Source: Oscillospiraceae bacterium
GTDB taxonomy: Bacteria > Bacillota > Clostridia > Oscillospirales > Oscillospiraceae
DNA: 33,242 nucleotides
Reading direction: 5' to 3'
NCBI GenBank assembly: GCA_016292255.1
Contig: JAEEZZ010000113.1
Coordinates: forward strand, 1 to 33,242
A model generated the notes under the pieces. The model ran no database searches. It was not told the DNA's origin and saw only the letters and a program-made list of their open reading frames with translations. Both the position numbers and the translations under genes were made by a program. Of the stretch, positions 1 through 33,242 are shown piece by piece. The first letter of the stretch is position 1; each line of letters begins with the position of its first letter.

Positions 1-774
1 ACCTTCCGCACCATCGAGTTCGAGCAGATGGAGTTCCAGACCTTCTGCAAGCCCGGCGACGACCTGGAGCTCTATGAGTACTTCAAGAACTACGGCCGCA
101 AGTTCTACGAGGATCTCGGTCTGCCTGCCGAGAACCTCCGCTTCCACGACCATGAGAAGCTGGCCCACTACGCCAAGGCCGCCTGCGACATCGAGTTCCT
201 CTTCCCCACCATCGGCTGGGGCGAGATCAACGGCACCCACGACCGCACCGACTTCGATCTGAGCCGTCACCAGGAGTATTCCGGCCAGAAGATGGACTAT
301 CTGGATCCCTACACCAACGAGCGCTATATCCCCTACATCGTGGAGAGCACCTACGGCCTGGACCGTACCGTGCTGGCCCTGCTCTGCCAGGCCTACGATG
401 AAGAGGTAGTGGACGCGGAGAAGAACGACGTCCGGGTGGTGCTGCGGCTGAATCCCGCCATCGCCCCCATCAAGGCCTCCATCCTGCCCCTGTCCAAGAA
501 GCTGGGCGACAAGGCCATGGAGCTCCGGGACGAGCTGGCCAAATACTTCATGGTGGACTATGACGACACCGGCTCCATCGGCAAGCGCTACCGCCGGGCC
601 GACGAGATCGGCACGCCCTACTGCATCACTGTGGACTTCGACACCGTGGGCGACCCTGAGAAGGGCATCGAGCCCGACAACGCCGTCACCATCCGCGACC
701 GCGACAGCATGGAACAGGTTCGCGTCCCCATTTCCCAGCTGAAAAATTGGCTGGCGGAGCACATCGACGCGTAA
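1..774 (+). CDS. glyQS: Glycine--tRNA ligase, dimeric type (3' part, cut by window start)
   Basis: Class II aminoacyl-tRNA synthetase charging tRNA-Gly in the cytosol. The frame is open from base 1, so the visible 257 codons are the C-terminal half of a protein normally about 460 aa. Seen: EINGTHDRTDFDLSRH, the class-II motif 3 GLDRTVLALL, and then the C-terminal anticodon-binding domain beginning near NDVRVVLRLNPAIAPIK. These features belong to the single-chain alpha2 GlyRS, not the alpha2beta2 GlyQ+GlyS form. The gene ends with TAA; no clear hairpin terminator follows, only the ACAGG-rich spacer before the HD-GYP gene. It fits functionally with glyA downstream, though they are not visibly one operon. 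Very secure as a family call; the start is outside the window. Confidence 0.96.
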   Translation, partial: TFRTIEFEQMEFQTFCKPGDDLELYEYFKNYGRKFYEDLGLPAENLRFHDHEKLAHYAKAACDIEFLFPTIGWGEINGTHDRTDFDLSRHQEYSGQKMDYLDPYTNERYIPYIVESTYGLDRTVLALLCQAYDEEVVDAEKNDVRVVLRLNPAIAPIKASILPLSKKLGDKAMELRDELAKYFMVDYDDTGSIGKRYRRADEIGTPYCITVDFDTVGDPEKGIEPDNAVTIRDRDSMEQVRVPISQLKNWLAEHIDA

Positions 775-795
775 GCATTTTCCAACCATCAAAAT

Positions 796-867
796 ACAGG
801 ACAGGAGACAGACAGGCAATCCCCACCGTAAAAGACAGTAGGCAGGCAACAGGATACAGGAAACAGG
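796..867 (+). repeat. ACAGG-word spacer upstream of the HD-GYP gene
   Basis: The 103-bp gap between glyQS and the HD-GYP gene contains six exact ACAGG pentamers (796, 801, 812, 849, 856, 863) plus near copies. The last one runs into the ribosome binding site of the next gene (CAGGAGA, about 8 bases before ATG). No promoter hexamers are convincing here. It resembles, in simple form, the word-based spacers elsewhere in the window. Confidence 0.5.
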
Positions 868-877
868 AGATCGCATC

Positions 878-2152
878 ATGACGTTCTATTCAAGTGTGTT
901 CATGTTGACGGAGCTGCTGATGCTGGCGATGATCCTGCACGTTGTGGGCTATTCCGGCTTTACCCGGGAGCAAAAGGTCTGGTATCTGGCCACGTTTCTG
1001 ACGGTCTCGTTCTGCGCTGCGGCAGAGTTCGCAGTGCACGGCGTAGAATACCGGCCCGAGCTGGCCATCCCGCTGACGGTGATCACCGTAATGCAGTTTT
1101 CCGCTTCACCCCTGCTGGGTGTGCTCTTCTCCGGTGCGCTGGGCATCCACCACCGGGGGCGCTTCGTTGCGGCCTATCTTGCCGTCAACCTGCTGGTAGA
1201 GTCCGTCGCCGCCTGCAACGGCTGGGTATTTTCCTTTGATGGGAGCGGATATGCCCGCGGGCCGCTGTTCCTCCCGATCTACGGCAGCTTCAGCGTGGCC
1301 ACCCTGGCCTATCTGGCTCGCAATCTGATCGTAGTGGGGCAGCGCTTTCGCCACCGGGACGCCCGGACCATTCTGATGATGCTGGTCATTCTTGTGGCGG
1401 GGATCGTGCCCATGGCCGCATACCGCATCAACATCACCTACGTCGCCATCTCCATCAGCGCCAGCATCTGTTACATCTACTACAACGACCTGGTGCAGCA
1501 GAACGTCAAGGAGGATCTGGTCGACAATCAGAAGCGCATCTCCGATATGCAGACCCAGATCGTTTCCGGGATGGCGAACCTGATCGAAAACCGCGACCTG
1601 GAGACCGGCAAGCATATCACCCGCACAGGGCGTTACGTCAAGCTCCTGGCGGAGCGGGCGCGGGAGGACGGGGTCTACACCAAGCAGCTGGACGACCGCT
1701 TTATCACGCTCATGACCATGATGGCCCCCCTGCACGACATCGGCAAGATCCTGGTTCCGGATCGCATCCTGCAAAAGCCGGGCAAGCTGACCCCGGAGGA
1801 GTTCCAGACGATGAAGCTGCACGCCGCCCAGGGCGGCAAGGTCGTCCATGAGATCATGGAGGGGATCGCCGACGAGGATTCCGTCAACTTCGCCGCAGAC
1901 ATCGTCTCCTATCACCACGAGCGCTGGAACGGGACAGGCTACCCCGAGGGCCTGAAAGGGGAGGAGATCCCCCTTTCCGCCCGGATCATGGCCATTGCAG
2001 ACGTCTATGACGCGCTGATTTCCGAGCGCTGCTACAAAAAGGCCTATCCGGTATCCGAAGCGGTGGAGATCATCCGCTCCGAGTCCGGCCACCATTTCGA
2101 CCCCCAGCTTGTCCGCGTCTTTTTGAACCACCAGGGCGAGTTCCTGCCCTGA
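878..2152 (+). CDS. Membrane-bound HD-GYP domain phosphodiesterase
   Basis: 424 aa. The first ~210 residues hold about seven hydrophobic segments, so the protein is anchored in the cytoplasmic membrane with no recognisable extracellular domain. A short polar linker (about residues 208-225) leads to a C-terminal HD-GYP domain: H286-D287 in PLHDIGK, then KLHAAQGG, H346-H347 in YHHERWNGTGYP, and IADVYDAL. HD-GYP domains are metal-dependent hydrolases that typically open and degrade cyclic di-GMP; the metal-binding His/Asp set and the GYP motif are intact, so activity is plausible. The motif has N351 where Asp is more usual. No GGDEF partner domain is present. Start chosen for CAGGAGA upstream of ATG. 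Its target process cannot be read from the neighbours; the substrate could be another cyclic dinucleotide. Confidence 0.9.
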   Translation: MTFYSSVFMLTELLMLAMILHVVGYSGFTREQKVWYLATFLTVSFCAAAEFAVHGVEYRPELAIPLTVITVMQFSASPLLGVLFSGALGIHHRGRFVAAYLAVNLLVESVAACNGWVFSFDGSGYARGPLFLPIYGSFSVATLAYLARNLIVVGQRFRHRDARTILMMLVILVAGIVPMAAYRINITYVAISISASICYIYYNDLVQQNVKEDLVDNQKRISDMQTQIVSGMANLIENRDLETGKHITRTGRYVKLLAERAREDGVYTKQLDDRFITLMTMMAPLHDIGKILVPDRILQKPGKLTPEEFQTMKLHAAQGGKVVHEIMEGIADEDSVNFAADIVSYHHERWNGTGYPEGLKGEEIPLSARIMAIADVYDALISERCYKKAYPVSEAVEIIRSESGHHFDPQLVRVFLNHQGEFLP

Positions 2153-2163
2153 TGATCCCTACC

Positions 2164-2190
2164 CGTCATTCTGAGCAAAGCGAAGAATCC
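2164..2190 (+). repeat. Intergenic GTCATTCTGAGC...GAAGAATCC element
   Basis: Between the HD-GYP gene and folD lies GTCATTCTGAGC followed by AAAGCGAAGAATCC. From memory, near-identical phrases occur in intergenic DNA of many unrelated bacterial genomes and assemblies. There is only one copy in this window, so repeat status rests on recollection, not on the sequence here. No coding potential. Confidence 0.4.
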
Positions 2191-2254
2191 GTACCCCGCG
2201 GCAGGACAACGAAATGGATCATTGAATACTTATCATTTGAGGTGACAATTTATC

Positions 2255-3115
2255 ATGGCAGAGATCTGGAAGGGCGCCCCGGTCGCGGCGGCGCTGAGTG
2301 AAGCGGTGGCCGCCGAGGTGACCGCGCTGAAAGAACGGGGCGTGGAGCCCACCCTCGCCATCCTGCGGGTGGGCGAGCGGGACGACGACCTGGCCTACGA
2401 GCGAGGCGCCATGAAGCGCTGCGAGAAGGTGGGCGTGGCCGTCAAAAACGTGATCCTTCCCGCGGACGTGGACAGCGAGACCTTTTTCTCCACCTTGGAG
2501 GGGCTGAACAACGATCCCACAGTCCACGGCATTCTGATGTTCCGTCCCCTGCCCAAGCAGCTGGACGGGGAAAAGGCCCGGCGGCTCCTGGCCCCCGAAA
2601 AGGACGTGGACGGCTGCACGGACGGCTCCCTGGCGGGCGTCTTCACCAACACCCCCCTGGGCTTCCCACCCTGCACGGCCCAGGCCGCCATGGAGCTGCT
2701 GCGCTACTACGGCGTGGATCCCAAGGGCAAGCGGGTGGCTGTGATCGGCCGCTCCCTGGTCATCGGCCGTCCGGTGGCCATGATGCTGATGCACGCCAAC
2801 GCCACGGTCACGGTCTGCCACACCCGCACGGTGGACGTGCCTTCGATTACCCGGGAGGCGGATATCGTGGTGGCGGCCTCCGGCCAGATGGAGAGCGTCA
2901 GCGCGGAGTACCTGCGCCCCGGCCAGATCGTCATTGACGTGGGCATCGGCTGGAACGAGGCCAAGCAGAAGCTCTGCGGCGATCTGCGCCAGGAAGAGGC
3001 GGAGCCCCTTGTGGCTGCCCTCACCCCGGTTCCCGGCGGCGTGGGGAACGTGACCTCCGCCGTGCTGTGCAAGCACGTGGTGGAGGCCGCAAAGCGGCAA
3101 ATGCAAAATGCATAA
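2255..3115 (+). CDS. folD: FolD-type methylene-THF dehydrogenase (cyclohydrolase residues altered)
   Basis: 286 aa, normal FolD length. FolD oxidises 5,10-methylene-THF to methenyl-THF with NAD(P) and usually hydrolyses that to 10-formyl-THF. Seen: LAILRVGERDDD near 34-45, substrate-side Tyr48, KDVDG with Asp119, a Rossmann part with VAVIGRSLVIGRPVAMML, and C-terminal TPVPGGVGNVTSAVL. Odd: the catalytic Lys four residues after the Tyr (K54 in E. coli) is Ala52, and the Gln of the usual ILVQLPLP motif is Phe96 in ILMFRPLP. The Asp is kept. From memory many clostridial FolD proteins share the YERGA form, so this is a subfamily trait rather than damage; it may be mainly a dehydrogenase. RBS GAGGTG lies 10 bases before ATG. 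The last residues and stop fall inside an AATGCATAATGC word array. Confidence 0.9.
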   Translation: MAEIWKGAPVAAALSEAVAAEVTALKERGVEPTLAILRVGERDDDLAYERGAMKRCEKVGVAVKNVILPADVDSETFFSTLEGLNNDPTVHGILMFRPLPKQLDGEKARRLLAPEKDVDGCTDGSLAGVFTNTPLGFPPCTAQAAMELLRYYGVDPKGKRVAVIGRSLVIGRPVAMMLMHANATVTVCHTRTVDVPSITREADIVVAASGQMESVSAEYLRPGQIVIDVGIGWNEAKQKLCGDLRQEEAEPLVAALTPVPGGVGNVTSAVLCKHVVEAAKRQMQNA

Positions 3116-3172
3116 TGCAAAATGCATAATGCAGAATGCATAATTACGGGAACAGGGAACCGGGAACCACGC
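3099..3172 (+). repeat. Word array: AATGCATAATGC then GGGAACAGGGAACC
   Basis: Starts inside the end of folD (the final codons and the TAA at 3113-3115 are made of the word), continues as AAAATGCATAATGC and AGAATGCATAATTA, then changes to CGGGAACAGGGAACCGGGAA. The same two-part order (GCATAATTA followed by GGGAAC words) returns at 3291-3326, so the REP-like block between them appears to split one array. Confidence 0.7.
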
Positions 3173-3174
3173 CT

Positions 3175-3216
3175 GTAGGGACAAGCACCTGTGCCCTTCA
3201 TGGGTATTGCTTGTCC
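3175..3216 (+). repeat. REP-like element with 5' GTAG
   Basis: GTAGGGACAAGCACCTGTGC, then CCTTCATGGGTATTGC and TTGTCC. The outer arms GGACAAGC and GCTTGTCC pair. The same ~40-bp element is found inverted at 24264-24306 beside the RAYT gene, differing at only a few positions. A GTAG tetranucleotide at the foot of a hairpin is the hallmark of REPs recognised by RAYT transposases. Confidence 0.65.
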
Positions 3217-3243
3217 GCGTTCCCCCCACGGATGTACCCATCG

Positions 3244-3265
3244 GTAGCGCGGGCTATTAGCCCGC
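3244..3265 (+). repeat. GTAG-headed short palindrome
   Basis: GTAG, then a hairpin with 7-bp perfect arms GCGGGCT/AGCCCGC and loop ATT, then CTTTT. A close relative (GCGCGGGCTACCAGCCCGC) lies at 30246-30264 between tilS and ftsH. Possible REP family member; it could also weakly terminate folD transcripts since TTTT follows. Confidence 0.55.
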
Positions 3266-3290
3266 TTTTCCCCCCGCACGGACGAGAAAC

Positions 3291-3326
3291 GCAAAATGCA
3301 TAATTAGGGAACCGGGAACAGGGAAT
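3291..3326 (+). repeat. Second copy of the TGCATAATTA / GGGAACC word array
   Basis: GCAAAATGCATAATTA followed by GGGAACCGGGAACAGGGAA, repeating the order seen at 3131-3165 on the other side of the REP-like block. It ends about 25 bases before the AAGGAAGGAA ribosome binding site of the next gene. Confidence 0.65.
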
Positions 3327-3363
3327 CCCGCCCGAGGGATCAAGGAGCAAGGAAGGAACCGTA

Positions 3364-3942
3364 ATGACAGAACAGGAACGAAAAGAGCTTCGGAGTAAGA
3401 TCCGGGCGGAGCTGAAGCAGGCCCGCAACAGCCTGACTCCCCAGGAGCGGGAGGAAAGATCCGCTCGGGCCGTGGAGCGTCTGGCCCAAAGCGAGGCCTT
3501 CCAAAAGGCCAAGACCGTGATGATCTACGACCACGTAGGCGGCGAGCTGTCCCTGGACAGCCTGCTCACCCACCCGGCTTCGGCGGGGAAGCGCTTCTGC
3601 TATCCCCTCTGCACCAGCCGGACGGAGATGATCGCCATGATCCCCGGGGCCTGGCAGATCGGCGCCTACGGAATCCGGGAGCCGGTGCGGGAGCGGTCCC
3701 AGGAGCTGCAGCCCGAGGAGATCGACCTGGTGGTCTGCCCCGGCACGGGCTTCGACCCCGCCTGCAACCGCATGGGCATGGGCGGCGGCTACTACGACCG
3801 CTATCTGCCCCGCTGCGTAAACGCCCGGATCGTCATGGTGGCCTTTGAGGCCCAGAAGCTTGCGGCGATCCCGGTGGATCCCTGGGATCGGCCGGTGGAG
3901 CAGGTCTTCACCGAAGACGCGGTCTATCAAAAGCAAACGTAA
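3364..3942 (+). CDS. 5-formyltetrahydrofolate cyclo-ligase (MTHFS family)
   Basis: 192 aa, standard length. ATP-dependent enzyme converting 5-formyl-THF back to 5,10-methenyl-THF in the cytosol, rescuing the inert folinic acid that GlyA makes as a side product. Seen: N-terminal basic helix with KIRAELKQARNSLTPQE, a central YDHVGGELSLD segment, and the family signature CPGTGFDPACNRMGMGGGYY near residues 125-144, followed by DRYLPR, which holds the nucleotide- and folate-binding loop. Placement between folD and glyA matches its role. RBS AAGGAAGGAA precedes ATG. An intrinsic terminator follows, so it ends its own transcript. Known in other species as ygfA or yqgN. Confidence 0.95.
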   Translation: MTEQERKELRSKIRAELKQARNSLTPQEREERSARAVERLAQSEAFQKAKTVMIYDHVGGELSLDSLLTHPASAGKRFCYPLCTSRTEMIAMIPGAWQIGAYGIREPVRERSQELQPEEIDLVVCPGTGFDPACNRMGMGGGYYDRYLPRCVNARIVMVAFEAQKLAAIPVDPWDRPVEQVFTEDAVYQKQT

Positions 3943-3950
3943 TAGCGAAT

Positions 3951-3995
3951 AAAGGAAAGTCAATACCGGAAATCGGTTGACTTTCCTTTCTTCTT
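3951..3995 (+). terminator. Intrinsic terminator after the cyclo-ligase gene
   Basis: Arms AAAGGAAAGTCAA and TTGACTTTCCTTT (13 bp, perfect), with an inner CCG/CGG pair around GAAAT, followed by CTTCTTG. It begins 8 bases after the stop codon and separates the cyclo-ligase gene from glyA. Confidence 0.8.
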
Positions 3996-4071
3996 GTGAT
4001 ACATTAAACATAGTGCGTATTTGCGCGAACCAAAGAATTACATATCAATTTTTCAAATTGGAGGAACTACC

Positions 4072-5319
4072 ATGCTGAAAGAATCCTTGGAAAGAATTGC
4101 CTGCTACGATAAGGAAGTCGGCGAGGCCATGCAGGCCGAGTTTGCCAGACAGAGCCGTAACCTGGAGCTGATCGCTTCCGAGAACATCGTCTCCGAAGAA
4201 GTCATGATGGCCATGGGCAGCGTCCTGACCAACAAGTATGCCGAGGGCTATCCCGGCAAGCGTTACTACGGCGGCTGCGAGTGCGTGGACGTGGTGGAAA
4301 ACATCGCCATCGACCGCGCCAAGAAGCTCTTTGGCTGTGACTACGCCAACGTGCAGCCCCACTCCGGCGCACAGGCCAACATGGCTGTGTTCTTTGCCGT
4401 TCTGAACCCCGGCGATACCTTCATGGGCATGGACCTCTCCAACGGCGGCCACCTGACCCACGGCAGCCCCGTGAATATGTCCGGCAAGTACTTCAAGTGC
4501 GTCTCCTACGGCGTGGACGCCAACGGCATCATCGACTATGACGATGTTCGCAACAAGGCTCTGGAGCATCACCCCAAGCTGATCGTGGCCGGCGCTTCCG
4601 CCTACTGCCGCACCATCGACTTCCCCAAGTTCCGTGAGATCGCGGACGAAGTCGGCGCTGTCCTGATGGTGGACATGGCCCACATTGCCGGCCTTGTTGC
4701 CGCCGGTGTGCATCCCAGCCCCTTCCCCTATGCCGACGTGGTCACCACCACCACCCACAAGACCCTGCGCGGGCCCCGCGGCGGCATGATCCTGGCCAAC
4801 CAGGCTGCTGCTGACAAGTTCAACTTCAACAAGGCCATCTTCCCCGGCATCCAGGGCGGCCCTCTGATGCACGTCATCGCCGGTAAGGCCGTGGCCTTCG
4901 GCGAGGCCATGAAGCCCGAGTTCAAGGCCTACCAGGAGCAGGTCGTCCGCAACGCCAAGGCTCTGGCCAACGCTCTGATGGCCCGCGGCCAGAAGATCGT
5001 CTCCGGCGGCACCGACAACCATCTGATGCTGCTGGATCTGATCGGCCTGGAGGTCACCGGCAAGGAGCTGCAGAACCGTCTGGACGAGGTCTACATCACC
5101 GTCAACAAGAACACCGTTCCCGGCGAGCCCAGAAGCCCGTTCGTCACCTCCGGCATCCGCATCGGCACCCCCGCTGTCACCACCCGTGGTCTGAAGGAAG
5201 CCGACATGGAGAAGCTGGCGGAGCTGATCGACCTGGCCATCCGCGACTTCGACAACAAGAAGGACTACATCCGTTCCGAGGTCGTCAAGCTGACCGAGAA
5301 GTACCCCATCTACCGCTGA
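4072..5319 (+). CDS. glyA: Serine hydroxymethyltransferase
   Basis: 415 aa PLP enzyme interconverting serine + THF with glycine + 5,10-methylene-THF, the main entry of one-carbon units. Seen: [45 protein letters not shown], and the PLP-lysine motif [14 protein letters not shown] with K230. The open frame extends upstream to a TTG, but the start at 4072 is preceded by GGAGG with a 7-base gap and gives the normal N-terminus, so it is preferred. Neighbours folD and the formyl-THF cyclo-ligase act on its product and side product. Codon use here is more biased than in the flanking genes, as expected for a highly expressed enzyme. Confidence 0.97.
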
Positions 5320-5357
5320 ATGTAGCGCGGGCAATCTGCCTGCCCTGCTGAGCGAAA

Positions 5358-5415
5358 GAAACGCCGCAGGTTTTTTCGGTAATCCGCTGGATCCCGAAAA
5401 AACCTGTGGCGTTTC
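5358..5415 (+). terminator. Long hairpin after glyA (probable terminator)
   Basis: 22-bp inverted repeat: 5358-5379 (GAAACGCCGCAGGTTTTTTC...) pairs with 5394-5415 with a single G-U-type difference and a 14-base loop. It starts 39 bases after glyA and is followed by TCGTATGTTTTTG. It is probably the glyA terminator; the T-run lies a little far from the stem. Confidence 0.6.
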
Positions 5416-5426
5416 GTATGTTTTTG

Positions 5427-5435
5427 TGCTATAAT
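5427..5435 (+). promoter_or_regulatory. Extended -10 promoter for the FolD-like gene, lspA and rluD
   Basis: TGCTATAAT is a perfect -10 with the TGn extension; no good -35 is present, which is typical of extended -10 promoters. It lies directly after the glyA hairpin and 34 bases before the next start codon. Confidence 0.7.
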
Positions 5436-5468
5436 ATCATACACTCTATCACACAAGAGGAATATAAA

Positions 5469-5849
5469 ATGATTTCTGATCTGAAAAACCGCGTAGATGC
5501 GCTCTATCTGGAATACGTGTTCCCCGTTCTGGCGACCCTGCGCCTGGGGGAAGACCCGGCGACGGTGGCCTACGAGGCCGAGCTCTTCGAGGCCGCGAAG
5601 GCCGCGGGGATCAAGGTCCGGCGCTACATCATGCCGGAGGATCTGAGCATGGAGGACATGACCGAGCTGATCCGGGGGATCAACCAGGACGCCCTGCTCT
5701 CGGCCTTCCTGCTGCTGGAGCCCTTGCCCGCCCAGCTGGACACGGCGGCGGTGAAGGCCCTGATCGACCCGAAAAAGGCCTTGGAGCCTGCCCCGATCCC
5801 TGAGCTTTTGACCCGCGTTGTGGACGCGGCCCAAAGGAGCGCCAAATGA
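5469..5849 (+). CDS. Short FolD-like protein (N-terminal domain only)
   Basis: 126 aa, about 45 % of a FolD. It follows the FolD N-terminal domain segment by segment: ATLRLGEDPATVAYE (compare ILRVGE..DD..Y), FEAAKAAGIKVRRYIMPED, IRGINQD, LLLEPLPAQLD (compare GILVQLPLP..ID) and IDPKKALE (compare I.P.KDVDG). The Rossmann NAD(P)-binding half is absent. All three catalytic positions are lost: Lys to Leu39, Gln to Leu83, Asp to Leu105. So it cannot be a normal dehydrogenase or cyclohydrolase; a folate-binding, regulatory or FolD-partner role, or slow decay, are all possible. The frame is intact, with its own -10 box and RBS AAGAGG 8 bases before ATG; the ATGA overlap with lspA indicates translational coupling. 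An upstream in-frame ATG at 5406 lies in the glyA hairpin and was rejected. Homology is from motif order, not a search. Confidence 0.75.
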   Translation: MISDLKNRVDALYLEYVFPVLATLRLGEDPATVAYEAELFEAAKAAGIKVRRYIMPEDLSMEDMTELIRGINQDALLSAFLLLEPLPAQLDTAAVKALIDPKKALEPAPIPELLTRVVDAAQRSAK

Positions 5850-6325
5850 AGCCCGCCTGGAAAAAATGGCTGCTTCTGGGGCTGTTTATGGCCTTCATCG
5901 TGGCTGCCGACCAGATCACCAAGGCCCTGGTGCGGGCCCAGATCCCCTACGGGACCGGCGTCCGGCTGATCCCCGGGGTGGTGCAGCTCACCTACGTCCA
6001 CAACACCGGCGCGGCTTTCTCTATGCTCAGCGGCGCACGCTGGCTGTTCTTGGTGCTGGTGGTGGTTTTCTTTGCCGTGGTCGGGGTGCTGATCTACAAG
6101 AAGATCCTGACCAAGCCCGTGGAGCTCTGGACCCTGGCCGCCATCGGCGGCGGGGCCATCGGCAACGCCATCGACCGGGCCGCCACCGGGGCTGTGACGG
6201 ATATGATCGAGCCCCTGTTCATGAAGTTCGCCGTCTTCAACGTGGCGGACATCTTCATCACCTGCGGAGCGATTGTTCTGGTCGTTTATCTTCTCTTTTT
6301 CGATCGGGAAAAACGCGAGAAATAA
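5846..6325 (+). CDS. lspA: Signal peptidase II (prolipoprotein signal peptidase)
   Basis: 159-aa integral membrane aspartyl protease that cleaves lipoprotein signal peptides ahead of the lipidated Cys. Four hydrophobic segments. Seen: VAADQITKALV near 19-29, HNTGAAFS at 52-59, GGAIGNAIDR at 102-111, the catalytic Asp119 in VTDMI and Asp135 in FNVADIF. Substrates in this window include the BMP protein and two small lipoproteins. Start overlaps the previous stop (ATGA). The stop codon TAA runs directly into a CGAAAAACG word array. Confidence 0.96.
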   Translation: MKPAWKKWLLLGLFMAFIVAADQITKALVRAQIPYGTGVRLIPGVVQLTYVHNTGAAFSMLSGARWLFLVLVVVFFAVVGVLIYKKILTKPVELWTLAAIGGGAIGNAIDRAATGAVTDMIEPLFMKFAVFNVADIFITCGAIVLVVYLLFFDREKREK

Positions 6326-6373
6326 CGAAAAACGAAAAACGAAAAACGAAAAACTTCGGTGTCGCTGCGCGAC
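6323..6373 (+). repeat. GAAAAACG word array after lspA
   Basis: The lspA stop TAA is followed by four CGAAAAA(C) words, then a short perfect hairpin GTCGC-TGC-GCGAC (6361-6373). The same word occurs at 13747-13765 and 33021-33050 and inverted at about 13834-13848. Confidence 0.65.
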
Positions 6374-6433
6374 GATGAATAATACCACAGTTCTTCGCTC
6401 TTCATTCTTCGTTTTCAGTTCATGGAGAATGCT

Positions 6434-7336
6434 ATGGAACTACAGGCAGAAGAATCCGGCATCCGACTGGACGTTTTCCTCTCGGAGCAGCTGGAAAACA
6501 TCTCCCGTTCTGCGGCCCAGAAGCTGCTGGAGAGCGGGGCCGTCACCCTGGGCGGCAAGCCCCTGCGGAAGCAGGACAAGACCGTGGCCGGGGCCGCCTA
6601 CGCGGTGGTCCTGCCGGAGCTCCGGGAGGTCTCCATCGAGCCCAAGGACCTGCCTCTGGACGTGGTCTACGAAGACGGGGACGTGCTGGTGCTGAACAAG
6701 CCCAAGGGGGTGGTGGTCCACCCGGCCCCGGGCCACTGGGACGACACCCTGGTGAACGCTCTGATGTTTCACTGCCGGAACAGCCTCTCGGGGATCAACG
6801 GGGAGTTGCGGCCGGGCATCGTCCACCGCATCGACAAGGACACCTCCGGCCTGCTGATCGTGGCGAAGAACGACTTCGCCCACCAGGCTCTGGCGGAGCA
6901 GCTCCAGGATCACAGCCTGTCCCGCACCTACGTGGCCATCGTCAAGGGCGGCTTCCGGGAGGACGAGGGCACGATAGACGCCCCCATCGGCCGCCACCCC
7001 ATAGACCGGAAGAAGATGGCCGTCACTGACAGGAACAGCCGCCCCGCCGTGACCCACTGGCGGGTGCTGGAGCGCTTCGGGCCCTATACCCTGGTGGAGT
7101 GCCGCCTGGAGACGGGCCGCACCCACCAGATCCGGGTCCACATGGCCCATATCCACCACCCGATCCTGGGGGACACGGTCTACGGCAGCCCCAAGCCGGA
7201 GCTGGGCCAGAGCAGCCAGTGCCTCCACGCCCGGGCCCTGCGCTTCCGCCACCCCCGCACCGGGGAGGAGATCACCGTCACCTGCCCCATGCCGGAGTAT
7301 TTCGAGGCGGTTTTGAAGAAGCTCCGAACTCAATAA
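6434..7336 (+). CDS. rluD: RluD-family 23S rRNA pseudouridine synthase
   Basis: 300 aa. Isomerises specific uridines of 23S rRNA (helix 69 in the E. coli enzyme). An N-terminal S4 RNA-binding domain (about residues 8-60, IRLDVFLSEQL..SRSAAQKLLESGAVTLGGK) is followed by the synthase domain with NKPKGVVVHPAPGH and the catalytic motif HRIDKDTSGL at 131-140 (Asp134). C-terminal RTHQIRVHMAHIHHPILGD is typical. The ATG at 6434 is preferred over the in-frame ATG at 6422 because GGAGA lies 5 bases before it. Downstream of lspA, the usual arrangement in Firmicutes. RluB/C-type target specificity cannot be excluded. Confidence 0.92.
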   Translation: MELQAEESGIRLDVFLSEQLENISRSAAQKLLESGAVTLGGKPLRKQDKTVAGAAYAVVLPELREVSIEPKDLPLDVVYEDGDVLVLNKPKGVVVHPAPGHWDDTLVNALMFHCRNSLSGINGELRPGIVHRIDKDTSGLLIVAKNDFAHQALAEQLQDHSLSRTYVAIVKGGFREDEGTIDAPIGRHPIDRKKMAVTDRNSRPAVTHWRVLERFGPYTLVECRLETGRTHQIRVHMAHIHHPILGDTVYGSPKPELGQSSQCLHARALRFRHPRTGEEITVTCPMPEYFEAVLKKLRTQ

Positions 7337-7343
7337 AAACGTA

Positions 7344-7385
7344 AAAAGCAAGAAGCGGAAGCCGCGGCTTCCGCTTCCTGCTTTT
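7344..7385. terminator. Bidirectional terminator between rluD and the SLH gene
   Basis: 20-bp stem with one mismatch: AAAAGCAAGAAGCGGAAGCC pairs with the segment 7366-7385 ending CTGCTTTT. A-run on one side and T-run on the other serve both converging genes. Confidence 0.85.
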
Positions 7386-7390
7386 CTTGT

Positions 7391-7412
7391 GAGCGGCCCC
7401 ACGGGGCCGCTC
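7391..7412. terminator. Second hairpin next to the SLH gene stop
   Basis: Perfect 10-bp stem GAGCGGCCCC/GGGGCCGCTC with a 2-base loop, 6 bases after the stop of the - strand gene. It has no T-run of its own and probably acts together with the neighbouring terminator. Confidence 0.55.
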
Positions 7413-7417
7413 AGTGT

Positions 7418-10400
7418 TTACGGGGTGATTTTCAGCTCGTCTCTGGCGCGGACGCGCAGACGCTTGATATACAGGCTGGGATCGTCCACATTGCCTGCGC
7501 CGTCAGCGCCGCCGCTGGACTCGTCTACGTCGCGGGAGCCGATGCCGACGCCCTCGATGTGCATACCGATCGCAGCGCCGTCCAGGGCGTGGGAAGCCTG
7601 CTGGATGTAGCCGTTGATAAACAGGGCCGCGATCTCACCGGAGCCGTCGTCCACGTAGATGTAGTCGATCGTGCCGGCAGTCTCATGGATCTCGGTGATG
7701 GTGCCGGAGATCTTCACCAGGTTGCCGATGTTGGCGTCGCTCATGGCCTCGGCGCAGGTGACGGCCTTGGGCTGCAGCTCGTTCAGGTCGTTGGAGATGA
7801 CCTGGATGGAGCCGTTGTAATCGGTGCTCAGGTTCAACTCGATCTCACCGCAGTAGTAGGTGATGCCGCCGTGGACGCGAACCTTTTCGCCGATGAAGTA
7901 GTAGCCGGAGACGGGGAAGCAGTTGATGCCGCGGGTCTCGTCCTGCACGTAGATGCAGTCGAAGAAGGCGGTGTCCTTGTCGTAGTCGGAGGCGTTGGAG
8001 GTGACCCAGCCCTCTACGGTGAACTCCTGCCCCACCTCGCCGTTGTGCACTTCGGCAATGGGGGTCACAGTGTCGCTGAACTTGCCGTTCTTGATGAAGT
8101 CCAGGATGTTGCAGACCAGACCGTAGTTCTCATACTGCTCGTTGGAGGGGGTGCCGTACTTCAGGTCGAAGTTGGTGATGAAGCAAGCGCCGCCGCAGAC
8201 CAGGAAGCCGCCGCCGGGCAGCTTCTCGGCGGTGACCAGACCGAAGCTGCCCTTCTCCGCCATGACCACGTCTTTCTCGTAGTCGGGCACGTAGGACGAG
8301 CCGGTGAAGTTCGCCTTGTAGGAGGCGACCCAGGAGGAGGCGTAGGGCGCGATCAGATAGGTCACGGCGCCTTCCGCCTTGGGCAGCGTCTCGCCGCTCA
8401 TTTCCGTAAAGCGCATCAGCATGGTGGCGCCCACGGCACGGGAGGAGGTGCCCTGAGGATCCAGCAGAACGGTGCTGTCGTCCACCCGCGTGCCGGACAT
8501 CAGGCCGTTGGCCACGGCCCACTGGATGGCCTTCACAGCGTAGCCGGAGATGGAATCCACGTCGGGATAGCCGGACAGATCCGCCTGGGCGCTGAGGTCG
8601 AGGCCCTTGAGGGAAGCGAACTTGTAGAGGAACATGGCCAGCTGTTCCCGGGTGACGTTGTTGCTGCGGCCGAAGCAGTCGGGGGAGATACCGGCGGTGA
8701 CGCCGAACTCATAGGCCCACAGGATGGCCTTGTAGGACCAATCGGATTCGCTGACGTCCTGGAAGGGATTGGCCACGGTGGCCGCCGGGCTGCCGGCGAC
8801 CCGCCACAGGATGGTGACGAACTGCTCGCGGGTGAGGTTCGTGTTGGGGCTGAAGCTGTTGGTGCCGGTGCCGGCCATAATGCCGTGCTCCAGGGCGAAG
8901 TCCACAAAGGGATGGTACCACGCGTTCCGATCCACGTCGGTAAAGCGGGCGCAGGGATCGTAGGTAATGCCGGTGCCGTTGTACCACTGATACTGACCGG
9001 TGGAGGAGGGGTAGATGCCCTGGGTGAAGTCGTGGTCGCCCACCAGGTTCCTGCCCACAAAGTTGATGCGGTAGGCCTCGTTGGCCTTCTTCTCGTTGTC
9101 CACCACGATGCCCCGGACGAAGCGGGTCTGGGCGCCCACGGCCTCGTTCACCAGGTTGGAGAGAGCGGCGGAGGAGTAGTTGTAGGTATCCGCGCCGTCC
9201 ACCATTTCCGCGTAGTCGTAGCGGTCAGACTTGGAGAGGTTGACAATGCTGCCGCCGTTGGCCGCGTAATCAGCCAGGGCCTCCAGCTCGTCCTCCGTCC
9301 AGACGGGAGGCTGGGTGGAATCGTTGATCCGGGGAACGGTGAGGAACACGGCCTTGTACTTGGCCAGGTTTTCCTTGGTCATCTGGCCTTCCTCAATGTA
9401 CTGGCAGATGATGCCCCGCTCGGCGCAGATCTGGAGGAAGGAGCCCTCATTGTTGGCATAGTCGCCGGAGACGTAGAAGTTCTTGTGGCCCTTGTCCAGG
9501 CCAACGTAGGTCATCAGCTCGGGGGGATAGGAGGTCTCGGAAATGGTCTTGCTGTATTCCAGAGCCTTGTCCTTGTAGACCACCTGGAAGGTCACGCTGA
9601 TGTCGTAGGTCTTCTTGGCGGAGGGGTTTGTCAGAGAGGGAGTGAAGGGAACGCTCAGAACCTTGGCGCCGCCGGCGGCAACGGTCTCGTTCAGGCCGGA
9701 CTTCTGCTCCAGCACGCGGCCCTCGGCCTCGAGCTTGTAGCCCTTCAGCGTCAGCGCTTCGGTCTCGGAGCCGTTGGTCAGGGTGGCGGTGATGGTCTCC
9801 TCCTCGCCCTGGGCGGCCACGGAAGCGGAGCTCTCCAGGTCGGCGGCCACGGGAACGGCCTCCTTGACCCAGACGGGAGCGGTGACAGCGATCTCGCCGT
9901 CGGCCTCCACGACCTTGATGTAATAGTAGCCGTCGGTGTTGCTGAGCTCGATCGTGCCCTTGTAGCCGGTGTCATTGACCTCGATCTTCTTCAGCGTCTT
10001 GGCGCCCTCGCCGATGACCTCCACGGTGGAGATCAGATCGGTGCGGTCGGGATCCTGAATGTCCAGCTTGACGGTGACCTTCTCCGGCTGCGCGTCCTCC
10101 GCGACGGAGGCGATGTCGCCCAGCTTGTAGGTCTCCTCGCCCACGACCAGCTCGTAGGAAATGCGGAGGTTCTGATCCTCGGTGGCGTAGACCCGGCGGG
10201 CGTCCAGAGCCCGGTAGAGGCCGATCTCAGAGAAGTCGTCGGTGAGGATGACGTCGCGGCAGCTGTTGGAGCTGCCCCAGCCGCCCTTGTGGTTGTCCTG
10301 GTTGTTGGTGGGAGCCACGTGCCAGCCCATGGACAGGCAGAGATCATACTCGGAATAGGAGGGGAAATAGGAGCTGCCGCCCACCTTGCCCTCGCCGTTG

Positions 10401-12748
10401 CCCACCTCGATCAGGTTCAGCACGTCGTCCCGCTTGGCGGTGTAGCCCGCGTAGTTGTCGAAGTTGCCGAAGGTCTTGCCGGGGTGGTTGAACTGGGAAA
10501 TAACGGGAACGGCATTGCCTTCCTCGTCGAAGGGGATGTTCTTGGTGGCGTTGACGCCGGTGACCTCAGCGCCGTTGCGGGTGGTCTTGGCCTCGGTGCC
10601 GTCGATGGCCAGGCCCTTTTCGGCGTTGACCATCAGGTCGTTGTACAGGTGCATCCCGGCGTAGCCGGTCTTGTTGTTCAGATCCTTGTTGTTGCGGGAG
10701 ATGACGCCGTAGGTGTTGAAGCTGTTGGTGTGGCCGGGGCCGCCGGACCAGGTCATCTCATAGCCGTAAACGCAGAGGAAGTCGTCATAGCGCTCGTTGT
10801 ACTCCTTGGCAGTAGCCCGGGCCTCCTCCCACTTGGTGGTGGTCTTCTCGGCGTTCTGCAGCAGGGAGCTCAGATCGTAGTAGCTGGAGGTGGTAGCGGT
10901 GGAGGTGGTGTCGAAGTAGTTGGAGTGGTCGGTGACGATGAGGAAGTCCATGTCGTCCACGCCCTGGGCGTGCTCATAGGCGTCCTCCAGGGTGCCGATG
11001 CCGTCGGAATACTCCGCAGTGTGGGCGTGGATCTGGCCGAAGTACAGGGTCTCGCCGCCTGCGCCGACGAAGAAATTCCAGCGCTTGCTGACGGATTTGC
11101 CGTCAGTCCGGGTGATGGTGACGGAGACGGAGTGCTTGCCGTCGGTCATATCCTCGGTGGGGGTGTAGGCCAGCTTGTCGCCGGTGACCGTGGCGGGGAC
11201 CTCCGCGTCGTCCACCAGCATTTTGAAGCTGGGATTTCTCTTCGCGTTGGCGAAGGTGACGGCGATCTCAGGCCGCTTTTCCTCGCCGGTGGCGGAGTTG
11301 GCGGCGGGGGTGGCTGTCAGGATCAGCGGCTCGTCCCGGATCTCAAGCGACAGCTCGCCCGTGTAGGTCTTGGGGACCTTGTTGCTGGCGGTGACGGTGA
11401 GCTTCAGGGTGCTGCCGTTGGACAGGGCGGAGGCAGGGACGATGAAGCTGCCCTGCTTGGCAGCCATGGTGGGCTCCACGGTAACGGGAGTCCGATTGTC
11501 CACCTGGTACTTGGCAGAAACGGTATCCAGCTCTCCGGCGTCGTCCAGGGTGAAGCTCACGGGGCAGTCCGCGCCGATGGCGGGGTCGGGGTTGCTGAAC
11601 AGGACCTTGGGGTTCACCACGTAGCCCTGGCCGTCCCGATCCTCCATGGGATAGAAATTCATGGCAAAGAGCTCAACGCTTTCAGCCTTGTACGTCCAGC
11701 CGCTGAACACGTCGTTGAAGAACTCAATGCTGCAATAAGTCGTCTTGAACTTGGCAGCCTTGTTTTTGATCTCGTAGCCGCCGGTGCGCTCCTTCAGCGT
11801 CCACTTGGCGTAGCCCTGCTTGTCGGTGTCCGTGGGCCAGTCGATCAGCAGCAGGGTCTCGTCGTTGTTGACGTTGCCGTTTTCGTCCACGGTGTTCTCA
11901 GGCATGGCCAGGAACTTGCCGTTGTTCTCAAAGGTGTAGACAGGGTTGGATGCGGTGCCGCTGATGTGAACGGTAAAGATCATACCGCCATCGGCCACGT
12001 CCTCGTAGGCGATGGCGCCGTTCCGCACGGTGGCAGCCGCGGCCTGCAGCGCGGGGGCGGCCACGTCCTCACCGGTGGGCTGACCCATCACAGCCTTGGC
12101 GTATTGGTTGTAGATCACGTACTTGCCGCCGTCAGTGGGCAGGGGGGCTGCCACAGGCGCTTCACCTACCCGGCCGTCCTCGTCGGGGGAGGTGGCGAAG
12201 ACCTTGAACTGATAGAGGTTTGCGCTTTCGGCCTTGTAGCTGTATGCCTTGACTGCTCCGCGGTAGACCTCCAGGTAGACGGGGCTGCCGTTGTACTGGA
12301 AGCCCACGTTCTTGATGTTGTAGTATCCGCTCTTTCCGGCCTGATCCGCTACGAAGGTCCACTTGGCGTAGTCGTCGGTGCCCAGCTCGTCCACAAGCAC
12401 CAGCTCTTCGTCGCTGTTCAGAGCGAGGTACTTGCTGCCGATCTGGAAGACGTAGTCAGTCCCGGACTGGACAAAACGGATGATCGCAGTCCCGTTGGGG
12501 AGACTCTTGATCTTCTTGCCGTCTGTGGTGACCTCCACAGTTTTTGCGGGCGCGCTGCCGCTGATATCTGCGCCCATCACATAGTTGTCCACGTTGAACA
12601 GAACGCCGTAGGCCTGATCGCCGGGCAGACCCGAGATCGCAACGGCTTCCTCCCCTTCCTCAGTGGCAAAGCTGAGAACGGGCATCGCGGAGAGAACCAT
12701 GACCAGAGCCAGCAGCAGGGCCAATGCTCTTGAGAAATGCTTCTTCAT
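7418..12748 (-). CDS. Secreted SLH-anchored PHP-domain phosphoesterase, multidomain
   Basis: 1776 aa. Signal peptide MKKHFSRALALLLALVMV...LSFA (1-28). In order: two related beta-rich domains (about 35-190, 202-365), Ig-like repeats (370-560), a PHP domain (about 570-870) with H574-A-H in GQIHAHT, VTDHSNYF, YGYEMTW, FNHPGK and NNQDNH metal motifs, Ig/CARDB-like parts (990-1070), a GATase/DUF4350-like fold (1075-1265) resuming at 1451-1545, and two OB-fold-like domains (about 1562-1655, 1660-1750). Three SLH domains (1268-1450; FTDVDRNAW, FQDVSESDW, YPDVDSISG) sit inside the GATase-like region. SLH binds pyruvylated wall polymer, so it is probably surface-attached. PHP domains hydrolyse phosphoesters; the substrate is unknown. 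Start at ATG 12748 is fixed by the signal peptide and AGGAGG 7 bases upstream; the longer frame is rejected. Confidence 0.88.
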   Translation of the reverse strand: MKKHFSRALALLLALVMVLSAMPVLSFATEEGEEAVAISGLPGDQAYGVLFNVDNYVMGADISGSAPAKTVEVTTDGKKIKSLPNGTAIIRFVQSGTDYVFQIGSKYLALNSDEELVLVDELGTDDYAKWTFVADQAGKSGYYNIKNVGFQYNGSPVYLEVYRGAVKAYSYKAESANLYQFKVFATSPDEDGRVGEAPVAAPLPTDGGKYVIYNQYAKAVMGQPTGEDVAAPALQAAAATVRNGAIAYEDVADGGMIFTVHISGTASNPVYTFENNGKFLAMPENTVDENGNVNNDETLLLIDWPTDTDKQGYAKWTLKERTGGYEIKNKAAKFKTTYCSIEFFNDVFSGWTYKAESVELFAMNFYPMEDRDGQGYVVNPKVLFSNPDPAIGADCPVSFTLDDAGELDTVSAKYQVDNRTPVTVEPTMAAKQGSFIVPASALSNGSTLKLTVTASNKVPKTYTGELSLEIRDEPLILTATPAANSATGEEKRPEIAVTFANAKRNPSFKMLVDDAEVPATVTGDKLAYTPTEDMTDGKHSVSVTITRTDGKSVSKRWNFFVGAGGETLYFGQIHAHTAEYSDGIGTLEDAYEHAQGVDDMDFLIVTDHSNYFDTTSTATTSSYYDLSSLLQNAEKTTTKWEEARATAKEYNERYDDFLCVYGYEMTWSGGPGHTNSFNTYGVISRNNKDLNNKTGYAGMHLYNDLMVNAEKGLAIDGTEAKTTRNGAEVTGVNATKNIPFDEEGNAVPVISQFNHPGKTFGNFDNYAGYTAKRDDVLNLIEVGNGEGKVGGSSYFPSYSEYDLCLSMGWHVAPTNNQDNHKGGWGSSNSCRDVILTDDFSEIGLYRALDARRVYATEDQNLRISYELVVGEETYKLGDIASVAEDAQPEKVTVKLDIQDPDRTDLISTVEVIGEGAKTLKKIEVNDTGYKGTIELSNTDGYYYIKVVEADGEIAVTAPVWVKEAVPVAADLESSASVAAQGEEETITATLTNGSETEALTLKGYKLEAEGRVLEQKSGLNETVAAGGAKVLSVPFTPSLTNPSAKKTYDISVTFQVVYKDKALEYSKTISETSYPPELMTYVGLDKGHKNFYVSGDYANNEGSFLQICAERGIICQYIEEGQMTKENLAKYKAVFLTVPRINDSTQPPVWTEDELEALADYAANGGSIVNLSKSDRYDYAEMVDGADTYNYSSAALSNLVNEAVGAQTRFVRGIVVDNEKKANEAYRINFVGRNLVGDHDFTQGIYPSSTGQYQWYNGTGITYDPCARFTDVDRNAWYHPFVDFALEHGIMAGTGTNSFSPNTNLTREQFVTILWRVAGSPAATVANPFQDVSESDWSYKAILWAYEFGVTAGISPDCFGRSNNVTREQLAMFLYKFASLKGLDLSAQADLSGYPDVDSISGYAVKAIQWAVANGLMSGTRVDDSTVLLDPQGTSSRAVGATMLMRFTEMSGETLPKAEGAVTYLIAPYASSWVASYKANFTGSSYVPDYEKDVVMAEKGSFGLVTAEKLPGGGFLVCGGACFITNFDLKYGTPSNEQYENYGLVCNILDFIKNGKFSDTVTPIAEVHNGEVGQEFTVEGWVTSNASDYDKDTAFFDCIYVQDETRGINCFPVSGYYFIGEKVRVHGGITYYCGEIELNLSTDYNGSIQVISNDLNELQPKAVTCAEAMSDANIGNLVKISGTITEIHETAGTIDYIYVDDGSGEIAALFINGYIQQASHALDGAAIGMHIEGVGIGSRDVDESSGGADGAGNVDDPSLYIKRLRVRARDELKITP

Positions 12749-12827
12749 TGCGTTTCCTCCTGTATGTTTTTTCAGACCTGGCGGACGTCCTGTATTCCCG
12801 AATATCCGCCGACAATCCTTAGCTTCC

Positions 12828-12836
12828 ATCATATCA
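12828..12836 (-). promoter_or_regulatory. Extended -10 promoter of the SLH protein gene
   Basis: On the - strand TGATATGAT, a TGn-extended -10 one base off consensus, 79 bases before the start codon. No strong -35 box. Confidence 0.5.
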
Positions 12837-12939
12837 CAAAACGCGGCAAAACGCCATAAAAATTTTAAGAAATCGCACAAGTTTTTTCAGAAATCGCCGA
12901 ATATTTCTTCGACGGCGAGTAGATTTCCTCCCGGCGGCG

Positions 12940-12948
12940 TGTTATAAT
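12940..12948 (+). promoter_or_regulatory. Extended -10 promoter of tatD
   Basis: TGTTATAAT: perfect TATAAT with TGn extension, 30 bases before the tatD ATG. Divergent from the SLH gene promoter about 110 bp away. Confidence 0.7.
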
Positions 12949-12978
12949 GGAATCACAAGAAAAAAGGAGACTGCTTCC

Positions 12979-13740
12979 ATGTATTTTGACTCTCATGCCC
13001 ACCTGGACGACCGGAAATTCGACGCCGACCGGGACGAGATCTTCGCCCAGCTGCCGAAGCAGGGGGTGGGGCTGATCATGAACATCGGCTGCGACCTGAA
13101 AAGCAGCCTGCAAAGCGTGGCCCTGGCCCACAAGTACCCCTTCGTCTACGCCGCCGTGGGCTCCCACCCGGACGACGCCGCCCAGGTGGACGACGCCCGG
13201 CTGGCCCTCTACCGCCAGCTCTGCGCCGACGAGCGGGTGAAGGCCATCGGGGAGATCGGCCTGGACTACCACTACGAGGATCCCACCCGGGAGGTGCAGC
13301 TGCCCGCCTTCCGCAGGCAGCTGGAGCTGGCCCGGGAGCTGGATCTGCCCGTCATCGTCCACGAGCGGGAGGCCCACGCCGACGGCATGGAGCTGATCCG
13401 TCAATTCCCGGAGGTAACAGGGGTATTTCACTGCTATTCCGGCGCGGTGGAGCAGGCCAGGGAGCTGGTGCAGCGGGGCTGGTATATCGGCTTCACCGGC
13501 GTCATCACCTTTAAGAATAACCGGAAAAACGTGGAGGTGGCCGAGTCGCTCCCCCTGGATCGGATCCTGATCGAGACCGACTGCCCCTACATGGCCCCGG
13601 AGCCCCATCGGGGCAGGCGCAACGACAGCCGCCTGGTCCCCCTGGTGGCCGCCAAGCTGGCGGAGATCAAGGGCGTCACCCCGGAGGAAATGGGAAGAAT
13701 TACGACGGAAAACGCTAAGAAATTATTCAGGATACCGTAA
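12979..13740 (+). CDS. tatD: TatD family metal-dependent deoxyribonuclease
   Basis: 253 aa TIM-barrel hydrolase of the amidohydrolase superfamily; TatD proteins are Mg-dependent 3'-5' nucleases implicated in DNA repair. Metal ligands are visible: SHAHLDD at 5-11, GEIGLDYHYED with the bridging Glu, VIVHER, FHCYSG, and ETDCPYMAPEPHRG with the catalytic Asp. AGGAG precedes ATG. It is transcribed alone between two - strand genes. The stop TAA runs into CTGAAAATGAAAAACG of a word array. In many Firmicutes tatD sits near metG or rsmA; that neighbourhood is not kept here. Another TatD paralogue (YabD/YcfH) cannot be separated by eye. Confidence 0.93.
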   Translation: MYFDSHAHLDDRKFDADRDEIFAQLPKQGVGLIMNIGCDLKSSLQSVALAHKYPFVYAAVGSHPDDAAQVDDARLALYRQLCADERVKAIGEIGLDYHYEDPTREVQLPAFRRQLELARELDLPVIVHEREAHADGMELIRQFPEVTGVFHCYSGAVEQARELVQRGWYIGFTGVITFKNNRKNVEVAESLPLDRILIETDCPYMAPEPHRGRRNDSRLVPLVAAKLAEIKGVTPEEMGRITTENAKKLFRIP

Positions 13741-13855
13741 CTGAAAATGAAAAACGAAAAACGAAGAACTGAGGTATTTTCCAATTTACAAATTGGAAAA
13801 TGGAATTTGAATCCGTCCCGGAGGGACACCTTAGTTTTTCGTTTTTCGTTCTACG
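13738..13855. repeat. GAAAAACG word array with two palindromes between tatD and hslO
   Basis: Begins at the tatD stop TAA. Words GAAAAACGAAAAACG (from 13750) lead into a perfect palindrome TTTTCCAATTT-AC-AAATTGGAAAA, then a small hairpin GTCCC-GGA-GGGAC, then the words inverted (TTTTTCGTTTTTCG) up to the hslO stop. The order word, purine-rich GAGGT, T4-palindrome-A4 matches the 115-bp unit at 33018, but the palindrome sequence differs. Confidence 0.7.
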
Positions 13856-13857
13856 TT

Positions 13858-14736
13858 TTACAGTTTTTCCAGAATCTCCCGCACCTCCGCCGGGGTGAAC
13901 AGGTACTTCGTGTCGCAGAATTGGCACTCCATTTTCACGTCCTCGTCGGAGGCGGCGATCTCCGCCAGCTCCTCCTTGCCCAGGCTGATGAGGGCGGCCT
14001 CTACCCGCTCCCGGGTGCAGTAGCAGCGGTATTCCACCGCGGTCGGCTCGAAGAATTCCAGCTCCATGCCGCCGGTGACCTTGGTGAGCATCTCCTGCAA
14101 AGACAGGCCCGCGTCCAGCATGGCGGTGACGGAGCCTGCGGCGGCGATGCCCGCCTCCAGCTTGTCGATGACGGTGTCCGGGGCCCCGGGGAGCAGCTGC
14201 AAGATGAAGCCGCCCGCCACCTTGACGCTGTGATCCACGTCCACCAGGACGCCCAGGCCGCAGGCGGAGGGGCACTGCTCGGACTGCACCAGGTAGGCCG
14301 TCACGTCGTCGCCGATCTCGCCGGAGACCAGCTCCACGGAGCCCACGTAGGGCTCCTTCATTTGCAGATCCCGGATCACGGTCAGCATACCGTCGGTGCC
14401 CACAGCCGCGCCCACGTCCAGCTTCCCGGCGTATTTTTCCAGCAGGGTGATGTGGGGGTTCTGCACGTAGCCCCGGACGTTGCCCTCTGCGTCGGAGACC
14501 GCCAGGATCGTCCCCAGGGGGCCGCCGCCCTTGATCTGCAGGGTGACGGAGCCGTTTTCGATCTTCTGCATATTGCCCAGCATGGCGCAGGCGGACAGAG
14601 TCCGGCCCAGGGCAGCCGTGGCGGTAGGGGTGGTGTCGTGGATGGCCCGTGCCCGCTCCACGATGTTTTTGGAATTGATGGCGACCGCCTTGACCCACCC
14701 GTCGGTGGTCATGGCGCGCAAAATCTGATCTGACAT
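13858..14736 (-). CDS. hslO: Hsp33 redox-regulated molecular chaperone
   Basis: 292 aa, normal length. Cytosolic holdase chaperone activated by oxidation: four C-terminal cysteines bind zinc when reduced and form disulfides under peroxide or heat stress. All four are present: C238-Y-C240 and C271-Q-F-C274. N-terminal body shows GRTLSACAMLGNMQ, IKGGGPLGTILAVSDAEGNVRGYV and the QSEQCPSACGLGVLV segment. Start chosen at ATG 14736 because AGGAGTT lies 7 bases before it; the longer frame would translate the AATGCATAATGC word array. Downstream of the methyltransferase gene with an 80-bp word-array gap. Confidence 0.95.
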   Translation of the reverse strand: MSDQILRAMTTDGWVKAVAINSKNIVERARAIHDTTPTATAALGRTLSACAMLGNMQKIENGSVTLQIKGGGPLGTILAVSDAEGNVRGYVQNPHITLLEKYAGKLDVGAAVGTDGMLTVIRDLQMKEPYVGSVELVSGEIGDDVTAYLVQSEQCPSACGLGVLVDVDHSVKVAGGFILQLLPGAPDTVIDKLEAGIAAAGSVTAMLDAGLSLQEMLTKVTGGMELEFFEPTAVEYRCYCTRERVEAALISLGKEELAEIAASDEDVKMECQFCDTKYLFTPAEVREILEKL

Positions 14737-14753
14737 GGTAAAGAACTCCTTTG

Positions 14754-14826
14754 AAAATGCACAATGCATAATGCAAAATGAAAGCGGCAAAGCAATTATG
14801 CATTATGCATTGTGCATTATGCATTC
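14754..14826. repeat. AATGCATAATGC word array, words in both orientations
   Basis: AAAATGCACAATGCATAATGC on the left, then AAGCGGCAAAGC, then ATTATGCATTATGCATTGTG on the right: the same word inverted. The methyltransferase stop (14817-14819) and its last residues lie within the right half, as happens at the end of folD. Confidence 0.7.
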
Positions 14827-15560
14827 GCCTTTTGCGCTGCAATAAATATTCTCTGCTCCTCTGCCTTGGGCGCTTCCAGCCGCCGGTCGCCGTAGACCTG
14901 CACGTCCCGGAAGCCAGCCTCGGTCAGCCAGGCGCACAGCTCCTCCGTCCGGTAGGCGTATTCCAGGTGCTCCTCCCGGCTCCGCTCCCAGAGCCTGCCC
15001 TGCTTCTGGAAAATGTCCATCCCGTAGCGGCAGATCCGGCTTTCCCCGTCGAACTCCGCCCGCCAGAGGCAGAACACCGCGTCGTCCTCGTCCAGCAGGA
15101 TCTGCCCGTCCAGCCCCCGGAGCTTGGCCTCGGAGTTGATATCGAAGATGAACAGGCCGCCGGGATTCAGGGCCTTGTACACGCGGGAGAAGGCCTCCCG
15201 CAGGGCGGCGGGCTCCGTCACGTAGTTGACCCCGTCCAGACAGCAGACCACCAGATCCACCGGCTGGGGCAGCCGCAGCTTTTCCATCCTCTGGCGGATG
15301 AAGTAGGGCGGGTTTTCCAGCCCTCCGGCCTTTTCTGCGGCCTGGGTCAGCATTTCCTCGCTCTGATCCACCCCCAGGACGGACAGGCCCTCCTTTGCCA
15401 GCAGCAGGGCCATGGAGCCGGTGCCGCAGGCCAGATCCACCGCGGAGGCGGGCCGGAGGCCGTAGGCCTCCAGGATTCGGTGATAGAATTCCAGCACGGC
15501 CTCGTAGGGCACGTCGTTCGTCAGGCGGTCATAGACCGCCGCCAGGGCTTCGTAGGCCAT
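14817..15560 (-). CDS. Class I SAM-dependent methyltransferase
   Basis: 247 aa. Rossmann-type methyltransferase domain over about residues 1-150: AYEALAAVYDRLTNDVPYE start, SAM-binding motif I VDLACGTGSMALLLA at 41-55, acidic LGVDQSEEML at the end of beta2, DLVVCCLDGVNYV (motif II region) and LNPGGLFIFDINSE. The C-terminal half (CRYGMDIF...EEHLEYAYRTEELCAWLTEAGF) is typical of small-molecule methyltransferases of this group, common in Firmicutes with no assigned substrate. GGAGG 4 bases before ATG. It follows the lipoprotein gene by 55 bp containing a hairpin. The final three residues are encoded within a word array. Confidence 0.88.
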   Translation of the reverse strand: MAYEALAAVYDRLTNDVPYEAVLEFYHRILEAYGLRPASAVDLACGTGSMALLLAKEGLSVLGVDQSEEMLTQAAEKAGGLENPPYFIRQRMEKLRLPQPVDLVVCCLDGVNYVTEPAALREAFSRVYKALNPGGLFIFDINSEAKLRGLDGQILLDEDDAVFCLWRAEFDGESRICRYGMDIFQKQGRLWERSREEHLEYAYRTEELCAWLTEAGFRDVQVYGDRRLEAPKAEEQRIFIAAQKANA

Positions 15561-15573
15561 GTTTCCTCCAAAG

Positions 15574-15607
15574 AAGCACCACCGTTCTGCTTGGAACGAT
15601 GGTGCTT
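15574..15607 (-). terminator. Hairpin after the lipoprotein gene
   Basis: 14-bp inverted repeat AAGCACCACCGTTC / GAACGATGGTGCTT with one mismatch and loop TGCTTG. On the - strand the right arm ends in GCTTCTTT. It sits immediately before the RBS of the methyltransferase gene, so it could attenuate rather than fully stop transcription; no separate methyltransferase promoter is visible. Confidence 0.6.
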
Positions 15608-15615
15608 GCGTTTCA

Positions 15616-16302
15616 TCAGTCGTTGATCGTGATCTTGTCCAGAATGGGCTGGGGATCGGAGCCGTCCGTGATCGCGAGGGTCAGAACGCCCATGTAGGCT
15701 TGCTTGCTCCGACACCAGATCTGATACTCCCGGATCTCTGTGCCGCTGTAGTCCAAAACCAGGCAGAGCACGGTGCGCTCCTTCCCGCCCACCTTCATGG
15801 TGGCGGATTCGTAGGAGCTGATCTCCATTCCGGCGGATTTCAGCTGGATCCTGAACGCGGATTCGGAAAGCTCAAAAACCTCCGCGTCGCTGTAGGCATC
15901 CAGCGCAGGATTATCGGGCTGGAGGAGCAGGTTGAGGTTGTTGCTGCCGGTCGCATTGGAAACCATCATGTCGATGACCTGACCGTTCTGCTCCAACAGA
16001 GCGGCGACATCGGTGTTGAGCATACTGCCGGTGAGATTGTTGGAAGCGGCAATCTGCTCCTCGGTGAAGAAGGTCCAGCCCTCGGGCTTGTCCACCCGGA
16101 GCTTCAGTATATCGTTGACGTAGGCGTCGTCGGTCAGCACGCCGTGGAGAGAGCCTTCCGTCCCGGCTGCCTGGGTTTCGGGAGCCCGGGTGTCCCGGGC
16201 GACGGGCGCCTTGGTCTCGCTGGGCGTGGCTTTGTCGTCACAGGCCGTCAGGCAGAGGGCGAGGCTGAGAAGCAGTACAAGGGCGATAATACGGGTTTTC
16301 AT
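15616..16302 (-). CDS. Hypothetical lipoprotein
   Basis: 228 aa. Lipoprotein signal peptide MKTRIIALVLLLSLALCLTAC with lipobox LTAC (Cys21), then a Thr/Ala/Pro-rich linker (to about residue 50), then a compact domain from about 55 to the end with GWTFFTEEQIA and several beta-strand stretches (ERTVLCLVLDYSG, EYQIWCRSKQAYMGVLTLAI). The pattern of a 'psychosine'-like or PsbP/DUF-type membrane-attached domain is suggestive only; no function assigned. Its ATG overlaps the udk stop by 4 bases, so the two are translationally coupled, an unusual pairing of a cytosolic kinase with a surface lipoprotein. Confidence 0.8.
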   Translation of the reverse strand: MKTRIIALVLLLSLALCLTACDDKATPSETKAPVARDTRAPETQAAGTEGSLHGVLTDDAYVNDILKLRVDKPEGWTFFTEEQIAASNNLTGSMLNTDVAALLEQNGQVIDMMVSNATGSNNLNLLLQPDNPALDAYSDAEVFELSESAFRIQLKSAGMEISSYESATMKVGGKERTVLCLVLDYSGTEIREYQIWCRSKQAYMGVLTLAITDGSDPQPILDKITIND

Positions 16303-16955
16303 TCTGGATCCTCCTGAATCGTTGCCAGCGGTTCGCCGGCGTGATCGATGTGGTGCTGGATCTGACTGGTGATCATGTTCAGAGCGACCAGATTCTTGCC
16401 GCCCTCCAGCACCACCACGTCAGCGTTTTTCTTGCTGGGCTCCACGAACTGCTCGTGCATGGGCTTGACCGTCTCCAGATACTGGGTCAGAACGGACTGG
16501 AGGCTTCTGCCCCGCTTGGCCACGTCCCGCTTGATCCGGCGGATCAGCCGCACGTCGTCGTCGGTGTCCACAAAGATTTTGATATCCATGAGCTCGCAGA
16601 GGGCCTTGTTCTCGAAGATCAGAATGCCCTCCACAATAATGACGCTCTTGGGCTCCACCGTGATGGTCTCCGCCGTGCGGTTGTGGATGGTGTAGTCGTA
16701 GACGGGGCACTGGATGGCCTTGCCCTGCTTGAGCTGCTTGAGGTGCTCGATCATCAGATCGGTCTCAAAGGCGTCGGGGTGGTCGTAGTTGAGTTTGCTG
16801 CGCTGCTCAAAGGGCAGGTCGTCGTGGGCCCGGTAGTAGTTGTCGTGGCTCAGGACGGTGATGTTGTCGCCGAAGCCCTCGGTAAGATTCCGCATCAGGG
16901 TGGTTTTGCCGCTGCCGGAGCCGCCGGCAATGCCGATGACCAAAATGTTATCCAT
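16299..16955 (-). CDS. udk: Uridine/cytidine kinase
   Basis: 218 aa. Phosphorylates uridine and cytidine to UMP and CMP in pyrimidine salvage. Seen: P-loop GIAGGSGSGKTT near 8-19, LSHDNYYRAHDDLPFEQR with the catalytic Asp of the uridine kinase family, NYDHPDAFETDLM, CPVYDYTIHNRT (nucleoside-binding), and RRIKRDVAKRGRS lid. Start at 16955 is preferred over 16961 because GGAGG lies 7 bases before it but only 1 base before the other ATG. It is transcribed from its own strong promoter, just after the nucleoside ABC transporter operon, which supplies its likely substrate. Confidence 0.95.
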   Translation of the reverse strand: MDNILVIGIAGGSGSGKTTLMRNLTEGFGDNITVLSHDNYYRAHDDLPFEQRSKLNYDHPDAFETDLMIEHLKQLKQGKAIQCPVYDYTIHNRTAETITVEPKSVIIVEGILIFENKALCELMDIKIFVDTDDDVRLIRRIKRDVAKRGRSLQSVLTQYLETVKPMHEQFVEPSKKNADVVVLEGGKNLVALNMITSQIQHHIDHAGEPLATIQEDPE

Positions 16956-16984
16956 GCCCATACCTCCGCATCCGCACCAATATC

Positions 16985-17024
16985 AAATTTACACCGATGG
17001 GAGTATTCCCATCGGTGTAAATTT
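16985..17024. promoter_or_regulatory. 18-bp perfect hairpin overlapping the udk promoter
   Basis: AAATTTACACCGATGGGA (16985-17002), loop GTAT, and its exact complement 17007-17024. It is 30 bases past the stop of the permease gene, so it can terminate the ABC transporter operon; it also overlaps the udk -10 box and expected transcription start, so it would form the very 5' end of the udk mRNA or act as an operator. Confidence 0.7.
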
Positions 17025-17049
17025 TAACAGGATTCCCGTCAAAAGTCAA
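17021..17049 (-). promoter_or_regulatory. udk promoter
   Basis: On the - strand TTGACT, 17-base spacer, TAAAAT preceded by TGT (extended -10). The -35 box starts only 5 bases after the permease stop codon. Confidence 0.75.
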
Positions 17050-17053
17050 GAAC

Positions 17054-18124
17054 TTATCGCATTCCCTTGTCGTAGGGGATGCCCTCGGCCTTGGGGGCGC
17101 GGGAGCTCTTGGAGGTCAGAGCCAGGACGATCAGCGTGATGACGTAGGGCAGCAGCCGGTAAACGTAGGAGCTGACGCCGATCTCGGTGAGCAGGAAGCG
17201 CCCGTCGCCGTTGATGTCCAGCGTGGAGTAGGAGGCGGCGATGCACTTGAACAGGCCGAAGAGCAGCGCGCCGAGCGCGATGTTCAGCGGCTTCCAGTTG
17301 CCGAAGATCATAACGGCCAGAGCCAGGAAGCCGAAGCCCGCGACGTCGCCGTTGGTGGTGCAGCCCTGGGTAGTCAGCGCGTAGACGAAGCCGCCCATGC
17401 CGGCCAGCGCGCCGCTGATGGTGACGCCCGCGTAGCGCATTTTGTAGACGCTGATGCCCAGAGAGGCGGCAGCCTGGGGATTTTCACCGCAGGAGCGGAT
17501 CCGCAGGCCGAAGCGGGTCTTGTAGAGCAGAATGGACATGACCACGAAGAGGATAATGGTCAGATAGGTCGCCAGATAGGTCTTGTCCAGAAAGGTGTTG
17601 CCCAAAAATCCGGCGCTCTCTCCGGCCGAATATCCGAAGAAGGTCTTGCGGATCAGGAACCAGCTTGCGCCGCCTGCGCCGCCCTCCATGCCCATGGTGT
17701 TCTGGTTGACGATGATGCGGATGAGGAAGAGGGAAATGGCCGGGGCCAGCAGGTTCAGCGCGGTGCCGCCGATGGTCTGATCGGCCTTCAGATTGATGGA
17801 GGCGTAGGACAGCAGCAGCGAGAAGATCGCGCCGGCCGCCGCGGCGATCAGCATACACAGAATTTCCATGCCCTGAAGCGTCAGCCAGCCGGAGGCGCTT
17901 TCGGTCTTGCCGGCGTTGAACTGCGCAAGCTGCTGCGCCGCCTCCTGGAAGGCGGGAACGCTCTGGAGCAGCCGGACCGAAAGCACGCCGATAAAGGCGC
18001 CCATGATCATTATGCCCTCCAGGGCCAGGTTGATGATACCGCTTCGCTCGGAGAAGACGCCGGCCAGCGCAACGATCATCAGCGGAATGGCAAACAGCAG
18101 CGTCTGTTGGATCAGAAACGTCAT
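17054..18124 (-). CDS. ABC transporter permease, nucleoside/BMP family (NupQ/YufQ-like)
   Basis: 356 aa, about eight to ten hydrophobic segments. Seen: family features FSERSGIINLALEGIMIMGAFIGVL near 26-50 and YKTRFGLRIRSCGENPQAAASLGISVYKMRY, the cytoplasmic loop that contacts the ATPase. Members of this BPD_transp_2 family pair with BMP lipoproteins and import guanosine, other nucleosides or riboflavin-like compounds; nucleoside is inferred from udk, cdd, deoB, deoD and tdk around it. The start overlaps the end of the preceding permease gene by 4 bases (ATGA-type), so it is translationally coupled. A 61-residue extracellular-type stretch (about 52-85, with QLAQFNAGKTESASG) is longer than usual. 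Confidence 0.9.
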   Translation of the reverse strand: MTFLIQQTLLFAIPLMIVALAGVFSERSGIINLALEGIMIMGAFIGVLSVRLLQSVPAFQEAAQQLAQFNAGKTESASGWLTLQGMEILCMLIAAAAGAIFSLLLSYASINLKADQTIGGTALNLLAPAISLFLIRIIVNQNTMGMEGGAGGASWFLIRKTFFGYSAGESAGFLGNTFLDKTYLATYLTIILFVVMSILLYKTRFGLRIRSCGENPQAAASLGISVYKMRYAGVTISGALAGMGGFVYALTTQGCTTNGDVAGFGFLALAVMIFGNWKPLNIALGALLFGLFKCIAASYSTLDINGDGRFLLTEIGVSSYVYRLLPYVITLIVLALTSKSSRAPKAEGIPYDKGMR

Positions 18125-19473
18125 GCCTGCGCACCTCCTTTCTCGGTTCCCGCGTCCGTCGGCGGTGCGGCCTCCTGTTCTGCGTCCGCGCCGGACTTTC
18201 CGGTGTCCTCCGGCTTTGCGGGCGTCTTGTCTGCGTTCGCGTCATTGGCCACGCTCGTATTCTTCTTTCTGCCCGCGATCAGCGAACGAATCACCAGGGA
18301 GAAGGCGCTGAGGTAAACGATGACGGCGATGATGACGTCGGTGATGTATTCGTTATAGGCGGTAAACTTCGTAAGCTGCGTGCCGATGATGTTCAGCATG
18401 GCCATGAAGGTACCGGAGAAGATCACGCCGATCGGGTTGTTCACTGCCAGCAGGGCCACGGGGATGCCGTTGAAGCCGATGGCGGGGAGGGACTGGTAGG
18501 TGTTCCAGCTGAACTCCGTGTTGCCGGAAAGGTAGTAGAGGGAAGCGCCGGCGGCGGACAGCGCGCCCGCGATCGACATGGAGTAGATGATGTTGGCGCG
18601 GTCCTTGATGCCGGCGTAGCGGGCGGCGTGGCGGTTGGAGCCGCAGGCCTTGAGCTGGAAGCCGAAGGTGGTCTTGTTGATGATGATATAGATGACGATC
18701 GCGATCACGATGGCGATCAGAATACCGGCGTTGACCTGCGAGTCGGGGAAGAGCTTGTCCAGGCCGAGCTTCGGGGTCGCCACGTTGTTCCAGCTCGTCT
18801 TGTAAACGTAGCCGGACTTGGTGTTCTCGACCATGTTCTTGAAGGAGCCGTCCGCGATCTTCCACTTGGTCTGGCAGTAGAAGCTGCCCGTCATGGTGCT
18901 GAACTTGGCGATATCAAAGAACCAGGTGACGAGGTTCGCGGAGATCCAGTTGGTCATGATGCAGGCGATGACCTCGTTGATGTTGAGGAAGGCCTTGAGG
19001 ATGCCGGGGATCGCGCCCCAGATCGCGCCTGCAAGGCAGCCGCCCAGGAAGGCCAGGAGCCAGATCACAAAGGGAGGAACGGAGGAAGAGGGGATGGAAA
19101 GGGAGATCATCAGCGAGGCCATGGTACCCATCAGATACTGACCTGGCGCGCCGATGTTGAACAGGCCGGTCTTCTGCGAGACGGCCACGGAAAGACCCGT
19201 CATAATAAGCGGGGTGGCACGGAACAGCATGTTGCCGATGTTGGTGGTGTTCATGCCGAAGACCAGATTGCCGGAGGCGTCGCGGCTCTTGGAGAACAGG
19301 CCGATGAAGATGAGCCGGATGCCGTCCCAGGCGCCCTTGGCGCCGATGTTGGAGGTGGTCAGGCCCACGATCAGCACCAGAATGCTGCCGAAGAACAGGC
19401 CGATCAGAATGGACAGCAGGGAGGCAATGAGCTTCTTGGTGCCGTCTCGCTGCATTAAGGGAGATTTATTCAT
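18121..19473 (-). CDS. ABC transporter permease, nucleoside/BMP family (NupP/YufP-like)
   Basis: 450 aa. Second membrane subunit of the same transporter. Seen: AVSQKTGLFNIGAPGQYLMG, NEVIACIMTNWISANL, and the coupling loop INKTTFGFQLKACGSNRHAARYAGI. Larger than typical (about 350 aa): it carries an inserted loop (KFSTMTGSFYCQTKWKIADG and following, roughly residues 180-225) and a hydrophilic C-terminal tail of about 55 residues rich in Ala, Asp, Glu, Pro and Thr, which looks disordered. Start at ATG 19473 is preceded by GGAGGG with a 7-base gap; the upstream in-frame start is rejected. It overlaps the ATPase gene by 8 bases. Confidence 0.9.
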   Translation of the reverse strand: MNKSPLMQRDGTKKLIASLLSILIGLFFGSILVLIVGLTTSNIGAKGAWDGIRLIFIGLFSKSRDASGNLVFGMNTTNIGNMLFRATPLIMTGLSVAVSQKTGLFNIGAPGQYLMGTMASLMISLSIPSSSVPPFVIWLLAFLGGCLAGAIWGAIPGILKAFLNINEVIACIMTNWISANLVTWFFDIAKFSTMTGSFYCQTKWKIADGSFKNMVENTKSGYVYKTSWNNVATPKLGLDKLFPDSQVNAGILIAIVIAIVIYIIINKTTFGFQLKACGSNRHAARYAGIKDRANIIYSMSIAGALSAAGASLYYLSGNTEFSWNTYQSLPAIGFNGIPVALLAVNNPIGVIFSGTFMAMLNIIGTQLTKFTAYNEYITDVIIAVIVYLSAFSLVIRSLIAGRKKNTSVANDANADKTPAKPEDTGKSGADAEQEAAPPTDAGTEKGGAQA

Positions 19474-21010
19474 GGCTTGTCCCTCCTTGCCGTTTTGCGC
19501 CGGCCATGTACAGGCCAAGCTCCTGCACGGTGGTCTGCTTGGGATCCAACTCGCCCACGATCTCGCCCTCGTACATCACGAGGATACGGTCGGAAAGGCT
19601 CATGACCTCGTCCAGCTCCAAAGAGACCAGAAGCACGGCCTTGCCCTCGTCGCGTTCGTTGACGAGCTGATTGTGGATGTACTCAATGGCGCCCACGTCC
19701 AGACCGCGGGTGGGCTGCACGGCGACGATCAGCGGCTTGTCGCGGTCCAGCTCGCGGGCGATGATGGCCTTCTGCTGGTTGCCGCCGGACATGGAGCGGG
19801 CGATCGTCACCGGGCCCTGGCCGGAGCGGACGTCAAACTGGTCGATCAGCCGCTGGGCGTATTGCCGGACGTTGCCGTTGTCGATAAAGCCGAAGTGCTG
19901 GAAGTCCTTTTCGCGGAAGCGCTGGAGGACCATGTTCTGCTCCAGCGTGAAATCCAGAACGAGGCCGTGCTTGTGCCGGTCCTCCGGGATGTGGCTGAGA
20001 TTGCCCAGACGGGTGCGGATCGAGGCCTTGGAGATGTCCTGGCCGCAGAGCGTCACCGTGCCGCCGCTGGACTTTTCCAGCCCGGTCAGACCGTAGATCA
20101 GCTCGCTCTGGCCGTTGCCGTCGATACCGGCGATGCAGACGATCTCCCCGGCGCGGGCCTGGAAGGAGATGTGCTTGACGGCGTCGTTGTGGTGGAGCTT
20201 GGACGGGACGGTGAAGTCCTTGACGTCCAGAATGACCTCCTTGGGCTGGGCGGGGGCCTTCTGCACCTGGAGCTGGACGGGACGGCCGACCATCATGTTG
20301 GACAGCTCCTGCTTGTTGGTGTCTGCCACATTTACGGTGCCGATGTACTTGCCCTTGCGCAGGACGGAAACGCGGTCGGCCACGGCCATGATCTCGTTGA
20401 GCTTGTGGGTGATGAAGAGGATGGACTTGCCTTCCTTGGCAAAGCCGCGCATGATCTCCATCAGCTCGTCGATCTCCTGCGGCGTCAGAACGGCGGTCGG
20501 CTCGTCGAAGATCAGGATTTCGTTGTCGCGGTAGAGCATTTTGAGGATCTCCACGCGCTGCTGCATACCGACGGTGATGTCCTCCACCTTGGCGTCGAGA
20601 TCCACGTTCAGCTTGTAGCGCTTGGAAAGCTCCTCGACCTTTTTGCGGGCCTCTTTCTTTTGCAGGAAGCCCAGCTTGGTGGTCTCCGCGCCGAGGATGA
20701 TATTGTCCAGCACGGTGAAGACCTCGATCAGCTTGAAGTGCTGGTGTACCATGCCGATGTTGAGCGCGGTCGCGTCGTTGGGGTTGTTGATCTTGACGAC
20801 CTCGCCGTTTTTCTTGATGACGCCCTCTTCGGGCTGATACAGGCCGAACAGCACGCTCATGAGCGTGGACTTTCCGGCGCCGTTTTCGCCCAGCAGTGCG
20901 TGTATTTCGCCGCGGCGAAGCTGTAGGGTGATATTGTCATTGGCCTTGATGCCGGGGAACACCTTGGTGATGTTCAGCATCTCAATGACGTAATCCTGAG
21001 AATTGTCCAT
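19466..21010 (-). CDS. ABC transporter ATP-binding protein, two ABC domains (NupO/YufO-like)
   Basis: 514 aa with two fused nucleotide-binding domains, as in sugar and nucleoside importers. Domain 1: Walker A GENGAGKST (K47), signature-region VGMQQRVEILKML and Walker B LIFDEPTAVL. Domain 2: degenerate Walker A GIDGNGQSEL and a good signature SGGNQQKAIIAREL, then PTRGLDVGA. Loss of the second Walker A Lys and the replacement of LSGGQ by VGMQQ in domain 1 are normal for this subfamily, so one composite ATP site is expected to be the active one. Drives import by the two permeases encoded next. Confidence 0.95.
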   Translation of the reverse strand: MDNSQDYVIEMLNITKVFPGIKANDNITLQLRRGEIHALLGENGAGKSTLMSVLFGLYQPEEGVIKKNGEVVKINNPNDATALNIGMVHQHFKLIEVFTVLDNIILGAETTKLGFLQKKEARKKVEELSKRYKLNVDLDAKVEDITVGMQQRVEILKMLYRDNEILIFDEPTAVLTPQEIDELMEIMRGFAKEGKSILFITHKLNEIMAVADRVSVLRKGKYIGTVNVADTNKQELSNMMVGRPVQLQVQKAPAQPKEVILDVKDFTVPSKLHHNDAVKHISFQARAGEIVCIAGIDGNGQSELIYGLTGLEKSSGGTVTLCGQDISKASIRTRLGNLSHIPEDRHKHGLVLDFTLEQNMVLQRFREKDFQHFGFIDNGNVRQYAQRLIDQFDVRSGQGPVTIARSMSGGNQQKAIIARELDRDKPLIVAVQPTRGLDVGAIEYIHNQLVNERDEGKAVLLVSLELDEVMSLSDRILVMYEGEIVGELDPKQTTVQELGLYMAGAKRQGGTSHE

Positions 21011-21048
21011 CTTGCACCTGCTTTCCTGTTCGTATTCCGCTGCCGGGA

Positions 21049-21429
21049 TCAGTGCGGGTCAGAAATCTTGGCGTCGGTCATCCGGAACGTCGCCTGGGTT
21101 TGGCCGGCATAGTTGATAAACTCCAGCTCCAGCGCAAAGTCCGCGGAAGCGGCGTCGTCGGTGTCCTTGTTTTTCAGCCCCAGAACGCCCCGGACGGTGT
21201 AGTCGATCCCGTCGTTTGTCGGCTCGTCGATCCGGGTGGAATCCGCGTCGTAGCTATAATCGGGAAGATTGTTTTTGACGTAATCCTTAAGATAATCCGT
21301 AACAGCCTTGCTCATGGCCGCGTCAAAGCCTTTGACCTCTGTCACGGTCCCGGTACAGGCTGAAAGCAGCAGCCCGCAGGCCAGCACTGCGCAGAGCAGC
21401 GCCGCGACAGCAATTTTGCCGTGTTTCAT
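21049..21429 (-). CDS. Small hypothetical lipoprotein, first gene of the transporter operon
   Basis: 126 aa. Lipoprotein signal peptide ending LLLSAC (Cys25). The mature part begins GTVTEVKGFDAAMSKAVTDYLKDYVKNNLPDYSYD and ends in beta-like strands FALELEFINYAGQTQATFRMTD. No family recognised. AGGAG 6 bases before ATG; a good promoter lies 70 bases upstream and the ATPase gene starts 38 bases downstream, so it appears to be the leader gene of the ABC operon. A role as an accessory of the transporter is inference from position only. The longer open frame starting at 21501 has no RBS and would lose the signal peptide. Confidence 0.75.
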   Translation of the reverse strand: MKHGKIAVAALLCAVLACGLLLSACTGTVTEVKGFDAAMSKAVTDYLKDYVKNNLPDYSYDADSTRIDEPTNDGIDYTVRGVLGLKNKDTDDAASADFALELEFINYAGQTQATFRMTDAKISDPH

Positions 21430-21499
21430 AGCATTCTCCTTTTCAAACGTACAGATTTGCCAAAGCAGGGGCGATAATCCCCCATCATCAACTTCTCCC

Positions 21500-21528
21500 A
21501 TTTTAGCATATTATTCTGAAAATGGCAA
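21500..21528 (-). promoter_or_regulatory. Promoter of the lipoprotein-ABC transporter operon
   Basis: On the - strand TTGCCA, 17-base spacer, TAAAAT with TGC extension. It separates transcription of this operon from the BMP gene upstream, which has its own terminator. Confidence 0.7.
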
Positions 21529-21601
21529 CAGCTTTTTCCGGGATTTCCGCAAGTTTTGGAAGGATTTCTGAATAAATAAACAGTATCTGTTCTGCCGCGT
21601 C

Positions 21602-21672
21602 GTAGGGGCGCACAGTGTGCGCCCACTCTCCGCGCAGCAACGCACGCACGGGCGCACGCTGTGCGCCCCTAC
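21602..21672. repeat. Pair of inverted GTAG REP-like elements
   Basis: GTAGGGGCGCACAGTGTGCG at the left and its near-mirror ending GTGCGCCCCTAC at the right, with CGCGCAGCAACGCACGCACG between. Each unit is itself a short palindrome headed by GTAG, as in bacterial BIMEs (paired REPs). Same family as the elements at 23634 and 30282. Confidence 0.7.
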
Positions 21673-21681
21673 GGCAGAACA

Positions 21682-21714
21682 AACAGAAAACGGGGAGGGC
21701 CGAAGCCCTCCCCG
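21682..21714 (-). terminator. Intrinsic terminator of the BMP gene
   Basis: On the - strand CGGGGAGGGC-TTCG-GCCCTCCCCG, a perfect 10-bp GC stem with a stable UUCG tetraloop, followed by TTTTCTGTTT. It starts 23 bases after the BMP stop codon. Confidence 0.9.
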
Positions 21715-21737
21715 CAAGGGATGTACTTGTTTGGAAA

Positions 21738-22937
21738 TTACTCCACGACGTTCAGAGCGACGTTGTCGGTGGAAGCCAGCTTGGAGAAGTCGGCGTCGAC
21801 AACGATCTCGCCGCTGACGATCTTGGCGAACATGGCGTTGTAGTCGTCAACGCTCCAGTTCTTCAAGGACCAGGTCGCGACGGGCAGACCCACGGAACCC
21901 TCGGCAGCGCCCAGGTTCTTGCAGTTGGAGCCGGACCAGTCGGCCCAGTTGCCGTTGATGCCGAAAGCGGCTTCCAGCGCCTGCTGGGCAGCCTCGCCGA
22001 TGCCCTTCAGAGCAGAGGTGATAACGGTCTCGTTAGCGAAGCTCTGGTCAACGTCAACACCGATGACCTTCTTGCCGGCAGCAGCGGCAGCACCGGTAAC
22101 GGAGTCGAAGATCGCGCCGCCGCAGGAGAAGATGACCTCGGTACCGTTCTCATACCAGCCGGCGCACAGGGTCTGCAGCTCGGGGGAAGCGGAGAAGGAA
22201 GCGCCGTAGAGCCAGGTGTAGTTCATCTCGACGTTGACGCCCATTTCCTTGGCAGCAGCGTCAGCACCCTGGACGTAGCCGTAGCCGTAACGGCAGCAGG
22301 CGTCGTTCGCGCCGCCGCCGCCGCCGCAGAAGCCCAGCTTGGTGTAGCCTTCCTTGACGGCAGCGTAACCGGCCAGGTAGCCGCACTGCTCTTCATGGAA
22401 GACGATACCGGCGACGTTGTCCATGCCGAGGGACCAACCGTCGATGAACACGAACTTGACTTCGGGATAGGCAGCAGCAGCCTGCGCCAGAGCGTTGCCC
22501 TGCATGAAGCCGGCGCAAACAACGACCTTCGCGCCGTTGTCGCAGGCAGCCTTCATGGCCTCAAAACGGTCGTCGTCGGTGGCGTCGGCGCCGTTGGCGG
22601 GCTGGTAGTACTTGTAGGACTTGTTGTTGGCGTTGGCGAACAGCTTCACGCCGTCGAAGGTGCCCTGGTTGAAGGACTTGTCCTTCAGCTGGCCCACGTC
22701 GGTGACGAAAGCGACCTCATACTTGCCGTCTTCGGAAGTCATGGTGTCGGGGATATCGTCAGCGTTGGTGGTCTTGTTGTTTTCCTTGGTCTCAGCATTG
22801 GGCTTGGTTTCCTCGCCGGCCTTGGTTTCGGTCTTGTTGCCTTCGGGAGCCTTGGTCTCGTTGGTGGAGCTTTCGCAGCCGACAAACAGGGCGGCGACCA
22901 TAACGACGACCAGCAGCAGAGCAATGATCTTCTTCAT
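21738..22937 (-). CDS. BMP family nucleoside-binding lipoprotein
   Basis: 399 aa substrate-binding protein of an ABC importer, tethered outside the membrane. Lipoprotein signal peptide with lipobox FVGC (Cys21), then an unusual hydrophilic linker of about 45 residues rich in Lys, Glu, Thr and Asn (three ETK-type repeats), then the BMP fold: VAFVTDVGQLKDKSFNQGTFDG, AKVVVCAGFMQGNALAQAA, FIDGW, GIVFHEEQCGYLAGY, GVDVDQSFANETVITS. BMP/PnrA proteins bind purine nucleosides. Codon use is strongly biased, consistent with high expression relative to the rest of the transporter. AGGAGG upstream of the ATG 22937 (GGAGG, 9-base gap). Own promoter and terminator separate it from the ABC operon 230 bp downstream. 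Confidence 0.94.
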   Translation of the reverse strand: MKKIIALLLVVVMVAALFVGCESSTNETKAPEGNKTETKAGEETKPNAETKENNKTTNADDIPDTMTSEDGKYEVAFVTDVGQLKDKSFNQGTFDGVKLFANANNKSYKYYQPANGADATDDDRFEAMKAACDNGAKVVVCAGFMQGNALAQAAAAYPEVKFVFIDGWSLGMDNVAGIVFHEEQCGYLAGYAAVKEGYTKLGFCGGGGGANDACCRYGYGYVQGADAAAKEMGVNVEMNYTWLYGASFSASPELQTLCAGWYENGTEVIFSCGGAIFDSVTGAAAAAGKKVIGVDVDQSFANETVITSALKGIGEAAQQALEAAFGINGNWADWSGSNCKNLGAAEGSVGLPVATWSLKNWSVDDYNAMFAKIVSGEIVVDADFSKLASTDNVALNVVE

Positions 22938-22969
22938 GTTTTTTCCTCCATTATTCTTTTGTTATTTGA

Positions 22970-22991
22970 TGACAGGGCGTACGCCCTCATC
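22970..22991. promoter_or_regulatory. Palindrome in the BMP gene leader (possible operator)
   Basis: AGGGCGTACGCCCT is a perfect 14-bp dyad (22974-22987) flanked by pairing GATG/TCATC arms with one bulge. It lies 13 bases past the -10 box in the 5' leader, a place suited to a repressor or a small hairpin. Confidence 0.45.
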
Positions 22992-23000
22992 GTTATCCGC

Positions 23001-23029
23001 ATTATGGCACAACTGACCCCAAAAATCAA
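23001..23029 (-). promoter_or_regulatory. Promoter of the BMP gene
   Basis: On the - strand TTGATT, 17-base spacer, CATAAT with TGC extension. About 65 bases of leader precede the start codon. No purine riboswitch features were recognised in it. Confidence 0.7.
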
Positions 23030-23067
23030 GAGCATCTTATATTTTTGTGAAAAATCCACAAAAATTT

Positions 23068-23478
23068 TTAGCTCATATCTCCGCGGGAGAAGCTAAATGG
23101 CAAGAGCTCTCCCAGGCTGTGGGTCTCATAGCTGCCGTTCTCCTTGACCAGATACAGGGGGAAGTCCAGCCCGCAGAACTCCCGCAGCACCTGCCGGCAG
23201 ACGCCGCAGGGCGGGAAGAGCCCGGTGACGTCCTGCCCCGCCCGGCCTCCGGCCACGGCGATGGCGGCAAAGTCCCGCTTCCCCTCGGAGACGGCCTTGA
23301 ACACGGCCACCCGTTCGGCGCAGACAGTCGGCCCGAAGGCGGCGTTTTCAATGTTGCAGCCCTGGTAGACGCTGCCGTCGGCGCAGAGCAGCGCCGCCCC
23401 CACGGCAAAGCCGGAATAAGGCGTGTAAGCCCGCTCCCGCGCCTCCAGCGCCAGGGCAACAAGTTTTTCGGGTGTCAT
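23068..23478 (-). CDS. cdd: Cytidine deaminase
   Basis: 136 aa, the short homotetrameric type. Deaminates cytidine and deoxycytidine to uridine forms, feeding udk and tdk. Seen: YTPYSGFAVGAALL near 18-31, the zinc and catalytic motif CAE (C53-A-E55) in TVCAERVAVF, and the second motif PPCGVCRQVL (C91, C94). N-terminal and C-terminal lengths are normal. GGAGG 8 bases before ATG at 23478. Its upstream region is directly the left copy of an 85-bp direct repeat that brackets the RAYT gene. In other Firmicutes cdd is often next to deoC or pyn; here it belongs to a looser salvage cluster. Confidence 0.96.
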   Translation of the reverse strand: MTPEKLVALALEARERAYTPYSGFAVGAALLCADGSVYQGCNIENAAFGPTVCAERVAVFKAVSEGKRDFAAIAVAGGRAGQDVTGLFPPCGVCRQVLREFCGLDFPLYLVKENGSYETHSLGELLPFSFSRGDMS

Positions 23479-23493
23479 AGAATAACCTCCAAA

Positions 23494-23602
23494 CTATCTG
23501 AGTTATGATTTTGCCGTGCAAAAGTTATGATTGCTTCGCAAGTTATGATTGCTTCGCAAGTTATGATTGTGCTTCGCACAAGTTATGATTGCTGCGCAAG
23601 TT
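23494..23602. repeat. AGTTATGATT word-hairpin array, left copy
   Basis: AGTTATGATT words alternate with short perfect hairpins that differ: TTGC-CGT-GCAA, TTGC-TTC-GCAA (twice), TGTGC-TTC-GCACA, TTGC-TGC-GCAA. The stretch 23494-23578 is repeated directly at 24304-24388 (offset 810) with three mismatches over 85 bp. The words have no start codon or RBS role for cdd except that the repeat begins only 16 bases upstream of it. Confidence 0.8.
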
Positions 23603-23606
23603 GACC

Positions 23607-23659
23607 GCAGGGGTCGCAGGGGCCGTAGGGGTCGTAGGGGCGAGCATCGCTCGTCCCCC
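23607..23659. repeat. Tandem GNAGGGG 9-mers ending in a REP hairpin
   Basis: Four consecutive nonamers GCAGGGGTC, GCAGGGGCC, GTAGGGGTC, GTAGGGGCG; the last GTAG is the foot of the hairpin GGGGCGAGC-ATC-GCTCGTCCCC. It lies 20 bp from the RAYT stop codon and is the left REP of the RAYT block. Confidence 0.7.
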
Positions 23660-23678
23660 AAGTCCCAAACACGGCACA

Positions 23679-24161
23679 TCATTCACAAATGTAATATTTA
23701 TCCTCCAGCCAACGATACGGGTTATTTTCGATGTATTGCCATCTGACGGCAAAATCATTCGCATCCCGAATCACATGGTCGTAATACAACTTTTGCCAAA
23801 CGGAGCGGCCAATCTGTTTCGTCACATATCCCTTGAACTGCTGGATGACCTTTGAAACCGAGACGGCCTTTTCGCCGGCGGGATTTTCCAGGCGCAGCAG
23901 CAAATGGATGTGGTTCGGCATAATCACGTAATTCTCAAGCCGCACACTTGGATAATGGACGGGAATTGCTTGTATGGACTGATCCGCGATCATTCCAACG
24001 TCTGACAGCCGAATCAGCGCAGCCTGGCCCTCTCCTCCGTCAACGACAGCACCAAACACGCATTGTCTGTTTTCTGCGCACATCGTAATAAAATACGCAT
24101 AGTTTTGGCTGTAATCGAAATCCGGGATCCGGTTCGGTTTTCTGCGGTGTTCATGATTCAT
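23679..24161 (-). CDS. REP-associated tyrosine transposase (RAYT, Y1/HUH family)
   Basis: 160 aa single-domain Y1 transposase related to IS200/IS605 TnpA. Seen: YSQNYAYFITMCAENRQCVFG N-terminal strand, HUH motif MPNHIHLLL (His-Ile-His), then QQFKGYVTKQIGRSVWQKLYYDHVIRD and YIENNPYRW, which carries the candidate nucleophilic Tyr. RAYTs are domesticated, usually single-copy and nick at GTAG-foot hairpins to spread REP elements. Inverted GTAG-type palindromes lie on both sides. Start at ATG 24161 is preferred to the TTG seven codons upstream; the RBS (GGGTGA) is weak. No TnpB gene and no IS ends. Frame intact, so probably functional or recently so. Confidence 0.88.
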   Translation of the reverse strand: MNHEHRRKPNRIPDFDYSQNYAYFITMCAENRQCVFGAVVDGGEGQAALIRLSDVGMIADQSIQAIPVHYPSVRLENYVIMPNHIHLLLRLENPAGEKAVSVSKVIQQFKGYVTKQIGRSVWQKLYYDHVIRDANDFAVRWQYIENNPYRWLEDKYYICE

Positions 24162-24192
24162 GGCATCACCCACGCGGTACAATCACTCTGCG

Positions 24193-24306
24193 GCATGGGG
24201 ACGAGCAATGCTCGCCCCTACGGACCGGTCGCAGGATCGTTTTCCTACGGCGCTCTGCGGCATGGGGACGAGCGATACCCATGAAGGGCACAGGTGCTCG
24301 CCCCTA
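24193..24306. repeat. REP-like elements upstream of the RAYT gene
   Basis: First unit GGGGACGAGC-AAT-GCTCGCCCCTAC (24197-24221, ending in the inverse of GTAG). Second unit 24264-24306: GGGGACGAGC, then GATACCCATGAAGGGCACAG, then GTGCTCGCCCCTA; this is the inverse of the element at 3175-3216. Both begin after CTGCGGCATG, so the pair is a tandem-like duplication. With the left REP they bracket the RAYT as inverted repeats. Confidence 0.7.
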
Positions 24307-24482
24307 TCTGAGTCATGATTTTGCTGCGCAAAAGTTATGATTGCTTCGCAAGTTATGATTGCTTCGCAAGTTATGATTGTGCTTCGCAAAAGTTATGATT
24401 GCTTCGCAAGCTGCTAACTGCCGAAGGCACCATAACTGCGCCGTCAGGCGTATCATAACTTGCCCGCAAGGGCAATCATAAC

Positions 24483-24485
<3 letters not shown>
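24304..24485. repeat. AGTTATGATT word-hairpin array, right copy, ending at the deoB stop
   Basis: Direct repeat of 23494-23578, then further words. After about 24409 the words appear inverted (ATAACT, ATCATAACTT) around other hairpins: TGCC-GAA-GGCA, CGCC-GTCA-GGCG, TTGCCC-GCAA-GGGCAA. The last word merges with the TAA stop of deoB (24483-24485). With the REPs this fills the 321-bp gap between the RAYT and deoB; no gene is seen in it. Confidence 0.8.
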
Positions 24486-25646
<1,161 letters not shown>

Positions 25647-25669
25647 AGTACCAACCTTTCTTTCATCGG

Positions 25670-25920
25670 ATGAAGTATCGCCTGACGGCGATATGAAGCA
25701 TTCCTTGCGGAATATGAAGTATCTCCCTTGGAGATATGAAGTATGTGCTTCGCACATATTGCGGTATCGGTTTATTCTGCGAATAAACCGATGGAAAATA
25801 ATGATTCCCAAAGCGGGAAATGCTTCCCGTTGCGTCAAATATGGCGCAGCCATACTTCATAAGCAAAGCGACTTCATGCGGCGAAGCCGTGCTTCATATC
25901 TGCATCAGCAGATACTTCAT
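25670..25920. repeat. ATGAAGT word-hairpin array between deoD and deoB
   Basis: ATGAAGT/ATGAAGC words at 25670, 25693, 25714, 25736 alternate with perfect hairpins of different sequence: ATCGCC-TGAC-GGCGAT, ATTCC-TTGC-GGAAT, ATCTCC-CTT-GGAGAT, ATGTGC-TTC-GCACAT. A longer hairpin with 11-bp arms follows (25766-25792), then TTCCC/GGGAA and ATGGC-GCA-GCCAT, and then the word inverted (ACTTCAT at 25854, 25871, 25914; GCTTCAT at 25891) around CGGC-GAA-GCCG and ATCTGC-ATCA-GCAGAT. The final ACTTCAT contains the deoD stop. The whole 270-bp gap is this array plus the deoB RBS. Confidence 0.85.
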
Positions 25921-26657
25921 TTTTCCAGCGCCACCGCCGTTTCCAGCGCCACCTTCATCATTTGCTCGAAGCCGGTCTGGCGCTCGTCGGCGGAGAGGTA
26001 CTCGTGCCGCACCAGCTGGTCGGAGACGGTGCAGATGCACAGGGCGTTTTTCCGCAGCCGGGCGGCGTTGAGGTAGAGGGCGGCGGATTCCATTTCGATG
26101 GCCATAATGCCCATCTTCTGCCAGTTTTTCTTGGGGTTCAGAGCGTCGGGCACGCCTTCGTCGTCGTCATAGAAGAAGTCGGAGGACAGGATGTTGCCCA
26201 CGTGGTAGACCGCGCCCAGGGCCTCGGCGGCCTGGGTGGCCGCGTGGAGCATTTCAAAGGAGCAGATGGGGGCGAAGTTCCCCATCAGATGGAATTGGGC
26301 CTGATAGTTGGAGTCGGAGCTGGCGCCCATGGCGATCACGATGTCCTTCAGGTTGATGTCCGGTTGGATCGCACCGGCGGAGCCGATCCGCATGATGTTG
26401 CGGACGTTGTAGGCCTCATAGAGCTCCCGGGAATAGATGCCGATGGAGGGCATACCCATGCCGGAGGCCATTACGGAGAGCCGGACGCCCTTGTAGAGGC
26501 CGGTGTAGCCCTGCACGCCCCGGACGTTGTTCACCAGGACGGGATTTTCCAGAAAATGTTCTGCAATGTATTTGGCCCGCAGGGGATCGCCGGGCATCAG
26601 CACTGTCTGCCCGAAGTCGGCAGGCGTCGCCTTGATATGCGGGGTCGGGTAGTTCAT
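25917..26657 (-). CDS. deoD: Purine-nucleoside phosphorylase, DeoD type
   Basis: 246 aa hexameric-type enzyme (NP-I family) splitting purine (deoxy)nucleosides into base and pentose-1-phosphate. Seen: phosphate-binding MPGDPLRAKYIAEHFLE, VMASGMGMPSIGIYSREL, RIGSAGAIQ, MGIMAIEMESAALY and TVSDQL with the catalytic Asp. Length is slightly above the usual 235. AAAGGAG precedes ATG. It begins 21 bases after the tdk stop, so tdk-deoD form one transcript; deoB follows after the ATGAAGT array. Substrate range (adenosine as well as guanosine) is inferred from the DeoD type. Confidence 0.96.
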   Translation of the reverse strand: MNYPTPHIKATPADFGQTVLMPGDPLRAKYIAEHFLENPVLVNNVRGVQGYTGLYKGVRLSVMASGMGMPSIGIYSRELYEAYNVRNIMRIGSAGAIQPDINLKDIVIAMGASSDSNYQAQFHLMGNFAPICSFEMLHAATQAAEALGAVYHVGNILSSDFFYDDDEGVPDALNPKKNWQKMGIMAIEMESAALYLNAARLRKNALCICTVSDQLVRHEYLSADERQTGFEQMMKVALETAVALEK

Positions 26658-26678
26658 TTGATTTGCTCCTTTCTATGA

Positions 26679-27272
26679 TCAATGTCTGTGCAGCTTTACC
26701 TTTTTATGCTCCTGAATGGCCCGCATCCAGCAGCGGTGGCACATGGCCACGTAGCAGTCGTTGCCGCCCAGCACCACCTGGGCGCCTTCGGTGATCACGT
26801 AGCCCTCGCCGTCCACCCGGGCGTTGACCGTGGCCTTGGAGCCGCAGTCGCAGATGGTTTTGATCTCCTGGATAGAGTCGGCCAGCTCAAACAGGCGGCG
26901 GCTGCCGGGAAAGAGCTTGGTCTGGAAATCGGAACGCAGGCCGAAGCAGAGCACCGGGATATTCAGATCGTCCACGATCCGGCGCAGCTGGTCGATCTGC
27001 TCCGGCGGGAAGAACTGGCACTCGTCCACGATCACCACGTCGGCGTTCCGCTGCCGGAACAGGTCGAAGAGATCGGCCTCCGGGCGCATGGCCTCCGCCT
27101 CCGCCTCCAGTCCGATGCGGGAACGGATCACAGAGGCCCCGTCCCGGTTGTCGGTGGCGGGCTTGATCAGCCAGACCCGCATATCGTTCTCCTCGTAGTT
27201 GTACTTGGTGATCAAGGCCTGGGCAGTCTTGGAGGAGCCCATGGCCCCGTATTTGAAGTAGAGCTTTGCCAT
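26679..27272 (-). CDS. tdk: Thymidine kinase
   Basis: 197 aa type-II (TK1-like) kinase making dTMP from thymidine. Seen: P-loop YGAMGSSKTAQAL, acidic VVIVDECQFF (Walker B), CFGLRSDFQTKLFPGSRRL lasso-loop region, and a structural zinc site with CDCG and C..C (YVAMCHRCW). Start at ATG 27272 (MAKLYFKYG) has GGAGG 6 bases upstream; the adjacent ATG at 27275 is only 3 bases away and is less likely. First gene of the tdk-deoD unit, with a consensus-like promoter. Confidence 0.96.
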   Translation of the reverse strand: MAKLYFKYGAMGSSKTAQALITKYNYEENDMRVWLIKPATDNRDGASVIRSRIGLEAEAEAMRPEADLFDLFRQRNADVVIVDECQFFPPEQIDQLRRIVDDLNIPVLCFGLRSDFQTKLFPGSRRLFELADSIQEIKTICDCGSKATVNARVDGEGYVITEGAQVVLGGNDCYVAMCHRCWMRAIQEHKKVKLHRH

Positions 27273-27306
27273 CATTTGCCTCCTGGTTTCAGAACTCAAT
27301 GCACAT

Positions 27307-27335
27307 ATTATACTATAATGGATGCAGTTTCGCAA
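27307..27335 (-). promoter_or_regulatory. tdk-deoD promoter
   Basis: On the - strand TTGCGA, 17-base spacer, TATAAT; about 35 bases upstream of the tdk start codon. One of the best promoter matches in the window. Confidence 0.8.
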
Positions 27336-27369
27336 TATTTTTGTCTGAAGCGCATAAAAAAACAGGGAC

Positions 27370-27402
27370 GAGGGAGTCACTTCGTAAGGAAGTGACTCCC
27401 TC
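27370..27402. terminator. Perfect 14-bp hairpin between divergent promoters
   Basis: GAGGGAGTCACTTC-GTAAG-GAAGTGACTCCCTC. Read on the - strand it is followed, after 7 bases, by a run of seven T. It may insulate the tdk promoter from - strand readthrough, or mark the edge of the AT-rich insert that follows. Confidence 0.5.
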
Positions 27403-27425
27403 CGCGGCGTTTGAGGGTAATGTAA

Positions 27426-27454
27426 TTGACTATGCCGAATAGGGATGCTATAAT
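27426..27454 (+). promoter_or_regulatory. Promoter of the GNAT-like gene
   Basis: TTGACT, 17-base spacer, TATAAT; 33 bases upstream of the start codon. Near-consensus sigma-A type. Confidence 0.8.
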
Positions 27455-27487
27455 CATCTCAACAAATGGGGATTTGGAGGTATAGCT

Positions 27488-28012
27488 GTGGAAATATACA
27501 AAATCAACAAATCAACCGTCGGTGCCGTTGCAAAGTTGATGTCCACAATAAAACCGGACTGGTGGGATTTTGAGGGAGCAAGTCAGCAGTTGCAGGATGT
27601 ATCTTCACTTGCGAATTTAGTTGGCTGGTATATCGGGGACGAAGCAACCCCCAAAGGTTGGATTTTATGTGCAGAATATGATGGGTATTCTTATTTATCA
27701 GTAGAATGTCTTGGATATGATGACAATGGTTTTTTTGTTACGGAAGAACAGTTGGAACCGTTATTGAGAAAAGCCGAGGAGTATGCAAGGGGCAAAGGGT
27801 ATCGAAACTTGAAGTATGTTATGAGTTCACCCGATATGTCATGCCATGGCAGGCCGATTCAAAATTACGCAGAAGAATTGAAAGAACTGAAATCATGCGG
27901 CAGAAAGCACTTTGACTATTTGATACAGTACGGTTTTTCCTCGACTGGTTTTATCCCAAACTGCTATGGAAAGTATTGTCACGGTATCATAATGATAAAG
28001 CCACTAATATAG
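27488..28012 (+). CDS. AT-rich GNAT-like protein of probable foreign origin
   Basis: 174 aa. A tentative N-acetyltransferase-like fold: N-terminal YKINKSTVGAVAKLMSTIKPDWW, a central strand GWILCAEYDGYSYLSVECLGYD, a helix EEQLEPLLRKAEEYARGKGYRNLKYVM, and a C-terminal DYLIQYGFSSTGFIPNCYG...HGIIMIKPL that matches the Y..GF..TG...Y.....M.K.L ending of GNAT enzymes. The acetyl-CoA pyrophosphate loop (Q/RxxGxG/A) is not clear, so function is uncertain. GTG start with GGAGG 7 bases before. Base composition is clearly lower in G+C (about 40 % by eye) than all neighbours and codons such as TTA, ATA and AAA are frequent: horizontal transfer is likely. It is single, with its own promoter and a terminator hairpin. 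Confidence 0.65.
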   Translation: MEIYKINKSTVGAVAKLMSTIKPDWWDFEGASQQLQDVSSLANLVGWYIGDEATPKGWILCAEYDGYSYLSVECLGYDDNGFFVTEEQLEPLLRKAEEYARGKGYRNLKYVMSSPDMSCHGRPIQNYAEELKELKSCGRKHFDYLIQYGFSSTGFIPNCYGKYCHGIIMIKPLI

Positions 28013-28088
28013 AAATTCCAGTTTGTTGGGATACTTATGACTTTAGGTTTGCACAAGAGCTTCCTTGTCCGCATTTATAGCGAGCATC

Positions 28089-28156
28089 GGATTTTGCCAC
28101 CAAAATCCATAGTAGAAGCAAAAAATCGGCGCGGCTACTACGGTCACGCCGATTTT
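28089..28156. terminator. Two hairpins between the GNAT-like gene and ftsH
   Basis: First GGATTTTG-CCAC-CAAAATCC (28089-28108). Second AAAATCGGCG (28122-28131) with CGCCGATTTT (28147-28156), 15-base loop; read on the - strand it ends CGCCGATTTTTTGC, a good ftsH terminator, and on the + strand it can end the GNAT-like transcript. Nothing coding is seen in 28013-28236. Confidence 0.75.
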
Positions 28157-28236
28157 ATATCTTATTGAGCCGGTGATTGCTGCCTCAAAGCAACTTCTTT
28201 GCGGAGTGCGTCCCGAGCCCTGTTTTTTTATGCGTT

Positions 28237-30207
28237 TCAGACGTTATGACCGTCGTCCGCCGGGGTTTCGTCCGTCGGGACATCACGCCCATCCGGATCG
28301 CCGTCCTTTTCCTGCCGTTCCAGCTCCGCGAAGCGGTCGAAGATGGACTCGGACTCGGCCTCGGGGATGGGTTCGCCCTTCATGCAGGCGGTGAACTGAG
28401 AGCGGGTCATGGTGTCGTGGACCAGCAGATACTGGGCCACGGCCTCCAGCTTGTCGTCGTGATTCCGGAGGATGCTCCGGCACTGCTCGTAGGCTTGATC
28501 CACGATCCGGCGCACCTCGTCGTCGATCTTGCCGGCAGTCTCCTCGGAGTAGGGCTTGGTGCGCCCGTAGCTCATGCCCACGAAGACCTCGCCGTCGTCG
28601 CCATAGCGGACGGTGCCCAGAGCGTCGGACATACCGTAGCGGGTGACCATATCGTGGGCAATGGCAGTGGCCTGCTGGATGTCAGAGGAAGCGCCGGTGG
28701 AGATGTCGTCCATTTTCAGACTCTCGGCGATGCGGCCGCCCAGGGCGGAGACGATATACTCAAACATCTCGGCGCGGCTGGCGGTGTCCTGATCCTCCTC
28801 GGGCAGATACATGGTCAAGCCGCCTGCGGGGCCCCGGGGAATGACAGAGACCATCTGCACCGGGGGATGGTGGGGCAGGTTCCAGGCGGCCACGGCGTGG
28901 CCTGCCTCATGGTAGGCCGTCAGCCGGCGGCTGCGCTCGGAGATTTTGTGGCTCTTTTTCTGGGGGCCGTAGCTGACCTTCAGCAGGCCCTCCTCCAGAT
29001 CCTCCATGAGGATGCAGGGACGGTTGGCCCGGGCGGCCAGCAGGGCGCCCTCGTTCAGCAGGTTTTCCAGATCCGCGCCGGTGAAGCCCACGGTGGCCCG
29101 GGCAACGATGTGCAAATCCACGGTGTCCGCCAGGGGCTTGCCCTTGGCGTGGACCTTCAGGATGGCCTCGCGGCCCTTGCAGTCCGGCTTGCCGATATAG
29201 ACCTGCCGGTCAAAGCGTCCGGGACGCAGCAGGGCGGGATCCAGAATGTCCTTTCGGTTGGTGGCGGCCATGACGATGACGCCGGTGTTGCCGGTAAAGC
29301 CGTCCATTTCCACCAGGAGCTGGTTCAGGGTCTGCTCCCGCTCGTCGTGTCCGCCGCCGAGACCTGCTCCTCTGTGGCGGCCCACCGCGTCGATCTCATC
29401 GATGAAGATGATGGCGGGAGCCATCTTCTTGGCCTGGTCAAAGAGGTCGCGCACACGGCCCGCGCCCACGCCCACGTAGAGCTCCACAAAGTCGGAGCCG
29501 GAGATGGACAGGAACTGCACCTCGGCCTCGCCGGCCACAGCCTTGGCCAGCAGGGTCTTGCCGGTGCCCGGAGGGCCCACCAGCAGCACGCCCTTGGGCA
29601 CCTTGGCCCCGAGGGCAGTGAATTTGGAGGGATCCTTGAGGAACTCCACGATCTCCTGGAGCTCGGCCTTTTCCTCCTCCGCGCCGGCCACGTCGTCAAA
29701 GGTGACCCGCTTGTTGGATTTCCCGATCTTGGCGTTGGCCTTGCTGAATTTCACCGCGCCGCCTGCGCCGCCGCCCATCCGGTTCATGATCACCATCATG
29801 ACGATGATCACCACCGCGCCCATGAGCAGCATGGGCAGCAGGCTGGACAGCAGCCAGGCGCTCTGGGATTCGGGCAGCACGTCGTATTCCTTCAGAGTGC
29901 CAGAGGCCAGCTGCTCGGCGATGAGGTCTCCCAGATCGGCGTAGAACAGGGAAAAATCAAAGAGTCGGTAATCGATCAGCTTCTGCCCCTGGAAGGGCTC
30001 CTTGAGCTTCATCTCCAGCGTGTTGCTCCGGATGCTGAAGGACTCCACCTTCTCCTCCTGGAACAGGGTGACCACATCGGAGTATTTCATGTCCACGGAG
30101 TTGGATGCGTCGTAGAGCTTATACAGGGCAAACAGCATCAGCAGCATCAGGATCGCGTAGATGATCACGGGCCCGCGCCGCGGGACTTGCGGTTTTTGTT
30201 GGTTCAT
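28237..30207 (-). CDS. ftsH: ATP-dependent zinc metalloprotease FtsH
   Basis: 656-aa membrane AAA+ protease degrading misfolded membrane proteins and regulatory proteins. Two N-terminal membrane segments (about 13-31 and 118-141) flank an extracytoplasmic domain. AAA domain: Walker A GPPGTGKT at 211-218, pore loop YVG (Tyr244; Phe in E. coli), Walker [12 protein letters not shown], second region of homology [19 protein letters not shown]. Protease: HEAGH at 433-437 and the third zinc ligand Asp in STGASSD. The C-terminus is acidic ([13 protein letters not shown]). AGAGGAAG precedes ATG. Downstream of tilS on the same strand, the standard Firmicute tilS-(hpt)-ftsH order, but hpt is missing here. 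Confidence 0.97.
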
Positions 30208-30245
30208 TCACTTCTTCCTCTCTTTTCAAGGATCAGGGTTCTGCA

Positions 30246-30264
30246 GCGCGGGCTACCAGCCCGC
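30246..30264. repeat. Short palindrome related to 3244-3265
   Basis: GCGCGGGCTACCAGCCCGC: arms GCGGGCT/AGCCCGC with loop ACC, the same arms as at 3249-3265, but headed by GCAG instead of GTAG. Lies in the gap between the tilS stop and the ftsH RBS. Confidence 0.5.
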
Positions 30265-30272
30265 CATAGGGT

Positions 30273-31631
30273 TCATGGTTCCGTAGGGGCGCACATTGTG
30301 CGTCCGCCGGAATATTCAACCACCACGGCGGCCTCCCCCTCCTTTGCCATCCAGGTGGGGTCGCAGCCGACGCCGAACACGGCAACGGGCTTTCCCGCTG
30401 CGGTCAGCACCGGCACGGCGTTCCGCTGCCGGGCGGGAATCTTCCGGTCGATCATCAAGGCCTTGAGCGGCTTGGTTCCGCCGGGGAGCGTGAGCCTGTC
30501 GCCGGGGCGTCTGCCGCGGACGTACAGCTCGAGCGTTGCTATCATATCACACTTTATTGCAAAGGTGGTAAGGTTTTTTTTGAAGTTTTTTAAATTTTTT
30601 GTTACACGGCAGGAAATCGTTCCCAGGCCGTCAGGCAGCGCGGTGCAGCCGGGTACCTGGAGCGCAAGCTCCGGCAGCGCGGGAGCTGTCTCCGCACCGG
30701 AAAAGCCCAGCAGATCATAGGTGCGCCGGGCGATCCATCCGCCCGGCAGCGCGGCCTTGGCGGAGGGAGCGGCAGTCAGAAGCCGTTCCAGGGCCTCCAC
30801 GTAGACCTGGGCGGGATCCTCCAGCCCCAGCTCCGTGAGCATGGCCAGCAGCACCCGGCGTCGAAGCACGGGCTCCAGCGCCAGCAGCGCCTCGCAGGAC
30901 CAGCCGCCTTCCCTGCGGCAGTCCGCCGCGGCCCGGGCGGCCAGACGGGAGAGAAACCCGTCCTCCTCCCGGAGCAGGGCGGCTGTGCGGCCCAGGGTGC
31001 GGCTCAGATTGGGATTTTCGGCCCGCAGCAGGGGCAGGACCCGGTGGCGCAGCCGGTTGCGGACGCAGTCGTCCGCCGCGTTGGTGCCGTCCTCCACATG
31101 GGGCAGCCCCTCCCGCTCCAGCAGCGCCTCGATCTCCGCTCTGGTGCAGGCCAGAAGCGGACGGATGACAGCCCCCCGGCGGACGGGGATGCCGCCCAGT
31201 CCCCGCAGGCCGGTGCCCCGGAGCAGATGCAGCAGCATGGTCTCGGCGTTGTCGTCGGCGTTGTGGGCGGTAGCCAGCTTGCCGGGGGAAACGCTCTGCA
31301 GATAGGCATAGCGCAGCACCCGGGCGGCCTCCTCCAGGCTTTCGCCGGTTTCCGCCGCTCTTGCAGTCACGTCCCCGCCGCCCAGAGAGAAGGGAACAGC
31401 CCAATCCGCGCAGAGCTTCCGGCAGAATTCCGCGTCCCGATCCGCCTCTGCGCCCCGCAGTCCGTGATGGAAATGAGCGGCCCGCAGGCTGATCCCCAGC
31501 TGTGGAGCCAGGGCCCGCAGGATCCGGAGCAGGGCCACGGAGTCGGCCCCGCCGGACAGCGCCACGGTCACGTCGTCCCCCGGGTCGATCAACCCGTTGT
31601 CGCGGATAAACCGCAGCACCTTTTCTTCCAT
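30273..31631 (-). CDS. tilS: tRNA(Ile)-lysidine synthetase
   Basis: 452 aa. Adds lysine to C34 of the CAU-anticodon tRNA-Ile so that it reads AUA; essential. Seen: PP-loop ALSGGADSVALL (SGGADS at 26-31), HFHHGLRGAEADRDAEFC, TAHNADDNAETMLLHLLRGTG, NAADDCVRNRLRHRVLPLL, and a C-terminal domain from about 310 with LYVRGRRPGDRLTLPGGTKPLK and DRKIPARQR. The start at ATG 31631 is preferred to an upstream in-frame TTG; its RBS (GAGAA) is weak. A stretch within the C-terminal half (TKNLKNFKKNLTTFAIKCDM) is locally AT-rich. The last residues, GGRTMCAPTEP, are encoded by a REP-like element. Confidence 0.95.
   Translation of the reverse strand: MEEKVLRFIRDNGLIDPGDDVTVALSGGADSVALLRILRALAPQLGISLRAAHFHHGLRGAEADRDAEFCRKLCADWAVPFSLGGGDVTARAAETGESLEEAARVLRYAYLQSVSPGKLATAHNADDNAETMLLHLLRGTGLRGLGGIPVRRGAVIRPLLACTRAEIEALLEREGLPHVEDGTNAADDCVRNRLRHRVLPLLRAENPNLSRTLGRTAALLREEDGFLSRLAARAAADCRREGGWSCEALLALEPVLRRRVLLAMLTELGLEDPAQVYVEALERLLTAAPSAKAALPGGWIARRTYDLLGFSGAETAPALPELALQVPGCTALPDGLGTISCRVTKNLKNFKKNLTTFAIKCDMIATLELYVRGRRPGDRLTLPGGTKPLKALMIDRKIPARQRNAVPVLTAAGKPVAVFGVGCDPTWMAKEGEAAVVVEYSGGRTMCAPTEP
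30282..30309. repeat. REP-like element forming the end of tilS
   Basis: CCGTAGGGGCGCACATTGTG followed by CGTCCGCC: GTAG foot plus a GGCGCAC/GTGCGTC palindrome, the same family as at 21602. It lies inside the tilS coding region, whose stop is at 30273-30275. Confidence 0.65.
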
Positions 31632-31633
31632 GG

Positions 31634-31662
31634 TATTCTCAATTCTCAATGTTCAATTCTCA
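31634..31662. repeat. TTGAGAATTGA words between dnaB and tilS
   Basis: On the - strand the dnaB stop TGA is the start of GAGAATTGAAC, ATTGAGAATTGAGAATACC and then the tilS ATG. The gap is composed of three near-copies of TTGAGAATTGA; the stop codon is part of the first word. Confidence 0.55.
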
Positions 31663-33006
31663 ACTGTGAATGGTGTCCAGATCCGAGAAAGAGAAGAACT
31701 GGGGCCGCCACTGTACCTTGACGGTGCCCGTCTCCCCGTGGCGGTTCTTTGCCACAATGCACTCACACACGTTTTGCTCAGCGGTGTTGGGGTTGTAATA
31801 GTCGTCCCGGTAGAGCATGATGACCTGGTCGGCGTCCTGCTCGATGGCGCCGGATTCCCGCAGGTCGGAGAGCAGCGGACGCTTGTCGGTGCGGCCCTCG
31901 GAGGCACGGGAAAGCTGGCTCAGGCAGATCACGGGGACGTTCAGATCCTTGGCCATAATCTTCAGCGCCCGGGAGATCTCCGCCACCACGTTGACGCGGT
32001 TTTCGGCGCTGCGGCTGTCCTTGTCGGCCCGGGTCATCAGCTGGAGATAGTCCACCACGATCAGCCCCAGGTTGTCCAGGCGTCGGCAGAGGGCGTTCAT
32101 CTCCGTGACGGAGACGGTGGGATTGTCCGAGACCCGGATGTCTGTCTGGGACAGGGCGGAGGATGCGATGGCGATCTTTTCCCAATCCTCCTGATCCAGC
32201 CGTCCGGTGGTGAGCTTTTTGTTGTCCACGGCGCTTTCGCAGGACAGGAGTCGGGCGGCCAGCTGCTCCCGGGACATTTCCAGGGAGAAGAAGGCCACGG
32301 TCTTGCGGGTCACCTTGGCCACATGGGCCAGGATGTTCAGCGCGATGGTGGTCTTGCCCATGCCGGGGCGGGCGGCAATGATGATCAGATCCGATTTGTT
32401 CAGACCGTTGATCTGCCGATCCAGATCCCGGAGACCGGTGGGGGCGCCGGGAATATCGCTGTCGGATTGGGACAGCTCGTTCAGGTGGCCGAAGAGCTTG
32501 ACCATGATGGTGCCGATGCGTTCCAGCTCGTCGTCGGCGTTGCCCCGGCGCAGGCCGAAGACCTTGCGCTCGGCGCTGTCCAGGATGGAGGAGGCGGTGC
32601 CCTCCTCCCGGATGGCCATTTCGTTGATATCCGTGGCGGCTTGGGACAGGGCGCGCAGCAGGGCCTTGTCCCGGACGATGCCGGCGTAGTGCTTCACGTT
32701 GGCCGCCGTGGGGGTGATCTCCATGAGCTGGCGCATATAGCCTGGGGTTGTGGCCTCGTCGTAGTAGCCGTTTTCCTTGAGCTTGCCCAGCACGGTCACC
32801 ACGTCGATGGGCAGGGAGTAGCTGAACATCCGATAGACCGTCTCATAGATCTCCCGGTTCTGGCGCAGATAGAAGTCCTCGGGCTTGAGGATCCCCACCA
32901 CGTCGCCCACGCAGCGGCTGTCGATCAGAATAGACCCCAGCACCGCCTGCTCAGCCTCCAGACTCTGCGGAAGCTGCTTACTGATCAGATCATCAAATTC
33001 TGGCAC
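31660..33006 (-). CDS. dnaB: Replicative DNA helicase DnaB
   Basis: 448 aa hexameric 5'-3' helicase (DnaC in B. subtilis naming) that unwinds the chromosome at the fork and recruits primase. N-terminal domain LPQSLEAEQAVLGSILIDS, linker, then RecA-like domain: Walker A ARPGMGKTT at 212-220, FSLEMSREQLAARLL, Walker B LIVVDYLQLM, SQLSRASEGRTDKRPLLSDLRESGAIEQDAD, and CECIVAKNRHGETGTV. Start is a GTG at 33006 preceded by GAGGTGA with a 5-base gap; it gives MPEFDDLISKQLPQS, a normal DnaB N-terminus. The longer frame to 33195 would translate the tandem repeat and is rejected. Another GTG nine bases upstream is part of the RBS. Confidence 0.95.
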   Translation of the reverse strand: MPEFDDLISKQLPQSLEAEQAVLGSILIDSRCVGDVVGILKPEDFYLRQNREIYETVYRMFSYSLPIDVVTVLGKLKENGYYDEATTPGYMRQLMEITPTAANVKHYAGIVRDKALLRALSQAATDINEMAIREEGTASSILDSAERKVFGLRRGNADDELERIGTIMVKLFGHLNELSQSDSDIPGAPTGLRDLDRQINGLNKSDLIIIAARPGMGKTTIALNILAHVAKVTRKTVAFFSLEMSREQLAARLLSCESAVDNKKLTTGRLDQEDWEKIAIASSALSQTDIRVSDNPTVSVTEMNALCRRLDNLGLIVVDYLQLMTRADKDSRSAENRVNVVAEISRALKIMAKDLNVPVICLSQLSRASEGRTDKRPLLSDLRESGAIEQDADQVIMLYRDDYYNPNTAEQNVCECIVAKNRHGETGTVKVQWRPQFFSFSDLDTIHS

Positions 33007-33017
33007 GTATCTCACCT

Positions 33018-33242
33018 CGAAACGAAAAACGCAAATTGAAAAACGAAAAACATAGGAGTTTTGCAATTCAAGAATTGCAAAAGGAAGGACGGACGGAAAG
33101 CAACTACAGATCAATGATTTCTGCATCGGCATCGAAACGTAGATCGCAAATTGAAAAACGAAAAACATAGGAGTTTTGCAATTCAAGAATTGCAAAAGAA
33201 AGGACGGACGGAAAGCAACTACAGATCAATGATTTCTGCATC
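33018..33242. repeat. 115-bp tandem duplication upstream of dnaB
   Basis: Units start at 33018 and 33133 (both CGAAAC); 33031-33127 recurs at 33146-33242 with one mismatch. Each unit has CAAATTGAAAAACGAAAAAC, AGGAG, and a perfect palindrome TTTTGCAATTC-AA-GAATTGCAAAA (33059-33082). On the - strand each unit starts with GATGCAGAAATC and ends after a TAG. The window stops inside the second unit, so more copies may follow. Confidence 0.85.
33219..33242 (-). CDS. Possible 3' end of the gene upstream of dnaB (7 codons)
   Basis: On the - strand the window edge reads DAEIIDL then TAG. The same string is present 115 bp inward (33104-33127), preceded by FDA in frame, and looks like a duplicated gene end. 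With only seven codons the product cannot be identified; in many Firmicutes rplI lies here, but this sequence does not establish it. Confidence 0.3.
   Translation of the reverse strand, partial: DAEIIDL

Follow-up and report, generated by a model that had tools for sequence, protein, structure and literature searches.

The ATGAAGT array that lies between deoB and deoD in an Oscillospiraceae genome is probably a non-autonomous copy of an S23/IVP element. Such elements are small and dispersed, and a 7-bp word marks their two ends, in direct orientation at one and inverted at the other; in full-length copies they enclose or adjoin a gene for a PF05635 four-helix-bundle protein. Elements with heptamer words at IVP genes form a wide class, and the array is a member of its hairpin-type variant. 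The array was analyzed within a window, by which we mean the whole stretch of 33,242 nucleotides (contig JAEEZZ010000113.1) taken from the source genome (G000).

A constant word and changing stems

Direct reading of the sequence gives four direct and then four inverted ATGAAGT/C words with hairpins between them (Table 1). All eight words named in an earlier, sequence-only reading of this DNA were located, and their positions bear out the switch of orientation at the centre and the rough mirror symmetry that it had described. Its count of at least nine small perfect hairpins needs correction in one respect: nine to ten are present, but not all of them are perfect, the AAGCAAAGCG spacer being weak and GCGGC/GCCGT having an outermost G-T. 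CRISPRs have longer direct repeats (20–50 nt) in a single orientation, with unrelated spacers; the 7-nt word, the self-complementary spacers and the orientation switch rule one out. The array is not a simple microsatellite either, as had been stated. By eye, hairpins centred on TTCTGCGAA/TTCGCAGAA, like the central one of the array, also adjoin IVP genes that have other words.

Table 1. Features of the array and its surroundings, in window positions
Feature	Position	Strand	Basis or remark
Whole ATGAAGT element	25670..25920	none	251 bp, probably non-autonomous; between deoD stop and deoB start
deoD (purine-nucleoside phosphorylase)	25917-26657	-	name by NCBIfam
deoB (phosphopentomutase)	24483-25646	-	name by NCBIfam
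Direct word 1, ATGAAGT	25670..25676	+	sequence
Hairpin 1, ATCGCC TGAC GGCGAT	25677..25692	.	sequence
Direct word 2, ATGAAGC	25693..25699	+	sequence
Hairpin 2, ATTCC TTGC GGAAT	25700..25713	.	sequence
Direct word 3, ATGAAGT	25714..25720	+	sequence
Hairpin 3, ATCTCC CTT GGAGAT	25721..25735	.	sequence
Direct word 4, ATGAAGT	25736..25742	+	sequence
Hairpin 4, ATGTGC TTC GCACAT	25743..25757	.	sequence
Long central hairpin, perfect 12-bp stem (25766-25777/25781-25792), loop TGC	25766..25792	.	sequence
Middle hairpin CGGGAA/TTCCCG	25814..25829	.	sequence
Hairpin ATGGC GCA GCCAT	25841..25853	.	sequence
Inverted word 1, ACTTCAT	25854..25860	-	sequence
Weak hairpin AAGCAAAGCG	25861..25870	.	sequence
Inverted word 2, ACTTCAT	25871..25877	-	sequence
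Hairpin GCGGC GAA GCCGT	25878..25890	.	inner 4 pairs standard, outermost G-T
Inverted word 3, GCTTCAT	25891..25897	-	sequence
Hairpin ATCTGC ATCA GCAGAT	25898..25913	.	sequence
Inverted word 4, ACTTCAT	25914..25920	-	complement is source of deoD TGA stop
Rfam RF01706 Gut-1 match	25668..25747	+	32.3 bits (gathering 50)
Second, weaker Gut-1 match	25866..25922	-	23.0 bits

The unit pattern ATGAAGYAT-N4..30-ATATGAAG matches the 2.9-Mb draft source genome 82 times (35 forward, 47 reverse) and, when read backwards, 0 times, so that the array pattern is not due to chance. Of 486 chained words, for which up to two mismatches were allowed, 411 match ATGAAGT in full; each of positions 1-6 is the same in at least 97.9% of the words, and position 7 is variable. 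Pairing of the spacers was compared with shuffled partners in 63 two-sided elements from six genomes, which gave 345 word-bounded spacers (182 distinct). The inner stem of distinct 16-nt spacers (n=61) forms 3.70 of 4 pairs against 2.21 after shuffling (maximum 2.52), and spacers of 13, 14 and 15 nt pair above every shuffle, while distinct 11-nt spacers (n=22) pair at the shuffled level (1.86 vs 1.87). The stem repertoire of these elements is small (ATTTGC, ATCCGC, ATCGCC, ATTCC, ATCTCC, ATGCC etc.).

Orthologous elements, taken as elements of different species with both flanks matched, provided 393 stem pairs from hairpins of equal length, comparisons that are not independent because genomes are shared and units were matched by order: 355 are unchanged, 17 carry two-sided changes that keep Watson-Crick pairing, 19 have one-sided and 2 other changes. 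In 64 further orthologous unit pairs the lengths are unequal, the hairpin having been replaced or moved. The paired changes, the units of differing length and the small repertoire together indicate that stems change through compensatory substitutions as well as through swapping of entire hairpin units, with selection for the fold and template-switch repair of palindromes as possible causes. The sequence-only reading had supposed that conservation concerns the word and its neighbours' capacity for pairing, not the stem sequence, and had pointed to stems of other strains as the check; in the orthologous arrays of sister species the word is indeed kept, the stems change and pairing is mostly retained.

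Dispersal of the element and other arrays of the window

At least 23 two-sided copies of the ATGAAGT element are present in the source genome. The sequence-only reading had missed that the array is a dispersed element, and relatives exist. Its unit pattern occurs in 15 of the 23 genomes of the genus, with 113 matches in one of them (G017), and in 7 of 200 genomes sampled from the family, five of the 7 lying outside the genus with one match each, a level that the reversed control also shows (one match in each of three of the 200 family genomes). ATGAAGT arrays are nearly confined to the genus. As cut by a script that takes the first and last ATGAAG/CTTCAT as ends, the 63 two-sided elements measure 127–336 bp (the window copy enters these sets with 289 bp because a chance CTTCAT at 25953 is included), and in an alignment of 16 elements the similarity stops at the outer words. 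On 100 of the 126 sides of these elements, an open reading frame of at least 90 codons has its stop within or close to the element, and this stop is the TGA of the first word in 27 cases and of the next word in 9. Target duplication was absent in 61 of the 63 elements against 59.7 expected with shuffled flanks, and none was found above chance.

Sharp ends, inverted termini and many gene-less copies would also suit a MITE of the ordinary kind, whose ATGAAGT ends are read by a transposase unrelated to IVP, with IVP as a passenger or maintenance gene, the more so as we know of no catalytic site in IVP. However, the target duplication that marks a DDE transposase is missing and the words change with the IVP lineage (see below), and we consider a MITE of this kind unlikely.

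Site occupancy, classed by eye, differs between genomes of the genus. In the deoD-deoB gap of 18 genomes, the ATGAAGT element is found in four (G000, G008, G013, G002) and a remnant in one (G015), another word in seven (G001, G017, G018, G019, G020 and, as weak entries, G003 and G014), and no array in six (G016, G010, G011, G009, G006, G007). In the infB-rbfA gap of 20 genomes, ATGAAG words occur with an IVP gene in five (G000, G017, G022, G006, G011), as decayed copies in four (G018, G021, G003, G008) and as an element without the gene in G013; G001 and G014 have another word, seven genomes have nothing and G007 is unreadable. The contigs of two species' genomes begin at the same point inside elements, at the same unit positions (G000:C158:20-223 and G001:C42:20-246; G000:C85:54 and G001:C65:54), either through assembly breaks at repeats or because these contigs are common to both bins.

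Beyond the ATGAAGT array, another hairpin-word family and six heptamer stretches are present in the window. The second family, with the word AGTTATGATT, occupies 23501-24490, where two word stretches flank a RAYT gene (23679-24182) together with GGGGACGAGC..GCTCGCCCC palindromes; an IVP gene with this word is located at G000:C85:34888. A complete mini-element at 13739-13868 consists of AAAAACG heptamers, a long perfect central hairpin and inverted heptamers, its word being that of the IVP locus G000:C79. Further intergenic stretches, with the words TGCATAA, AAAAACG, CAATTCT and GAAAAAC, lie at 3091-3148, 6313-6362, 14756-14835, 31635-31670 and 33030-33195, the last recognised by eye and through its C79 match. 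At the same threshold, the scan of the window gave no stretch at lag 6 or 8.

The RAYT gene lies 1.5 kb from the ATGAAGT array and the source genome has 3 Y1 matches, which raises the question of REP/BIME-like repeats spread by RAYT, a Y1 HUH transposase. Hairpins with a constant foot and the lack of target duplication fit such a spread, and dispersed palindromes in paired orientation are common to REP/BIME and the present arrays. However, in ATGAAGT arrays the word is constant and the stem variable, whereas spread by RAYT should multiply a single stem sequence. Nor does the presence of RAYT genes follow that of the arrays: G017 has its 113 array matches and no Y1, G014 has five Y1 and no array match (both genomes are incomplete, G017 being a draft 82% complete), and the two numbers correlate with a Spearman coefficient of 0.06 over 23 genomes. 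Within about 1.5 kb on each side of the three Y1 loci of the source genome there are only scattered ATGAAG/CTTCAT and no array, and the RAYT gene of the window sits, by eye, among its palindromes inside another word array. On this distribution a RAYT/REP origin was rejected as highly improbable, in agreement with the initial statement that the array is not a REP.

IVP genes, their words and Gut-1

One copy of the source genome (contig C37) has, between its direct and inverted words, a gene for a 122-aa protein that matches PF05635 (23S_rRNA_IVP, 91.9 bits, cut-off 33.8) and TIGR02436 (four helix bundle protein, 101.8 bits), and a PF05635 gene lies between the words in copies of four sister genomes. 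Full-length copies thus encode the protein by which S23/IVP elements are defined; the window copy has no such gene and is therefore at most a gene-less derivative of an IVP element.

In the genus, PF05635 gave 74 matches in 16 of 23 genomes, from which 51 distinct ORFs were examined (L102, of 79 aa, was left out of the tree). By eye, most of 49 genus loci are bracketed by short-word repeats, direct upstream and inverted downstream, and in several hairpin families both word halves lie upstream of the gene. Plain-tandem words vary (TAGTCAC, GGCAATA, GTGACAA, GGATCAG, GTTCAGA, GAAAAAC and more), one word family, ATGAAACT, has a period of 8, and hairpin-separated words are ATGAAGT, GTTATGA, GTGATGT and GTKATAT. 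Inverted shared 8-mers score at least 10 at 33 of 48 genus loci against 2 of 69 control segments, and strong repeats at lag 7 occur at 64 of 164 loci, compared with none at lag 6 and four at lag 8; these two comparisons are the ones relied on. The usual word period at IVP loci is seven. Period-7 words are also found at IVP genes on Cyanobacteriota plasmids (Nostoc, Calothrix, Geminocystis, Anabaena) and on contigs of Bacteroidota, Arcobacter and Verrucomicrobia, and hairpin-separated words lie within 400 bp of the IVP gene at 32 of 76 GTDB loci.

A combined script criterion was positive at 39/48 genus, 61/76 GTDB, 22/30 phylum and 8/8 plasmid loci, with poor controls (5/10 one-per-locus controls and 16/80 tiles of the window, which itself holds arrays, were positive); it found nothing at 9/48 genus, 15/76 GTDB and 8/30 phylum loci, some of which show arrays by eye. 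Among 15 same-locus control segments 40% scored at least 10, short GTDB loci giving few controls, contaminated by neighbouring arrays. Flanks of fewer than 200 or 150 bases were excluded from the 8-mer, lag and combined counts. A strict hairpin-cluster detector, later replaced by another, detected few arrays at IVP genes.

Among 41 loci with a hairpin-word array upstream of the IVP gene, 11 have a sigma-70-like promoter of at least 10/12, and for 10 of those promoters the -35 box starts at the end of the last word or one base before it, which points to the words being used as DNA too. At L275, L263, L319, L272, L251 and others, the -35 box begins where the last inverted word ends and is followed by a 17-base spacer. 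Autoregulation of the IVP promoter by the words is possible from these sequences. Hairpin-type IVP elements are also seen shortly behind tRNA genes (L286, L301, L283, L307, L319, L267, L270, L296, L107), and on plasmids of Pseudanabaena galeata and Anabaena sp. 90 (L242, L243) an IVP gene with a heptamer array lies between cas6 and cas4 of CRISPR loci.

On a tree of 50 IVP proteins, 12 word groups, assigned by eye from the locus flanks and including one group of two loci with no seen word, jointly need 11 changes, which is the minimum, against an average of 27.7 for shuffled labels; the ATGAAGT and GGATCAG groups need two changes each when taken singly. The words thus appear to follow the IVP lineage, partly through orthology of sites, and GTGACAA (two loci of G021), GGCARTA and GGATCAG each span more than one site, with differing neighbouring genes. 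Word distance correlates with protein distance among 23 representatives (rho 0.34, p = 0.0002), weakly so within IVP groups (group II p = 0.06, group I p = 0.21), and such a correlation also follows from plain co-inheritance. Over 23 genomes the number of ATGAAGT arrays tracks that of IVP genes (Spearman 0.57, p = 0.005; Fisher p = 0.026 for presence/absence); the array-rich G001 and G013, both incomplete, have no ATGAAGT-type IVP among the matches examined (4/4 and 3/4).

Within the source genome, there is, for each of nine array stretches of the window, one IVP locus with which it has most 10-mers in common, in a matching made without a shuffled control. The ATGAAGT array has 29 10-mers in common with the C37 locus (next 10), the AGTTATGATT stretches 56 and 36 with C85, the AAAAACG stretches 10, 14 and 142 with C79, the TGCATAA stretches 12 and 7 with C6, and positions 31600-31700 5 with C115 (next 1).

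The sequence-only reading knew of no named element class that fits; this proved wrong because Gut-1 RNA shares the architecture of the array and the full-length relatives encode S23/IVP proteins. At the gathering threshold Rfam gave no match in the window, and Gut-1 was seen in E-value mode only, with both matches of the array below the 50-bit cut-off (Table 1). The match comprises the word and three hairpins in register; the Gut-1 word (A/G)UGAAAU stands between hairpins, with spacing and fold as in the array. The gathering score is reached at five of 20 chosen loci (L296, L311, L283, L262, L307), just upstream of the IVP gene at four of them and more than 1 kb from it at L262. At L296, L283, L307 and L301 the direct half is followed by the inverted half, a reverse-strand Gut-1 match, and then by the IVP gene. 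In the available part of its report (PMC2864571), Gut-1 is a candidate and likely noncoding RNA, known when described from environmental, human-gut sequences only. Whereas Gut-1 was described as a free ncRNA, here gathering-level matches are direct halves with an inverted half following, beside an IVP gene, and Gut-1 may represent one half, the direct one, of an IVP element of the hairpin type.

As RNA, the element is predicted to fold strongly on either strand (z = -9.85 for + and -9.72 for -), its direct words pairing with the inverted ones, so that the terminal complementary sequences expected of an S23/IVP element form a stem in this prediction. The strong fold on both strands, the covariation, the similarity to Gut-1 and the location between deoD and deoB, which run in the same direction, could alternatively reflect a structured RNA acting in cis, or a free-standing small RNA, that serves the host, e.g. 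in mRNA processing or insulation between cistrons. Such a role is improbable as the origin of the array: in sister species the same site lacks an array or is occupied by other words, copies are scattered over many unrelated places and Gut-1 itself adjoins IVP genes, with an inverted half next to it. A host role may have been gained later.

Possible mode of action and relation to known systems

For the IVP element, the best reading of these sequences is that the word would be what is recognised, with the hairpins as interchangeable spacers. IVP would bind the elements and mobilise them, its ring recognising the word as RNA or DNA. Solved IVP relatives form a pentamer ring, and the fold resembles that of Avd in the reverse-transcriptase ribonucleoprotein of DGRs; the structural match to Avd has a Foldseek E of 0.2. 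Read through with the operon, the element would give an RNA rod in which the words are zipped and the hairpins stand as side arms, and which RNase III could cut as is reported for the 23S rRNA IVS. At Clostridia loci where the array stands entirely upstream of the IVP promoter, a DNA operator would account for the arrangement just as well as an excised RNA. IVP may act in trans on gene-less word arrays, which would explain why word and spacing stay while the stems drift. Because we know of no nuclease activity or catalytic site of IVP and no target duplication was seen, host or resident enzymes would make new copies by way of an RNA or single-stranded intermediate.

The transposase and reverse-transcriptase families searched were PF01797 and RVT_1. 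RVT_1, as a candidate obligatory partner, occurs in 13 of 23 genus genomes and correlates with array number (Spearman 0.46, p = 0.03), yet is absent from G013 despite its 32 array matches; for IVP elements, unlike Avd of DGRs, a reverse-transcriptase partner is at most a candidate.

The elements resemble the 23S rRNA IVS, which carries the S23p/IVP gene (PF05635, TIGR02436), in protein family, pairing termini and sporadic distribution, and the Coxiella IVS has tandem heptamers before its gene, as far as the available part of PMC4990558 goes; the same part states no known function for the S23/IVP family. They differ in that copies with named neighbours are situated between protein-coding genes or follow tRNA genes, the words are separated by varied hairpins and many copies are gene-less. 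Located at deoD-deoB and not in 23S rRNA, the window copy is not a 23S rRNA IVS and at most would work like one. Tandem heptanucleotide repeats (GGGAATC in Xanthomonas; Nostoc) likewise have 7-bp words that are mostly intergenic and nearer the upstream gene, those of Xanthomonas often being able to form inverted pairs (PMC4692102). In the available part of that report, heptameric repeats are over-represented in bacterial genomes, polymerase slippage is the sole cause proposed, and a term search gives no mention of S23, helix bundle or intervening. A search of titles, abstract starts and term counts, with thin coverage of subscription journals and bioRxiv, found no paper that joins IVP genes to flanking heptamers in general or to Gut-1. 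The IVS, S23 and the heptamers of one IVS were already known; within the coverage of this search, the general IVP-heptamer association and the link to Gut-1 appear to be new.

More broadly, and tentatively, S23/IVP proteins across bacteria might be the recognition subunit of a new class of mobile elements, with a 7-bp word code that co-diversifies with the protein and gene-less arrays that multiply in trans via an RNA intermediate with an Avd-like IVP ribonucleoprotein; this would explain Gut-1, the variable-hairpin arrays and much of the heptamer excess. The analysis joins three loose ends, the S23/IVP family, Gut-1 RNA and heptameric repeats. If IVP recognises the word, the function of the family becomes testable, and the repeats of gut Clostridia, Bacteroidota and cyanobacteria would have a common cause.
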